From Enhydrobacter aerosaccus (lineage in GTDB: Bacteria > Pseudomonadota > Alphaproteobacteria > Reyranellales > Reyranellaceae): DNA of 64,000 bases. The position numbers were made by a program, and so were the translations under genes. The notes beneath the pieces were generated by a model, which did not search any database, was not told the origin of the DNA, and saw only the letters and a list, made by a program, of their open reading frames with translations. This document shows, piece after piece, positions 1-64,000 of this stretch (within the stretch, counting starts at the first letter, position 1; the number at the start of each line of letters is the position of its first letter). Location of the stretch: assembly GCA_903915535.1 (NCBI GenBank), contig CAIWTJ010000096.1, forward strand, positions 1 through 64,000, given 5' to 3'.

Positions 1-29
1 ATTTCGTACTTGATCGTCTCGTAGGCCAT
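1..29 (-). CDS. 5' end of a gene, possibly enoyl-CoA hydratase/crotonase (MAYETIKYE...), truncated by window edge
   Basis: Reverse-strand ATG at 29..27 followed by AYETIKYE, a common N-terminus of crotonase-family proteins; only 9 codons visible. Confidence 0.35.
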
Positions 30-36
30 GGCTTCC

Positions 37-375
37 TCAGGTCTGATTGATGAGCATGACGCCGCCCATGATGAGCGCGATGCCACCGGCCTGCTTGAGG
101 CCGAAGGGCTCGCCGAACAGGAAGTAAGCGAGCACGGCCACGATTGCGTAAGACAGGGAGACACTCGGAAAGGCGACCGACACCGGGATCTTGCGCAGCG
201 CGAACATGTACATGAATGCCGCCGAGCCGTAGAGCGCGAGACCGAAAATGCTCGACGGCCGCAAAACCTGCTCGACCAGGGTCGGCGCATCGGCGCCAGC
301 CTTCAGCAGCATCTGACCGCCAATGCCTGCCAGGACACCGACACCGAGCACGATGTAGTAGATCAACATTTCAGG
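37..375 (-). CDS. Small EamA/SMR-like membrane transporter (ArnE/EmrE-like)
   Basis: Translation MLIYYIVLGVGVLAGIGGQMLLKAGA...FGEPFGLKQAGGIALIMGGVMLINQT, 4 TM, SMR/EamA-like repeat; the ORF extends 5' to 411. Confidence 0.75.
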   Translation of the reverse strand, partial: PEMLIYYIVLGVGVLAGIGGQMLLKAGADAPTLVEQVLRPSSIFGLALYGSAAFMYMFALRKIPVSVAFPSVSLSYAIVAVLAYFLFGEPFGLKQAGGIALIMGGVMLINQT

Positions 376-1387
376 TATTCCGATCGAGGTGATGAGGCTG
401 TCCGGCCGCATGCGTACCCGCTTGCGGCCTTTCGATCTGAAGTCCCGCGGCGCCGCGCGTAAAAACTTCGCGCACGAGGTACTGCGGCTTGCGGTTCACC
501 GCGAGGAACATGCGGCCGAGATACTCGCCGATCAGCCCCACGACGACGAGCTGGACGCCCGCCAGCACCAGCACCGCCACCATCAGCGACGCCCAGCCCT
601 GAGGGGGCTGATGAGCCGAGACCGCCTCGGCGACCACGATGATCGCGGCCAGCGCGCCGAGGGCGCCGAAGGCGATGCCGAACAGCGTCGCGAAGCGCAG
701 CGGCATCACTGAGAAGTTGAGGAACATCGAGAGCCACAGGCGGAACAGGCGGGCAATCGTGTAGTTCGAACGGCCCTCGATCCGCGGCAGGTGATCGACC
801 TGCAGGCGGCCCCAGTTCTGCGTCACCTGGAAGACGAGGCCGTCGACATAGGGATACGGGCCGGAATAGCCGGTCGTGATCTGCTCGCGCACGAAAGCCG
901 ACATGCAGCGGAAGCTCGAGAGATAAAGTCCCTTGGGCTTGTCGATCAGCTTGTCGGCACACCAGTTGGTGAAGCGGCTGCCGAGGTTGCGCCAGGCCGC
1001 GTGCTTCTTCTCTTCGTAGTAGGTGTAGACGACGTCGTAGTTGCCGTCGCGCGCATGCTCGAACAGGCGCTTCACCTCGCCCGGCGGGTTCTGCAGGTCG
1101 TCGTCCATGGTGATGGCGTAGGCGCCCCGCGCGCGCGTGAGACCCGCCATGACCGCATTGTGCTCGCCGAAATTGCGGCTGAGGCTCAGCACCACGACCG
1201 GCGCGCCCGGCTGGCCCGCGACCTGCTTGCAGACATCGAGGCTGTTGTCGGGACTGCCGTCGACCACCAGAACGATCTCGAGGCCGCCCGCGATGTCGAG
1301 CGCGCGCAAGGCGGCAACCAGTTCACCCACCGTCGAGGCGCCGTTGTACACCGGCACGACGATGGAGAGGGAGGGCGCATCACTCAT
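371..1387 (-). CDS. Family 2 glycosyltransferase (polyprenyl-phosphate transferase-like, DPM1/ArnC/GtrB type)
   Basis: MSDAPSLSIVVPVYNGASTVGELV...LVVDGSPDNS...TMDDDLQNPP, two C-terminal TM helices. Confidence 0.9.
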   Translation of the reverse strand: MSDAPSLSIVVPVYNGASTVGELVAALRALDIAGGLEIVLVVDGSPDNSLDVCKQVAGQPGAPVVVLSLSRNFGEHNAVMAGLTRARGAYAITMDDDLQNPPGEVKRLFEHARDGNYDVVYTYYEEKKHAAWRNLGSRFTNWCADKLIDKPKGLYLSSFRCMSAFVREQITTGYSGPYPYVDGLVFQVTQNWGRLQVDHLPRIEGRSNYTIARLFRLWLSMFLNFSVMPLRFATLFGIAFGALGALAAIIVVAEAVSAHQPPQGWASLMVAVLVLAGVQLVVVGLIGEYLGRMFLAVNRKPQYLVREVFTRGAAGLQIERPQAGTHAAGQPHHLDRNT

Positions 1388-2120
1388 CGCGCACCGCCAC
1401 CACCAGCAGCGAGCCGCCGAAGGGCAGCGACAGACCGACCGAGATCGCGGCGCGCTCGACGGCAAGGACCGCCGAGAACAACGCGTCGAGCCACTTGGGA
1501 AAGTCGCGCACATCGCTGTCGCGATCGTCGCTGCCGATCAGCCGGTGCAGAAGCATCAGGGGAAACAAGAGCGTGTTCCAGTAGGTCGATCTCAGGAGGC
1601 GGAATCCGTGGCCGGCCAGCAGCGCGCGTGCCTGGCCCCGGGTGAAGCGGCGGACATTGTGCACGCGCTTGTCATGCGCCGACAACAGCCAGTCATAGGC
1701 AGGAAGATTGAACAGCGCGATTGCGCCGGGCTTGAGGCAGCGATGCGCCTCGGAAAGTGCGCGGTCCGGATCGACGCCGCCATGGCACAGCACATCGAGC
1801 GACACGTAGGCCCCCAGCGCCGCATCGTCGAAAGGCATTTCGTTGACCGAACCCGACGCTACCGGCCGGCCGGCCTTGGCGGCCGCCAGCAATGCTGCAC
1901 CTGCGTCGTATTCGAGACCGATTGTCGAATGGCCGGCGACCTCCGCGCCAAGGCGGGACAGCATGCCGCCGGTGCCGCAGCCGGCATCGAGAACCGGGCC
2001 CGCTGCCGTCACACGGCGCAGGGTGCGCGCGAGTTCGGCGGCCACCAGGGACCGCAGTCCGCGGTACCACCACATGCGATCCTCGACCGCATGCATGCGT
2101 TCGTATTCCGCCCGCTCCAA
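1380..2120 (-). CDS. Class I SAM-dependent methyltransferase
   Basis: VLDAGCGTGGMLSRLG motif, 246 aa. Confidence 0.85.
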   Translation of the reverse strand: MERAEYERMHAVEDRMWWYRGLRSLVAAELARTLRRVTAAGPVLDAGCGTGGMLSRLGAEVAGHSTIGLEYDAGAALLAAAKAGRPVASGSVNEMPFDDAALGAYVSLDVLCHGGVDPDRALSEAHRCLKPGAIALFNLPAYDWLLSAHDKRVHNVRRFTRGQARALLAGHGFRLLRSTYWNTLLFPLMLLHRLIGSDDRDSDVRDFPKWLDALFSAVLAVERAAISVGLSLPFGGSLLVVAVRDE

Positions 2121-2170
2121 ATACCGCCTCCCCCGCCCACTTATGATATCTTCGCCGGGCCTTGCAAACC

Positions 2171-3742
2171 GTGTCTGCCAAACCTCCCACCCTGTCGCCG
2201 CGTATCGAGCGTCTGCTGCTGGTGCCGCTTTTCGCCCTGCCGACGCTGTGGCTGGTGGGATATTTCTTCCCGCCGATCAACCACGACGTGGCCGTGCTGC
2301 TCGATGTCTCGGGCCGCTGGGTCGCGGGCGAGAAGCTCTACGTCGACGTGATCGACGAGAACCTGCCGCTCACCTTCATCCTGCACGCCATCCCGGTGCT
2401 GACCGCCAAGCTGCTGCCGGGGGACGTCACCTTCTGGTTCACCGCGTGGGTGGTCGCGGGAATCGCGGCCTCGTTCATCGCCTGCCAGAAGCTGGTGCGG
2501 CAGATCCCCTCGGCCGATCATGCGCTGACCGAGGGCCTGCTGCCGCCGGTGCTGCTCTTCCTGTTCACCGTGTTGCCCAACGAACATTTCGGACAGCGCG
2601 AGCATCTGATGTTCGTGGCCTGTGCGCCGTACCTGCTGGCCTCGATGGCACGCTCGGAAGGCGTCGTCCTGCCGCGCGGATCGGCCATCGCCATCGGCCT
2701 GGTCGCAGGCTTCGGTCTGGCGCTCAAGCCCTACTTCCTCGCCCTCCCGGCCGCGGTCGACCTCTATCTGCGGTTTCATCGCCGCTGGAAGATGACGTTC
2801 ACCGATCCCATTCCCTGGGCGATCGTCGCAGTCGCGGCGGCACATCTCATCCTGATGTACACGGTGTTCTCGGTGTACGGCCGCTTCGTGATGCCAATGG
2901 CGATCGAATCCTACGCCCCGATCGGCGACCAGGGCTGGCGGCAGGTGCTGGTGAGCAACGTGATGGCGCCGACCCTCGTGGCACTCCTCATCCTGGGTGC
3001 CTTCGCCGTCTTCCTCACGCGGACCCTGGCGGCGCGCGTGCTGCTGGCCTTCGGCATCGGTGCCGCGATCGCCGCGATCGGCCAGGCCAAGGGCTGGCCC
3101 TATCACGTGCTGCCCGCGCTGTCGGTCGCGATCCTGTTGGCCGCCTTCACCCTCTCGCAGACCATCGACCGCTACCTGCCGATCAGCCGCAGCGGCCATC
3201 GCCTGCCCGTCGCGGTGATCTCGGCCACGCTGATGGTGTTGCTCTATTTCCAGGCCGCGCTCTACACGCCGCCGTTCTACAAGCAGCGCGAGTACAACGA
3301 TTCGATCGGCGGCGTGCTGCGCCACATCGTCGAACAGAACGCGCCGCATCGCACGATCATGACCCTGTCGCCCGGCATTTACCCTTTCTGGCCGATGCTG
3401 AACTACATGCATGGCCGCATGACCATGCGGTTCCTGTCGATGTGGGTGATCCAGGGCGTCTATGCCACCTGCGAGGACTTTCCCGCGCTGTACAATGCGC
3501 CCGACGACATGGGCGACACCGAGAAATTCGTGTTCGAGGCGGTCGCGTCCGATTTCATCAAGGGCATGCCCGATCTGCTGATCGTCGACCAGATCCCCGG
3601 CATGCCGCGCTGCCAGGGCAAGGTGTTCGACTACCTCGAGTATTTCCAGCAGAACAAGGGGTTCGCCGATGCCTTCAAAGGCTACGATCACCTGATGGAT
3701 TTCGACCGCTACCGCATCTTCAAGCGCAAGAAGAAGACGTAG
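2171..3742 (+). CDS. Polytopic membrane protein, GT-C-like glycosyltransferase candidate
   Basis: About 520 aa, many hydrophobic segments, early PPINHDVAVLLDVSGRWVAGEKLYVDVID typical of GT-C/ArnT-like proteins; likely GTG start at 2171. Confidence 0.65.
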   Translation: MSAKPPTLSPRIERLLLVPLFALPTLWLVGYFFPPINHDVAVLLDVSGRWVAGEKLYVDVIDENLPLTFILHAIPVLTAKLLPGDVTFWFTAWVVAGIAASFIACQKLVRQIPSADHALTEGLLPPVLLFLFTVLPNEHFGQREHLMFVACAPYLLASMARSEGVVLPRGSAIAIGLVAGFGLALKPYFLALPAAVDLYLRFHRRWKMTFTDPIPWAIVAVAAAHLILMYTVFSVYGRFVMPMAIESYAPIGDQGWRQVLVSNVMAPTLVALLILGAFAVFLTRTLAARVLLAFGIGAAIAAIGQAKGWPYHVLPALSVAILLAAFTLSQTIDRYLPISRSGHRLPVAVISATLMVLLYFQAALYTPPFYKQREYNDSIGGVLRHIVEQNAPHRTIMTLSPGIYPFWPMLNYMHGRMTMRFLSMWVIQGVYATCEDFPALYNAPDDMGDTEKFVFEAVASDFIKGMPDLLIVDQIPGMPRCQGKVFDYLEYFQQNKGFADAFKGYDHLMDFDRYRIFKRKKKT

Positions 3743-4201
3743 TCACTCCCACTTGCCCATCGCCTTGGCGCGCGCCGCCTCGGGGATCTTGTCGATGTCG
3801 GGCACCTTGAACACGCCGGTCGCCACCAGGACGATTTCCCCGCCGCAGACCAGGTCGCAACTGCAGAAGCAGAAGTTGAGCGTGCGACGGGCGATGCGGG
3901 CGGTGCCTTCGAGCCATTGACCGAGCTTGGCGCCGCGCACGAACTCGGTGCTGAGCGAGACGGTCGGATGCGGCCAGCGGATGCCGGTGGCGTGGCCCGA
4001 GCCCACGCCCATCACCATGTCGGCCACGGTGACCAGCAAGCCGCCATGCGCCCAGCCCATCGGGTTGCCGTGGCGCGGCTCGAGCGGCAGGCCGATGCGG
4101 ATCTTCTCGTCTTCCACCTTGTACCAAAGCGGACCGATCAGGCCGACGAAGTCGTCGCGAACGTCGAGCGGACGAAAGCCTTCGGGAACGAGCGCATTCA
4201 T
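3743..4201 (-). CDS. PaaI-family hotdog thioesterase
   Basis: GNPMGWAHGGLLVTVADMVMGVGSG hotdog motif. Confidence 0.85.
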   Translation of the reverse strand: MNALVPEGFRPLDVRDDFVGLIGPLWYKVEDEKIRIGLPLEPRHGNPMGWAHGGLLVTVADMVMGVGSGHATGIRWPHPTVSLSTEFVRGAKLGQWLEGTARIARRTLNFCFCSCDLVCGGEIVLVATGVFKVPDIDKIPEAARAKAMGKWE

Positions 4202-4641
4202 GTCGGCAATCCGTCCTTGGAAGCAGCCATTGCGTGGAGGGTGGCACGCACGACGGGATCGAACGGCGTGCTGCGATGCGTCTCCTCGTCGAGCGACACC
4301 ATGATCACCTTCTGCACCGCCGTGCAGGCGCCCTTCTCGTCGAACAGCGCCTGGCCGATCACGCACTTGCGGTCGTGCGCCTCGATGAGACGCGCACAGG
4401 CCGTCGCGGTGCCAGGAAAGAACATCTGGCGCTTGAAATCGGCCTCGAGGCGCCCGATCACCAGCCGGAAGCGTGGCAGGCCCGAACGCACGATGATGCG
4501 CAGATAGGAGACCCGCGCGTTCTCCAGCAGTTCGATAAACGCGCCGTTGTTCACGTGGCCGTTGGCGTCGAGGTCGGCGAAGCGCAAGTTTTCCGTCGTG
4601 GCAAAGCCGTAGATGCCGCGATCGGCGAGATCCAAAGTCAT
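4198..4641 (-). CDS. 4-hydroxybenzoyl-CoA thioesterase-like acyl-CoA thioesterase
   Basis: RFADLDANGHVNNGAFIELLENARVSYL hotdog motif. Confidence 0.85.
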   Translation of the reverse strand: MTLDLADRGIYGFATTENLRFADLDANGHVNNGAFIELLENARVSYLRIIVRSGLPRFRLVIGRLEADFKRQMFFPGTATACARLIEAHDRKCVIGQALFDEKGACTAVQKVIMVSLDEETHRSTPFDPVVRATLHAMAASKDGLPT

Positions 4642-5480
4642 TCGACGAATTCCAGGGTGAGGTCGGCAGCCTCCGACGGCGGCACGAGCAGGCGCCCGGC
4701 GTCGGGCTTCAGCACCTTGACGCCGTTCTTCTTCAGGAGCGCCTCGCAGGCTGCCAGACTGGCGACCTCGACACTGAGCAACGCCGGATGGTCGCCCGGG
4801 CGCACCGGCACGATGCCGGGATAGCGCGCCAGGTAGCTCGCGCGCGGCATGTAGCGCACAGGCTGCGTGCCGGTATCGACCACCAGCCCGTCGCCCTCGC
4901 GCTTCACCGAGCCCGGGCCGAAATACTTCTCGAGTTCGGCCGTCCACTTGGCCGGCTGCTCGGCGATGACCGTGACGCCGCGAATGCTCTGGGCGCCATT
5001 GGGATGCTTCGCCCACTCCGCGCGATAGACGAATTGCGGTGTGACGTGCTCGCAGACGAAGAAGCCCACGACCGGCATGTTGACCTTGGGAATGCGGATG
5101 GTGCGGAAGGCGGCATGCTCGGTCCTGCCCGCGACCTCGACGGCACGATCGAACGGCAGCGGCGCATCGGGGTTGAGACCCGCCTTCTTGAACGCCTCGT
5201 AGGCGAAGTCGGCACCGTCGGTGGCGAGCGCCACATTGGCGAGGCCGCCGCCGCCCTTGATCCATTCGCGGCGCTCGGCGTTGAATTCGGTCGGTTCGAC
5301 GATGCCCAGGATCTCGAAATAGTTCTTGTCGAAGATCATGAGCTGGTTGGCGGTGCCCAGCTTCTTGTGGAAGCCGCGCGGCTGGACCTGGAAGCCCAGC
5401 TTCCTGTACGCGACTTCGGCCGCGTCGATGCCGTCGACCATGACCACGACGTGGTCGAGGCCCTTCACTGCGCGCTTCAT
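4638..5480 (-). CDS. VOC/glyoxalase-like domain protein
   Basis: MKRAVKGLDHVVVMVDGIDAAEVAYRKLGFQVQPRG... Confidence 0.8.
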   Translation of the reverse strand: MKRAVKGLDHVVVMVDGIDAAEVAYRKLGFQVQPRGFHKKLGTANQLMIFDKNYFEILGIVEPTEFNAERREWIKGGGGLANVALATDGADFAYEAFKKAGLNPDAPLPFDRAVEVAGRTEHAAFRTIRIPKVNMPVVGFFVCEHVTPQFVYRAEWAKHPNGAQSIRGVTVIAEQPAKWTAELEKYFGPGSVKREGDGLVVDTGTQPVRYMPRASYLARYPGIVPVRPGDHPALLSVEVASLAACEALLKKNGVKVLKPDAGRLLVPPSEAADLTLEFVE

Positions 5481-5929
5481 GCCGGCTTCCTCTTCACCAT
5501 GCCCATGCCCTTGGCCGTCATCACGACTTCGCCCTTCTGGTTGGTCGCGGTCCAGTGCTCGTGGATAACGCCGAAGTGCGGCTTGCTCCTGGACGGCACC
5601 TTGGCCGCGCACTCCACCCAGGCGGTCAACGTATCGCCCGGCCGCACCGGCTTCAGCCAGCGCAGCTCGTCGACGCCGGGCGAGCCCAGCGCGGTGCGCG
5701 TATCGAGATAGTTGTCGACGAACAGGCGCATCAGCTTGGAGGCGACGTGCCAGCCCGAAGCGATGATGCCGCCGAACATCGAGCCCGCGGCGGCCTGGCG
5801 GTCGACGTGGAAGCTCTGCGGGTCGAATTGGCGGGCGAAGTCGACGATCTCCTGCTCGGTGAAGCTCGTGGAGCCCAGCGGAAATCGGTCGCCGACGGTG
5901 TAGTTTTCCCAGTAACGCGGTTCACTCAT
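5477..5929 (-). CDS. MaoC-family dehydratase
   Basis: FARQFDPQSFHVDRQAAAGSMFGGIIASGWHVAS hydratase-2 motif. Confidence 0.9.
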   Translation of the reverse strand: MSEPRYWENYTVGDRFPLGSTSFTEQEIVDFARQFDPQSFHVDRQAAAGSMFGGIIASGWHVASKLMRLFVDNYLDTRTALGSPGVDELRWLKPVRPGDTLTAWVECAAKVPSRSKPHFGVIHEHWTATNQKGEVVMTAKGMGMVKRKPA

Positions 5930-6058
5930 CGGGGCCAAGATGCGGGGACAAAGCACGAAAAACCAGCCTTTTCAGAGCCTTGCCACCCGCTTGACCCAAT
6001 TGCGAATGCCTCTTATCTTCTCTGCAATTGATTCGCATCTGCACTGGGCGGGCCACTC

Positions 6059-6265
6059 ATGTACGTCTGCATCTGCCGAGCCATTCGTGACCGCGACATC
6101 GACGCCGCCGTGCGCGCCGGCGCCCGCCGCCCCGCCGATGTGTTCAAGGCCTGCGGCCAGACTCCCCAGTGCGGCGGCTGCGCCTGCGACATGCGCAAGC
6201 AGATCGAGCAGACCGTCGCACGCGAGCAGGCGATGCCGCAGACGCTGCTGGCGGCGGCCGATTAA
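6059..6265 (+). CDS. bfd: Bacterioferritin-associated ferredoxin
   Basis: 68 aa MYVCICRAIRDRDIDAAV...CGQTPQCGGCACDM, [2Fe-2S] CxC...CGxC-type cysteines. Confidence 0.9.
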   Translation: MYVCICRAIRDRDIDAAVRAGARRPADVFKACGQTPQCGGCACDMRKQIEQTVAREQAMPQTLLAAAD

Positions 6266-6270
6266 CCGGC

Positions 6271-6753
6271 CTAGGGCTCCTTGCCCTCGCCGATCTGGCT
6301 CTGCAGGTAGTTCTGCAGGCCGACCTTGTCGATCAGCCCGATCTCGGTTTCGAGGAAGTCGATGTGCTCCTCGGCATCCTCGAGGATGCGCACGGCGATC
6401 TCGCGACAGACGAAGTCCTTTTCCTTCTCGAACAACGAGATCGCGGTCACGACGTCGGTGCGCGCCGTCGACTCGAGCTTGAGGTCGGACGCCAGGCACT
6501 CCGGCACCGTCTCGCCGATACCGAGGCGCCCCAGGTCCTGAAGGTTGGGCAGGCCATCGAGCATCAGGATGCGCTGCATCAGCGTATCGGCGTGCTTCAT
6601 CTCGCCGATCGACTCTTCGTAGATCTTCTTGCCCAGCAGCTCGAAGCCCCAGTGCTTCATCATGCGGGCGTGGAGGAAGTACTGGTTGATCGCGGTCAGC
6701 TCGTTCTTCAGGAGCTTGTTCAGTTCGGCGATGACTTGCGGGCTACCCTTCAC
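6271..6753 (-). CDS. bfr: Bacterioferritin
   Basis: VKGSPQVIAELNKLLKNELTAINQYFLHARMMKHWG...EEHIDFLETEIGLIDKVGLQNYLQSQIGE; GTG start inferred. Confidence 0.93.
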   Translation of the reverse strand: MKGSPQVIAELNKLLKNELTAINQYFLHARMMKHWGFELLGKKIYEESIGEMKHADTLMQRILMLDGLPNLQDLGRLGIGETVPECLASDLKLESTARTDVVTAISLFEKEKDFVCREIAVRILEDAEEHIDFLETEIGLIDKVGLQNYLQSQIGEGKEP

Positions 6754-6990
6754 GACGAACCTCCCCAAAATGCGGCGACGGTCTCTAAATAGCCCCATGA
6801 TTTGCAGATGCAACCGCAGAGCACGCGGCTAAGACCCGTTCGCCGAAAAAGGTGGGGAACACCCGCGTCGGCGGGAACCGGTTGCGACATCAGGGCATCG
6901 CAACCGACACCCATCTTCAACAGTTGGCGTCTAGGTATCCCGGAACGTCGGCCGCCCGGCCGCGTTTATCCATGCCAGAGGAGTTGCGTC

Positions 6991-7602
6991 ATGCCGTTGG
7001 ACAAGCCCAAAGCACACTTTGCCCCCATCAAGCTGCCCTACGCGGAGAACGCGCTGGAGCCCGTGGTCTCGGCCAAGACCGTCTCGTTCCACTACGGCAA
7101 GCATCACAAGGCCTATGCCGACAAGCTGAACGAGCTGGTCGCGGGCACCGCCTACGAGCCGATGTCGCTCGAGGAGATCGTCAAGAAGTCGGCCGGCAAC
7201 GACAAGGACAAGCTGATCTTCAACAACGCCGCCCAGGTTTGGAACCACGACTTCTACTGGCAGAGCATGACTCCGAAGGGCGGCGAGCCGTCGGGCAAGA
7301 TCGCCGACGCCTTGAAGTCGAGCTTCGGCGGCGTGAAGGAGTTCAAGGAAGCCTTCGCAAAGGCCGCCGTCGCCCAGTTCGGCAGCGGCTGGACGTGGCT
7401 GGTGAAGGGCAATGACGGCAAGCTCGAGATCGTCACGACCTCGAACGCCGACACGCCGATCGCGCACGGCAAGACCGCCCTGCTCACCGCCGACGTGTGG
7501 GAGCACGCCTACTACCTGGATTACCAGAACCGCCGTCCAGATCACGTGAAGGACTGGCTCGACAAGCTCGCGAACTGGTCGTTCGCCGAGAAGCACCTCT
7601 AG
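6991..7602 (+). CDS. sodB: Superoxide dismutase (Fe/Mn family)
   Basis: MPLDKPKAHFAPIKLPYAENALEPVVSAKTVSFHYGKHHKAY...DVWEHAYYLDYQNRRPDHVKDWLDKLANW. Confidence 0.93.
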   Translation: MPLDKPKAHFAPIKLPYAENALEPVVSAKTVSFHYGKHHKAYADKLNELVAGTAYEPMSLEEIVKKSAGNDKDKLIFNNAAQVWNHDFYWQSMTPKGGEPSGKIADALKSSFGGVKEFKEAFAKAAVAQFGSGWTWLVKGNDGKLEIVTTSNADTPIAHGKTALLTADVWEHAYYLDYQNRRPDHVKDWLDKLANWSFAEKHL

Positions 7603-7617
7603 ACAGGAGACACGACG

Positions 7618-7773
7618 ATGCTCGGCACCATTCTACTGATTATCCTGGTCATCATCCTGATCGGTGCCCTGCCGACGTGGCCGTACAGCAGCGGCTGGGG
7701 CTACTACCCCAGCGGTGGCGCGGGCATCGTCGTGGTGATCCTGCTGATCCTGCTGCTGATGGGACGAATTTAG
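7618..7773 (+). CDS. DUF3309 family small membrane protein
   Basis: 51-aa ORF below the track cutoff: MLGTILLIILVIILIGALPTWPYSSGWGYYPSGGAGIVVVILLILLLMGRI. Confidence 0.85.
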   Translation: MLGTILLIILVIILIGALPTWPYSSGWGYYPSGGAGIVVVILLILLLMGRI

Positions 7774-7790
7774 CCCCTCGGTAGCTGGCC

Positions 7791-8864
7791 TCAGTAACGG
7801 AAGGTGACGTTCACCGAGCCGTACTGATCCCAGCGGTCACGTTCGAAGAACTCCGGGCTGCGCAGGACCTGCGTGTAGCTGATGCGCACGCCGCGGAAGA
7901 GAAAGGCGATGCCGGCGCTGGCCTCGCCCACGAACGGGCGGTGCGTGACGCTCACGATGTCGCCGCCGGCGGTATTGCCGTCGAGCACCAGGTTGCGCGC
8001 GACCGCCTCGCCGTTCAGGCCGACGAAGAAGTACCAGCCGAAGTCTTCGCCTACGAACCCCTCGGAGCCCGGCAGCGCCGGCCTCGCGCGCGGCGGGCCG
8101 AAGTCGCTGCGCAGGTCCTTGCCGATGCGCAAGATGCCGCCCGCGCTGGCGAAGGTCTCGAAGTTGCCGAGCGTGGCGCCCAGCCGCGGGATGAAGTCAT
8201 ATTCGAGCTTCGGACTGTCGAACAGGACATTGTGTCCGGTGCGCCAGCGGCGCTCGAAGGTGAGACCGATCGTCGGCTCGTTGTACAGCTGGTTGGCCCA
8301 GCCGTTCGCCTGGTTGACGCCGATCAGCTTGTGGAAGTTGTTCTGCACGAATTCGCCGCCGGCTGCCGGACCCACGACGCCGACGTCGAGTTGCAGCGTG
8401 TCCTGGCGGACCGGCTCGTCGCGGCCGGTCGTGGCGTCGTTGCGCTTGTAGGTCTGCTGCAGGGCGACGCTGGCATAGAGCCAGGCAGCGTAAGGCCGGT
8501 CGTTGAAGATCGGCTGCGAGATATCGGTGTTCTGCGGCGTGTAGATGTTCTGGCCGACCGAGACGCCGACACGGCGAGTCACCGAGGAAACTGCCGATTC
8601 ACCGAAGAAGGTCGGGATGGTGGTCAGGGCCGCGATGCCCTCCGGCAGCGACGGCAGCGCGGGCGACAGCCAGCCAAAGCGAAAACCGTTTGTGTAGTCG
8701 CGATCGGACTTGCCGATGCGGTTGAAGACGTCGTTCTCGACCTGGAAGCTGAAGATGTTGCGCAATTCGTCGGGATCGGGCGTATCGTCGACCGGCACTC
8801 TCTGCGCCGCCGCGGAAACGACACTCGCCATCAGCGCGGCGGCCGCCAGAAACAACAATCTCAT
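7791..8864 (-). CDS. LpxR-family (DUF2219) outer-membrane lipid A deacylase-like protein
   Basis: Signal peptide then NIFSFQVENDVFNRIGKSDRDYTNGFRFGWLSP, LpxR-like N-terminus; ends ...GSVNVTFRY. Confidence 0.8.
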   Translation of the reverse strand: MRLLFLAAAALMASVVSAAAQRVPVDDTPDPDELRNIFSFQVENDVFNRIGKSDRDYTNGFRFGWLSPALPSLPEGIAALTTIPTFFGESAVSSVTRRVGVSVGQNIYTPQNTDISQPIFNDRPYAAWLYASVALQQTYKRNDATTGRDEPVRQDTLQLDVGVVGPAAGGEFVQNNFHKLIGVNQANGWANQLYNEPTIGLTFERRWRTGHNVLFDSPKLEYDFIPRLGATLGNFETFASAGGILRIGKDLRSDFGPPRARPALPGSEGFVGEDFGWYFFVGLNGEAVARNLVLDGNTAGGDIVSVTHRPFVGEASAGIAFLFRGVRISYTQVLRSPEFFERDRWDQYGSVNVTFRY

Positions 8865-8915
8865 GCACAAAAACCCCTTAAGGGTTTCCAACGCCCGTGA
8901 TGACCCAAGGTTCCG

Positions 8916-10166
8916 TCAGCGCAGGTTGGCCGTCGCGTTTTTCGACCAAAGCTGCTCACGCCAGCGTGAAACGATGGCCAGCGTTGCCGCCACGCCCACC
9001 AGGCTAAAGATCGAGCCGGTGACCGCAAAGCTGAAGTGCTCGACCATCGGGCCGGACAGCAGCAATCCCAGCGGCAGGCCGTAGACCGCGAGCATCCGCA
9101 CGCCCATCACGCGGCCACGGAACGCCGGATCGGCGGTGCGCAGGAGGATGACCGCCATCGGCACCATGCAGAAGCTCTGCGCGAATCCGATCACGAACAG
9201 CAGCGGCTGGCCGATCGCGGGAGTCGTGATCCAGGAGAAGACGAAGTTGAGCGAGAACCAGGCGAGCGCGAAGGCTATCATGGTGCGTGCCGCGCGGATG
9301 CGGGCGCCGTTGGTCGAGAGCACGATCGAGCCCGTCAGCGCGCCGCTGGCATAGATCGCGATCAGCCAGCCCAGCCCCGTCTGGTTCATGCCGTAGATGT
9401 CCTTGGCGACATAGGCCAGCAGCTGGCCCACCACCGGATAGGCCGCGAAGTTCATGAGGAAGGCGAGCAGGGTCGCCGCGCGCACGTCGGGTGTCGACCA
9501 GACGTAGACGAAGCCCTCGCGCAATGCCGCGAACGGCGACATCGCCAGCCTGCCCTCGCCCAGCACGCGCACGCGCTTGAGGCCGACATTGAGCGTGAGC
9601 GCGAAGCTCACCAGATAGACCAGGAACACCGCGGCATAGGCGAGACCGGCGCCGAGCGCCGCCACGAGGGCCGCACCGCTCAACGCGCCGACGACGCGGG
9701 CGGAGTCGGCGGTGGTGCGCGACACGCTCATGGCGCGCATCAGCAGTTCGGTCGGCATGGTCTCGCCGACCAGCAGGTTGCGCAGCGTGATGTCCGACGG
9801 CCGCACCAGCCCGATGATCGTGGCCAGCACGAACACCGCCACGGGCGTGGCGTTGTGCGTGGCGAACAGAACCGTGAGCACCAGGGCCGTCGCGATGTAG
9901 GTGCCGCGCATGGCGCAAAGAAGGTTGCGGTTGCCGAAGCGGTCGCCCGCCATGCCGTAGAACGGCGAGATCAGCGTCCCCAGGAACTGCAGCGAGCCGA
10001 AGATCGCCAGCGCCAGCACCGACTGGGTCGAGACCAGCACGAACCAGCCCAGGATCACGCCTTCCATCTCGAACGCCCAGGATGCGAGGAGGTCGGCCGG
10101 CCACTGAAAGCGGAAGCTGCGCACGCCGAACGGCGCGAGCGCCGGTATCCGCGCGATCAAACTCAC
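8916..10166 (-). CDS. MFS transporter
   Basis: 416 aa polytopic, FQWPADLLASWAFEMEGVILGWFVLVSTQSVLALAIFG... Confidence 0.85.
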   Translation of the reverse strand: MSLIARIPALAPFGVRSFRFQWPADLLASWAFEMEGVILGWFVLVSTQSVLALAIFGSLQFLGTLISPFYGMAGDRFGNRNLLCAMRGTYIATALVLTVLFATHNATPVAVFVLATIIGLVRPSDITLRNLLVGETMPTELLMRAMSVSRTTADSARVVGALSGAALVAALGAGLAYAAVFLVYLVSFALTLNVGLKRVRVLGEGRLAMSPFAALREGFVYVWSTPDVRAATLLAFLMNFAAYPVVGQLLAYVAKDIYGMNQTGLGWLIAIYASGALTGSIVLSTNGARIRAARTMIAFALAWFSLNFVFSWITTPAIGQPLLFVIGFAQSFCMVPMAVILLRTADPAFRGRVMGVRMLAVYGLPLGLLLSGPMVEHFSFAVTGSIFSLVGVAATLAIVSRWREQLWSKNATANLR

Positions 10167-10374
10167 GTCTTGTTTGTTTCCTCTCCCCCGTTATGGGGGC
10201 GAGGCAAGGTACGCGCTCGGCATCCCGGGTGCAACGAACCGCCCGACAGCCGCAACCTTCCCCGCGTCTTCGCGTTCATACCGCGCCATCCACCGCGATT
10301 TTGCCCTGCAGCGCGCTGCGCCGGGCCTGCGCGAGTGCCCATTCCAATCTCAACTCGAATATCGGGAGATCCTC

Positions 10375-10941
10375 ATGATGAACGCCAAACTGCTGGCCGC
10401 GATTTCGCTCGGCCTCGTCACGGCCGCTTGCGGCGCCCCCTATCAGCAGCGCCAGGCCGCGGCACCGTACGCCGAGCCCAGGACCGCGACCGCTTCGGAG
10501 CGCAACTGTCTCGACTACGGCTTCACGCCGGGCAACATGGGCTATGACCGCTGCGTGCAGCGCGAGCAGGCGGCCCGCCAGGCCGGCCGCATGGACCGCA
10601 ACTATGCCGAAGGACGGCTGGTCGATGACGCACGCGGCGCTTGTTACGACTATGGCCTCGAACGCGGCACCCAGCGCTACGACAATTGCGTGACGCGCGA
10701 AGTCGATGCCCGCCGCTACCGCGAGCAGGGCGACGTCTACAGCCCGAGCCGGACGAGCACGACCTACACGACATACTCGACCGCGCCGGCCTACACGCCA
10801 GCGCCGACCTATGCCGACCAGGAGCGTCCCGCCGCCGGCGTGGCCGTCTCCACCGACGAGTTCGGCTTCCGCTACGACGGCCAGGGCAACCGGGTCGATC
10901 GCAACGGCCGCATCATCGATCCGCAGAGCACCACGCGCTGA
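10375..10941 (+). CDS. Putative lipoprotein with duplicated Cys-bracketed motif
   Basis: Lipobox-like LVTAAC; repeated CLDYGFTPGNMGYDRCVQRE / CYDYGLERGTQRYDNCVTRE. Confidence 0.65.
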   Translation: MMNAKLLAAISLGLVTAACGAPYQQRQAAAPYAEPRTATASERNCLDYGFTPGNMGYDRCVQREQAARQAGRMDRNYAEGRLVDDARGACYDYGLERGTQRYDNCVTREVDARRYREQGDVYSPSRTSTTYTTYSTAPAYTPAPTYADQERPAAGVAVSTDEFGFRYDGQGNRVDRNGRIIDPQSTTR

Positions 10942-11202
10942 GGCAACGGCCGGGCGGCCTCGTGCGCCCGGCCTCTCCCGCGATGGCTAAGGACTCGCAT
11001 ATATCCTGCGAATAGAAGGGATATCTGCCGCGCCCCTTGCGTAATTTAGTGTGCTAAACTAATTACATATCCGCGACCAAAAGACTGAGGGGATTACTCG
11101 GACTTGCGTTGCGGGCCCACTCCGGGCAGGGTGGGTTTGGATGCCGTCAAGCGGTCGACAGGGTCGGCCGGTCCGCAGATTTTGTGTTGGAGAGAATCCG
11201 CG

Positions 11203-13011
11203 ATGCTCGCGGCAGCCAAAAAGACCAAGTTTCAACTCATCCTGATCAAGCCGACGCACTACGACGACGACGGCTATCCGATCACGTGGATGCGGTCGCA
11301 TATTCCGTCGAACACGCTGGCCGCGCTCTACGGCCTGGGCGCGGACAGCCAGCGCCGTGAAGTGCTGGGTCCCGACGTCGAGATCGTCATGCGCCCGATC
11401 GACGAGACCAACACGCGCGTGCGCCCCGAAAAGCTGATGGCGGAGATCCGCCGCACCGGCGGCAAGGCGCTCATCTGCCTCGTCGGCGTGCAGACCAACC
11501 AGTTTCCGCGCGCCGTGGACATCGCCCGCCCCTTCATCAAGGCGGGCTTCCCCGTGGCGCTGGGCGGCTTCCATATCTCTGGCTGCCTCTCGATGCTGCC
11601 GGTCACGCCGCCCGAGATCCAGGCGGCGATGGACATGGGCATCTCCATGTTCGCCGGCGAGGCCGAGGAAAACCGCTTCGACGAGGTGATGCGCGACGCC
11701 TTCAACGGCACCATGAAGCCGCTCTACAACTACATGGACAATCTGCCGAACCTCGAGGGCGAGCCCACGCCGTGGCTGCCGCCCAGCGCCGTGTCGCGCG
11801 TCGAAGGCGGCATGTCGAGCTTCGATCTCGGCCGCGGCTGCCCGTTCCAGTGCTCGTTCTGCACCATCATCAACGTGCAGGGCCGCAAGAGCCGCTTCCG
11901 CAATGCCGACGATCTCGAAGCCATCGTTCGCGACAACCTCAGCCAGGGCATCACGTCGTTCTTCATCACCGACGACAACATGGCGCGCAACCGCCACTGG
12001 GAAGACTTCTTCGACCGGCTGATCGAGCTGCGCGAGAACGAAGGCATCGAGTGCCAGTTGATCATCCAGGTCGACACGCAGTGCCATCGCATCCCGAACT
12101 TCATCAACAAGGCGCGCTGGGCCGGCGTCTATCGCGTGTTCATCGGTCTCGAGAACGTCAATCCGGACAATCTGCTGGCGGCCAAGAAGCGCCAGAACAA
12201 GATCACCGAATACCGCAAGATGCTCCAGGCCTGGCACACGTCGGGCGCGTCCACGTGGGCGGGCTACATCCTGGGCTTCCCGGGCGACACGCGCGAATCG
12301 ATCCTGCGCGACATGGAGATCATCAAGAAGGAGCTGCCGCTCGACATCCTCGAGCTGTTCATCCTGACGCCGCTGCCCGGCTCCGAGGATCACCAGAAGC
12401 TCTGGAAGCAGGGTGTCTGGATGGATCCGGACCTCAACAAGTACGACGTCCATCATCGCTGCGTGCATCATCCGAAGATGAGCGATGCCGAGTTCGACCA
12501 GGTCTACAAGGAAGCCTGGAAGGCCTACTACACGCCCGAGCACATCGAGACGGTGACGCGCCGCCACGGCGCCATTCCCGGCCGCAACCCGGGCGAGGTC
12601 GCGAAGTTCATGACCATGTTCAAGGTCGTGTTCGAGGCCGAGGGCATTCACCCGCTGGAAGGCGGCGCGGTGCGCCTGAAGTATCGCCGCGACCGCCGCC
12701 ACGGCTTGCCGATCGTGCCGCCGGGCATCTTCCACGTGAAGCTCGCCGCCGAGTTCTGGAAGAAGCTCACGATCTACGGCCGCCTCGCCTGGCAGGGCTG
12801 GCGCATCGGCCAGATGGTCAAGAACGATCCCAAGCGCCTGGAATACACCGACCTCGCGCTCGAGCCGGTGGTCGACGAGGACATGGACAAGCTCTCGCTG
12901 TTCTCCGAGACGTCGGGCGGCGACGCCGCCGTCAGCAAGCGCCGCAGCGAGGATCTCGCCCGCGCCAAGACCGCTGCGGCCCATAACCAGAGGCTGGCTG
13001 CCGCCGAGTAG
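11203..13011 (+). CDS. B12-binding-domain radical SAM protein
   Basis: CPFQCSFC (CxxxCxxC) with upstream cobalamin-binding-like domain (VALGGFHISG...); 602 aa. Confidence 0.88.
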   Translation: MLAAAKKTKFQLILIKPTHYDDDGYPITWMRSHIPSNTLAALYGLGADSQRREVLGPDVEIVMRPIDETNTRVRPEKLMAEIRRTGGKALICLVGVQTNQFPRAVDIARPFIKAGFPVALGGFHISGCLSMLPVTPPEIQAAMDMGISMFAGEAEENRFDEVMRDAFNGTMKPLYNYMDNLPNLEGEPTPWLPPSAVSRVEGGMSSFDLGRGCPFQCSFCTIINVQGRKSRFRNADDLEAIVRDNLSQGITSFFITDDNMARNRHWEDFFDRLIELRENEGIECQLIIQVDTQCHRIPNFINKARWAGVYRVFIGLENVNPDNLLAAKKRQNKITEYRKMLQAWHTSGASTWAGYILGFPGDTRESILRDMEIIKKELPLDILELFILTPLPGSEDHQKLWKQGVWMDPDLNKYDVHHRCVHHPKMSDAEFDQVYKEAWKAYYTPEHIETVTRRHGAIPGRNPGEVAKFMTMFKVVFEAEGIHPLEGGAVRLKYRRDRRHGLPIVPPGIFHVKLAAEFWKKLTIYGRLAWQGWRIGQMVKNDPKRLEYTDLALEPVVDEDMDKLSLFSETSGGDAAVSKRRSEDLARAKTAAAHNQRLAAAE

Positions 13012-13053
13012 TCGGCGGGAGACGAGCGCACACGCCGTCATTCGATAGTCGGT

Positions 13054-13123
13054 GTCATCCCGAGCGAAGCGAGGGATCTTTGGACGACCGAAGTTAAGGA
13101 TCCCTCGCTTCGCTCGGGATGAC
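13054..13123. repeat. Perfect 25-bp inverted repeat, REP-like (gtcatcccgagcgaagcgagggatc)
   Basis: Arms 13054-13078 and 13099-13123 are perfect reverse complements, 20-bp spacer. Confidence 0.85.
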
Positions 13124-13155
13124 AAAAGTGCGTGGGGGCGATGCCGTGCCCCGAA

Positions 13156-14031
13156 CTAATGCACCGTCGGCTTCACCTGGTCGAGGCCGTCGGCCATGGT
13201 CGCGGAGATCGTGGTGCGTACCATCGAGCGCTCCTTCGCATAGTCCCACGGCCGACCGCGATGGAGCATCGCGCGGTTGTCCCACATCACGACGTCGCCC
13301 TGCCGCCATTTGTGGACGTGCACGTACTCGCGCTTCGTCGTCTCGTCCATCAGCTCCGCCAGCAGCTGGCGCGCGTCGCGATCGTCCATGCCGTCGATCG
13401 CATAAGCGTGGCTGGCGATATAGAGCGCGCGGCGCTGGTTGGTCGGGTTCAGCCAGTTCATGCGCCAGCGCACCGGCGGCAGCGCCTTGCGTTCGGCGGC
13501 GTTGGCGAGGTCGGGATGGATCTGGTCGCGGCTGTTGGCATACGAGTGCGTCGCCACAGCATCGGTGAGCCTGGCCCGGAGGTCGGACGGCAGACGCTCC
13601 CACGCCAGGCGCGTGGAGGTGAACTCGGTGTCGCCGTCTTGTCCCGGCAGCACGCGCGCGGTCAGCACCGAGGCCAGCGCCGGCGTCTTCTTGAAAGAGG
13701 AGTCGGTGTGCCACAGCGCATTGGCCTGCGCGATCAGCACCTGGCGATCGGTCGGCGGCACGACGTGGCCGTCGGGGCCGAGATTGGTGAGGCGCGAATA
13801 GAAGCTGTTCTCTCCCAGGGAGGCCGCCTTGGTGAGTTCGAGCGGCCCGAAGGCGCGGCTGAAGGCCACCTGGATGTCGTCGGCGATCGGCTGGTCCCGG
13901 AACAGGAGCAGCGAATGTTCCTCGAAGGCCGCGCGCACGGCCTTGTAGGCATCGGCATCGATGGCGACGTCGAGGATGCTCACGCCGCGGACTTCGACGC
14001 CGAATCCAGGTCCCAAGGGCACCAGTTCCAT
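13156..14031 (-). CDS. TauD/TfdA family dioxygenase
   Basis: [32 protein letters not shown] and [15 protein letters not shown] Fe/2OG motifs. Confidence 0.9.
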
Positions 14032-14093
14032 GCCGTTCCTCCTGTAGGTCTTCTTTCACAGATTTTACCGCACGGCGGCCCGGACCGGCTATA

Positions 14094-14885
14094 GTGGCTT
14101 TCTTCATGCCCAGCCCCTCTTTCGCTCCGCGTCTTGCCTTCGTGGCGGCCGCCACGCCCGCCGCCCGGGATGCCCGCAAGGCCCTGGAAAAGCGCTATGG
14201 CGCCGTGCAGCCGGCCGAAGCCGACGTCATCGTGGCCCTGGGCGGCGACGGGTTGATGCTGCAAGTCCTGCACCGCCTCATGAAACGCCCGACGCCGATC
14301 TTCGGCATGAACCTCGGCACCGTGGGCTTCCTGCTGAACACCTATCGTGCGACCGGACTGCAGGCCCGCCTCCGTGAGGCACGCCGCGTGACGCTGAACC
14401 CGCTGCGCATGATCGCGCGCACGACGCGCGGTTCGACGAAGGAACTGATCGCCATCAACGAGGTCTCGCTCTTCCGTTCGAGCCGCCAGACCGCGCGCAT
14501 CGCCATCTCCGTCGACGGCAAGGAGCGCCTGCCCGAGCTCTATTGCGACGGCGTCATGGTGGCCACGCCCGCCGGCTCGACGGCCTACAATCTCTCGGTC
14601 CACGGTCCGATCGTGCCGCTCGGCACCGGCCTGCTGGCGCTCACGCCGATCAGCGCTTTCCGGCCGCGGCGCTGGCGCGGCGCGCTGTTGCCGCGTCACG
14701 TCTCGGTCGAATTCACCGTGCTCGATCCGCGCAAGCGTCCGGTCGCGGCCGCCGCCGATTCCGACGACGTCGCCAACGTCGAGAAGGTGACCGTGACCGA
14801 GGCCAACGACATCGAACTCACCCTGCTGTTCGATCCCGAGCACGACCTCGAGGAACGCATCCTCAAGGAACAGTTCAATCCTTGA
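14094..14885 (+). CDS. nadK: NAD kinase
   Basis: [18 protein letters not shown]...[13 protein letters not shown]...[26 protein letters not shown]. Confidence 0.93.
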
Positions 14886-15032
14886 CATTTGATTGCGAAT
14901 ATCGCAATATCAAGTCACGGGGACCCGGAGCCCGTGGCCAAGGCTAGAAGCGCGGGGATCATGGGAGACGCCGGACCGTGGGCCGGATCGAGCATGGTGG
15001 AAGAGGCCCGCTGTATTCTCATTAGTCTAGTG

Positions 15033-15047
15033 GTTACTTTTAGTAAC
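15033..15047. promoter_or_regulatory. Palindromic GTTAC-TTTTA-GTAAC motif (copy 1)
   Basis: Exact dyad GTTAC/GTAAC; paired with a copy 39 bp downstream. Confidence 0.4.
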
Positions 15048-15071
15048 GGTTAGATTCTGCTTTTTAAAAGC

Positions 15072-15086
15072 GTTACTTTTCGTAAC
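15072..15086. promoter_or_regulatory. Palindromic GTTAC-TTTTC-GTAAC motif (copy 2)
   Basis: Exact dyad GTTAC/GTAAC; 14/15 identical to copy 1. Confidence 0.4.
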
Positions 15087-15098
15087 TGGCTGGGCGAA

Positions 15099-15219
15099 GC
15101 GCGCCACTCCAGTGGCGCTCATGATCTTCCGGACCGCGAGCCTCCGGCTCGCCTCATGAGCGAGCCGGAGGCTCGCAGTCCAAAAGAACATGACTCTGAG
15201 CGCCACTGGAGCGGTGCGC
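15099..15219. repeat. Large imperfect inverted repeat (REP/MITE-like foldback)
   Basis: Inner gcgagcctccggctcgc / gcgagccggaggctcgc and outer gcgc..ctccagtggcgctc / gagcgccactggagcggtgcgc arms. Confidence 0.8.
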
Positions 15220-15230
15220 TCCGATGAAGG

Positions 15231-16046
15231 CTAAGCCCTCGTCGTGATGCCGCCGTCGACCACCAGCAGGTGGCCGTTCACGTACGACGCCTCGTCCGAC
15301 GCCAGGAACAGCGCGGCGTTCGCGGTGTCCCAGCCGGTGCCCATCTTGCCGGTGGGCGAGGCCTTGTGACGGATGGCGATCATCTTGTCGTAGGCCTGGT
15401 TATGGTCGGTCTCGCCCTTGGCGTACTGCTCGGCGAGGAAATCGATCATCGGCGTGTGCATGAGGCCGGGCAGGATGGCGTTGCAGCGGATGCCCTTCTC
15501 CGCGTACTGCGAGGCGATCGCCATGGTGAGCGAGTTCACCGCGCCCTTGCTCGCGTTGTAGGCGAGGTAGGTCACGCCCTTGGGCGAGCGGATCGAGGCG
15601 ATCGAGCTCACGTTCACGATCGCGCCCTTGCCCTGCTTCTCCATGATCGGCAGCACGTGCTTGGCGGTGAGGAAGAAGCTCTTCACGTTGACGTCGAACA
15701 CGAGGTGCCACTCGTCCTCGGAGAGTTCGACCGGCCCGCCGGTCGAGCCGATGCCGACGTTGTTGTCGAGGATGTCGATGCGGCCCCACTTGGCCATGCA
15801 GGCGTCGACCATCGCCTTGACCTGCACGGTGTTGGACGCGTCGCACTCGAAGGCGGCGGCTTCGCCGCCCTCCTTCGCGATCAGCCCGACCGTTTCTTCG
15901 GCCGCGGCGCGCTTGCGGTCGACGCAGAACACCTTGGCGCCTTCACGTGCAAACGTGACGGCGGTGCATTTGCCGTTGCCCCAGCCCGGGCCGCTCGACC
16001 CGGCACCCACCACGATCGCGACCCGATCCTTCAACCTGCCCGTCAT
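15231..16046 (-). CDS. SDR-family oxidoreductase
   Basis: AIVVGAGSSGPGWGNGK..., NNVGIGS, YLAYNASKGAV (YxxxK). Confidence 0.9.
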   Translation of the reverse strand: MTGRLKDRVAIVVGAGSSGPGWGNGKCTAVTFAREGAKVFCVDRKRAAAEETVGLIAKEGGEAAAFECDASNTVQVKAMVDACMAKWGRIDILDNNVGIGSTGGPVELSEDEWHLVFDVNVKSFFLTAKHVLPIMEKQGKGAIVNVSSIASIRSPKGVTYLAYNASKGAVNSLTMAIASQYAEKGIRCNAILPGLMHTPMIDFLAEQYAKGETDHNQAYDKMIAIRHKASPTGKMGTGWDTANAALFLASDEASYVNGHLLVVDGGITTRA

Positions 16047-16059
16047 TGCTTCTCTCCCT

Positions 16060-16923
16060 TTACAGGGAGCCTAGCACGGGCCTCACGCCCAGCAGCACCA
16101 GCTGCGACTCCTCGGTATCGCTCCACGGTCCGCCGTCGGTGATGTCGATGCGCTTGCCGACCTGGTGGACGATCGAGCGGCGGTCGGGGCTGTCGCGGAA
16201 ACGCACGATGCCCTTGCCGCGCAGCACGGTCGCGTCGTGCAGCACCTCGAGCAGGGCCGCGCGATCGACCGGCTCCGGCCAGCTGTACGACCAGCTGCGG
16301 AAACTGTTGGCGGGCGTCGGCTTTCCCGAAGCCCCGCGGCGGTCGAGCCCGAACAGGAGATCGAGCGGAACCGCGCAGTGTTGCGCCTCGAGAACTGGCG
16401 CCTGCGAGTGCGTCGACAGCCAGCAGCGCATCACGGCAAGGTCGTCAGCCAGATCCACCTTGTTCAGGACAATCAGATCGGCGGCCTGCAGTTGCCGCAA
16501 CACGGTGTCGCCGACACGCTTGTCGGCCGCGCGCGCGCGCACCTGGTCCGCATCGGCCACCACCACGACACCGTCGCGCGACAGCCGCTCGTCGAGAACG
16601 CCGAGGTCGGCGATGCGGCCGGGATCGGCCACGCCCGAGGCCTCGACCACGATGTGATCGATCGTCTCGGGGCGCTCGAGCAGCTTCAGCACGGTCTCGA
16701 CCAGCGAATCGCCGATGGTGCAGCAGACGCAGCCGTTGGCGAGCGCGATCGTGTCGCCGCCGTGACGCGCGATCAGCTTGCCGTCGATGTCGAGTGCGCC
16801 GAAGTCGTTCACCAGTACGGCGAAGCGCCGCCCCTCCACGCCGGCCAGCAGGCGATTGAGCAGGGTCGTCTTGCCCGCGCCGAGGAAGCCGCCGATGACG
16901 GTGAACGGAATCTGCGCGCTCAT
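16060..16923 (-). CDS. CobW/G3E-family GTPase (metallochaperone-like)
   Basis: GGFLGAGKTTLLNRLL Walker A, ANGCVCCTIGDSL (CxCC), LNKVDL. Confidence 0.93.
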   Translation of the reverse strand: MSAQIPFTVIGGFLGAGKTTLLNRLLAGVEGRRFAVLVNDFGALDIDGKLIARHGGDTIALANGCVCCTIGDSLVETVLKLLERPETIDHIVVEASGVADPGRIADLGVLDERLSRDGVVVVADADQVRARAADKRVGDTVLRQLQAADLIVLNKVDLADDLAVMRCWLSTHSQAPVLEAQHCAVPLDLLFGLDRRGASGKPTPANSFRSWSYSWPEPVDRAALLEVLHDATVLRGKGIVRFRDSPDRRSIVHQVGKRIDITDGGPWSDTEESQLVLLGVRPVLGSL

Positions 16924-18557
16924 GCCTTGGGCGCCTCGAAGATCCTGCCGCCCAGCATCGTGCCCCAGACACCGACGTCCTTGAGCTTCACCGATGGCAC
17001 GGCCAGCGGATCGTCGTCGAGGATGGCGAAGTCGGCGCGCTTGCCGACGTCGATGCTGCCCAGCTCCTCGTCGAGCTTCAGCGTGTAGGCCGCGCCCAGC
17101 GTGATGGCGCGCAGCGCGTCGGCAACGGAGATCTTCTCCGCCTCGCCCAGGGTGCGGCCCGAGGCGGTCAGGCGGTTGACCGCGCACCAGGCGGTGAACA
17201 GCGGGCCGATCGGCGTCACCGGTGCGTCGCAATGAATGGCGAAGGGCACGCCGGTGGCCAACGCGGTGCCGCAGGCGTCCATGCGCTCGGCGCGTTCGGG
17301 TCCCAGCGTCTTGGCGTAGTGGATGTCGCCCCAATAGAAGAGGTGGTTGGCGAACAGGTTGGCGCACATGCCCAGCGCCTTCATGCGTCGGAACTGGCCG
17401 GCGTCGGCCATCTGGGCGTGCTGCAAGGTGTGGCGATGATCCCAGCGCGGCGCGGCGACCAGCGCCTTCTCGACCGCCTCGATCGCGACTTCCGACGCCT
17501 CGTCGCCGTTGGTGTGGATGTGCACCTGGAAGCCCTCGCGATGGTAGTCGAGCACCATCTTGTCGAGCTCGTCGGGCCCGGTGTTCCACACGCCGTTGGG
17601 CGTGCCGTCGTAGTAGCCCGGCCAGCGCATGCGCGCCGACAGGCCCTGGATCGAGCCGTCGGTGACGAGCTTCACGAGCTGGAAGCGGAGCCGCTCGTTG
17701 TTCTTCTTCATCAGCTCCCTGAGCCGCGGGATCGCCTCGGATGTCGGCACCGACGCGCCGGCGAAGGCCGGCAGCAGCCGGATCGGGAACGCATCGGAGG
17801 AACTGGCCTTCACATAGCCGTCGACGGTGCCGCCCGGCAGCGGATTGTGCAGGTCGGTCGCGGTGGTGACTCCCGCGAGCTGGGCCACCTTGGCGAAGCC
17901 CCAGGTCGCCGCCTCGTCGCTCAGAAGGTCGGCAAGTTCGATGCCGGCGGCGCGATAGGCGAGATACTTGGCGCTGAACTCCGCGAGCTCGCCGGTCGGC
18001 TCGCCGCGCGCGTCCTTCACGATACCGTGGACGTTGGTCTCGCGCGTGATCCTGGCCTTGGCCATGACCGGCGTATTGGCGTTGAGGACGTGGAAGTTGG
18101 AGTGGAGGACGAGCACCGGGCGCTCGGTCGAGACCTTGTCCAGGTCGGCGACGTTCATGCGGCGGCCGGTGAAATAGATCGGATCGAAGCCCCAGGCGAG
18201 CAGCGTCGAGCCGTCGCGCGGCAAGGTCTTCTCGTAGGCCTGCAGCGCCGCCACCACCTCGTCGAGGGACTTGAGACCGGCCGAGCGCTTGCCGTCCGGG
18301 CTGGTGCGGTCGAAGTAGCCGACATAGGGGAATTTCCAGACGCCGCCTTCGTAGGCGTGGCTGTGGCCCTCGACGAAGCCCGGCAGGATCACCTTGTCCT
18401 TGAAGCGCTCGTCGAGGTCGAACTTGCCCCAGCCTTTCAGGCTCTCGAGCGAGCCTGCGCCGAGGATGCGGCCTTCCCTCACGGCCACATGCGTGGCGAA
18501 GGGCTGGCCCGGATTCATGGTGACGATGCGGCGCGCGGCGTAAACAATGGTGCTCAT
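16920..18557 (-). CDS. YtcJ-like metal-dependent amidohydrolase
   Basis: VILPGFVEGHSHAYEGGVW ... IHTNGDEASEVAIEAVEKAL ... GKRADFAILDDDPL. Confidence 0.88.
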   Translation of the reverse strand: MSTIVYAARRIVTMNPGQPFATHVAVREGRILGAGSLESLKGWGKFDLDERFKDKVILPGFVEGHSHAYEGGVWKFPYVGYFDRTSPDGKRSAGLKSLDEVVAALQAYEKTLPRDGSTLLAWGFDPIYFTGRRMNVADLDKVSTERPVLVLHSNFHVLNANTPVMAKARITRETNVHGIVKDARGEPTGELAEFSAKYLAYRAAGIELADLLSDEAATWGFAKVAQLAGVTTATDLHNPLPGGTVDGYVKASSSDAFPIRLLPAFAGASVPTSEAIPRLRELMKKNNERLRFQLVKLVTDGSIQGLSARMRWPGYYDGTPNGVWNTGPDELDKMVLDYHREGFQVHIHTNGDEASEVAIEAVEKALVAAPRWDHRHTLQHAQMADAGQFRRMKALGMCANLFANHLFYWGDIHYAKTLGPERAERMDACGTALATGVPFAIHCDAPVTPIGPLFTAWCAVNRLTASGRTLGEAEKISVADALRAITLGAAYTLKLDEELGSIDVGKRADFAILDDDPLAVPSVKLKDVGVWGTMLGGRIFEAPKA

Positions 18558-18575
18558 TGGAACGGAGAGTAATGC

Positions 18576-19031
18576 ATGACCGCGGACAAGCACGAACATT
18601 TCATGCGCATCTGCCTCGAGATCGGCGCCGAGGCCGACAAGCAGGGCAACATGGGCGTGGGCTCCGTCATCGTGCGGAACGGCGAGATCGTGGGCCGCGG
18701 CCGCAACCAGATCCGCACGGCCAAAAGCCCGCTGATCCATGCCGAGACGGACGCCATCGCAGACGCCTGCAAAAGCCTCGGCACCGACGACCTGTCGGGC
18801 ACGACGCTCTACACGACGATGGAGCCCTGCCCGATGTGCGCCGGCGCCATGCTGCAGGCCAAGATCGGCAACTGGGTCGTGGGCGGCCGCTTCAAGTCGG
18901 TCGGCCGCACCGATATGGGGCAGTATTCGATCGAGAGCTTCGCCAAATTCGTGGCCGCCGACATCCAGATCACGTCGGGCGTGCTCCAGCAGGAATGCGA
19001 AGCGTTGAGGGGGCGCTTCTACAAACGCTGA
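18576..19031 (+). CDS. Nucleoside deaminase (cytidine/guanine/TadA-like)
   Basis: IHAETDAIADA and TMEPCPMCAGAML zinc motifs. Confidence 0.9.
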   Translation: MTADKHEHFMRICLEIGAEADKQGNMGVGSVIVRNGEIVGRGRNQIRTAKSPLIHAETDAIADACKSLGTDDLSGTTLYTTMEPCPMCAGAMLQAKIGNWVVGGRFKSVGRTDMGQYSIESFAKFVAADIQITSGVLQQECEALRGRFYKR

Positions 19032-19061
19032 CAAGAAAACAATAAGCAAACGGAGGAAACA

Positions 19062-20015
19062 ATGTTGAGACGGACGTTCGTGGCGTCGCTCGGCGCCGGC
19101 GCGGCGCTGCCGGCCCTGGCCGACGCGTGGCCCGCGCGCCAGGTCAAGGTCGTGATCCCCTACCCGCCCGGCGGCCCGACCGACGTTTCGATCCGCATCG
19201 TCCTGGAGAAGGTCGGACGCCTGCTCGGCCAGCCGATCCTGTTCGACAATCGCGGCGGCGCCTCGGGCATGATCGGCGCGGAGTATGCCAAGACCCAGCC
19301 GGCGGACGGTTACACTTTCCTCGGTCACACCATCGCGATGATGGCGATCACCCGGCACCTGCAGCCGATCCCGTTCGATCCGGACAAGGACTTCCTCACT
19401 GTCGCGCGGATCGCGACCTCGTGGGGCGCCATGGCCGTGCATCCCTCGGTGCCGGCGAAGACGGTGGCCGAGTTCGTCGACTATGTGAAAGCCAATCCCG
19501 GCAAGGTGAACTGGGGCTCGGCCGGACTCGGCACCATCACGCAGCTCTACGGCGAGATGCTCAACCTCGAGGCCGGCATCAAGATGGTCCACGTTCCCTA
19601 CAAGGGCAGCGCACAGGCGACCAACGACCTGCTGAGCGGACAGGTGCAGGTACAGTTCGATTCGACGGTGCTGCCGCATATCCAGGCAGGCCGGTTGCGC
19701 GGCCTCGCCATGCTGGCCGACACGCGTTGGCCGCACAGGCCCGAGATCCCGACGCTCAAGGAAGCGGGCTATGGCAAACAGGGCGGCGACAGCTGGTTCG
19801 GTCTGCTGGCGCCCGCCGGAACGCCGGCGCCGATCGTCGCGCGCATGACGCAGGCGATCGACGAGGCGCTGAAGTCATCCGAGGTGGTGGAGAAGCTCGA
19901 CGCGGGCGGCCTCAAGCCGACCTATCTCGACCCGGCGGCGATGCGCGCCGAGATCGATACCGAGAGCAGGTACTTCGCCGACATCATCAAGCGCGGCCAC
20001 GTCACCCTGAACTGA
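19062..20015 (+). CDS. Bug/TctC-family tripartite tricarboxylate transporter substrate-binding protein
   Basis: WPARQVKVVIPYPPGGPTDVSIRIV...LGQPILFDNRGGASGMIGAEYAK. Confidence 0.93.
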   Translation: MLRRTFVASLGAGAALPALADAWPARQVKVVIPYPPGGPTDVSIRIVLEKVGRLLGQPILFDNRGGASGMIGAEYAKTQPADGYTFLGHTIAMMAITRHLQPIPFDPDKDFLTVARIATSWGAMAVHPSVPAKTVAEFVDYVKANPGKVNWGSAGLGTITQLYGEMLNLEAGIKMVHVPYKGSAQATNDLLSGQVQVQFDSTVLPHIQAGRLRGLAMLADTRWPHRPEIPTLKEAGYGKQGGDSWFGLLAPAGTPAPIVARMTQAIDEALKSSEVVEKLDAGGLKPTYLDPAAMRAEIDTESRYFADIIKRGHVTLN

Positions 20016-21404
20016 CTAGGTGCGATTGGCGAACCAGGCGCGTGGCCAGAGACAGGACAGCGCCAGCGCCGCGAGCAATCCACCGCCGGCTGCTGTGAAG
20101 GCAAATCGGTATCCCGTCATGAAGTCTGCGGACGCCGCGTGCGCGTGAAGCGCGGTCAGTGTCGACGCGCCGCTCACGATGCCGATGGTGCGGGTCAGCA
20201 GCGCGAGGCTGCCGGCGACGCCGCGGTCGCGCGCGGCGAGCGTGTCCGTCACGAGATCCGTATAGGCCACGGTCAACAGGCCCTGGCCGAAGCCCTCGAC
20301 GATCAGCAGCAGCGCCACGACCGGCACGGCGGTGGCGGCCGTCGTGAAGCCGAGCGGCAGGAGGCCAAGCCCGACCAACGCGACGCCCGTGAAAGCCGTG
20401 GCGCGACGGCCGATGCGCGGCACCAGCAGGGCGGCAACCGGTGCGCCGGCCAGCCCGCCACTGAAGGCGAGGGCCAGCACAAGTCCGCTGGCGAGCGCCG
20501 AGAGCTTGAGCACGTTCACGAGGTAGTACGGCGTCAGCAGCAGGATCGCAAAGCCCGCGAGGTTGGCCAGCGCATTCATCGCGTTCGGCACGGCGAAGGC
20601 TGCATCGGCGAACAGCGCCGGCCGGATGATCGGCTCGGCGACTGTGCGCGAGTGCCGGACGTACGCGTAGAGCGCCGCAAGCGCCGCCGCGAGCAGAACG
20701 GCGTCCATCCAGCCCGGTACGGCAGCGCGCTGCGACAGCACCAGCGCCAACAGCAAAGCACTCATGCAGGCCGCCAGCAGCAGCGCACCGGGCGCATCGA
20801 ACGGCCGCTGCTCCGGGCGTGGCGACGGCAACAGGCCTGACAGCGCGAGCGTGACGACGGCGATCGGCACGCGCATCCAGTAGACCGCGGGCCATCCCCA
20901 GACCTCGACCACGAGGCCGCCCAGCAACGGCCCGATCGCGGCGGCGAGCGACATGGTCATGGCAAAGCCTGCCAGCGCGCGCAGGCGCTGATCCGCCGGA
21001 TAGACCGAGGTGGCGAGTGCCGGGGTGCAGGACAGCGCGAGCGCGGTGCCGATGCCCTGGGCCGCCCGCGCCCACAGGAACAGCGGCCAGTCGGGCGCTG
21101 CGGCGCAAGCGGCACAGCCCACGGCCGAGACGGCGAGACCGATGCGGAAGATCAGGCGGTGGCCGAACAGGTCGCCCAGCTTACCGCACACCAGCATCAG
21201 CGAGCCGTAGACCAGCACGTAGCAGACGACGACCCACTGCACGTCGCCGAGTTTCAGCCCGAAGTGCGCGGTGATCGCCGGCAGGGCCACGTTGACGGCG
21301 ATGTCGAGCGGGGCGAGCGACGCGCCCAGCCCGACGATCGTCAGGCCGAAGGCCGGACGCAGGCTCAGAGGTGCGCGCCCAGGAACGCCATCATCCGCTC
21401 CCAC
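20016..21404 (-). CDS. MFS transporter, DHA2-like
   Basis: LAPLDIAVNVALPAITAHFGLKLGDVQWVVVCYVLVYGSLMLVCGKLGDLFGHR. Confidence 0.9.
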   Translation of the reverse strand: MGADDGVPGRAPLSLRPAFGLTIVGLGASLAPLDIAVNVALPAITAHFGLKLGDVQWVVVCYVLVYGSLMLVCGKLGDLFGHRLIFRIGLAVSAVGCAACAAAPDWPLFLWARAAQGIGTALALSCTPALATSVYPADQRLRALAGFAMTMSLAAAIGPLLGGLVVEVWGWPAVYWMRVPIAVVTLALSGLLPSPRPEQRPFDAPGALLLAACMSALLLALVLSQRAAVPGWMDAVLLAAALAALYAYVRHSRTVAEPIIRPALFADAAFAVPNAMNALANLAGFAILLLTPYYLVNVLKLSALASGLVLALAFSGGLAGAPVAALLVPRIGRRATAFTGVALVGLGLLPLGFTTAATAVPVVALLLIVEGFGQGLLTVAYTDLVTDTLAARDRGVAGSLALLTRTIGIVSGASTLTALHAHAASADFMTGYRFAFTAAGGGLLAALALSCLWPRAWFANRT

Positions 21405-22024
21405 GCCTTCTTGGCCGCGACCGCATCGTAGGCGGCGCTCTTCTCGTTGGCGAAGGCGTGCGCGGCGTCGTAGCGATGGACCTCGGGCTTGTTGCCCGCC
21501 ACGGTCATCGCCTTCTCGAATTCATCGACAATCTTCGGCGTGCACCAATCGTCGGTGTTGGCGAAATGACCCTGCATCGGCACCTTGATCCTGGCCGGGT
21601 CGGCCAGCGCCACCGGCGGCACGCCGTAGAACGGCACGCCGCAGGCGATGCCGGTGATTCGCGCGCAGGCCGCGATGGTGAGCGCGCCGCCCAGACAGAA
21701 GCCCATGACGCCGACCTTGCGGCTCATGCCCGCGAGGTGCTTCACGGCGCCCGCGATGTCCTGGTCGGAGGCGCCCACGAAATCGAGCCCGCTCATCATG
21801 TGATTGGCCTCGTCCGGCTTCTGCGTCACGCGGCCCTTGTAGAGATCGGGTGCGAGAGCGTTGTAGCCCGCCGCGGCGAAGCGGTCGGCCACGGCCTTGA
21901 TCTGGTCGTTCAGCCCCCACCACTCCTGGATGACGACGATGCCGGGCTTTCCGCCGCCGGCCTCGGCGAAGTAACCCTTGCAGGTCGAGCCGTCGGGACG
22001 CTTGAAGTCGATCATGCCGCTCAT
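21365..22024 (-). CDS. Dienelactone hydrolase family protein
   Basis: GIVVIQEWWGLNDQIKAVADRFAAAGYNALAPDLYKG, GFCLGGAL nucleophile elbow. Confidence 0.92.
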   Translation of the reverse strand: MSGMIDFKRPDGSTCKGYFAEAGGGKPGIVVIQEWWGLNDQIKAVADRFAAAGYNALAPDLYKGRVTQKPDEANHMMSGLDFVGASDQDIAGAVKHLAGMSRKVGVMGFCLGGALTIAACARITGIACGVPFYGVPPVALADPARIKVPMQGHFANTDDWCTPKIVDEFEKAMTVAGNKPEVHRYDAAHAFANEKSAAYDAVAAKKAWERMMAFLGAHL

Positions 22025-22033
22025 TCGATTCCC

Positions 22034-23554
22034 CTAAAGCAGTGTTCTGAGTTCGGTCTTGAGGATCTTGCCGTAGTTGTTCTTCGGCAGCGCGTCCACG
22101 AACTTGTAGTCCTTGGGCCGCTTGAAGCGCGCGATATTGTCGAGGCAGAGCCGGTCGAGCTCCGCCGGTGCCAGCGTGGCGCCGGGACGCGCGACGACGA
22201 AGGCCACCACCTCCTCGCCCCATTCCGGGTGCGGCCGGCCGACGACCGAGCATTCGGCGACGGCAGGATGGAGGTTCAGCACGTCCTCGATCTCGCGCGG
22301 ATAGATGTTGGTGCCGCCCGAGATGATCATGTCCTTGGAGCGATCCTTGAGCGTGAGGAAGCCGTCGCCATCGAAGGCGCCGACATCGCCGGTCCACAGC
22401 CACCCCGCGCGCAAGGACTTGGCCGTCGCCTCGGGATTGTTCCAGTAGCCAGCCATCACCGTGTCGCCTTTCACGATGATCTCGCCCACGTCGCCGATCG
22501 GGACCTGCTTGCCATCCTCGTCGACGACGCGGACCTCGACGCAGGTGTCAGCCACACCGGCCGACGCGAGGTGTTCCTCGTAGCGCGGATGATCGGTATG
22601 GGCGTGCATGTCCAGGCTGAGATGGGTGATTGTCATCGGGCTCTCGCCCTGGCCGTAGAGCTGGCAGAGCACGTTGCCCAGGGTTTCCATCGCGCGCTTG
22701 AGGTCGCTCACGTACATCGGCGCGCCGCCGTAGGTGATGAGTCGCAGGGCGCCGGGCCTGAGCTCGCGCACGGCCGGATGTTCGATCAGCCGCTTCACCA
22801 TCGTGGGCGCGAGGAAGATGCTGCAGTCGGGCCAGCGGTTCATCAGCCCCACCGTTTCGGCCACGTCGTAATGCCCGCTCTCGGGAAAGACCTGCACGAC
22901 GCCGCGCGCCATCATCGGGAAATTCCACAGGCCCGAGCCGTGGCTGATGGGCGCGGCATGCACCATCGAGCTTCCGGCCGGCGGCCGGTCGACGTCGGCA
23001 AAATAGTTGAGCGTCATCGCCAGCAGATTGCGATGGGTGAGGATGGCGCCCTTCGGCCGGCCCGTCGTGCCCGAGGTATAGAACAGCCAGGCCGGATCGG
23101 TGGGCTCGGCGTCGGCCATCGGGACCGGATCGCCGACGGCCATGAAGGTATAGGGACGCGTCGTGATGTCGACGATCTCCTTCACGGCCGGCGCGTCGCG
23201 CGCAGCTTCGGCGATCGTGGCGGCAAGATCGGGCGTCACGAAGCAGAGCTTCGCGCCGGAATTCCCGAGGATGAACGCGAACTCCTTGGCGTGCAGCTTG
23301 GCGTTCATCGGCACGGCGCAGAGGCCGGCATGCCAGATCGCGTACATGACCTCGATCGACTCGACGCAGTTGGTCATGGCGAAGGCCACGCGGTCGCCCG
23401 CCGCGAGGCCGAAGCGGCCACGCAGGTGCATGCTCATCACCGATACTTTTCGCCAGAGGTCGCGAAAGCCGAGATAGGGCTCGTTGCCGCGCGCCAGCGC
23501 GGTGTAGTCGCGGAATTCCTGCGCCGAGCCGAGCAGCAGATGGGCGATGTTCAT
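22034..23554 (-). CDS. AMP-binding acyl-CoA synthetase
   Basis: LFYTSGTTGRPKGAILTHRN, WLWTGDVGAFDGDGFLTLKDRSKDMIISGG. Confidence 0.93.
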   Translation of the reverse strand: MNIAHLLLGSAQEFRDYTALARGNEPYLGFRDLWRKVSVMSMHLRGRFGLAAGDRVAFAMTNCVESIEVMYAIWHAGLCAVPMNAKLHAKEFAFILGNSGAKLCFVTPDLAATIAEAARDAPAVKEIVDITTRPYTFMAVGDPVPMADAEPTDPAWLFYTSGTTGRPKGAILTHRNLLAMTLNYFADVDRPPAGSSMVHAAPISHGSGLWNFPMMARGVVQVFPESGHYDVAETVGLMNRWPDCSIFLAPTMVKRLIEHPAVRELRPGALRLITYGGAPMYVSDLKRAMETLGNVLCQLYGQGESPMTITHLSLDMHAHTDHPRYEEHLASAGVADTCVEVRVVDEDGKQVPIGDVGEIIVKGDTVMAGYWNNPEATAKSLRAGWLWTGDVGAFDGDGFLTLKDRSKDMIISGGTNIYPREIEDVLNLHPAVAECSVVGRPHPEWGEEVVAFVVARPGATLAPAELDRLCLDNIARFKRPKDYKFVDALPKNNYGKILKTELRTLL

Positions 23555-23603
23555 GGTGGCCCCACTATTGCAGGCCGCGCGACGACGACGCAATGTGAGG
23601 CCC

Positions 23604-24737
23604 ATGCAAGAATTCGATTTCGCCATCGTCGGCGCCGGTATCGCCGGCGTCTCGGCTGCCTACCACCTCGCCCCACGAGCCAGGGTGATCATTCTCGAAC
23701 GCGAGCATGTGCCCGCGTATCATACGACGGGCCGGTCGGCGGCACTGCATTCGGAGACCTACGGCAGCGCCCTCATCCGCGCCGTCACCGTGGCGACCGG
23801 ACGTTTCTATCGCAATCCGCCGCAGGGCTTCGCCGATCATCCCGTGCTGACGCCGCGCGGCGCGCTTGTCGTGGGCAGGGCCGAGCAACAGACCGCCGTG
23901 CAGAAAGCGGCGGCCGAATACGCTTCGCTGGTCCCGAGCGTACGTTGGCTGGAGCCGGCGGAGGTCCTGAAGCATCAGCCGCTGCTCAAGCCGGAGACCG
24001 CCGGCGGCGGCGCGGTCTTCGAGCCCGAGGCCGACGACATGGACGTGGCAGCCATCCATGCCGGCTTCCTGCGCGGTGCGCGCGCCCATGGCGGCGTGCT
24101 GCAGGTCAATGCCGAGGTCGCGGCGCTCGACCGCAAGGACGGCCGCTGGGTGATCCGTCTTGCCAATGGCGAGACGATCGCGGCGACCAACATCGTCAAC
24201 GCCTCGGGCGCCTGGGCCGACGTCGTGGCGGGGATCGCGGGCGCCAAGCCGGTTGGCCTGGTCCCGAAGCGTCGCACGGCCTTCACCTTCGATGCTCCCG
24301 CCGGCGCAGAGCTCGAGAAGATGCCGATGGTCATCGATTTCGACGAGACCTGGTACTTCAAGCCGGAAGTCGGCCAGTTTCTCGCTTCACCTGCGGACGA
24401 GACACCCTCGCCGCCCTGCGACGCGCAGCCGGACGAAATGGATATCGCCATCGCCGTCGACCGCATCGAGACGGCGACGACGCTGCAAATACGCCGCCTC
24501 AAGAACAAGTGGGCCGGCCTGCGCAGCTTCGTGGCCGACAAGAACCTGGTCGTGGGCTTCGACACGCTGCCGGGATTCTTCTGGCTCGCGGGGCAAGGCG
24601 GCTACGGCATCCAGACCGGCGCGGCTGCCGGTCGGCTGGCGGCGAGCCTGGCCCTCGACGGCAAGCTGCCCGGCGACATCGTCGAACTTGGGGTCACCGA
24701 AAACGCGCTCTCGCCGCTGCGCTTCACGCAGCATTGA
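23604..24737 (+). CDS. FAD-dependent oxidoreductase (DAO/glycine oxidase family)
   Basis: DFAIVGAGIAGVSAAYHLAPRARVIILERE...GLRSFVADKNLVVGFDTLPGFFWLAGQGGYGIQTG. Confidence 0.92.
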   Translation: MQEFDFAIVGAGIAGVSAAYHLAPRARVIILEREHVPAYHTTGRSAALHSETYGSALIRAVTVATGRFYRNPPQGFADHPVLTPRGALVVGRAEQQTAVQKAAAEYASLVPSVRWLEPAEVLKHQPLLKPETAGGGAVFEPEADDMDVAAIHAGFLRGARAHGGVLQVNAEVAALDRKDGRWVIRLANGETIAATNIVNASGAWADVVAGIAGAKPVGLVPKRRTAFTFDAPAGAELEKMPMVIDFDETWYFKPEVGQFLASPADETPSPPCDAQPDEMDIAIAVDRIETATTLQIRRLKNKWAGLRSFVADKNLVVGFDTLPGFFWLAGQGGYGIQTGAAAGRLAASLALDGKLPGDIVELGVTENALSPLRFTQH

Positions 24738-24826
24738 TCGCGCGCGCCTTCTCGCGGCGCACGCAAAGGTCCATGCTTGGGCTGTTAGTACCCGGCCTTC
24801 GAGTACCGCTTCCCACGGAGTTCGAC

Positions 24827-25069
24827 ATGACCAAGCATCGTCTGCTCGTCGCTTCGGCCGCGATCCTGTTCGCCGTCGGCAGCGCGGCATCGGTCGCGTC
24901 GGCGGGGACCAACAAGGTGAAGTGCGGCGGCGGCAACTCCTGCAAGGGCACCAGCGCGTGCAAGACGGCCCAGAATTCCTGCAAGGGTCAGAATTCGTGC
25001 AAGGGCATGGGCTGGAGCGAGACCAGCTCCGAGGCCGAGTGCACCACCAAGGGCGGCAAGGTGCTGTAG
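24827..25069 (+). CDS. Secreted Cys-rich bufferin-type (BufA2-like) precursor peptide, copy 1
   Basis: 80 aa: signal peptide then KCGGGNSCKGTSACKTAQNSCKGQNSCKGMGWSETSSEAEC; same Cys spacing as copies 2 and 3. Confidence 0.85.
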   Translation: MTKHRLLVASAAILFAVGSAASVASAGTNKVKCGGGNSCKGTSACKTAQNSCKGQNSCKGMGWSETSSEAECTTKGGKVL

Positions 25070-25392
25070 ACTTCGCGCCGAGCTCATCCTTCCGCGCGAG
25101 CAATCGCGCAAAACAGCCATGACCAAGTTTCGCATCTACTCACGCGCGCGTGAAAATAACGCGTGGCTGCCGGCGCGACTCGAAAATACGCATATCGATA
25201 CGCGAACAATGCCAAGTAGATAACGCAATCGAGCCATTCGCATATGACCTCACTACTCAAACACTCGTGATCCATGAATGGGTCGCGACACGCGCCTGTG
25301 ATGGAGCCATACGGTTGGGCGACGGATAGAGTTCGTCCAGCACGTCACCTCTTCAACAACAGACGTGTGTTCACTTCGCTTGGGAGTTTCAG

Positions 25393-25662
25393 ATGAAGAA
25401 GTCTTTCGTTATGGCCGCCGCGACCGTGTTCGCCGCCGGCACCATGGTCGCCTCGATCGCGAGCGCCCAGACGCCGAATAGCCCGGGTTTCGGCAACGAC
25501 TCGCTGGCCTGCAAGGGTATCAATGCCTGCAAGGGCCAGAGCGCCTGCAAGTCCGCTTCGAACGCCTGCAAGGGCCAGAACGCTTGCAAGGGTCAGGGCT
25601 GGGTGGCCTCGAAGAGCCGTCTCGACTGCCAGGCTGCCGGCGGCTCCAACGCGGCTTTCTAA
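25393..25662 (+). CDS. Secreted Cys-rich bufferin-type (BufA2-like) precursor peptide, copy 2
   Basis: 89 aa: [26 protein letters not shown] + [32 protein letters not shown]...DC. Confidence 0.88.
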
Positions 25663-25680
25663 GCACCGCAAACCGATCAG

Positions 25681-25719
25681 AAGGGCGCCCCGGCTCAAGC
25701 CGGCGGCGCCCTTTTTTTT
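25681..25719 (+). terminator. Rho-independent terminator after precursor copy 2
   Basis: aagggcgcc-c-cggct/caagccggcggcgccctt stem followed by a T tract (cttttttttg). Confidence 0.85.
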
Positions 25720-25878
25720 GCGCCTGGGTCCGGCGGGTTATCCATTCGGCTATTCACGTCAAGATCACGACACCTCAAGATAATTTGAAATCTAGCTCTT
25801 CCCATCCACCAAGGTTGGACTATCGTAGCAAATATGCAGGGCTGTCCTGCAAGGTATAAGGGACAAGGGAGCTAAGTT

Positions 25879-26148
25879 ATGAGGAAGTCTTTCGTCGTGG
25901 CAGCCGCCACCATCTTCGCCGCCGGCACGCTCGCCGCTTCGGTCGCCAGCGCGCAGACCGGCAACAGCCCGTCGTTCGGTCAGAACAAGACCGACTGCAA
26001 GGGCATCAACGCCTGCAAGGGCCAGAGCGCCTGCAAGTCGGCCGCCAACGCCTGCAAGGGCCAGAACGCCTGCAAGGGCCAGGGCTGGGTCCAGAACACC
26101 GCCGGTCTCGCCTGCCTCGCGCAGGGTGGCGTCGTGGGTGGCGGCTGA
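25879..26148 (+). CDS. Secreted Cys-rich bufferin-type (BufA2-like) precursor peptide, copy 3
   Basis: 89 aa: [26 protein letters not shown] + [32 protein letters not shown]...AC. Confidence 0.88.
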
Positions 26149-26214
26149 TACCCGACTAACCTGCTAAAGATTGCGTAACAGCGGCAGCGCTGTTGCCCAA
26201 TTGCTTTAGAGAAA

Positions 26215-26251
26215 GGGGCGCCCCGGGAAACCGGTGGCGCCCCGATCTTTT
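26215..26251 (+). terminator. Terminator/attenuator-like hairpin between precursor copy 3 and the MNIO gene
   Basis: ggggcgccccgg-gaaa-ccgg-t-ggcgcccc followed by gatctttt. Confidence 0.65.
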
Positions 26252-26278
26252 GGACCTATTTCTGGGGTAAGGTGGGGA

Positions 26279-27124
26279 ATGGTCACTGAAAAAGTCGATT
26301 TTGGCCTGGGCCTTCGGCCCGAGCATTTTGAAGAGATTGCCGCCAATCCCGGCCGAGTAAGCTGGTTCGAGGCGCTCTCCGAGAACTACATGGTCCCAGG
26401 CGGCAGCCCGTTGCACTGGCTCGACCAGATCCGCCGCGACTATCCGATGGCGCTGCATGGCGTGTCGCTGTCGATCGGCTCGATCGATCCCCTCGACACC
26501 ACCTATCTCGACGAGCTGAAGACGCTTGCAGATCGTGTGCAGCCGATGTGGATTTCCGACCATCTCTGCTTCACCGGCCTGCGCGGCATGAACATGCACG
26601 ACCTCCTGCCGCTGCCCTATACCGAGGAGGCGCTGAACCACGTGGCCGACCGCGTGATGCGCGTACAGGACCATCTCGGCCGCCGCCTCGTCCTCGAGAA
26701 CGTCTCGAGCTACGTCACCTATGCCGCCTCCGAGCTCAACGAGTGGGAGTTCATCGCCGAGCTCGCCAAGCGTTCGGACTGCGAGATCCTGCTCGATGTG
26801 AACAACGTCTATGTCAGCGCCTTCAATCACGAATTCGACGCCAGGACCTTCCTGCGCGCCATGCCGAAGGATCGCGTGCGCCAGTTCCACCTCGCCGGCC
26901 ACGAGCACCGCGGCACGCACATCGTCGACACGCACGATCATCCGATCGTGCCCGACGTGTGGGAGCTTTATGCCGAGGCCGTCCGGCTGTTCCCGAATGT
27001 GCCGACCATGATCGAACGCGACGCCAACATTCCGCCCTACGCGGAGCTGCTGGAGGAACTCGACGAGGCCCGGCGCATTGCGGAGCAAGTGCGGCGCGAG
27101 ACGGCGCCGAAAGCAGTGGCATGA
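26279..27124 (+). CDS. bufB: MNIO (multinuclear non-heme iron oxidase, DUF692) RiPP-modifying enzyme
   Basis: FGLGLRPEHFEEIAANPGRVSWFEALSENYM...HGVSLSIGS...ISDHLCFTG...LLDVNNVYVSAFNHEFD...FHLAGHEHRGTHIVDTHDHPI, DUF692 signature. Confidence 0.93.
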   Translation: MVTEKVDFGLGLRPEHFEEIAANPGRVSWFEALSENYMVPGGSPLHWLDQIRRDYPMALHGVSLSIGSIDPLDTTYLDELKTLADRVQPMWISDHLCFTGLRGMNMHDLLPLPYTEEALNHVADRVMRVQDHLGRRLVLENVSSYVTYAASELNEWEFIAELAKRSDCEILLDVNNVYVSAFNHEFDARTFLRAMPKDRVRQFHLAGHEHRGTHIVDTHDHPIVPDVWELYAEAVRLFPNVPTMIERDANIPPYAELLEELDEARRIAEQVRRETAPKAVA

Positions 27125-27921
27125 GCATCGTCTCGAATGCGGGATCGCTGGCCGATCTGCAGCGCGCCTTCCAGGACTATCTGCTGGAGAAGAGCGACGG
27201 CTTTGCGGCGGCGGTGCGCGACACGAAGAAGATCGACCGCGTCACCCTGCTCGGCGTCTATCGCGACGCCTACACGCTGCGCCTGATCGAAGTGCTGACA
27301 ATCGACTATCCCGGGCTGATGGGGATGGCCGGCCCCGCCGACTTCGACTACATGGCGCGCGCGTATATCGCGGCCCATCCCTCGCACCATCCGTCGGTCC
27401 GCTGGTTCGGACGCGGCCTCGCCGATTTCCTGGCGGCGACACCGCCGTTCAACGGCTCTCAGGCGGTGATCGACATGGCGCGCTTCGAATGGGCGATGGG
27501 CGATGCGTTCGACGCCCCCAATGCCCAGCCCATCGGCGCCGAGGCGCTGATGACCCTGCAGCCCGAGGCCTGGGAAACGCTGTCCTTTGCCGTGCTGCCC
27601 TCGCTTCATCGCCTGACGCTCACGTTCGACGTGCCGCAGGCCTGGCAGCGCCGCGACGAAGAGGAACCCGGCAATCTCGAGGTCGAACCGTCGGCGCGGC
27701 CGACGGACTGGGCGATCTGGCGGCCCGAGCGCATGACCAACTTCCGCTCGCTCGAAGCCGACGAGGCCGTCCTGCTCGACGCGCTGATCGAGGGGCGCCC
27801 CTTTCCCGAGCTGTGCGAAGCGATCGTGCCGATGGTCGGCGAGGATCAGGCCATGGCGCGCGCCGCCGGCCTCTTACGCGTGTGGGTCGAAGGCGGGATG
27901 ATCGCGTCCTTCGCCCACTGA
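27121..27921 (+). CDS. bufC: DUF2063 (HvfC/BufC-type) MNIO partner protein
   Basis: LADLQRAFQDYLLEK...LLGVYRDAYTLRLIEVLTIDYPGLMGMAG...ARAYIAAHPSHHPSVRWFGRGLADFLA; 4-bp overlap with the MNIO gene. Confidence 0.92.
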   Translation: MSIVSNAGSLADLQRAFQDYLLEKSDGFAAAVRDTKKIDRVTLLGVYRDAYTLRLIEVLTIDYPGLMGMAGPADFDYMARAYIAAHPSHHPSVRWFGRGLADFLAATPPFNGSQAVIDMARFEWAMGDAFDAPNAQPIGAEALMTLQPEAWETLSFAVLPSLHRLTLTFDVPQAWQRRDEEEPGNLEVEPSARPTDWAIWRPERMTNFRSLEADEAVLLDALIEGRPFPELCEAIVPMVGEDQAMARAAGLLRVWVEGGMIASFAH

Positions 27922-27940
27922 CGCTGCAACTGCTCTCCGT

Positions 27941-28027
27941 GCCCGCTTGATGGAATTGGTAGACATACAGGACTTAAAATCCTGAGGCCGCAAGGCCGTG
28001 CCGGTTCAAGTCCGGCAGCGGGTACCA
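27941..28027 (+). tRNA. tRNA-Leu (anticodon UAA), CCA encoded
   Basis: gcccgct...agcgggt acceptor stem, anticodon arm cagga-cttaaaa-tcctg, variable arm, T-arm gccggttcaagtccggc, terminal CCA. Confidence 0.95.
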
Positions 28028-28048
28028 TCCAACGTTTCGTCCTCCAGG

Positions 28049-28813
28049 CTACTTGGCCTTGAGATCCGCCATCTCCTTCTTCACGCCGGCGATCATGCAG
28101 GAGATGTCGGAGGTGACCATCACCATGTCGAAGCCGCGCTTCACCGCGCCCGCCGCGAAGGCGCCGCTGGCGCAGTGCATCACGCACTTGATGCCGGCCT
28201 TGTGCGCCGCCGCCAGGATCTTGTCGCAGGTCGCCATATGCAGCGGGTCCGGATTGTCCGCGCGCGGCGGCATGCCGAGCGCGAAGGAAAGATCCGCCGG
28301 GCCGATATAGACGGCGTCGAGGCCGGGCGTGGCGCAGATCGCGTCGAGGTTGGCGATGCCTTCCTTGGTCTCGATCATGGCCATCACGATGATCTCGTCA
28401 TTGGCGTTCGCCACGTAGTCGGAGCCGCCGTACTGCGCGGCGCGGATCGGACCGTTCGACCGGAAGCCGACCGGCGGGAAACGGCAGGCAGCCACCGCGG
28501 CCGCGGCTTCCTTGGCGTTGTTGATCAGCGGCACGATGACGCCGTAGGCGCCCAGATCGAGGGCGCGCATGATGTCGTTGGGGTTGTTCCAGTTGACGCG
28601 CACGAACGGCACCACGTCGGTCTGCGAGATCGCCTGCAGCATCGGCAGGACGTTGTTCATTTCGTTGGTGCCGTGCTGGAGGTCGACCGTGAGGGCGTCG
28701 AAGCCGCCCTGGCGCGCCATCACCTCGGCGGTGAAGCTGTGGCCCACCGACAGCCAACCCATGGTCGCGCACTTCTTGGCGGCCCAAATTTCCTTGATCT
28801 TGTTCTTTCGCAC
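28049..28813 (-). CDS. HpcH/HpaI aldolase family protein
   Basis: MGWLSVGHSFTAEVMARQGGFDALTVDLQHG...MIETKEGIANLDAICATPGLDAVYIGPADLSFALG. Confidence 0.93.
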   Translation of the reverse strand: MRKNKIKEIWAAKKCATMGWLSVGHSFTAEVMARQGGFDALTVDLQHGTNEMNNVLPMLQAISQTDVVPFVRVNWNNPNDIMRALDLGAYGVIVPLINNAKEAAAAVAACRFPPVGFRSNGPIRAAQYGGSDYVANANDEIIVMAMIETKEGIANLDAICATPGLDAVYIGPADLSFALGMPPRADNPDPLHMATCDKILAAAHKAGIKCVMHCASGAFAAGAVKRGFDMVMVTSDISCMIAGVKKEMADLKAK

Positions 28814-28925
28814 GGCCGGTCCTCCCGCTTATGTGTCGGTCCATAGGGCACGATCGAACGATCCATTTCAACTCTTACGAAGCGCTGCCGGTTCAATTCC
28901 GGCAGGAGGTATCGGCGACGACCGC

Positions 28926-29983
<1,058 letters not shown>

Positions 29984-29987
<4 letters not shown>

Positions 29988-30796
29988 GTCAGCCGGGGCC
30001 CGCGGCGCAGCGCGAGATCGGCAACCAGCACCAGCAGCGCGAACAGGAAGCACACGCTGGCGATCGCCGCGATCGTGGGATCGAAATCGCCCATCACGTT
30101 CGACCACATCTGCACCGCCACCGGCCGCACGCGGGCCGAGCTCACGAAGAGCGAGACGATCAGCTCGTCGAACGACAGGATCATCGCGACCAGCAGCGAT
30201 GACAGCACGGCCGGCAGGATGAGCGGCAGCGTGATGCGGCGGAAGGTCGCCCAGGGCGGCGCGCCCAAGGTCGAGGCGGCCTGCTCGAGCCGCGAGTCCT
30301 GCACGCGCAGCGCCGACGATACGGTCGCGAGCACGTACGGCAGGTTGAGCACGGTATGGCCGATCACGAGGCCGGTCAGCGTGCCGTTGAGGCCAAGACC
30401 GCGGTAGATGCCGAACAATGCCGCCGCCGTGATCATGCCCGGCACGATGATCGGCAGCATAAGGCAGGCCATGACGAGCCGCGCGCCGGGTATCCGGCCT
30501 CGCACCAGCGCATAGGCGGCAGCGGTGCCCATGATCGTCGCCAGTAGCGCGGCCGGCACCATCATCTCCACGCTCACCACCAGCGCATTGATCCAGGCCG
30601 GCGTCGAGAAGAGCTGGACATACCAGCGCAGCGACAGGCCGGGCGGCGGGAATTGCAGGAAGGGCGCGGAACTGAAGGAGATGATCACCACGACGAAAAG
30701 CGGCGCGAGCAGGAACACCGCGACAAGCAGACAGAGCGTGCCGCGCACGATCCGCCACGGTGCCATGCCGTCCTGATTCATGACGAGGCGGGTCAT
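29984..30796 (-). CDS. ABC transporter permease (PotC-like)
   Basis: MTRLVMNQDGMAPWR...EQAASTLGAPPWATFRRITLPLILPAVLSS (EAA motif). Confidence 0.9.
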
Positions 30797-31626
30797 CGCG
30801 CGATCTCCTTCAGCCCGACCGTGAGCTGCAGCAGCAGGAGCAGCACGGCCGTGGCGCCGAGCAGCACGATCGACAGCGCCCCCGCGACGCCCCAGTTGCC
30901 GAAGGTCGCGATCTGGTCCTGGATCAGCTGCGCGATCATCTGCTGGCGCGCGCCGCCCAGCATCGCCGGAATGATGTAGTAGCCGAGCGTGCTCACGAAC
31001 ACGAGCGTGGCGCCGGTCACCAGGCCCGGCAAGGTGAGCGGCAGGTAGACCCTGAAAAACGACCGCACCGGCGACGCTCCCAAGGTCGAGGCGGCGCGCA
31101 TGTAAGCCGGATCGATGCGCGCCATCGACGAATAGAGCGGGAAGATCACGAACGGCAGGAGGACCTGCACGCAGCCCGCCAGCAGGCCGGTGATGTTGTA
31201 GAGCAGCGGCAGCGGCTCCTCGACAATACCGAAGCCCAGCAGGAACGAATTGATGACGCCATGGCGTTGCAGCAGGATCGCTGTCGCGAAGGCGCGCACC
31301 AGCAGGCTGGTCCAGAAAGGCACCAGCACGAGGAAGATCAGCCAGCGCCGCATCTGCGGCGAGCCGTGCGCCATCAGGTGGGCGACCGGAAAGGCCAGCA
31401 GCACGGTGACCGGCGTCACGATCGCCGCGATCCACAGCGTGTTGCCCATCACGCGCATGTACACCGGCCGTTGCCACAGCAGCTCGAAGTTCTGGAAACC
31501 CGGCTGCGGATCGGTGAAGGCGCGAGACAGCAGCCATCCCACCGGCAGCAGGAAGGCGACGCCGATCGTCAGAGCGGCCGGCAGCAGAAGCCAGGCCTTG
31601 CGGTCCAGCCTCAGGCGAGCTTCCAC
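30793..31626 (-). CDS. ABC transporter permease (PotB-like)
   Basis: RAASTLGASPVRSFFRVYLPLTLPGLVTGATLVFV (EAA motif); GTG start inferred. Confidence 0.88.
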   Translation of the reverse strand: MEARLRLDRKAWLLLPAALTIGVAFLLPVGWLLSRAFTDPQPGFQNFELLWQRPVYMRVMGNTLWIAAIVTPVTVLLAFPVAHLMAHGSPQMRRWLIFLVLVPFWTSLLVRAFATAILLQRHGVINSFLLGFGIVEEPLPLLYNITGLLAGCVQVLLPFVIFPLYSSMARIDPAYMRAASTLGASPVRSFFRVYLPLTLPGLVTGATLVFVSTLGYYIIPAMLGGARQQMIAQLIQDQIATFGNWGVAGALSIVLLGATAVLLLLLQLTVGLKEIAR

Positions 31627-32663
31627 GCCGTCCAACGCTCCGTCAGATCCTTGAGATGGTCGCGCCAGTAGAGCTGGCTCATCACGAAGCCCTTGGCGAT
31701 GTTGTCGGGCGTGGTGCACAGCCACGGCACGACCTTTGGATCGACGTCCTTCACCGCGGCAAGGTTGGTCGGCGAATAGGCGATCAGGTTGGCGACCTTC
31801 GTCTGGTTCTCCGCCATCGTCATGGTGTCGATCAGGCGCATCGCGGCCGCACGGTTCTTGCTGCCCTTCGGCACCACCAGGTAGTCGACTGCCTGGATGT
31901 TCTGCTCCCACGACAGGGCGATCTTGGCGCCCTTTTGCGCGGCATCGTAGACGCGACCGTTCAGGATGATGCCCATCGTCACCTCGCGGTCGACGAAGAG
32001 CTGCTGGCTCTGCGAGTTGGTCGTCCAGAACACGGTCTGCGCCTTGATCTGGTCGAGCTTCTTGAAGGCGCGGTCGACGTCGAGCGGATAGAGCTTGTCC
32101 GGCGCCACGCCGTCGGCCAGCAGCGCGACTTCGAGCGAGGCCACCGGCTGGTCGAGCACGGTGCGCTTGCCCGGGAATTTCTTGAGGTCGAACAGGTCGG
32201 CCCAGGTCGTTGGTGCGCCGTTGGCGTAGGCCGCCGTGCTGTAGCCGAGATTGTACGACCAGACGATGCAGCCCACGCCGTATTCATGGACGAAGCGCGG
32301 ATCGAGCCGGCCGACATTGACCAGCTTGGTATCGATCTTCTCCAGCAGGCCATCCTTTGCCGCGACCTCGAGAAATCCGCCGGTCACGTCGACGACGTCC
32401 CAGTCGGGCGAGCCGCTGCCCGCCATGGCGCGGAACTTGGCGACATTCATCGGCCCGTCCTGCACGACGGTCGCACCGGTCGCCTTGGCGAAGGGCTCGC
32501 AGTAGCTCACCTTCTCGGCGTCCTGGTACGCACCGCCCCAGCTCGCGAACACGACCGTGGTGCCCTTGAGATCGTTGGCGCCCTGCGCGCGGGCCGCGAA
32601 CGGTGTCGCGGCGATGGCGGCAGCGCCTGCCATGAGAGAACGGCGTGTGGTCGACATCGTCAT
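31611..32663 (-). CDS. ABC transporter extracellular substrate-binding protein (polyamine-type)
   Basis: Signal peptide MTMSTTRRSLMAGAAAIAATPFAARAQ, TTVVFASWGGAYQDAEKVSYCEPFAKATGATV. Confidence 0.92.
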   Translation of the reverse strand: MTMSTTRRSLMAGAAAIAATPFAARAQGANDLKGTTVVFASWGGAYQDAEKVSYCEPFAKATGATVVQDGPMNVAKFRAMAGSGSPDWDVVDVTGGFLEVAAKDGLLEKIDTKLVNVGRLDPRFVHEYGVGCIVWSYNLGYSTAAYANGAPTTWADLFDLKKFPGKRTVLDQPVASLEVALLADGVAPDKLYPLDVDRAFKKLDQIKAQTVFWTTNSQSQQLFVDREVTMGIILNGRVYDAAQKGAKIALSWEQNIQAVDYLVVPKGSKNRAAAMRLIDTMTMAENQTKVANLIAYSPTNLAAVKDVDPKVVPWLCTTPDNIAKGFVMSQLYWRDHLKDLTERWTAWKLA

Positions 32664-32674
32664 GAACTCCCCAA

Positions 32675-34006
32675 TCAGCTTCTGAGATTCTCGCGCAATG
32701 TGCGCCCGGTATACTCCGTGCGGAAGAGGCCGCGCCGCTGCAATTCCGGCACGACGCTCCGGCAGAATTGCTCGAACATGCCTGGAAAGTTCACCGGTGC
32801 CACCACGAAGCCGTCGCAGGCGCCGGACTCGAAGATGTCCTGCAGGCGATCGGCCACCATCTCGGCGGTACCGACAAGCTCGCGGCCCTTGCCGCGCTCG
32901 GCCGCGACCTGCGTCAGGCTGAGCCCCTGCGCTTTCATCTGCTGTTGCAGCACGTCCTCGGTGCCCTTCATGCCCTGGTTGCCTTGGAGGTCGGCCAACT
33001 TCACGCCCTCCTTGAGCTTTGTGATGTCGGCGCCGAGGCCGCTCGAAGTCGCGGCGCGGTTGAGCTCCGGACTGATCAGGCTGTCCATGAAGGCTGCCCG
33101 CTCGCGCGCGATCGACTCCGTCTCGCCGATGACGACCGAGACGCTCGGCAGGATGGCGCACTCTTCCGGCGCCCGCCCCAGCGCCTGCATTCGCGTCTTG
33201 AGATCGTCGTAGAACGCGATCATCTCGTCCTTGCCGCGCTGGATGGTGAAGACCACCTCGGCCCAACGCGCGGCGAAGTCGCGCCCGCGGTCGGAGCTGC
33301 CGGCCTGCATGATGACGGGATGGCCCTGCGGGCTGCGCGGGATCGATAGCGGACCGCGGGTCTTGATCCAGCGGCCCTTGTAGTTCGCGTAGTGCACCTT
33401 CGAAGGATCGGCGAACACGCCGGCCTTCTTGTCGAGCACGAAGGCGCCCTCGTCCCAGCCGTTCCACAGCGCAAAGCAGGCCTCGAGCACCTCGTCGGCA
33501 CGGTCGTAGCGCAACTCGCGCGGCGGCAACTCGTCGAGGCCTGCGTTGCGCGCTTCGAGGTCGGTGGCCGACGTCACGACATTCCACGCCACGCGGCCCT
33601 TGCTCATGACGTCGAGCGAGGCGAGCCAGCGCGCGAGGTGATAGGCGGAGTGGAAGCTGGTCGAAAGCGTGGCCCCCAACCCGAGGTGCCGGGTCGCCGC
33701 AGCCATCACCGGCAGCACGACAGTGGGATCGAGGAACGAGATCTGGCCGCCGCCCCGCACATAGGCATCGTAACTGTCGCCGTGGATGTCGTAGAGGCCG
33801 AACAGATCGGCGAAGAAGCAGCCGTCGAACTTTGCCGCCTCGAGCTGGCGCGCGATCAGCTCGTAGCGGCTGGGCTCCAGGATGTCGTCGAGAGTGGACT
33901 CGGGATGGCGCCAGCCGCCGGTGTGCATCGCCGTCGGGCCGGTCTTCAGGTACGCGATCAGATGCATCTGGCGTCTGGTCATCGCGGCAGTATTGCGGAT
34001 GGACAC
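32675..34006 (-). CDS. LLM-class flavin-dependent monooxygenase (NtaA/SnaA/DszA type)
   Basis: AAKFDGCFFADLFGLYDIHGDSYDAYVRGGGQISFLDPTVVLPVMAAATRHLGLGATLSTSFHSAYHLARWLASLDVMSKGRVAWNVVTS. Confidence 0.93.
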   Translation of the reverse strand: MSIRNTAAMTRRQMHLIAYLKTGPTAMHTGGWRHPESTLDDILEPSRYELIARQLEAAKFDGCFFADLFGLYDIHGDSYDAYVRGGGQISFLDPTVVLPVMAAATRHLGLGATLSTSFHSAYHLARWLASLDVMSKGRVAWNVVTSATDLEARNAGLDELPPRELRYDRADEVLEACFALWNGWDEGAFVLDKKAGVFADPSKVHYANYKGRWIKTRGPLSIPRSPQGHPVIMQAGSSDRGRDFAARWAEVVFTIQRGKDEMIAFYDDLKTRMQALGRAPEECAILPSVSVVIGETESIARERAAFMDSLISPELNRAATSSGLGADITKLKEGVKLADLQGNQGMKGTEDVLQQQMKAQGLSLTQVAAERGKGRELVGTAEMVADRLQDIFESGACDGFVVAPVNFPGMFEQFCRSVVPELQRRGLFRTEYTGRTLRENLRS

Positions 34007-34064
34007 CGGCTTTGCAGCCTTTTTGCGCGTGTACGAACGAATTGCGGTGGATTTCTGCCGCGCC

Positions 34065-35738
34065 TCAGGGCGCCCGGCACTCGAAGGACCGAGCGCTTTC
34101 GACGTCCCCGTCCACGTATCGGGCGATCTTCGGCCAGGGACAAAGCGGCCGCGTGCGCGCCGGGGTCCAGTCCGCCGGGATCTCCTTGTTGGCGGGATTT
34201 ACCGACGCCACGATCCGCTCGGGCGCGACGCCCTTCTCGACCCAGTCGGTCAATGCCGACAGCGCATCGAATTTCTCGAGCCCCACGCCGCCGCCGCAGT
34301 GCGTGATGCCGGGAAGCGTGAAGAGACGGGCGAAGCCCTGGGCGTTGCCGCCCGCGTTGGCGTCGAGCTTCCCGTACCAGTCGATCGTGTCGTTGACTGA
34401 GAACACGGGATCGGCCTGGCCGTGGAACAGGATCATTTTGCGCCGTGTCCCCTGGAGCCCGACCAGTTTCGGATTGGCGGCATCGGGCGGCGCCATGAAG
34501 TCCATGGCAGACTCCGGATAGGCGGCATCCCTGGCGAAGATCTTCGGTGCGTCCTTGTCGAAATCGAATTTGAGCAGCGAGGCGATCAGCCCGTCGTTGG
34601 TTCCGTCGACCTTGGACGGCGGCGTCGTGAAGATGTAGCCCAGGGACGCAGCGCCCATGGTGGCAATCGCGGAATGGTTGCCCCAGGCCGGAAGGGGACT
34701 CTCCACCTTCCAGAACCGCCAGTTGCCCATGCCGACGCCGCCATCAGCCGGCCAGTCGGAATAGAGCGCCTGCCCCTTCGAATTGCGCGGACCGGCAAAG
34801 ATCTTCTTGAGGGCGGCGACCTTCACCGCAGGCAGGCAGCCCTCGCTGGCTCCGGCAGCGCACTGCAGCGTGGAGAAATCGAAGACTTTCTGACAAGCCG
34901 CGAGATTGGCGGTAATGCCGTCCTTGAGGCCGTCCAGCGCATCGCAGGCCTCAACGATCTTCGCCGAGATGAGCCTGGCATCGTCGCGGGTAATGGACTT
35001 GCGCACGTCCCGATCGATCGTGGTGAAGGCCTGCACGTCCCACGCATGCTGGATCGCGGCCTTGGGCAGGTTGAACCCCGGGTTGCCCGCGAGGAAGCCG
35101 TCATAGGCCTCCGGCATGCGGCTGGCCGCAACCATCGTGTGACGGCCCCCATTGGAGCAGCCGTACATGTAGGAGTACTCAGGCTTGCGGCCGTAATGCG
35201 CGGCAATGATCGCCTTGGCGATCGGCGACAGCGTCATGTCGGCGGAATATCCATAGTCGCGCCGTGCCTGCGCATCGAGGCCGAACGCGGCGCCTCCCGC
35301 GAGGCCCAGGTCCTTGTTCGCAGGGTCGGAGCCCGCATGTCCGGAGTCGGAACTCAGCACCGCGAAGCCCCGCGCGAGAGGCGTCGTGCCTCCAGACGCC
35401 ATCGCATCAGCCTTGTCGCCGAGCGCCGGCACGACGACGCCGTCGTTGCCCCCGTTCACCTGATGCAGGAACCGGCCGTTCCACTCCACCGGCAGACGCA
35501 TCTCGAACTGGATCGCGTAGGCCTTGCCGTCGGCGCCGGTCCGCTCGCCGACCTTGCCTGTCAGGATGCAGTGCTTCGGCAAGCCCTTGTCGGCCTCCTG
35601 CATCTTGCTCCCCGTGATCACCGCGCCGGCGAGGCCGGCAGTCGACGTTGTGACAGGCGTGCAGCTCTCCGATTGAGCGAGCGCCAGACCCGGCAACGCC
35701 AAAATGACCGTCAAGATCGAACCGAAAGGTCGAACCAT
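34065..35738 (-). CDS. Tannase/feruloyl esterase family secreted hydrolase
   Basis: RFLHQVNGGNDG, YMYGCSNGGRHTMVAASRMPEAYDGFLAGNPGFNLP, GQADPVFS, GITHCGGG. Confidence 0.9.
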   Translation of the reverse strand: MVRPFGSILTVILALPGLALAQSESCTPVTTSTAGLAGAVITGSKMQEADKGLPKHCILTGKVGERTGADGKAYAIQFEMRLPVEWNGRFLHQVNGGNDGVVVPALGDKADAMASGGTTPLARGFAVLSSDSGHAGSDPANKDLGLAGGAAFGLDAQARRDYGYSADMTLSPIAKAIIAAHYGRKPEYSYMYGCSNGGRHTMVAASRMPEAYDGFLAGNPGFNLPKAAIQHAWDVQAFTTIDRDVRKSITRDDARLISAKIVEACDALDGLKDGITANLAACQKVFDFSTLQCAAGASEGCLPAVKVAALKKIFAGPRNSKGQALYSDWPADGGVGMGNWRFWKVESPLPAWGNHSAIATMGAASLGYIFTTPPSKVDGTNDGLIASLLKFDFDKDAPKIFARDAAYPESAMDFMAPPDAANPKLVGLQGTRRKMILFHGQADPVFSVNDTIDWYGKLDANAGGNAQGFARLFTLPGITHCGGGVGLEKFDALSALTDWVEKGVAPERIVASVNPANKEIPADWTPARTRPLCPWPKIARYVDGDVESARSFECRAP

Positions 35739-35860
35739 CCGCCGCCTCCCCCCCCTTGCCCTTTCGGCCACAATCCACCGCGCCCTCGCCTCTTTCAAGC
35801 CATCACTCCAGGCAACCCGCGGTGACCGGCGCCGTTCCTCTTTCACCACAGGAGGGAAAG

Positions 35861-36532
35861 ATGGTCCAACGTCGATGGATGCTGGGTGCCGGAGCGACTG
35901 CCGGGTTGATTGCTTCACTGCCGGCGCTTGCACAAACGGATGCGACCAGGAAGCCCCCCATGCCCGCCAGCGAGCGGCTGATGCGCGACAACGCGCTCAC
36001 GTCACGCGTGCTGCTGCTGTACGGCGCGGCGGAACGCAGGCTGGGCCAAGGGGAAGATCTGGAGTCCGGCATCTTCCTCCAGTCGGCGGAGGTCATGCGC
36101 GACTTCGTGCACGGGTATCATGAAAAGATCGAGGAAGACGAAGTCTTTCCGGTCTTCAAAAAGGCCGGCCGAATGGTCGACCTGGTGACGGCGTTCCAGA
36201 ACCAACATGCGGCCGGCCGTCAGCTGACCGACAGGATCATCGCCGCCGCGCCCGGCATCGCGAACTCCGACCAGCGCAAGGCGCTGAGCGATGCGATGCA
36301 TGCCACCATCACCCTGTACGGGCCCTCGCTCGCACGTGAAAACACCGACCTCCTGCCGACGCTGCGCAGCCTCATGACGCCCACCGAATTCGACGCTCTC
36401 GCGCAGACACTGGAAAAAGCCGAGAGCGAAAAACTCGGGGCCGACGGATTCGACAAGGCCGCAAAGAAAGTCGAGGCGATCGAGAAGAAGCTCGGTATTC
36501 ACGACCTCAGCCAGTTCGCTCCCAAGACCTGA
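35861..36532 (+). CDS. Hemerythrin-domain protein with N-terminal signal/Tat-like leader
   Basis: MVQRRWMLGAGATAGLIASLPALAQ leader; VHGYHEKIEEDEVFPVF...QNQHAAGRQL...LYGPSLARENTDLLP hemerythrin-like metal ligands. Confidence 0.78.
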   Translation: MVQRRWMLGAGATAGLIASLPALAQTDATRKPPMPASERLMRDNALTSRVLLLYGAAERRLGQGEDLESGIFLQSAEVMRDFVHGYHEKIEEDEVFPVFKKAGRMVDLVTAFQNQHAAGRQLTDRIIAAAPGIANSDQRKALSDAMHATITLYGPSLARENTDLLPTLRSLMTPTEFDALAQTLEKAESEKLGADGFDKAAKKVEAIEKKLGIHDLSQFAPKT

Positions 36533-36535
36533 GGC

Positions 36536-37510
36536 CTATCCCCTGTAGTGGCAGGCCACCCAATGGCCCGGCTTGCTCTCGCGCAGCACGGGATCGCGCT
36601 GGGCACAGTCGGGCTTGGCGATCGGGCAGCGCGTATGGAAGTGACAGCCCGACGGGGGATGGATCGGGTTGGGAACGTCGCCCTGCAGCATGATGCGCTT
36701 GCGCTTCACCGTCGGGTCGGGAATCGGCACCGCTGACAGCAGCGCCTCGGTATAGGGATGCAGCGGATGGTCGTAGAGATCGCGCGACGGGGCGATCTCG
36801 ACCACGCGGCCGAGATACATCACGGCTACCCTCGTGCTGATGTGCTCCACCACCGACAGGTCGTGGGCGATGAAGAGATAGGTGAGGCCGAATTTCTCCT
36901 GCAGGTCTTCCAGGAGGTTGATGACCTGGGCCTGGATCGACACGTCGAGCGCCGACACCGGCTCGTCGCAGATGACGAGCTTGGGCTCGACCGCGAGCGC
37001 GCGGGCGATGCCGATGCGCTGGCGCTGGCCGCCGGAGAATTCGTGCGGGAAGCGCCGCATGTGGGCTGCTGGCAGGCCCACCGTCTCGAGCAGCTCGGCA
37101 ACCCGCTCCTCGCGCGCCCGCCGGTTGGGCGCGAGGTTGTGGATCTGTAGCGCCTCGCCGATGATCGCACCGACCGTGTGGCGCGGATTGAGCGACGCGA
37201 AGGGGTCCTGGAAGATGATCTGCATGTCGCGGCGCAGCGCCTGCAGGTCGGCGCCCTTCATGCGCGTGACATCGGCGCCCTGGAAGAGGACTTCGCCGCC
37301 GCTGGGTTCGATCAGCCGCAGGATGCAGCGGCCGGTCGTCGACTTGCCGCAGCCCGACTCGCCCACCAGTCCCAGGGTCTCGCCCTTGCCGATGTCGAAG
37401 CTGACACCGTCGACAGCATGCACCTTCTCGACGTTGCGCGCGAACACGCCGCCCTTGAGCGCGAAGTGCTTGCGCAGGTCTTTGACCGAGAGGAGTGGTT
37501 CACCACTCAC
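36536..37510 (-). CDS. Peptide ABC transporter ATP-binding protein (DppF/OppF-like)
   Basis: [57 protein letters not shown] start overlaps the upstream stop. Confidence 0.92.
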
Positions 37511-38490
37511 AGCACGCACCGCACGCGGTGGCCGGGTCCCACCTCCTTCAGGGGCGGCATCGCCGCGACACAAATATCCATCACGAACTTGCAGCGGCCG
37601 GCGAAGCGGCACCCCGGTGCCGGATTGAGCAGGCTCGGGACGGAGCCCGGGATCGCCTCCAGCCTTTCCTTCGACGTCGCGGCGCGATCGACGCGCGGGA
37701 TCGAGCGGATCAGTCCCTTCGTATAGGGATGGCGCGGATCGCCGAACAGGGCCTCGACCGGCGCTTCCTCGACCACCTTGCCGGCATACATCACGACCAC
37801 GCGCTGGCAGGTCTCGGCGACCACGCCCATCGCATGGGTGATCAGCATGATCGACATGCCGAGCCGCTCCTTCATCTCCTGCATCAGCTCGAGGATCTGC
37901 GCCTGGATGGTGACGTCGAGCGCGGTCGTGGGTTCGTCGGCGATCAGGAGCTTGGGCTTGCAGGCCAGCGCCATGGCGATCATCACCCGCTGGCGCATGC
38001 CGCCCGAGAACTGGTGCGGATAGTCGTGCACGCGCTTGGCCGGATTGGGAATATTGACCAGCTGCAGCATCTCGGTCGCCCGGTCGATCGCCTGCTTGTA
38101 GCTGAGGTTCTCGTGCTGGCGAAGCACCTCGGCGATCTGGTCACCGACCGTGTAGACCGGATTGAGCGAGGTCATCGGCTCCTGGAAGATGATGCCGATC
38201 TCGGTCGCGCGGATCTTGTCCATCTCCGCCGGCCCGAGCGGGATCAGGTCCCTGCCCTGCCACAGGATCTGGCCGCCCTCGAAGCGGCCCGGCGGCATGT
38301 CGATCAGCTTCAGCACCGAGCGCGCCGTCACGGTCTTGCCGCAGCCCGATTCGCCCACGATGCCCACGGTCTCGCCGCGGTCGATCCGGAGGGAGACGCC
38401 GTCGACCGCCTGGACCATCCCGTCGTCGGTCTTGAACCAGGTCTTCAGGTCGCGGATATCGAGCAACGCGCCGGGATTCTGTTCAGCCAT
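37507..38490 (-). CDS. Peptide ABC transporter ATP-binding protein (DppD/OppD-like)
   Basis: [59 protein letters not shown]. Confidence 0.93.
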
Positions 38491-38497
38491 TTACGCC

Positions 38498-39472
38498 CTA
38501 CAGAACCCGGCGCGGATCGAGCGCATCGCGCAGACCGTCGCCGATGAAGTTGATGGAGACCACCGCGAGGAAGATAAGCGCACCGGGGAACAGGGCCCAG
38601 TGCGGGGCGATGTCGAGATAGTCCTTGGCGTCGAACAGAACGCGGCCCCAGGTGGGGATGTCGGGCGGGAAGCCCAGGCCAAGGAACGACAGGGTAGATT
38701 CCGCGATGATCGCGGCGGCCACGTCGATCGTGCCCGCCACGATGACCGGCCCCAATGCGTTGGGCAGGATGTGGTTCAACACGATGCGCAGGCGCGAGGC
38801 GCCCAGCGCCCGCGCGGCCTCGACGAACTCCTTCTCGCGGATCGACAGGATCTGGGCGCGTACCAGGCGCGCCACCGGCATCCAGCGCAGGCCGCCGATC
38901 ACGATCACGATCATGACGAAGACGCCGCCCTCCGGCCCCAGCACGGCCTTGAGGCCGTCGCGGAAGAGATAGATCACCAGCAGCAGCAGCGGCAGCTGCG
39001 GCAGCGAGAGGAAGAGATCGGTGAGCCACATCAGGCCTGCGTCGACGCTGCCGCGCGACATCCCGGCCAGCGCGCCCACCAGCATGCCCACGATGCAGGC
39101 CACCGCCATCGCCGAGAGGCCGACGGCCAGCGAGATGCGGCCGCCGTAGATCAGGCGCGCCAGCACGTCCTGGCCGAGATCGTCGGTGCCAAACGGGTGG
39201 TTCCAGGACGGTCCCTCGAGCTTCGCGGTGAAGTCGATCTCGTTGATCGGCACGCGCCACAGCAGCGGACCGACAGCGATCGCCGCGATCAGCAGGAGCA
39301 GGATGACCGCGCTCGCGACGGCAAGCTTGTGGCGGCGGAAGCGTCGCCACGCCTCGAGCGTCGGCGAGAAGCGCTGCGCCTTGTCCTTCGCCCCACCAGC
39401 TCCGGGGCCGGCGACGGGCGCCTCAGCGGAAAGCAATGCGGGGGTCGAGCCAGCCATAGAGCACATCTGCAA
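38498..39472 (-). CDS. Peptide ABC transporter permease (DppC/OppC-like)
   Basis: [31 protein letters not shown]...[28 protein letters not shown]. Confidence 0.93.
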
Positions 39473-40385
39473 TGAGGTTGAAGAGGACGACGAGACAGGC
39501 GAACACGAAGGTGACGGCCATCACGACCGGCGTGTCGTTGGCCAGGATCGACGCGATCAGCAGCGAGCCGATCCCAGGAATTCGGAAGATCTGCTCGGTG
39601 ACGATCGCGCCGCTGAACACGATCGGCATCTGCAGTGCCACCAGCGTGACGACCGGGATCAGCGCGGTGCGCACGACGTGGCGGATCACCACTCGGCGCT
39701 CGCCGATGCCCTTGGAGCGCGCGGTGGTGATGTAGTCGAGCCGCGCGACGTCGAGCACGGCCGAGCGCACGTAACGCACCAGAGAGGCGCCCTGGAACAG
39801 GCCCAGCACGGTTATCGGCATGATCGCCTGCTTGAAGTACTCCCAGACCCACTGGAAGCCGGTGGCGGCGATGTCGCTGCGATAGACGAACGGCAGCCAG
39901 TCGAGCTGGATGCTGAAGATCAGGATCAGCAGCAGTCCGGTGAAGAACGTCGGCAGCGAGAAGCCGACGAAGGCCAGCGTATTGGCGATCTGGTCGAAGA
40001 TCGAATAGGGCCGGGTGCCCGCCAGCACGCCGACCGGCAAGGCGACCAGGATGGCGATGAGCTGCGCCGAGCCGATGACGAACAGGGTCGCGGGCAGGCG
40101 CTGCAGGATCAGCGTGTCGACGTTGACGCGGCTGACGAAGGAGAAGCCCCAGTCGCCATGGATCATGGCGACCAGCCAATGGATGTAGCGAAGGTAGATC
40201 GGATCATCGAGCCCGAACTTCTCCCTGAGCGCCATCCGTACTTCGGGGGGCACGTTGGGATTGGTCGCGAGCTCACCGAACGGATCGCCCGGCGCCAGTG
40301 CCAGGACCGTGAACAGCACCAGGCTGATGCCGAGCAAGCTCGGCAACGCGATCAGCAGACGACGGATCAGGTACTGACGTGACAC
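39423..40385 (-). CDS. Peptide ABC transporter permease (DppB/OppB-like)
   Basis: [32 protein letters not shown]...[22 protein letters not shown]. Confidence 0.93.
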
Positions 40386-40394
40386 CCGTTCGGC

Positions 40395-42185
40395 TCAGCC
40401 TTCCTTGAACCAGTTCGCGAGATCCCAGGTATTGTTGTCCCAGCCGCTGATCTCGGCCTTCAGCTTGCTGTTCATGGCAACGACGCCCGGCCGCGCGACG
40501 ACAGGAATGACCACGACGTTTTCGATCACCATGTCGTTGCACTTGATCAGCAGGGCGGCGCGCTTGACCGGATCGAGCTCGGTCTGCGCCGTCGTGTGCG
40601 TGGCGTCGTATTCGGCGTTACGCCAGCGCGTGATGTTGCGGCCCTGCCACTTGTTGTCCTTCTGCGCGACCTCGGCCGTGAGGAACTGGCGCAGATAGAC
40701 CTCGGGGTCCGGCTGCGACATGGTCACGGTGTACATCTGCAGGTCGGTATAGAAGTGCGGGTAGGTGTCGGGATTGGCAACATCGGACGAGAAGAAGACG
40801 GAGGAGACCACCGCCTTCACCTCCACGTCGATGCCGGCCTTCTGGCACGACTGCTTGATGATCGCCTGCGTCTTCTGGCGCGGCTGGTTGATCGAGGTCT
40901 GGAAGACGAACTTGAGCTTCGTGCCGTCCTTCTCGCGGATGCCGTCGGCGCCCTTCTTCCAGCCGGCCTTCTCGAGAATGTCCGCCGCCTTGTCGACGTT
41001 GAACTCGAACTTCGCCGTCTTCGAGCGATACTTCTCCGGATTGGCCACGAAATTCGGCGTCGCCTGCCCGGTGCGTCCGTAGATGAACTTCTCGACGGAG
41101 GCCTTGTCGATCAGCAGCGACAGGGCCTGGCGCACGGCCGGCTCCGACAGGGTCGGATGCTTGGTCTTGATGCTCGAGCGCTCGCCATCGACCTCGGTCC
41201 ACGGATCGGTGGTCGCGACCTGGATATGCTCCATGTTGCCGCCGGGCGAGATCTCGACCCGGCCCTTGCCGCCCTTCTCCAGGCGCAGCAGGATCTCGTC
41301 CTCGACCTGCAGGTTCCAGGCGAAGTCGTATTCGCCGGTCTGCAGCACGGCGCGCGCGGCCGACACGGCATCGCCGCCGCCCTTCATCTCGACGCTGTCG
41401 AAATGCGGCCGGTTTTCCTGGTGGTACTTGGGATTGATCACGCCGGTGACGACGTCGCCCGGCTTGAAGCTGGTGAAGAGATACGGGCCGGTGCCCACGG
41501 GCTTCAGGTTGGTCGGCGCATCGCGCGACTTGCCGCCGGTGTAGTCGGCGAACAGGTGCTTGGGAATGATCATGCCGTTCACGCCGACGAAGGCATCGGC
41601 CCAGAACGGCGTCGGCTTGTCGAAGATCACCTTGACCGTGAAATCGTCGATCTTCTCGACCGTCACGTCCTTGTAGGAGCCGCTGGTCGTCGCGGCCGTC
41701 GCGGGGTCCTTGGCGAACGCCCAGTTAAAGACGACGTCATCGGCCGTGAACGGCTTGCCGTCGTGCCAGGTCACGCCCTTCTTGAGCTTCCACACGACGG
41801 ATTTGCCGTCGGCGGCGATCGTGCCGTCCTCGCGGCTGGGAATTTGTGCCGCCAGGACCGGCCGCAGGTTGCCGTCGCCGTCCCAGCCGGCCAGCGGCTC
41901 GTAGAACAGGCGCGAGCCGTCCTGATCCTTGGTGCCGACCGCGAAATGCGGATTGAGCAGAGTGGGCCCCTGCCACCACAGGACCTTCAGCGGACCGCCG
42001 CCGCCCGGCTTGGTCGGCTTGTAGGTCGCCTTGGACTGGGCGATCGCCACGCCCGAATGCATCAGGATCTGAGTCGCGATCGGGGCCGTCAGCCCCACCG
42101 CCACCAGCTTCCTGGTAAAGTCACGGCGCGACAACGCGCCCTTTTTCACGCCGTCGATCAGCTCGCGGATGTCACGTTCGTTCAT
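40395..42185 (-). CDS. Peptide ABC transporter substrate-binding protein
   Basis: Tat-like leader RRDFTRKLVAVGLTAPIA; LNPHFAVGTKDQDGSRLFYEPLAGWDGDGNLRPVLAAQIPS. Confidence 0.92.
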   Translation of the reverse strand: MNERDIRELIDGVKKGALSRRDFTRKLVAVGLTAPIATQILMHSGVAIAQSKATYKPTKPGGGGPLKVLWWQGPTLLNPHFAVGTKDQDGSRLFYEPLAGWDGDGNLRPVLAAQIPSREDGTIAADGKSVVWKLKKGVTWHDGKPFTADDVVFNWAFAKDPATAATTSGSYKDVTVEKIDDFTVKVIFDKPTPFWADAFVGVNGMIIPKHLFADYTGGKSRDAPTNLKPVGTGPYLFTSFKPGDVVTGVINPKYHQENRPHFDSVEMKGGGDAVSAARAVLQTGEYDFAWNLQVEDEILLRLEKGGKGRVEISPGGNMEHIQVATTDPWTEVDGERSSIKTKHPTLSEPAVRQALSLLIDKASVEKFIYGRTGQATPNFVANPEKYRSKTAKFEFNVDKAADILEKAGWKKGADGIREKDGTKLKFVFQTSINQPRQKTQAIIKQSCQKAGIDVEVKAVVSSVFFSSDVANPDTYPHFYTDLQMYTVTMSQPDPEVYLRQFLTAEVAQKDNKWQGRNITRWRNAEYDATHTTAQTELDPVKRAALLIKCNDMVIENVVVIPVVARPGVVAMNSKLKAEISGWDNNTWDLANWFKEG

Positions 42186-42336
42186 GTGGCTTCGCCCCTT
42201 TGAGACGCCTTCCCCGTTTGCCGCTCTCGCTATGCTGCAAGATGCGTGCAATTCTTGATAGGAACAGGCTGGGACGCCGCCGTCAACGACAGGGCGGTCG
42301 CGGCGGGCCCGTTACAGCGGAAGGAGAGCAAGGACC

Positions 42337-42654
42337 ATGGCCTGGATATATCTTGTCGCGGCGGGCGTGCTGGAAATCGGCTGGCCGGTCGGCCTGAAAA
42401 TGGGCTGGACCGAGTCCGGCGCGAAGCCGGCGTGGCTTGGACTGTCCATTTTCTGCATCATCGCAAGCGGTGCGCTGCTTTTGTGGGCACAACGCACCAT
42501 TCCCATGGGCACGGCCTATGCCGTGTGGACTGGAATTGGTGCTGTCGGAGCCTTTACGGTCGGGATCGTGGCGTTCGGCGACCAGGCGACGGCGATGCGG
42601 ATCGTGTCCATCGCCCTGATCGTGGCCGGCATCGTCGGGCTCAAGCTCGCCTGA
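42337..42654 (+). CDS. sugE: SMR-family efflux protein (SugE/Gdx-like)
   Basis: MAWIYLVAAGVLEIGWPVGLKMGW...IPMGTAYAVWTGIGAVGAFTVGIVAFGD. Confidence 0.9.
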   Translation: MAWIYLVAAGVLEIGWPVGLKMGWTESGAKPAWLGLSIFCIIASGALLLWAQRTIPMGTAYAVWTGIGAVGAFTVGIVAFGDQATAMRIVSIALIVAGIVGLKLA

Positions 42655-42664
42655 GGGCCTCGCC

Positions 42665-43414
42665 ATGCGCCTCAAAGACAAAGTCGCCATGATCAGCGGC
42701 GCAGCGAGCGGAATGGGAGCGGCGACCGCTCGCCTGTTCGCGCGAGAGGGCTGCAAAGGCGTGGTCGTGGCGGACATTCTCGACAAGGACGGCCAGGCAG
42801 TGGTGGCCGATATCGAGAAGGCCGGCGGCCGCGCGATCTTCGTGAAGCTCGACGTCACCGACGAGGCGCAATGGAAGGCGGCCGTCGACAAGACCGTCGC
42901 CACCTATGGCGGCCTCGACGTCCTGGTGAACAACGCCGGCATCTCGGGATCGGCCGAGCAGGACCTGTACGACACCGTGGCCTGGCACCGGCTGATGGAC
43001 ATCAACTCGACCGGTGTCTTCCTCGGCATGAAGTACGGCATCCGCGCCATGAAGCGCGGCGGCTCGGTGATCAACCTGTCGTCGATCTCGGGCATCACCG
43101 GTCAGGGCTACATCCATGTCGGCTACAACGCCTCGAAGGGCGCGGTGCGCCTGATCACCAAGGCGGGCGCCGCCCAGCACGGCAAGGACGGCATCCGCGT
43201 GAACTCGGTGCACCCCGGCCTCATGCCGCCGATGCGCACCTCGGGCCGCACCGCCGATCCGGTCGCGCGCGCCAAGACCCTGAAGGGCGTGCCGCTCGGG
43301 CGCGCCGGCGAGGTCGACGAAGTGGCCTACGCGATCCTGTTCCTGGCGTCGGACGAATCGTCCTATGTCACGGGCGCAGAGCTCGTGGTCGATGGCGGCT
43401 GGACCGCGGTATGA
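42665..43414 (+). CDS. SDR-family oxidoreductase
   Basis: MRLKDKVAMISGAASGMGAATARLFAREG, NNAGISG, YNASKGAVR. Confidence 0.93.
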   Translation: MRLKDKVAMISGAASGMGAATARLFAREGCKGVVVADILDKDGQAVVADIEKAGGRAIFVKLDVTDEAQWKAAVDKTVATYGGLDVLVNNAGISGSAEQDLYDTVAWHRLMDINSTGVFLGMKYGIRAMKRGGSVINLSSISGITGQGYIHVGYNASKGAVRLITKAGAAQHGKDGIRVNSVHPGLMPPMRTSGRTADPVARAKTLKGVPLGRAGEVDEVAYAILFLASDESSYVTGAELVVDGGWTAV

Positions 43415-43572
43415 CTGTCGTCCCGTTAAAATAACGGGAAAACGGAAACGGGGATGGGTAGCGGGTAGCGCTAATTGCGCTAACTCGCCCGCCCCGCTCG
43501 ATCCTGCCGGATCTCGGGTCCCGGTCCTCGATGAGCAGGCAACATTGGGACGCCGCGCCGCAATTCAAGACT

Positions 43573-45593
43573 TCAGAATGCCTTCGCGACGGTCAATCGA
43601 AACGCGAGGGGCTCGACGGGATGGAAGTGGGTGTCGTTCACCGCCGCCGCCTCGCCCTGGAGCTGCGACTGGTAGTAATAGGTGATCTGGTCGGCCTGCG
43701 TGTTCAGCAGATTGAGCACGTCGAGTGTGACCTTGATACCCGACTCGAAGCTGTAGCCCGCGCGCGCGTTGAACAGGGACGTTGCGCCGGAATAGACGCT
43801 GCCGTCCTCGATCAACGGGCGCGGGCCGAAATAGCGCCAGCGCAGCGCAGCGCACCGAACCAGCCGAGCTCCCCGCCGAGCGTGATGCCCGCGGACGCTA
43901 CCCATGCCGGCGCCTCGGGGATAAAGGAGCCGATCGGATTGTCCGCGTCCTTGAAGCGCGCCTGCGTGTAGGCCACGGCGCCGTCGAAGGTCGCCCACGA
44001 AACCGGGCGATAGCGGTTGGTCCATTCGACACCCAGCCGCCGGCTTGCCCGGTTGGGGGACGTATCTCCCGCGTCGCCACCGAACACCAGCTCGCTGTCG
44101 AATTCGAGCACGAACAACGCCACGCTCGAGTCCAATCCCCTGATGATCTGCGTGCGGGCACCGACTTCCGCGCCGCGCGACTGCACCAGCAGCGGCGCGC
44201 CCTGGCTGAGGCCGCGCACGTCGTTGGAGTGAAAGCCCATGCCGGCGTTCACATAGAACTCGGTCCTGGCGAACGGGCCGAACACCAGCCCGGCCTTGGG
44301 GTTGGGCATGAACGCCGTCGAAGCCGCTGCATTGCCCGGCTGGTCGGACGCATCGGTCGCCCAGAAAAGATCACCGCGCAAACCGACGGTCGAGCGCAGC
44401 CACTCCGTCCACTTGATTTTCTCCTGCATGTAGACGCTGACGCTCGTCTCCTCGACATGGTCCGTGCGGATCGTGCCCACCGGCACGCGCTGCACCGTGT
44501 TGAACAGGCCAAGATCGATCGAGTCGTGGCGCACCTGCAAGCCCACGACGTTCTCGACGTCCAGGCCGGCCAGCGCATGGAACGTCGTGTGGCTGGCGTT
44601 CAATCCATAGAGGGTGCGTTTGTCGCTCTGCTGGAACTGGTCGCCGTTCACCGGATCGTTCATGAAATAGGTGAAGTTGTTGAACAGGTTCAGGGTCGAA
44701 TGGACGAGGTACGCCTCGACCCGGTCGGCGCTCCGCTCGTCCTTCCGGCTCCACCGCGCCGACAGCGAATAGCGCTGCGTGTCGCCCGCGTCGCTGGGAT
44801 CGAGCGTGCCGAAGCGATTGACGAGGCCCGCATCGACGGCGCGCATGGCGATGTGGTTCGTGGCGTGCCACGTGTTCGCGTAGGCCATGCCGGTGATTGC
44901 AAGGCCGGTGTCCTCGGTGCCTTCGCTGTAGCGCAGCACGCCGTTGTATTTGCGCACGCCGTCGGGCACGTCCCACGGCCCGTTGTAGCGTTCGATCTCT
45001 GCCGCAGCCAAAAGCGAGCCACTCCCGAACAGCGTCGAACCGGCCGCCAGCCCGCGCCAGTAGCCGAAACTGCCGCCGGTCGCGGAGACCAGGTTCTTTT
45101 CCAGCCGATCGGCATAGGCAATGTGCACCGCGCCCGCGGAGGAGAAGTCGCCCTCGTCGGCCCAGTACGGTCCCTTCCGCACCAGCAGATTGTCGACCAG
45201 CTCGGGGATCATGAAGTTGAGGTCGGAATAGCCCTGCCCGTGCGCATGCGAGCGCGCGTTGATCGGCATACCGTCGAGCCAGATGCCGATATCGGTGCCG
45301 TGATCGAGATTGAAGCCGCGCAGGAAATATTGGTTGGCTTTGCCCTCGCCCGAATGCTGCGTGACGATCAATCCGGGCACGGCTTCCAGGATTTCGCCCG
45401 GCCGCGTCACCGGCCGCGTGTTCAAGGTCTCGCCGGAAATGCGCTGCTCCGAGGCCGCATCCGTCGGCCGCGATTCGAGATCGACCGGCGCGGTCACCGT
45501 GACCGTCGGCAGGACCGCCGACGCGCCGGTCTGTCCGAACGCAGGCCCCGCGACCGCGAGCAGGCCAAGCCAGAGAGCACGATGCGTATGCAT
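43573..45593 (-). pseudogene. TonB-dependent receptor (nickel-locus), frameshifted near the 3' end
   Basis: ORF 43812-45593 carries plug and barrel; the C-terminal barrel strands (WRYFGPRPLIEDGSVYSGATSLFNARAGYSF...LAFRLTVAKAF) are in the 43573-44025 frame; shift at (AGCGC)3, 43839-43853. Confidence 0.85.
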
Positions 45594-45613
45594 TTTTCAC
45601 AAATAATGCATAC
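45586..45613. promoter_or_regulatory. NikR-type operator, GTATGC-N16-GCATAC (9-bp arms gtatgcatt/aatgcatac)
   Basis: Perfect 9-bp inverted repeat with NikR-like 6-N16-6 spacing between divergent TonB receptor and NiCoT genes, next to nikR. Confidence 0.8.
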
Positions 45614-45650
45614 ACCGTGCCACTCAGCAACTGCTACGATCCCCCCGCAT

Positions 45651-46586
45651 ATGCGTACGCGTCTCATCATGCTGTTTGGCCTGCTGATCGCCGCGAACCT
45701 CGCGGCCTGGGGTGCGGCGCTCATAGTGTTTCATCAGCAGCCGCTGCTGCTGGGCACGGCCCTGCTGGCGTGGGGCTTCGGCCTGCGCCATGCGGTCGAT
45801 GCCGATCACATCGCGGCGATCGACAATGTGACGCGCAAGCTGCGCCAGGAGGGCCGCCGGCCGCTCACCGTCGGACTGTTCTTTGCGCTGGGTCATTCCA
45901 CCGTAGTGTTGCTGGCCGCCGGCGCGGTCGCCGCGACGGCCACCCTGCTCAGCACCAAGTTCGAGGCCTTCCGCGAGATCGGCGGCCTGATTGGCACGAC
46001 GATCTCGGCCTTCTTCCTGTTCGCAATCGCTGCCGTCAATCTCGTGACCTTGCGCGAGACGTGGCGGGCGTGGCGCCACGGCGGCGCGCCCGATCCGACT
46101 TTTGACGGGGGCCTGCTGGCGCGCGTCTGCCGCCCGCTCTTCAGGCTGATCGCGCACCCCTGGCACATGTTCCCGCTCGGCTTCCTGTTCGGCCTGGGCT
46201 TCGACACGGCGACCGAGGTCTCGCTGCTCGGCCTCTCCGCGACCAGCGCGGCGAGCGGGATGTCGCTGTGGGCGATCCTGGTGTTCCCGGCGCTGTTCGC
46301 CGCGGGCATGGCGCTGGTCGACACGGCCGACGGCGTGCTGATGCTGGGCGCCTACGACTGGGCCTTCGTCAGGCCGCGCGCGCGACTTGCCTACAACATC
46401 GTTATCACCGGCGCCTCGGCCGCAGTGGCGATCCTGGTCGGTGGCCTCGAGATCCTGGGAGTCGAGATCGACGGGCTGGGCTTCGCCATCGTGGGATTCT
46501 TCGCCCTCGCCTGGCTCGCGGCGCTGGTGCTCGGTCGACATACGGGACTGGACGAACGCGACGCGCCAGCCGACGCTGCCGACTAA
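45651..46586 (+). CDS. HoxN/NixA-family nickel/cobalt transporter (NiCoT)
   Basis: RHAVDADHIAAIDNVTRKL signature, LGFDTATEVSLLGLS signature. Confidence 0.93.
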   Translation: MRTRLIMLFGLLIAANLAAWGAALIVFHQQPLLLGTALLAWGFGLRHAVDADHIAAIDNVTRKLRQEGRRPLTVGLFFALGHSTVVLLAAGAVAATATLLSTKFEAFREIGGLIGTTISAFFLFAIAAVNLVTLRETWRAWRHGGAPDPTFDGGLLARVCRPLFRLIAHPWHMFPLGFLFGLGFDTATEVSLLGLSATSAASGMSLWAILVFPALFAAGMALVDTADGVLMLGAYDWAFVRPRARLAYNIVITGASAAVAILVGGLEILGVEIDGLGFAIVGFFALAWLAALVLGRHTGLDERDAPADAAD

Positions 46587-46606
46587 CCTTTCCGCCGGGA
46601 GCTTCC

Positions 46607-47092
46607 ATGCAGCGCATCACTCTGTCGATCGACGACGACCTCGCCGAAACGCTCGACCGGCACATGAAGAAGCACCGCTACGCCAGCCGCTCGGAGGCGT
46701 TGCGCGACATCCTGCGCGAAGCCCAGGCGCGCGAGATGCTCGACGACAAGCCCCAAGGAAAGGGAAAGGGCAAGGACGACGGCTTTTGCGTCGCCACGCT
46801 GGCCTACATCTACGACCACGAGACCCGCGATCTCGGCCGGCGGCTGACGCAGGCGCAACACAAGCATCACGACCTGCAGGTCGCGACCCTCCACGTCCAT
46901 CTCGACCACGATTCCTGCCTCGAGGTCTCCATCCTGCGCGGACCGACCCAGGCGGTGCGTGCCCTGGCGGACGACACGATCAGCCAGCGCGGGGTGCGCC
47001 ACGGCCAGCTCCACGTCGTGCCGGCCGCGCTGGAACACGAGAAGCACGGACATGGTGGCGCAGCCCACGGGCATACGCACATCCACGCTTGA
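46607..47092 (+). CDS. nikR: Nickel-responsive regulator NikR
   Basis: RHH domain MQRITLSIDDDLAETLDRHMKKHRYASRSEALRDILRE; ACT-type Ni site HKHHDLQVATLHVHLDHDSCLEVSILRG. Confidence 0.95.
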   Translation: MQRITLSIDDDLAETLDRHMKKHRYASRSEALRDILREAQAREMLDDKPQGKGKGKDDGFCVATLAYIYDHETRDLGRRLTQAQHKHHDLQVATLHVHLDHDSCLEVSILRGPTQAVRALADDTISQRGVRHGQLHVVPAALEHEKHGHGGAAHGHTHIHA

Positions 47093-47123
47093 AGCGGGCG
47101 CATCCGGCCGCCACAATGCCCGC

Positions 47124-47507
47124 ATGACGACGCAGCGAACAGATTCTCCGATGCAGGCCTTGGGGCTTGCCGTCGCGCTGTTCGCGATCACGCTCAATTT
47201 CCTGCAGCCGATCGCGCACGCCGCGATGATGCGCGATGGCGCGCCATCGGCACTGTGGAGTGTCTTCTGCAATTCGACCGCCGCTGATCCCGACGGCAAA
47301 TCCGGTCCGGCGCCGATGGCGGCCAGTGCGCACGAGTGCTGCCTTGGGCTGGCGCATGTTCCCGCAATTGCCGCGCCGCCAGTTTGCTTCGTCGCACTTC
47401 CGCCGGTGTCGACATACATCGCGCCGCTGGTCGCGTCTGAGCAGCCTACGCCAGTCGGCATTCGCGACGGGCCCTCCCGACCGCGCGGCCCGCCCTCCTT
47501 CGCCTGA
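47124..47507 (+). CDS. Small secreted/membrane protein, possibly DUF2946-like
   Basis: 127 aa, N-terminal hydrophobic segment, AHECCLGLAH motif; next to copper-type genes. Confidence 0.5.
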   Translation: MTTQRTDSPMQALGLAVALFAITLNFLQPIAHAAMMRDGAPSALWSVFCNSTAADPDGKSGPAPMAASAHECCLGLAHVPAIAAPPVCFVALPPVSTYIAPLVASEQPTPVGIRDGPSRPRGPPSFA

Positions 47508-47567
47508 TCGTTAACGCCGCGACGCCCAAACCGCGTCGCTTTCGTTCGTCTGTCGAAGGAATAGTCC

Positions 47568-48107
47568 ATGTTGTCGATTCTCAGGGCGACCATCGTCGCC
47601 TGCGCGGGGCTTGTGCTGATCCCGGCCCTCGCGCGAGCGCACGTCGTCGCCGATCCCAATGAAGGCCCGGCGGGCGGCTACATCCGCACCGCCTTTCGCG
47701 TCACACACGGCTGCAAGGGCTCGCCTACCCTCGCCGTGACGATCCGCATGCCCGAGGGCGTGCTGTCGGCCAAGCCGATGCCCAAACCGGGCTGGACGAT
47801 CGAGATAAAGACCCGTCTGCTCGAAAAGCCCGTCGCCGGCCAGCACGGATTTGCGGTTCGCGACGCGGTCACCGAAGTCACATGGCAAGGCGGACGGCTC
47901 GAGAACAACCAGTTCGACGAATTCGTGGTGATGGTCGGCCTGCCGGATCGGGCGGGCGAAACTCTCTACTTCCCCACCGTCCAGACCTGCGAGAAGGGCG
48001 CGAACAACTGGACCGGCATTCCTGCCGCCGGCCAGAGCGCGCACGACTTGCCCGAGCCCGCGCCCTCCATCACGCTGAAGCCGGCGGCAGGCCACCATGC
48101 GCACTAG
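47568..48107 (+). CDS. YcnI-like DUF1775 protein
   Basis: ARAHVVADPNEGPAGGYIRTAFRVTHGCKGSPTLAVTIRMPEGVLSAKPMPKPGWTIEIK. Confidence 0.9.
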   Translation: MLSILRATIVACAGLVLIPALARAHVVADPNEGPAGGYIRTAFRVTHGCKGSPTLAVTIRMPEGVLSAKPMPKPGWTIEIKTRLLEKPVAGQHGFAVRDAVTEVTWQGGRLENNQFDEFVVMVGLPDRAGETLYFPTVQTCEKGANNWTGIPAAGQSAHDLPEPAPSITLKPAAGHHAH

Positions 48108-50382
48108 ACCGCTAGCGCTCGCCCTGCTTTCGGTCTTGGCCACCGCTGACGCGATCGCCCAGACCTCGCCGTCGGCCGACACGACCCTGCCGCCAGTCAT
48201 CGTGACCGCGCCGGCGCCGGGTCCGCAGGTGCCGCCGGTTTCCCCCGTCGTCGACCGCTATGCCCTGCCGAACACTCGCGAGAGCGTCGACCAGAAGAAG
48301 ATCGAGGACACGACCAATATCGTGGACGTCGAAGACGCCGCCAAATACCTGCCCAGCATCTTCGTGCGAAAGCGCAACTACGGCGACACGCAGCCCACCT
48401 TCCAGACGCGCATGTGGGGCATCAATTCGAGCGCGCGCAATCTCGTCTATGTCGACGACGTCCCGATCTCGGCGCTGATCTCGAACAACAACACCAACGG
48501 CGCCCCGCGCTGGGGCCTGGTCTCGCCGGAGCAGATCAAGGGCCTGGATATGCTCTACGGACCCTTCGCGGCCGAGTATCCCGGCAATTCGATGGGCGGT
48601 GTGCTTCAGATCACCACGCGCCAGCCGGATAAGCTCGAGGTCACGGCCAAGCAGACCGAGGCGTTCCAGACCTTCAGCATGTACAACACGGCGGGCACCT
48701 ATTCGACGTCGAACTCGGCCGCGACGATCGGCGACAAGGTCGGCAAGCTGTCTTTCTTCCTGTCGGCGAACCGGCAGGAAAGCTTCAGCCAGCCGCTGCA
48801 GTTCGTCACCAACACGACCATGGTGGCGGGCGTCAACGGTTTCATCCCCGCCTACAACAAGACCGGCGGCCAGGCCAATGTCGTTGGCGCCGGCGGCCTG
48901 CTGCACACGATCCAGAACAACTACATGGCCAAGGCTTCGGTCGACCTCACCGACTGGCTGACCGCCACCTATCAGGTGAGCTACTGGGAGAACAACCAGA
49001 TCTCGACGGTGCAGAGCTACCTCACCGGCACCAACGGCCAGCCGACCTTCGCCGGCATTTCGGGCTTCGCCAGCAACACGTCGAACTGGACGCAACAGCA
49101 CCTGGCGAACATCCTCTCGCTCAAGACCGATACCGGCGGCAACTGGGACGCGGAGCTGATCGCGACGCGCTACGACTATCTGACGGACATCCAGCGCACG
49201 CCGGCCAACGTGATCGCGGGCAACGGCACCAACTACACGACCAACGGCACCTTCGCGCGCCTCGACGGCACGGGTTGGGACACCGAGGACGCGAAGGCGA
49301 TCTGGCGCCCCACCGGACCGAAGGGCGAGCATGAGGTGAGCTTCGGCGCCCATCACGACAAGTACACGCTCAACAATCCGACCTTCAATGCCCCCAACTG
49401 GCAAGTCGGGCCGGACTACGGCAACGGCACAACATTTTCACAAGGCCTGGGCAAGACCGAGACTTGGGCGTTGTGGGTTCAGGACGCCTACAAGATCACG
49501 CCCGAGATCAAGCTGACGCTCGGTCTGCGCGGCGAGACCTGGAAGGCCTATGGCGGCTTCAATCAGTCGGGCACGGTCTCGGCGTTCCAGCCCGAGCTGT
49601 CGGCCTCCAAACTGTCGCCCAAGGCCACGCTCTCCTGGCAGTTCCTGCCCGAATGGAACGCCAAGCTGTCGTTCGGCGAGGCCAATCGTTTCCCAACCGT
49701 GGCGGAGCTCTACCAGGCGATCACGACCGGCGTGACCGTCACGATTCCCAATCCCAATCTGGTGCCCGAGACCGCCATGTCCTTCGAAGCGGCGATCGAG
49801 CGCCAGGACAAATACTCGCGCGTGCGCCTGTCGCTGTTCGAAGAGGACACGCAGAACGCGATCCTGTCGCAGACCGTCGTGCTCAACAACAGCTTCGTGA
49901 CGTCGTTCCAGAACGTCGACCTCGTCCGCAACCGCGGCTTCGAACTCGTGGGCGAGTTGAAGGACGTGCTGATCCCCGGGCTCAGCCTGTCCAACAGCGT
50001 CACCTACGTCGATTCGAGGATCGTCTCCAACCCTGGCTTCACGAGTGCCGCCGGCACGACCTCCACCGGCATGCGTGCGCCCTACGTCCCCGACTGGCGC
50101 GATACGTTACAGGCGATCTACCGGCCGAACGAGGATCTCTCCCTCTCGGCGTCGGCGCGCTGGCAGGGCAAGATGTACTCGACCCTGGACAACAGCGACC
50201 TGATCAACAGCGTGAACGGCGCCTTCGATCCCTTCTTCCTGGTCGATCTGCATGCGCGCTATCAGTTCATGAACGCCCTGTCGGCCGAGGTCGGTGTCGA
50301 TAACCTGACCGACTTCAAGTACTTCGAGTTCCATCCGTTCCCGGGCAGGACTTTCGTCGCCAGCCTGAAGGCCCGGTTTTGA
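48097..50382 (+). CDS. TonB-dependent receptor
   Basis: Plug domain (LPSIFVRKRNYGDTQPTFQTRMWGINSSARNLVYVDDVPISAL), terminal ...FPGRTFVASLKARF. Confidence 0.92.
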   Translation: MRTRPLALALLSVLATADAIAQTSPSADTTLPPVIVTAPAPGPQVPPVSPVVDRYALPNTRESVDQKKIEDTTNIVDVEDAAKYLPSIFVRKRNYGDTQPTFQTRMWGINSSARNLVYVDDVPISALISNNNTNGAPRWGLVSPEQIKGLDMLYGPFAAEYPGNSMGGVLQITTRQPDKLEVTAKQTEAFQTFSMYNTAGTYSTSNSAATIGDKVGKLSFFLSANRQESFSQPLQFVTNTTMVAGVNGFIPAYNKTGGQANVVGAGGLLHTIQNNYMAKASVDLTDWLTATYQVSYWENNQISTVQSYLTGTNGQPTFAGISGFASNTSNWTQQHLANILSLKTDTGGNWDAELIATRYDYLTDIQRTPANVIAGNGTNYTTNGTFARLDGTGWDTEDAKAIWRPTGPKGEHEVSFGAHHDKYTLNNPTFNAPNWQVGPDYGNGTTFSQGLGKTETWALWVQDAYKITPEIKLTLGLRGETWKAYGGFNQSGTVSAFQPELSASKLSPKATLSWQFLPEWNAKLSFGEANRFPTVAELYQAITTGVTVTIPNPNLVPETAMSFEAAIERQDKYSRVRLSLFEEDTQNAILSQTVVLNNSFVTSFQNVDLVRNRGFELVGELKDVLIPGLSLSNSVTYVDSRIVSNPGFTSAAGTTSTGMRAPYVPDWRDTLQAIYRPNEDLSLSASARWQGKMYSTLDNSDLINSVNGAFDPFFLVDLHARYQFMNALSAEVGVDNLTDFKYFEFHPFPGRTFVASLKARF

Positions 50383-50392
50383 GGAGATCGAC

Positions 50393-50863
50393 ATGAAATC
50401 CGTTCGCCTGTCTCTGGGCCTTCTTCTCTGTCTGCTTCCGGGCCTCGCCGTGGCGGACGACTACAAGCTCGGCCAGCTCGAGATCAGCCAGCCGTGGGCG
50501 CGCGCCACCGCTCCCACGGCGCCCGCGGGCGGCGGCTTTCTCACGATCGCCAACCGGGGCACGGCGACGGATCGGCTGATCGCCGTACGCACATCGGTCG
50601 CCGAACAGGCGCAGATTCACGAGATGAAGATGGACGGCAACGTGATGCGCATGCGCGAACTCGAGCACGGCCTCGAAATTCCGGCGGGCGCCACCGTGAC
50701 CCTGGCACCCGGCGGCTTTCACCTGATGCTGATGGGCCTCAAGAAGCCCCTCACCAAGGACACGCGCGTGCCGCTCACCCTGGTGTTCGAGAAGGCAGGC
50801 TCGATCGACGTCGAACTGGCCATCGAAGCCATGGGCGCGACCTCGCGCGCCCATGGCATGTGA
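50393..50863 (+). CDS. PCuAC-family periplasmic copper chaperone
   Basis: IHEMKMDGNVMRMRELEHGLEIPAGATVTLAPGGFHLMLMGLKKPL (H-x-M ... H-x-M). Confidence 0.92.
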   Translation: MKSVRLSLGLLLCLLPGLAVADDYKLGQLEISQPWARATAPTAPAGGGFLTIANRGTATDRLIAVRTSVAEQAQIHEMKMDGNVMRMRELEHGLEIPAGATVTLAPGGFHLMLMGLKKPLTKDTRVPLTLVFEKAGSIDVELAIEAMGATSRAHGM

Positions 50864-50872
50864 CGGACTCTG

Positions 50873-51259
50873 CTAGAGCAGCTGCAACGCGATGATGATC
50901 ATGCCGACGACCGACACGGCCCACGACACGGTGCGCAGCCACGGAATGCCCGCAAGATAAATGACCGAATAGGCGACACGCGCCCAGAAGAAGGTCATCG
51001 CCCCCATCGCCGTCATGGCGTTGGCCTTGTTCGCCGCCACCGCGATCAGCACCAGCGGGATGAACAGGATCATGTTCTCGACCATGTTCAGGTGCGCACG
51101 CTTGGCGCGGCCCGCCATGCCGGACATTTCGCCCAGACCCTCGCGGTTGCCCGCGAGCGCAGGCAAGCCGACCGAGAAGTTGGCGAGGGTCGCGGCCACA
51201 AGAACCTGCACAAAGGTCAGGATCGTCGAAAACAGAAGATACTTGAGATCTGGGCTCAT
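50873..51259 (-). CDS. MAPEG-family membrane protein
   Basis: GNREGLGEMSGMAGRAKRAHLNMVENMILFIPLVLIA. Confidence 0.9.
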   Translation of the reverse strand: MSPDLKYLLFSTILTFVQVLVAATLANFSVGLPALAGNREGLGEMSGMAGRAKRAHLNMVENMILFIPLVLIAVAANKANAMTAMGAMTFFWARVAYSVIYLAGIPWLRTVSWAVSVVGMIIIALQLL

Positions 51260-51271
51260 CTTTTCTCTCCC

Positions 51272-51910
51272 CTACTTGGTTCCGAACAGGCGGTCGCCTG
51301 CGTCGCCCAAGCCGGGAACAATATACCCGTGATCGTTGAGTTTCGCATCGACGGCGGCTGTGAATACCGGCACGTCGGGATGGACTTCGGCAAAGGCGCG
51401 CGCGCCGGTCTCGGCCGCCAGGATGCAGATGAACCGGATGCGCCGTGCGCCCGTTTCCTTCAGGCGATCGACCGCGGCGATCGCTGAATGCGCGGTCGCC
51501 AGCATCGGATCGCAGACGATCACGTCACGGTCGGTGACGTCGCCGGGCAGCTTGAAGTAATACTCCACCGCCTGCAGTGTCTTGGGATCGCGATAGAGGC
51601 CGACGTGGCCCATGCGGGCAAGCGGCACGAGATCGAGAATGCCCTCGGCGAGGCCAAGCCCCGCGCGCAGGATGGGCACGATCACCAGTTTCTTGCCGTC
51701 GAGGATCGGCGCGGTCATCGCCTCGATCGGCGTCTCGATCTGCGCGGTACCCAGCGGCAGGTCCTTGGTGGCGTCGTAGCCCAGCAGCAGGCCGATCTCG
51801 CGCAACAGCCGGCGGAAGTTCGCGCTCGACGTCGTCTTGTCGCGCATCTTGGTGAGCTTGTGCTGCACCAGCGGGTGCGTCACGACGTGGATCGAATGCG
51901 GTAATGACAT
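51272..51910 (-). CDS. upp: Uracil phosphoribosyltransferase
   Basis: [32 protein letters not shown]...[15 protein letters not shown]...[12 protein letters not shown]. Confidence 0.94.
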
Positions 51911-51947
51911 GACGGGCTTCCTTCTATTCCTCGAATATAAACTTAGC

Positions 51948-52034
51948 CCGTCACCCTGAGCGAAGCGAAGCGAAGTCGAAGGGTCTCTTGTGTACGCACG
52001 AAAAGAGATCCCTCGGCTGCGCTCGGGATGACGG
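51948..52034. repeat. REP-like imperfect inverted repeat related to the 13054-13123 element
   Basis: gtcaccctgagcgaagcg...gggtctctt / ...gagatccctcggctgcgctcgggatgac. Confidence 0.75.
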
Positions 52035-52044
52035 GAACAACCCC

Positions 52045-53198
52045 TCAGAAAACAGTGCCGTCGCTCGCGACGGAAATCGGCGGACCGCCGCCCGGCCGGC
52101 GTTCGGCCGCGAGCACGCGGCCGGCGAACCAGGTGCCCGCCTCCAGGACTTTGACCAGCGGCAGATGCTCGGCGTCCATGCCGAGATGCAGCCGCACATG
52201 CTGGCCGATCCGGTCGAGCAGCGCCACGGTGAGCGCGCGCCATTCGACGATCGCCTCGTCGCCCGGCGCGAACGTTGCCGTCAGCAGCGACGACTGCTTG
52301 GGCCGCAGCGCGCCCGCGTCCACCAGCAATCCGCCGTTGCGGTATTCCGGCAGGCCGGTCAGCGCATCGAGATCGACGACCTTGAGACCTGCGCCCTCGA
52401 TCGGCTCGACCAGCGAATAGGACATCCATTGCGACAGCTTGTGGAACGGCACGAGCCCGATGACGGGATGCTCCCACACATCGCCCAACGGCGAGGGCCA
52501 GATCGGCGAGAGCTTGTCGAGCACGGCCGCCAGGATCGACGACGCTTTGACATCGCCACTTTTCGCCACGATATCGAACAACGCGCCCGGACGATCGAGG
52601 CCGATGCTGCCCAGTTTCTGCAGCAGGCCGGCGCGGCCTTCGAGCCCGGTCATCGGATTGTGCGCCTTCACCTGGAAGCCGAGCGCGATATCCATCGGCG
52701 TGAGGCTGGCCAGCCGCTCGGCATCGACGCGCAGCGGATCGCCCTTGGCGTCACGGCTGAACAGGCCATTGGCGAACATGTGGAAGCTCGCGACGCCCAA
52801 TCCCTCGGAGCGCGCGTAGGTCTCGTTCGTCCCGGGCTCGCGATAGCGCCAGTCGGGACCCGCGCCCGCATCGAGCAATACGGATACGACCGCTAGGTCC
52901 ATGCGCCGGCGCGCGATTTCTTCTTTCGGGAGCGATGCGAGCCGGGGCGCCAGCGCCGCCCAGCGATCGCGACCGCCCGCCTCGAAATGGCGCCAGCGCG
53001 AATGGAACGGGATCGCCGCGGGATCGGCGAAGCGCTTGCGCGTGACGTCGAGCGTCGCCTGCACCGCGGCCTCGAGGCCGTTGCCATCGACCGAGAACCA
53101 GTTCGACCGGCCGTCCTCGACATATTTCAGCATCCGCTCCGCCCGCTCGCGGATCGCCACGGGCGTGCGCAGGTATTGGAGATCACCGGGAAGGACGT

Positions 53199-53202
<4 letters not shown>
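52045..53202 (-). CDS. URC4/Urg3 family (DUF1688) protein
   Basis: [68 protein letters not shown]. Confidence 0.9.
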
Positions 53203-54431
<1,229 letters not shown>

Positions 54432-54518
54432 TGTGCTTTCCAGATGCCAAACGCCGGGAAAGCGAGGCATTCTAGGGCCTGTGGATGACAATGGGAAGAC
54501 CGGAACAAAGCGCGTCTG

Positions 54519-55079
54519 ATGCGAGTCCGTCACATATTTTCTGCGATTTTCGTGCTTTTCGCCCTGCCAGTGTGTGCGGCCAAGGCCGAGTCGCCGGCCG
54601 CCGTCTTCGCCCGATACGATATGCTGGGAACATGGGCTGGCGACTGCAACAGGCCGCCCAGTCCGAGCAACATGTTCACAATCAACTCGTCCACGGCCGA
54701 TGGCCTTGTCAAAATTCAATATGACTACGGCGACGGTGTACCGCCGCGCATCTCGATCACCGACAGCGCCCAAGCATTGACCCATACCACGCTGAAAATG
54801 CAGGTGAGATACGACGACACGAGATGGGGCCCTGCGAACGGCTTAATCTACATCTTCGTGATCGAAGTGACCGAGGGTCGCTCGCATGCTTTGCAGTCGA
54901 CGCGAAGCGACGGCGTGATCGTGATCAAAGATGGAAAATCCACGGTGCCCGGCCAGCAGACCCTGCCTATCCACAAATGCTCAGGAGGACGACCCAATGC
55001 CCGACCTTTTCCCGACGACCGAGGAAGCCGCCCAAGACCAGACGCGCGAGATCGGCATCGTCAATCATCTCGGCCCTGA
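54519..55079 (+). CDS. Hypothetical secreted protein
   Basis: Signal peptide then FARYDMLGTWAGDCNRPPSPSNMFTINSS...; the 3' end overlaps the cupin gene. Confidence 0.55.
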   Translation: MRVRHIFSAIFVLFALPVCAAKAESPAAVFARYDMLGTWAGDCNRPPSPSNMFTINSSTADGLVKIQYDYGDGVPPRISITDSAQALTHTTLKMQVRYDDTRWGPANGLIYIFVIEVTEGRSHALQSTRSDGVIVIKDGKSTVPGQQTLPIHKCSGGRPNARPFPDDRGSRPRPDARDRHRQSSRP

Positions 55080-55419
55080 CTCCTTCAAGCCCGACGGGCT
55101 GCGGCCGTTCTTCGAGTATCGCAAGCTCGGGATCGAGGAGCTGACCGGCGGCCGGGTCGGTGCGCACGTGATCCGCGCCAAGCCTGGCATGCATGCCGAC
55201 GCGCCGCGCCACACGCATACGCTCGATTTCCAGTTCGTCTATGTGCTGAAGGGCTGGGCGATCTTCGACTACGAAGGCTATGGCGAGCACAAGCTCGTGG
55301 CGGGCTCGACGGTCTATCAGCCGCCCGGGATCAAGCACAAGGAGATCGCGCACTCCGACGATTTCGAAGTGCTGGAGATCACGCTGCCGGCGGAGTTCGA
55401 GACCAGGACGGCGGAATAG
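54997..55419 (+). CDS. Cupin-domain protein
   Basis: HAPRHTHTLDFQFVYVLKGWAIFDYEGYGEHKLVAGSTVYQPPGIKH-type cupin motifs. Confidence 0.88.
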   Translation: MPDLFPTTEEAAQDQTREIGIVNHLGPDSFKPDGLRPFFEYRKLGIEELTGGRVGAHVIRAKPGMHADAPRHTHTLDFQFVYVLKGWAIFDYEGYGEHKLVAGSTVYQPPGIKHKEIAHSDDFEVLEITLPAEFETRTAE

Positions 55420-55432
55420 CGCTCCCTCTTTC

Positions 55433-56809
55433 ATGCCCACGGCCACCGATCCGCTGCTGCTGCTGAACACGATTCTCGAGGGAATCGGCCAACCGCTCTA
55501 CGTTGTCGACCGCGACTGGCGCTTCGTCTTCTACAACGGCGCCGCCGCGCGCTACTTCGGCCGTCCCGCGTCGGAAATACTGGGGCGCACGCTGTGGGAT
55601 GCCTTCTCGGACCGCGACAGCGAGCGCGGCCGCATGCTCGCCGAAGCGATGGAGCAGCGCAAAAGGGTGAGCGGCGAGGCGGTATCGCTGATCGGCGGCA
55701 ACATCGTCTCCTATTCGATCTTTCCCGTGGGCGAGGGGCTGGGCGTGATGTTCTACGACGTCTCCGCCCGCCGCCGCGCCGAGGCCGACAGGGACGCCGC
55801 GGAAGCCGCCCTGCGCAAGCGCACGGTCGAGCTCGAGACCATCCTCGAGACCGTTCCGACCGCGGTCTGGTTCACCAACGATCGCGACGCCCGCCAGCTG
55901 GTCGCCAACCCGCGGGCGCAGGAGCTGCTGCGGACGCCCGGCCGCATTGCCGCGACGTTGAGCGCGCCCGCGAGCGAGCGGCCTACCTACCGGTTCTTCC
56001 GCAACGGCGTCGAGGCGGCACCCGAGACGCTGCCGATGCAGCGCGCGGCACGCGGCGAGGAAGTTTTGCCCGAGACCATCGAGGTGCGCTTCGCCGACGG
56101 CGAACGGCGCATCCTGCTGATGCGGGCGGCCTCGCTGCGCGACGCCGAAGGCACGGCGCAGGGCGCGGTCTGCGCCGCGGCCGACGTGACCGAGCGGCAC
56201 CGTTACGAGGACCATCTCAAGCTTCTGGTCAACGAGCTCAACCATCGGGTCAAGAACACGCTGGCCATCGTGCAGTCGATCGCCGCCCTCACCCTCAAGG
56301 ACACGGACGCCAGCGTGCGCGCCGACCTCGAGCAGCGGCTGCTCGCGCTGGGCGGCGTGCACAACCTGCTGACCGATGCGAACTGGGACGGGGCGCGGCT
56401 GATGGCGCTGGCCCAGACGTCGCTGAAGGCCCATCTCGGCGGGCTGCGCGAGCGCATCTCCTTCGCGGGCGAGGACTTCCGCATCCGGCCGAAGAGTGCC
56501 GTCGCCGTCTCGATCGCGCTGCACGAGCTGGGCACCAACGCGGCGAAATACGGCGCGCTGTCGAGCGAGCGCGGGTCGGTGGCGGTGCGCTGGACGATCA
56601 CCGGCGGCCGCTTCCGCCTGACGTGGGAGGAGATCGGCGGTCCGGCGGTCCATCCGCCCACCCGCAAGGGCTTCGGCTCGCGCATGATCGAGCGCGCGCT
56701 CGCCGTCGAGCTGCAGGGCAGCGTGAAGATCGACTACCGGCCGGGCGGCGTGGTCTGCACCGTCGACGCGCCGCTCGACGTCATTCAGGAAGGGACTCCA
56801 CGGTTGTGA
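55433..56809 (+). CDS. PAS-domain HWE-family sensor histidine kinase
   Basis: NELNHRVKNTLAIVQSIAALTL HWE H-box; RLTWEEIGGP; KGFGSRMIERAL. Confidence 0.92.
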   Translation: MPTATDPLLLLNTILEGIGQPLYVVDRDWRFVFYNGAAARYFGRPASEILGRTLWDAFSDRDSERGRMLAEAMEQRKRVSGEAVSLIGGNIVSYSIFPVGEGLGVMFYDVSARRRAEADRDAAEAALRKRTVELETILETVPTAVWFTNDRDARQLVANPRAQELLRTPGRIAATLSAPASERPTYRFFRNGVEAAPETLPMQRAARGEEVLPETIEVRFADGERRILLMRAASLRDAEGTAQGAVCAAADVTERHRYEDHLKLLVNELNHRVKNTLAIVQSIAALTLKDTDASVRADLEQRLLALGGVHNLLTDANWDGARLMALAQTSLKAHLGGLRERISFAGEDFRIRPKSAVAVSIALHELGTNAAKYGALSSERGSVAVRWTITGGRFRLTWEEIGGPAVHPPTRKGFGSRMIERALAVELQGSVKIDYRPGGVVCTVDAPLDVIQEGTPRL

Positions 56810-57147
56810 AGAAGCGTGTGCTGATCGTGGAGGACGAGGGGCTGATCTCCATGCTTCTCGAAGAGCTGATGGAGCGCATGGGCTACGAGGTCGTGGCCGT
56901 CTCGTCGACCGTGGAAGAGGCGCTGGAACTCGCGCGCACCGTTTCCGTCGACTTCGCCATGCTCGACATCAATCTCAACGGCAAGGAGAGCTTCCCGGTC
57001 GCCGCCGTGCTGCGCGGGCGCGGCATCCCGTTCCTCTTCGCCACCGGGTACGGCGACAGTGCGTTGGCGAGCGAGTTTTCCGACGTGCTCGTGGTCGAGA
57101 AGCCGTTCAGCCGCGACGCCCTGCGCCAGGCTCTCGAAAAGCTCTGA
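56806..57147 (+). CDS. Single-domain response regulator
   Basis: VKKRVLIVEDEGLISMLLEELMERMGYEVV...FAMLDINLNGK...FLFATGYGD...VVEKPFS; GTG start overlaps the kinase stop. Confidence 0.92.
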   Translation: MKKRVLIVEDEGLISMLLEELMERMGYEVVAVSSTVEEALELARTVSVDFAMLDINLNGKESFPVAAVLRGRGIPFLFATGYGDSALASEFSDVLVVEKPFSRDALRQALEKL

Positions 57148-57153
57148 TCGGCC

Positions 57154-57447
57154 CTACGCGACGTAGCCCGCGTGGATGCCGAGCGCCACGATCAGCACGG
57201 CGAGCAGGATGACGAACAGCCGAGGCAGACGGCGGCGCAGCGTCTGCCGCAGCATCGCCAGCCCGACCACGATGAAGGCCAGCCCCATGCCCGCGTCGAC
57301 GACGCCGTTGGGTACGTGATAGGCGGCATCGAAGCCGCCCTGGCGGAAGCCCGCCGCCATGTTGCGCAGGCCGTACGCCAGCGCGCCGCCGCCCACGATC
57401 AGCAGCAGCAACCCGACGAAGAAATTGATCTGTCGCAGCGGACGCAT
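57154..57447 (-). CDS. Small membrane protein
   Basis: 97 aa, two to three TM segments. Confidence 0.55.
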   Translation of the reverse strand: MRPLRQINFFVGLLLLIVGGGALAYGLRNMAAGFRQGGFDAAYHVPNGVVDAGMGLAFIVVGLAMLRQTLRRRLPRLFVILLAVLIVALGIHAGYVA

Positions 57448-57522
57448 GGCGCCACGATGCGATTCTCCGGCGCGGCGGGCAAGCCCGTTCGTCCAGCCCT
57501 GTCCCGGTTCAGCGGCCCCGGT

Positions 57523-58365
57523 TCACCGTCTGTGCGCGATCGCCACGAGGCGGCCCCGTTGTTGCACGATCCCCTGCTCGGTGGCGATGCCGGCCAGACG
57601 TCGCAGGATTGTCACCCGCGCGCGGTAGACGAGATCGGTCGGCAGGTGGCCCAGGAAATTGCCGAACGACGACGCCTCGAGGAAGCGCACGGCCTGCTCG
57701 GCGGTGGCGTAGTTCTGCTCGACCGGGCGGACGTCGATCAGGCTGGGCGCAAAGCCCGTCATCTCGAACAGCGCGCGCATCTCCTCGGCATCGACCTTGA
57801 AGGTGAGGCTTTCGCGCGCGCGCGGATAACGGTCGAACGGCGGCTCCGACAGCACCGCCGACACGATCTCCTGCATCGGCAGCCGCGGGCCCTTGGCGAC
57901 CGTGCTGATGCCGATCCGGCCGGCCGGCCGCAGCAGCCGCCAGAAGGTGAGCAGTGCCGGCGTCTTGTCGGGCAGCCAGTGGAACACCGAATTGGCCACG
58001 ATCACGTCGTAGCTCTGGTCGCGCAGGTGGGCGAGATCGTAGACGTCGCTCACCTCGAACGAGAGGTTGCTGCGGTTGCGCGCGCGGTCGAGCGCGATGT
58101 GGATGCGCGACGGCAGCGGATCGATGCCGTGCACGCGGCCCGAGGGGCCGACGACCTCCGCGATGTGGTGGGCCAGCAGCCCGGTGCCGGAGCCGATGTC
58201 GAGCACGCGCTCGCCCGGCCGGATGCCGAGATCCGCCACGAGCTGCTTGCCGAATTCGAACTGTCGCGTGGCGCTGATGCGATCGTAGTCGCGGGCCAAC
58301 TCGTCGGTATCGAGATTGAGCTGCGGCGCACCGGGAATCACCCGATAGTTCACCCCCGGTATCAC
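57523..58365 (-). CDS. Class I SAM-dependent methyltransferase
   Basis: GERVLDIGSGTGLLAHHIAEVVGPSGRVHGIDPLPSRI. Confidence 0.9.
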   Translation of the reverse strand: MIPGVNYRVIPGAPQLNLDTDELARDYDRISATRQFEFGKQLVADLGIRPGERVLDIGSGTGLLAHHIAEVVGPSGRVHGIDPLPSRIHIALDRARNRSNLSFEVSDVYDLAHLRDQSYDVIVANSVFHWLPDKTPALLTFWRLLRPAGRIGISTVAKGPRLPMQEIVSAVLSEPPFDRYPRARESLTFKVDAEEMRALFEMTGFAPSLIDVRPVEQNYATAEQAVRFLEASSFGNFLGHLPTDLVYRARVTILRRLAGIATEQGIVQQRGRLVAIAHRR

Positions 58366-58620
58366 TCACGCGCCTCCACCCAAATCCCCGTCTTATCCGG
58401 CAATTATATTCCGATGCGGGTGTACAGCCCATTGCCCGACGCGAATACGTGGTTTGCAGTCGCGGAGTCCGGTGAGGCCGGCCATACCGACTTCACACCA
58501 CGTGATATCTCCACCGTGACGGCCCCCGGCGGCCGGGTGTAGCCTTTCGGCCAACCGGCAAAAAGCCGGCGTTGGCGTACGCGTCAGTAAATAAAAACGA
58601 CCCAGGGAAGGAACTGCGAG

Positions 58621-59939
58621 ATGGACGAGTCTCTCGAGAAATCCGCCATGCGTAAAATCTACTTCAGGCTGCTGCCGTTTCTGCTGCTGGCCTACATCCT
58701 GGCGTACATCGACCGCATCAACGTGAGCTTCGCCGCGCTCACCATGCAGGGCGACCTGAAGATGACGGCCGGCGGGCCGGCGCCTTCGGCTTCGCGACCG
58801 GCACCTTCTACTGGGGCTACTTCCTCTTCGAGGTGCCGAGCAACGTCATCCTCGAGAAAGTGGGCGCGCGCATCTGGATCGCCCGCATCATGATCACCTG
58901 GGGCATCCTCGCGACCTGCACCGCGCTGGTCACCGGCGAGACCAGCTACGGCATCGTGCGCTTCCTGCTGGGCGTGGCCGAAGCGGGCTTCTTCCCGGGC
59001 ATCATCTTCTATTTCACCAAATGGTTCCCGAGCTATCACCACGCGCGCATCGTCTCGGGCTTCCTGATCGGCCTGCCGATCGCCGTGGCGATCGGCGCGC
59101 CGGTGTCGACCGGGCTGATGAGCCTGCACGGGCTGTTCGGGCTGGCCGGCTGGAAGATCATGTACATCGCCGAGGGCGTGCCCACGATCATCCTGGGCCT
59201 CATCACCTTCTTCGTGCTCACCGACACGCCGGAGAAGGCCACGTTCCTCACCGACGCGGAAAAGAAGTGGCTGTCGACGCGGCTCGAGGCCGAACGCGCG
59301 GCGAAGGACGCGGTGCGCAAGCACTCGATGTGGCAGACGATGATCAATCCCAAGGTGCTGCTGCTGTCGCTCAACTATCTCGGCATCGTGACGGCCAGCC
59401 TCGGCATGCTGATCTTCACGCCGCAGATCATCAAGGCGATCGGCCATACCGACAACATGACGGTGGGCTGGCTCACCATGGTGCCCTACATGGCCGGCGC
59501 CGTGGCGCTGCTCACCTGGGGCCACATCTCCGACCGGCTGAACGAACGGCGCTGGAGCCTGCTGATCGCCTGCGTGTTCTCGACCGGCGGGCTGATCCTG
59601 GCCGGCTGCACGCTGGGCAGCTACTGGGCGCTGGTCGGCATGTCGATCGCGGCGATGGGCTTCTACGGATCGAAGGGTCCGTTCTTCGCCATGCCGCCCA
59701 TGTTCCTGAGCGGTCCGGCGCTGGCGGCCGGCATCGCCTGGATCAACTCGCTGGGCAACCTCGGCGGCTTCTTCGGGCCCTGGTACGTGGGCGTGATGAA
59801 GGACGCCACCGGCAGCTTCGCCGGCGGCCTGTTCGGCCTTGCCCTGCTCAGCCTCGTGGCGGCGGTGGTGTGCGCGCTCTTCCTGCACATCCCCGACCCG
59901 CGGCCGGTGGCCGGCGCGCGGCTCGCGGCGGCGGAGTAG
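58621..59939 (+). pseudogene. MFS transporter (ACS-like), frameshifted near the N-terminus
   Basis: N-terminal LLPFLLLAYILAYIDRINVSFAALTMQGDLKMT in one frame; GAFGFATGTFYWGYFLFEVPSNVILEKVGARIW... in another; shift at the tandem (GGCCGGCG)2, 58767-58782. Confidence 0.85.
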
Positions 59940-59950
59940 CAGCCAAACGA

Positions 59951-59981
59951 AAGCGGCGGAGCCAGGGGGACTCCGCCGCTT
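59951..59981. terminator. Hairpin between convergent MFS and fasciclin genes
   Basis: Perfect 11-bp arms aagcggcggag / ctccgccgctt. Confidence 0.55.
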
Positions 59982-59999
59982 CCCCGTGTCGGCGGCCGA

Positions 60000-60572
60000 C
60001 TACTTCTTCGGCAGCATCACGGTGTCGATGACGTGGATCACGCCGTTCGACTGCTTGACGTCGGCGATCGTCACGAACGCGGTCGAGCCGTTCTCGTCGG
60101 TGAGCGTGATCTCCTTGCCGGACATCTTGGCCTGCAGGATGCAGCCGCCGACCGTCTTCACGGCGTGCGTGCCCTTGTCGTCAGCGATCATCTTGCCGAT
60201 GGCGTCGGACATCGCGTTGGCCGCGACCACGTGGCAGGTCAGGATCTTGGCCAGCGTGGCCTTGTTCTCGGGCTTCAGCAGCGTCTCGACCGTGCCGGCC
60301 GGCAGCTTGGCGAAGGCGGCGTTGGTCGGTGCGAACACGGTGAACGGACCCGGGCCCGACAGCGTATCGACGAGGCCGGCAGCCTTCACGGCGGCAACGA
60401 GCGTCGTGTGATCCTTCGAATTGACGGCGTTCTCGATGATGTTCTTGTTGGGATACATCGCGGCCCCGCCGACCATCGGCTCGCCGGCGGCGAAGGCCGG
60501 CACGAAGGTGGCGGCGGCGGAGAGGAACGAAACGGCCGCGACGGCGGCGAGCACGACATGACGCTTGGACAT
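60000..60572 (-). CDS. Secreted fasciclin-domain protein
   Basis: GPGPFTVFAPTNAAFAKLPAGTVETLLKPENKATLAKILTCHVV...NGVIHVIDTVMLP. Confidence 0.94.
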   Translation of the reverse strand: MSKRHVVLAAVAAVSFLSAAATFVPAFAAGEPMVGGAAMYPNKNIIENAVNSKDHTTLVAAVKAAGLVDTLSGPGPFTVFAPTNAAFAKLPAGTVETLLKPENKATLAKILTCHVVAANAMSDAIGKMIADDKGTHAVKTVGGCILQAKMSGKEITLTDENGSTAFVTIADVKQSNGVIHVIDTVMLPKK

Positions 60573-60651
60573 TGATGAGACCTCTCTGTTGCAGGTGCAG
60601 AGGTCTACGGGCGCCCCGTCGCGCCGGTTCAGCAATCGCGCGATTTCTATT

Positions 60652-61623
60652 TTACGGCGACGCCTGATCCGCCTTTGCCTGCGCCGCGTAGGCGTCGACG
60701 ATCTGAGATCCCGTCGCCGGCCACACGTTCCCGTGAGCGAGCAGATGATCGAGCAGCTCGCCCAACGCGCGGATGCGGTGCGGCTGGCCCATCAGCCACG
60801 GCGTGATGGTGAGCGTCAGGATGCGGCCGCTGCCGGTCGACGCGGCCTCGGCCGAGAGCGTCGCGAAGGCGCGCTTCACCGAATCGGTGAAGTCTTCCGT
60901 GGCCATGTGCTGGCCGAACAGCAGGCGCTGGTCGGACATGTCCCAGTCGAGCGGCATGGCGGTCAGCTTGCCCGCGGACGTCGTCACCTCGTACGGCATG
61001 TCGTCGTTGATCCAGTCGGTGACGTAGTCGAGCCCGGCCTCGGCCACGAGATCGAGCGTGCGCATCGATTGCGAATGCGCCGGCGAATGCCAGCCGCGCA
61101 CTGACTTGCCGAACACGCCGCGCAGCGTCGTGACGGCTTCCTTCACCAGCGCACGTTCGTCGGCTTCGGACAGGCCGCCGTGATGGATCTTGCCCATGTC
61201 GACGCCGGCCGCCGCCACCTCCCACTTGGAGGCCGCGATCTCCTTCATCAGCGCGGGGTACCGCGTGGCCAGCACGGAGTTCATCAGAGCGGTCGCCCGA
61301 AGGCCGCGCGCGTCGAGCGCCTTCATCAGGCGGTAGATGCCGATGCGGTTGCCGTAGTCGCGCTGCGTGTAGTCCCAGTAGCTGGGATAGGGCCGTTCCA
61401 TGCCGCCCGGCGCGCGGAACGGCTTCTCCGGCATGTCCATCGGGAAGTGGCCCATGTGGACGGCGACCCAGAGCGCCACGCCCTTCTTGCCCGGCCACGC
61501 GACCGGCGCCATGCGCGGCAGGATGCGGAACGGGAAGCGGTCGTGGTCGAGGCCCTTGCGGCGCCACGGATACTCGAAGTAGCTCGCGGGCAGTCCCTTC
61601 TTGTCGCTCACCTCGTTACTCAT
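60652..61623 (-). CDS. Polysaccharide deacetylase family protein (copy 1)
   Basis: WDYTQRDYGNRIGIYRLMKALDARGLRATALMNS...GWHSPAHSQS. Confidence 0.88.
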   Translation of the reverse strand: MSNEVSDKKGLPASYFEYPWRRKGLDHDRFPFRILPRMAPVAWPGKKGVALWVAVHMGHFPMDMPEKPFRAPGGMERPYPSYWDYTQRDYGNRIGIYRLMKALDARGLRATALMNSVLATRYPALMKEIAASKWEVAAAGVDMGKIHHGGLSEADERALVKEAVTTLRGVFGKSVRGWHSPAHSQSMRTLDLVAEAGLDYVTDWINDDMPYEVTTSAGKLTAMPLDWDMSDQRLLFGQHMATEDFTDSVKRAFATLSAEAASTGSGRILTLTITPWLMGQPHRIRALGELLDHLLAHGNVWPATGSQIVDAYAAQAKADQASP

Positions 61624-62540
61624 CGCCGACCTCCCGGCGTGCCGGCCGCCAACCAACTCGAGAACGCGTCGTAGTAATGCTCGGTGTACCAGGCGGCGAT
61701 CTCGCGGCCAGTGGCCAGCCACACCTTGTCGTGCTTCACGATATGCGCCAGCGCCTCGTCGAGCGCGGAAATGCGCTGCGGCGCGCCGGTGAGGAAGGGA
61801 TGGAGCGGCAGGCACATCACCGTGCCGCTCTCGGCGCCTTCCTCGTAGAGCTGGTCGAACTGCGCCTTCACCATCGCGGTGTAGCGTGCGGGCGGCGTGT
61901 TGCGCAGCTGGAACAGCGGCACGTCATTCACCTCCAGCGAGTACGGCACGGAGATCAGCTTGCCCTTGCGCACCTTCATCGGCATCGGCTGGTCGTCGTG
62001 CACGAAGTCGAGCGTGTACTTGATGCCCTCCTCCGCCAGCACATGCTGCGTCGTCTCGTCGTTGGTGATGGCGGGCGTCAGCCAGCCGTCGAGCGACTGG
62101 CCGCTGTACTTCTTGATGGTGTCGCGGCTGTCCTTGATGAGCAGGCGCTGCTGGTCCTCGCTGAGATCGTAGAAATAGCGCGTGTTGTAGGTGCCGTGGC
62201 TGAACAGCTCCCAGTCGAGCTCGCAGCAGCGCTCGATGATCTCCGGGAAGTGATCGCAGAGCGCCACGTTCAGCGACACCGAGCCGCGCACGCCGTACTT
62301 CGCCATCGTGTCGGCCATGCGCCAGAAGCCCGCGCGGTTGCCGTAGTCGCGATGGGTGTAGTTGAGGATGTCCGGCACCGGGCGCGGCCACGGCACCTTG
62401 CGCGGATTGTTGGGCGGCTCGAGCTCGTAATGCTCGATGTTGGGCGCCAGCCAGACCGCGATCTTAGCCCCGTTCGGCCACACGATCTTCGGCCGGCCCG
62501 TGTAGGGCGCGTAGTCGTAATGTCCCGGTTCCGAAAGCAT
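61620..62540 (-). CDS. Polysaccharide deacetylase family protein (copy 2)
   Basis: LNYTHRDYGNRAGFWRMADTMAKYGVRGSVSLNVALCDHFPEI...GWLTPAITND. Confidence 0.9.
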   Translation of the reverse strand: MLSEPGHYDYAPYTGRPKIVWPNGAKIAVWLAPNIEHYELEPPNNPRKVPWPRPVPDILNYTHRDYGNRAGFWRMADTMAKYGVRGSVSLNVALCDHFPEIIERCCELDWELFSHGTYNTRYFYDLSEDQQRLLIKDSRDTIKKYSGQSLDGWLTPAITNDETTQHVLAEEGIKYTLDFVHDDQPMPMKVRKGKLISVPYSLEVNDVPLFQLRNTPPARYTAMVKAQFDQLYEEGAESGTVMCLPLHPFLTGAPQRISALDEALAHIVKHDKVWLATGREIAAWYTEHYYDAFSSWLAAGTPGGRR

Positions 62541-62568
62541 GGCCAACTCCTTCACTCTTACTCTACCT

Positions 62569-63093
62569 CTACGGCGCCGCGAGCCGGGCGGTGATCTTCT
62601 CGAGACCGGCGCGCGCACACCCCTCGTCGCCCGCGCCGCCGGCGCCGCCCACCGGCACGCCGGCCACGCCGATCCCGCCCACGACCTTCTCGCCCACCTT
62701 GATCGGGAGTCCGCCGCCCAGCGAGGTCATGCGGTCGAAGGCCATCAGCGCGTTGGCGCCCGGGCTGCGCTGGATCACCTCGCTCATCTGCGTCGTCGGG
62801 ATGCGCAGCATGGCGGCCGTATAGGCTTTGCGAAGCGCGCCTTCGAGCAGGTGCGGATTGGCGCCGTCGGCGCGCAGCGTGACGCGCACGTTGCCGCCGC
62901 GGTCGGCGATCGTCACCGCGATCCTGTAGCCGCCGGCGAGACAACTCGCGATCGCGGCCTGGGCGCCCTCGAGCGCGACGGCGATCGGGATCTGGTGCTC
63001 GACGACCAGCGGCTGGGCCCAGGCCCCCGCCGCCGCGCCACCCGCCCCCATCGCCATCGCGACGAGACCGGCCGACAATTTCCTGATCCCCAT
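62569..63093 (-). CDS. GlcG/HbpS-type heme-binding domain protein, secreted
   Basis: GYRIAVTIADRGGNVRVTLRADGANPHLLEGALRKAYTAAMLRIPT...GGLPIKVGEKVVGGIGVAGVPVG. Confidence 0.88.
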   Translation of the reverse strand: MGIRKLSAGLVAMAMGAGGAAAGAWAQPLVVEHQIPIAVALEGAQAAIASCLAGGYRIAVTIADRGGNVRVTLRADGANPHLLEGALRKAYTAAMLRIPTTQMSEVIQRSPGANALMAFDRMTSLGGGLPIKVGEKVVGGIGVAGVPVGGAGGAGDEGCARAGLEKITARLAAP

Positions 63094-63254
63094 GTACGCC
63101 CTCCGCCGCGGAGGATAGGCCGTGCGGCGGTCGAGGAAAAGCGGCGCAGCCAACGCAAGGCCCGCGCGTTGTTTCGGTCGTATCGGAAGGCGCGGCTCCC
63201 CTCTTCCAGCCCGTTCGCTGATCCACTTTCCCCCTCCGGACGTAGGCGGCACAC

Positions 63255-64000
63255 ATGAAGGCTCACGAGACGGACGCCCCGGGACTGTGGCCCGGCCTGA
63301 TCGGCCGCCTGCCCAAGGCCGTGTTCGTGACGCCGATGGTCGTGCACTGGCTGCTGCTGGCGCTACGCTATCGCAGTCTCACCCTGCCCTCGGCCGCCAA
63401 TCCCGCGATCGAACTGGGCGGGCTGGTGGGCGAATCGAAGATCGCCTATTTCGGGCAGGTCCGGCCGCCGCAGCAGGCGTGGCTGGCGCGCGCCGGCGCG
63501 GTCGCCGCCGGTCCCGACGCCCCCGCCCGCGCCCGCCGCGTGATGGCCGACCTCGCCCTCGAATTTCCCGTGGTCGCCAAGCCCGACATCGGCTGGTGCG
63601 GCTTCGGCGTGCGCCGCCTCGACGACGCGGCGGCCCTCGACGCCTATATCGCGGCCTATCCCGCCGGCGAGACGCTGCTGCTCCAGGAGTACATCGACCT
63701 GCCGGGCGAGGCCGGCCTCTTCTATATGCGCTGGCCGCACGAGACGGAGGGCCGGCTGCTGTCGCTCACCGTGCGCGCCGCCGTGCCGGGCGCCACCGTG
63801 TGGTCGCACCGCATGGGCGGGCGCTATCGCGAGAACCGCGCCGCGCTCACGCCCGCACTCTCCGAGGCGGTCGACGCGATCGCCCGCGGCATGCCGGATT
63901 TCCATGTCGGCCGCTTCGACGTGCGCTACGCCTCGCTCGAGGCGCTGGGCCGCGGCGAGTTCAAGGTGCTGGAGATCAACGGCGCGGGCTCGGAGGCGAT
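63255..64000 (+). CDS. ATP-grasp-like protein, truncated by window end
   Basis: MKAHETDAPGLWPGLIGRLPKAVFVTPMVVHWLLLALRYRS...FPVVAKPDIGWCGFGVRR...LQEYIDLPGEAGLFYMRWP...FKVLEINGAGSEA. Confidence 0.65.
   Translation, partial: MKAHETDAPGLWPGLIGRLPKAVFVTPMVVHWLLLALRYRSLTLPSAANPAIELGGLVGESKIAYFGQVRPPQQAWLARAGAVAAGPDAPARARRVMADLALEFPVVAKPDIGWCGFGVRRLDDAAALDAYIAAYPAGETLLLQEYIDLPGEAGLFYMRWPHETEGRLLSLTVRAAVPGATVWSHRMGGRYRENRAALTPALSEAVDAIARGMPDFHVGRFDVRYASLEALGRGEFKVLEINGAGSEA

Follow-up and report, generated by a model that had tools for sequence, protein, structure and literature searches.

Among described systems, the closest to the locus analysed here is bufferin-2 (BufA2; Buf_6/12Cys, NF050166), a known family of copper-binding peptides within the Cys-Lys captophorins. 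Its precursors carry a signal peptide, six cysteines and NACKG motifs, and its genes follow the order bufA-bufB-bufC. The Cys-Lys motif has been named as the feature that defines these precursors (PMC13097082), and tandem bufferin precursor genes have already been described (PMC12452194). Bufferin-1 (BufA1, DUF2282, PF10048) has a related profile: it shares with bufferin-2 a first cysteine in a C-x-G context, a W...C...GG end, and first and last cysteines at equivalent places. In contrast to bufferin-2, it has four cysteines rather than six, has no CKG motifs and lacks a pair equivalent to C2 and C5. A third group, the EGKCG captophorins (oxazolin, fontiphorin, bulbicupramide), also starts from Cys-rich precursors, which an MNIO and its DUF2063 partner convert to copper-binding thiooxazoles. 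Unlike in BufA2, the lysine there precedes the cysteine instead of following it, the number of repeats is variable and there is no evident disulphide frame.

Three bufferin-2 precursors upstream of one maturase pair

We analysed a 64,000-nucleotide stretch of DNA (hereafter the window) in which three precursor genes lie directly upstream of bufB and bufC, on the same strand and in the bufA-bufB-bufC order. The precursors are bufA2-1 (24827..25069, + strand, 80 aa), bufA2-2 (25393..25662, +, 89 aa) and bufA2-3 (25879..26148, +, 89 aa). Each is an open reading frame that scores above the curated cut-off of 60 bits for the NCBIfam BufA2 profile NF050166 (83.5, 80.2 and 79.6 bits, respectively), in agreement with their original designation as BufA2-like; because all three exceed it, their cysteine pattern is not due to chance. 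A search with the Buf1/DUF2282 profile PF10048 gave no match to any of the three. By eye, their N-termini look like signal peptides, with one or more basic residues, a hydrophobic stretch and AxA; in bufA2-1 this Sec-type signal would end with the AxA at about residue 26. The three genes are ordinary BufA2 precursors in an ordinary gene cluster, adding members to an already known family.

The original prediction was that all three precursors share the spacing C-x5-C-x5-C-x6-C-x5-C-x13-C, and in fact the gaps are 5, 5, 6, 5 and 13 in each, as scored on the cysteine gaps of the translated frames. C1 to C6 are residues 33, 39, 45, 52, 58 and 72 of bufA2-1, and residues 40, 46, 52, 59, 65 and 79 of both bufA2-2 and bufA2-3. 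Sequence and alignment place the six-Cys cores at 24923..25042 (copy 1), 25510..25629 (copy 2) and 25996..26115 (copy 3), all on the + strand. The mature parts quoted earlier match the translated frames exactly, and the codons of C1-C6 lie inside 24896-26133. Alignment shows the copies to be paralogues; the other two share 70% and 50% identity with copy 2. Their agreement in spacing thus reflects shared descent and does not amount to three independent observations; a C5-C6 gap of 13 is seen three times in the window because the copies are close relatives.

Cysteine spacing across the family

Paralogues at 50-70% identity would be expected if the spacing came merely from recent duplication of one gene, without any structural constraint. 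Evidence on this comes from homologue loci drawn from 84,980 species genomes together with genus, phylum (Pseudomonadota) and family sets, in which all six-frame open reading frames were searched with an iterated profile before the cysteine gaps were measured. No gap length was fixed beforehand, although the way the six-Cys window was picked favours C-K positions; the sample is also biased towards Reyranella, and thinning at 75% identity reduced it to 57 sequences. All six cysteines are present in the usual pattern in 185 of 191 distinct cores, and in every one of these 185, spread over the phylum Pseudomonadota, the gaps from C1 to C5 are 5, 5, 6 and 5. Flank lengths, in contrast, vary: from C6 to the stop codon there are 6 to 70 residues, against only 12 or 13 between C5 and C6. 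We consider it highly improbable that recent duplication without constraint explains such data, and the spacing reads instead as a family-wide signature. Chance or pure duplication as the sole cause was rejected on the identical C1-C5 gaps of the 185 homologues.

The distance from C5 to C6 had been proposed to be both structurally constrained and fixed at 13. The constraint stands: in the homologue alignment that had been suggested as a check, the cysteine scoring revealed no freely varying C5-C6 spacing, and only 12 or 13 residues occur in the 185 six-Cys domains. The fixed length does not, 13 being found in 118 of the 185 and 12 in the other 67; after thinning, the shorter gap is present in 32 of the 57 sequences and the longer in 25. 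Mapped on a BufB tree, the C5-C6 length of the nearest precursor needs at least three changes, and in clusters L011 and L156 precursors of either length lie together. The length thus behaves as a slow two-state trait, constrained but not fixed at 13.

Among the six cores outside the usual pattern, three lack C4 yet keep C1, C6, all other spacing and the register, while the other three have an odd pattern or are interrupted by Ns. Natural BufA2 variants without C4 alone, with the other spacing intact, occur at L067, L177 and L185 (CKGGQSPAKG, CKGNASPGKG). Degenerate or truncated BufA2 copies were also seen in tandem arrays, at L053 (ORF 3895-4527), L031 and L033; the divergent paralogue of L053 has lost C1 and C3, with Tyr and Arg in their places, and has kept C6.

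Proposed roles of the six cysteines

The six cysteines are not alike in their surroundings. Among the 191 cores, lysine follows C2 in 190, C3 in 171, C4 in 189 and C5 in 187, as against 13 for C1 and 14 for C6; in the 57 thinned sequences the counts from C1 to C6 are 4, 57, 46, 56, 57 and 6. Nearly every member has C2-C5 in an (A/S)-C-K context, but not C1 and C6. The CKG repeat unit reported earlier is partly right for the window: each of the three copies reads CKG at C2, C4 and C5, but C3 is CK(S/T) and C1 of copy 1 is CGG, and a reading in terms of repeats overlooks the fact that C1 and C6 fall outside the (A/S)-C-K context seen at C2-C5.

All six cysteines could nonetheless be converted to thiooxazoles, the spacing then arising from stepwise threading of the peptide through the BufB active site, as has been proposed for EGKCG-type captophorins. 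In that family every repeat cysteine is modified (six in MmrA), and C1 of copies 2 and 3 has the same CKG context as the other sites. Yet lysine follows C1 and C6 in only about 7% of members each, compared with 90-99% at C2-C5, and it never follows C6 in the window. A comparison with bufferin-1 also weighs against modification of all six. Aligned profile to profile (hhalign) with a Buf1/DUF2282 set of 39 sequences, all PF10048, Buf2 matches with a probability of 91.8% (E 7e-7), and C1, C2, C3 and C4 of Buf1 pair with C1, C3, C4 and C6 of Buf2. In Buf1, according to the Fig. 3 legend of PMC12452194, the central cysteines are modified while a disulphide joins the first to the last, so that the alignment puts C1 and C6 of Buf2 on the disulphide cysteines and C3 and C4 on the two thiooxazole cysteines. 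We therefore regard oxidation of all six as unlikely. From the lysine contexts, this pairing and the chemistry of Buf1 we infer that in Buf2 C2-C5 most likely end up as thiooxazoles, with C1 and C6 joined in a disulphide that pins the peptide together rather than binding metal.

A limited literature search found no published modification sites for Buf2, a large family whose six cysteines the comparison now divides by proposed role. These roles would be separable by mass, at about -18 Da for four thiooxazoles plus one disulphide and about -24 Da for six thiooxazoles. In BufA2 peptides each modified cysteine would show as a loss of 4 Da, with a 305 nm band and copper binding as further marks; thiooxazoles can also be alkylated (PMC13097082). 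The original prediction had counted a C6 that is unmodified and dispensable as evidence against it; probably half of this holds, C6 being predicted to escape modification by the MNIO but to be needed structurally. We lean slightly towards a further proposal, that Buf1 and Buf2 derive from one ancestral scaffold with a first-to-last disulphide and a last cysteine on an N-capped helix, differing in two versus four thiooxazole cysteines. If so, Buf2 would keep a frame like that of Buf1 and carry twice as many copper-binding groups.

We envision the following mechanism, which we hold to be likely as a whole. Each gene would give rise to a secreted BufA2 precursor, whose C2-C5, in their (A/S)-C-K context, would be oxidised to 5-thiooxazoles by the BufB/BufC pair prior to Sec export; in the periplasm, the thiooxazoles would bind excess copper. 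C1 and C6 would not be substrates, and a disulphide forming between them after export would clamp the peptide by tying its first strand to the short helix that bears C6. The C5-C6 stretch would be a strand-turn-helix running up to this C6 helix. The homologues without C4 that retain C1 and C6 fit such a clamp. Against it speak the L053 paralogue, where C1 is lost but C6 is not, the CKG context of C1 in copies 2 and 3, the missing N-cap residue of copy 3, an hhalign probability of 92% rather than close to 100%, and the low confidence of the structure models.

The C5-C6 tail and the predicted C6 helix

The tail was originally thought to be free of sequence constraint, and this we could not uphold. 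Across the 185 homologues, C5 is followed by KGxG, invariant or nearly so, then by W or F and sometimes M. S/T/D/N occupies the position four before C6 (C6-4) in 177 of them (95.7%) and in 53 of the 57 thinned sequences, compared with only 10-38% at other tail positions. This residue is found in 91% of domains with 12 residues between C5 and C6 and in 98% of those with 13, keeping register with C6, not C5, across both length classes. After C6 comes GG, with glycine at C6+4 in 142 homologues and at C6+5 in 150. S/T/D/N four residues before a cysteine and glycine after it typically mark a helix N-cap and a glycine stop, and we read the residue at C6-4 and the GG after C6 in these terms. In the window, copies 1 and 2 have Ser at C6-4; copy 3 is an exception in the alignment, with Ala there and Thr at C6-5.

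AlphaFold2 models of copy 3, with a gap of 13, and of a Legionella homologue, with a gap of 12, agree in the order of their elements: a strand with C1, a long loop with C2-C5, a strand, a short helix with C6, and a strand. In both, the helix begins just after C6-4. Confidence is low (mean pLDDT 58.7 and 67.6), the C6 region being the best of each model (72 and 80). Searching the PDB for structures similar to the model with a gap of 13 gave no matches, and a profile search returned one weak and meaningless match only.

Between G(W/F) and C6 the sequences share only about 21-24% identity although the C5-C6 distance is conserved, as might be expected if BufB/BufC used the segment for recognition or as a follower, its length set by docking and not by the mature fold. 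Several observations speak against this. The features that are conserved are the helix N-cap and the GG around C6; a single BufB accompanies both length classes in L011 and L156; and, to go by a title cited in PMC13419390, bufferins reportedly use their Sec signal peptide as the leader. We thus find a docking element quite doubtful, even more so than oxidation of all six cysteines, and favour the strand-turn-helix: because the stretch would lead into the C6 helix, it would be held at 12-13 residues with the N-cap four before C6.

The maturase genes and other copies

The maturase gene bufB (26279..27124, +, 281 aa) encodes an MNIO (DUF692) that scores 381.9 bits against NF050167 MNIO_BufB (cut-off 310) and 369 bits against PF05114. 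The start codon of bufC (27121..27921, +, 266 aa) overlaps its stop; BufC, the DUF2063 partner, passes the PF09836 cut-off with 71.2 bits and matches NF050145 HvfC weakly, at 32 bits, below the cut-off. Cys-Lys type MNIOs are described with Asp at the position of Phe250 in FonB, a logo feature of 100 enzymes (PMC13097082). The window BufB departs from this expectation for BufB2: it reads ERDANIPP at the site after the catalytic Asp, with Ala at residue 250 (FonB numbering; the position was equated by the ERD-x-NIPP motif, not by structure). Of 95 BufB with an adjacent BufA2, 57 carry Asp at residue 250 and 35, mostly from Reyranella, carry Ala; one has Gly and two are unread. We take Ala versus Asp here as variation within the Cys-Lys type and, given the 35 enzymes with Ala, Asp is probably not required for NACKG substrates. 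Ala at a proposed specificity site offers a natural case for how MNIOs choose cysteines. A link between C5-C6 length and residue 250 looked strong in the raw counts, with 42 cases of length 12 and Asp and 33 of length 13 and Ala, but was dropped because there were too few independent pairs.

Beyond its three tandem precursors, the locus differs from described bufferin-2 in its genomic setting. Five BufA2 genes of the genome pass the cut-off: the three in the window and two elsewhere that have no maturase beside them. The MNIO genes number two, and there is no second maturase of the Buf2 type; a single Buf1 (DUF2282) gene, related to Buf2 by profile, comes with its own MNIO (L006 / G000:C303). 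Thus one BufBC pair may serve five precursors, an arrangement already suggested for such genomes (PMC12452194). Within the genus, the BufA2 profile matches 64 of 65 genomes at E values of up to 0.001 and exceeds its cut-off in 45; the weaker matches examined are Buf1-type, so 45 is the safer count of BufA2 genomes. Several Reyranella records are among the closest named loci, and the host looks like an alphaproteobacterium of the Reyranella kind.

Hairpins and flanking DNA

RNA folding revealed two strong hairpins between the genes. One, at 25679..25719 (+) between bufA2-2 and bufA2-3, is followed by eight Ts, forming an intrinsic terminator (-33.0 kcal/mol, z -5.7, for 25672-25722), and recurs behind the corresponding gene in genome G003 (L149). 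The other, at 26210..26253 (+) between bufA2-3 and bufB, coincides with inverted repeat I3, has a weak T tract (-33.4 kcal/mol, z -5.2, for 26204-26260) and is a probable leaky terminator or attenuator. A simple terminator scan had missed both, probably owing to a bulge, and direct folding found them. In our survey, hairpins follow precursor genes in about half of the gaps. With two hairpins between the genes, a natural reading is that partial termination would yield precursors in excess of the maturase. A promoter scan of the region found no sigma-70-like promoter.

Closely similar G+C-rich hairpins, of the GGCGCCCCGG...CCGGCGGCGCCCC type, occur after bufA2-2, after bufA2-3 and after an orphan bufA2 on contig C185; the third such hairpin (L147, about 3878-3914) makes it look as if each gene copy had its own terminator. 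An Rfam search of the region matched only a tRNA, and a tRNA-Leu (UAA) gene lies at 27941-28027, directly downstream of bufC. About 0.9 kb downstream, 20 bases at 28887-28906 match the T-arm region of tRNA-Leu with two mismatches and may be the relic of a tRNA or a former integration site.

Follow-up and report, generated by a model that had tools for sequence, protein, structure and literature searches.

What controls nickel import at this locus, and how might one of the controlled genes be expressed from within its own control site? In Enhydrobacter aerosaccus (family Reyranellaceae), a gene for a TonB-dependent receptor and a gene for a NiCoT nickel/cobalt permease diverge from a 28-bp palindrome, GTATGCATTTTTCACAAATAATGCATAC, with perfect 9-bp arms (45586-45613 of the 64,000-nucleotide stretch of DNA analysed here, the window), and the gene of the nickel-responsive repressor NikR begins 20 bp after that of the permease (Table 1). 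Sequence comparison suggests that the palindrome is very probably a NikR-binding site that shuts off nickel uptake.

The genes lie where the original prediction had placed them, and their identities were obtained by Pfam and NCBIfam. NikR contains both the ribbon-helix-helix (PF01402) and the NikR_C (PF08753) domains, aligns end to end with the structure of E. coli NikR (match 1.1e-38), and scores under the cutoff of TIGR02793 (159.9 vs 175.45). It keeps four nickel-ligand residues, H85, H96, H98 and C104, which we take to be the counterparts of the E. coli nickel ligands H76, H87, H89 and C95. NiCoT permeases, of the NicO family, are recognized by an HX4DH motif in transmembrane helix 2; the permease here has this motif, within RHAVDADHI from residue 46 on, and is slightly under the cutoff of TIGR00802 (325.4 vs 333.05). 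The reading frame of the receptor is shifted near 43841-43846, at a short GCGCA-type repeat, the remaining ~99 amino acids being in another frame down to 43573. Receptors of relatives are open throughout (as compared with an intact relative), and the frameshift is either a sequencing or assembly error or a recent lesion. The nearest solved structures to the receptor are distant (BtuB), and its predicted regulation and gene neighbourhood point to nickel as a possible substrate. Downstream of nikR, on the same strand, is a copper-type group (47124-50863) of DUF2946, DUF1775, a second TonB-dependent receptor and PCu(A)C, before which we found no NikR-like site. Related loci put the genome within Reyranella or close to it. 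It carries urease and has no match to a [NiFe] hydrogenase; urease matches are present in 75 of 75 relatives and therefore do not explain the distribution of nikR.

Table 1. Features of the receptor-NiCoT-nikR locus, in window positions.
Feature	Position	Strand	Evidence or remark
Predicted NikR operator, GTATGCATT-N10-AATGCATAC	45586..45613	.	Unique in genome; arms conserved; nikR-restricted (75 genomes)
Receptor-side half-site, ATGCATAC	45586..45593	-	Holds start codon ATG (45591-45593) and His-Thr codons; RTGCATAC in frame, 20/20 loci
Second half-site, ATGCATAC	45606..45613	+	NiCoT/nikR side; arm identity 96-97% between species
Putative -10 region of the receptor promoter	45600..45606	-	Inside operator centre; AT-rich operator columns 8-14, receptor orientation
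Putative -35 element of the receptor promoter, TTGCTG	45625..45630	-	TTG kept 11-12 nt outside operator, most of 20 loci
TonB-dependent receptor, N-terminal 593 aa (plug, most of barrel)	43812..45593	-	Pfam Plug PF07715, TonB_dep_Rec_b-barrel PF00593
NiCoT nickel/cobalt permease	45651..46586	+	PF03824 1.3e-78, TIGR00802; motif RHAVDADHI
nikR, nickel-responsive repressor	46607..47092	+	NF002815 180.9 bits (cutoff 83); PF08753 NikR_C

The palindrome is exactly as predicted, and a chance origin was rejected on the following evidence. Dinucleotide shuffles of the window gave zero matches to the arms, even when 3 mismatches were allowed, and GTATG-N18-CATAC occurs only once in the entire 5.8-Mb genome. 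The next-best genome matches to GTATGCA-N14-TGCATAC are three, each with 2 mismatches, and the two of them that we inspected are both intragenic. A weight matrix from which the window and three near relatives had been left out gave the window site a score of 42.6, whereas 5.8 Mb of random sequence with equal base composition reached at most 17.3. We also rejected the idea that the regulon extends further in this genome: a second site is absent, and the three two-mismatch matches score far below real sites. As had been claimed, the dyad, 28 bp overall, has the half-site spacing of the E. coli nikABCDE operator (GTATGA-N16-TCATAC; PMC7055735), and its half-site GTATGC agrees with GTATGA at 5 of 6 bases. 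The one differing base does not disqualify the site, because NikR half-sites vary from clade to clade (PMC545781).

Comparison of 75 genomes of the family refined the conserved unit to GTATGCAY-N12-RTGCATAC, in which the outer 7 bp hardly vary, whereas positions 8-9 of the arms do. GTATGCA-N14-TGCATAC (with at most 1 mismatch) was found in 20 of the 26 genomes that have nikR and in 0 of the 49 that do not, and the reversed pattern, used as a control, had 0 matches. The Fisher value for this co-occurrence (2.9e-13) ignores the kinship of the genomes and overstates independence, because the 20 loci share ancestry. By matrix score, one of the 20 genomes, G010, probably contains a chance match. 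Between receptor and nikR, G033, which is not among the 20, carries a site with two mismatches; dropping the former and adding the latter again gives 20 credible site genomes, which are exactly the genomes with receptor plus nikR. In three genomes that have the receptor and in which nikR was undetected (some of these assemblies are fragmented), the fetched receptor loci lack the site. Across the 20 aligned loci, pairwise identity is 96-97% in the 7-bp arms, 47% in the centre and 39-44% in the flanks. We took three matches as chance: those with 1 mismatch in contig 1 of G010 and contig 75 of G008, both of low score, and an exact match in G057 contig 72 (L085), which is GC-rich and within a predicted ORF.

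The site is located between receptor and nikR or between receptor and NiCoT-nikR, and mostly 28-39 bp separate it from nikR or NiCoT. In G065 it lies upstream of NiCoT-nikR, and in G064 upstream of a NikA/B/C-like ABC operon with the receptor not adjacent; these placements indicate that the site follows NikR control and is not a mere inherited intergenic region. In G017 (L063 138-1526), nikR follows a histidine-containing membrane protein, for which no NCBIfam match at 1e-20 was found and which may resemble a PepSY-type protein; receptor and operator are on another contig. Counting against NikR control, five nikR-positive genomes with nikR intact lack a good site, although they lack the receptor as well. 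The receptor-less G010 (L060 5385-5412) and G046 (L080 6390-6417) have, upstream of nikR where the operator would normally be, a degenerate GTATCC...GGCATAC that may be a decayed operator. In G025, G036 and G066 (L064, L068 and L078) a NikA-like ABC operon comes after nikR; the receptor is missing, as is any GTATGCA operator that could be recognised, and NikR of these genomes may therefore bind an altered site. The GTATGCA half-site is not shared by NikR loci from other Alphaproteobacteria. Near nikR of G116, from a different alphaproteobacterial family, there is a perfect GTATGAA-N13-TTCATAC (L101, oriented +534 from the nikR start), which resembles the E. coli half-site more than the Reyranella half-site does, and another alphaproteobacterial NikR locus has a near match, also closer to E. 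coli.

The palindrome was expected to overlap the receptor ATG, and this overlap was found to hold throughout the clade. The receptor-side RTGCATAC shares the reading frame of the receptor in 20 of 20 loci; it encodes (M/V)-H-T, or this with one residue changed, ahead of a signal peptide. The operator consensus specifies a purine as the first base of the start codon, which accordingly is ATG in 12 genomes and GTG in 8, differing from species to species. In the window the ATG is preceded at 6 nt by an in-frame TGA, and the frame offers no further start before codon 33; in G037 a stop lies at -6 and codons 2-35 hold zero other starts; G009 and G041 likewise have a stop at most 6 nt upstream. In several loci, the window included, the half-site start is the only usable one. 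A start further in, which the original prediction had offered as an alternative, is disfavoured, since the start within the operator is kept in all 20 loci and alternatives are often unusable. More generally, the operator could be right and the receptor start elsewhere, at a downstream codon or at the ATG of the upstream half-site, making the half-site start incidental. Every RTGCATAC contains RTG by construction, and the upstream ATG, 18 nt away, is in frame and open in most loci. However, the conserved frame leading into a signal peptide, the stops described above, and the two receptor homologues without operator, which appear to begin differently (MSST... and MNCG...), argue against this possibility, and we consider it improbable.

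The TTG of the putative -35 element is conserved regardless of which gene lies past it (nikR, NiCoT or DUF2946), and lies about 18 bp from the AT-rich operator centre, a spacing that would place the transcription start at or next to the start codon. No Shine-Dalgarno sequence fits in that space. The operator would then lie over the -10 region and the start point, with RTGCATAC supplying the start codon, which, together with the lack of a Shine-Dalgarno sequence, points to a receptor mRNA that is probably leaderless. Such a model is reasonable, given that spacing and that leaderless mRNAs occur in other Alphaproteobacteria, where they account for 9.6% of coding sequences in Caulobacter (PMC4117421) and 7% of mRNAs in Methylorubrum (PMC9320726). 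As in those mRNAs, the proposed start codon is at or near the 5' end and has no Shine-Dalgarno sequence; unlike in them, it falls within a repressor half-site conserved across species. A canonical sigma-70 promoter scan found nothing, so it is the cross-species columns that define the putative receptor promoter, and on the NiCoT-nikR side the promoter elements that we sought were not recognisable. The original prediction had repression of the receptor acting at its translation start; the operator does cover the start codon, but the likely block is to initiation of transcription rather than of translation. On balance, we favour the view that the Reyranella NikR half-site has become fixed as the initiation codon of a leaderless receptor mRNA, with NikR, RNA polymerase and the ribosome all reading the same RTGCATAC, the polymerase as its start point and the ribosome as fMet-His-Thr.

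Could the palindrome belong to some other metal regulator (a Zur/Fur-like protein or another repressor) and lie beside nikR by chance? The cluster continues with copper-type genes (DUF2946, DUF1775 and PCuAC), and in G017 and G065 receptor and site adjoin DUF2946 genes, away from nikR. In addition, the genomes that contain the site are those in which receptor and nikR occur together, so its distribution does not track nikR alone. Yet the site is missing from every nikR-negative genome, the three receptor loci among them included, its spacing and 5 of 6 half-site bases are those of the E. coli NikR operator, and its second target type is a NikA-like operon, all of which makes another regulator very unlikely. 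The proposal of a NikR operator between receptor and NiCoT is in turn supported by the co-occurrence with nikR, by targets that are nickel genes (receptor, nikR, NiCoT and, in G064, the NikABC-like operon), and by the absence of the site at nikR-negative receptor loci. An RNA hairpin controlling translation or termination, into which the window copy can fold (9-bp stem, 10-nt loop, -8.6 kcal/mol), was rejected as the main function and is scarcely credible, because the repeat is equally palindromic on both strands and serves two divergent genes, most relatives lose inner arm pairs, the outer arms are fixed in sequence rather than covarying, and the leaderless model leaves the upstream arm out of the receptor mRNA.

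We therefore return to NikR as the regulator. Very likely the palindrome serves as operator for NikR, whose gene lies 1 kb away, in bidirectional repression, with the receptor start codon in a half-site and a probably leaderless receptor mRNA. When cytoplasmic nickel is plentiful, a Ni-NikR tetramer would bind both GTATGCA half-sites, which are separated by about two turns of the helix. The bound repressor would cover, for the divergent receptor, the core promoter with its -10 region and start point and, in the other direction, the region of the NiCoT-nikR promoter. Repression would thus be transcriptional on both sides, a single bidirectional switch that would turn off nickel import across the outer and inner membranes together, and nikR too (autoregulation). 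When the receptor is expressed, the half-site would supply its start codon and first residues, M-H-T.

This predicted operator resembles that of E. coli (PMC7055735) in its 28-bp dyad, half-site spacing, 5 of 6 half-site bases and nickel-import targets. It differs from it by a C for A as the sixth base, a fixed A at position 7, its bidirectional placement and the receptor start codon inside a half-site. H. pylori NikR controls TonB-dependent receptors (FecA3 and FrpB4) and the NiCoT-type NixA, the same target types as predicted here; its consensus, however, is TRTTA-N15-TAWTA (PMC5385501), and an operator-embedded start codon is not reported in the available portions of PMC5385501, PMC11247825 and PMC7055735. 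Several further TonB-dependent nickel receptors are listed in PMC11247825. The delta-proteobacterial NikR sites, GTGTTAC-[N13/14]-GTAACAC, are likewise 27-28 bp inverted repeats with a clade-specific half-site, found by comparative genomics, and differ in half-site sequence and in their targets (nikMNQO) (PMC545781). NikR control of NiCoT was predicted earlier (PMC2667541). Our search, largely of non-subscription literature and without the main NikR regulon studies, found no published description of the GTATGCA motif. As far as the searched literature goes, the GTATGCA consensus and its regulon in Reyranella, and the conserved operator-embedded start codon, are new.

The analysis provides, for a genus that has received little study, a concrete predicted NikR regulon and its clade-specific consensus. 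It nominates the TonB-dependent receptor as a nickel receptor, and would tie nickel import across the outer and inner membranes to one bidirectional operator. The 20 genomes in which bases of the operator are also those of the start codon may serve as a natural series for the trade-off between recognition by a repressor and initiation of translation.
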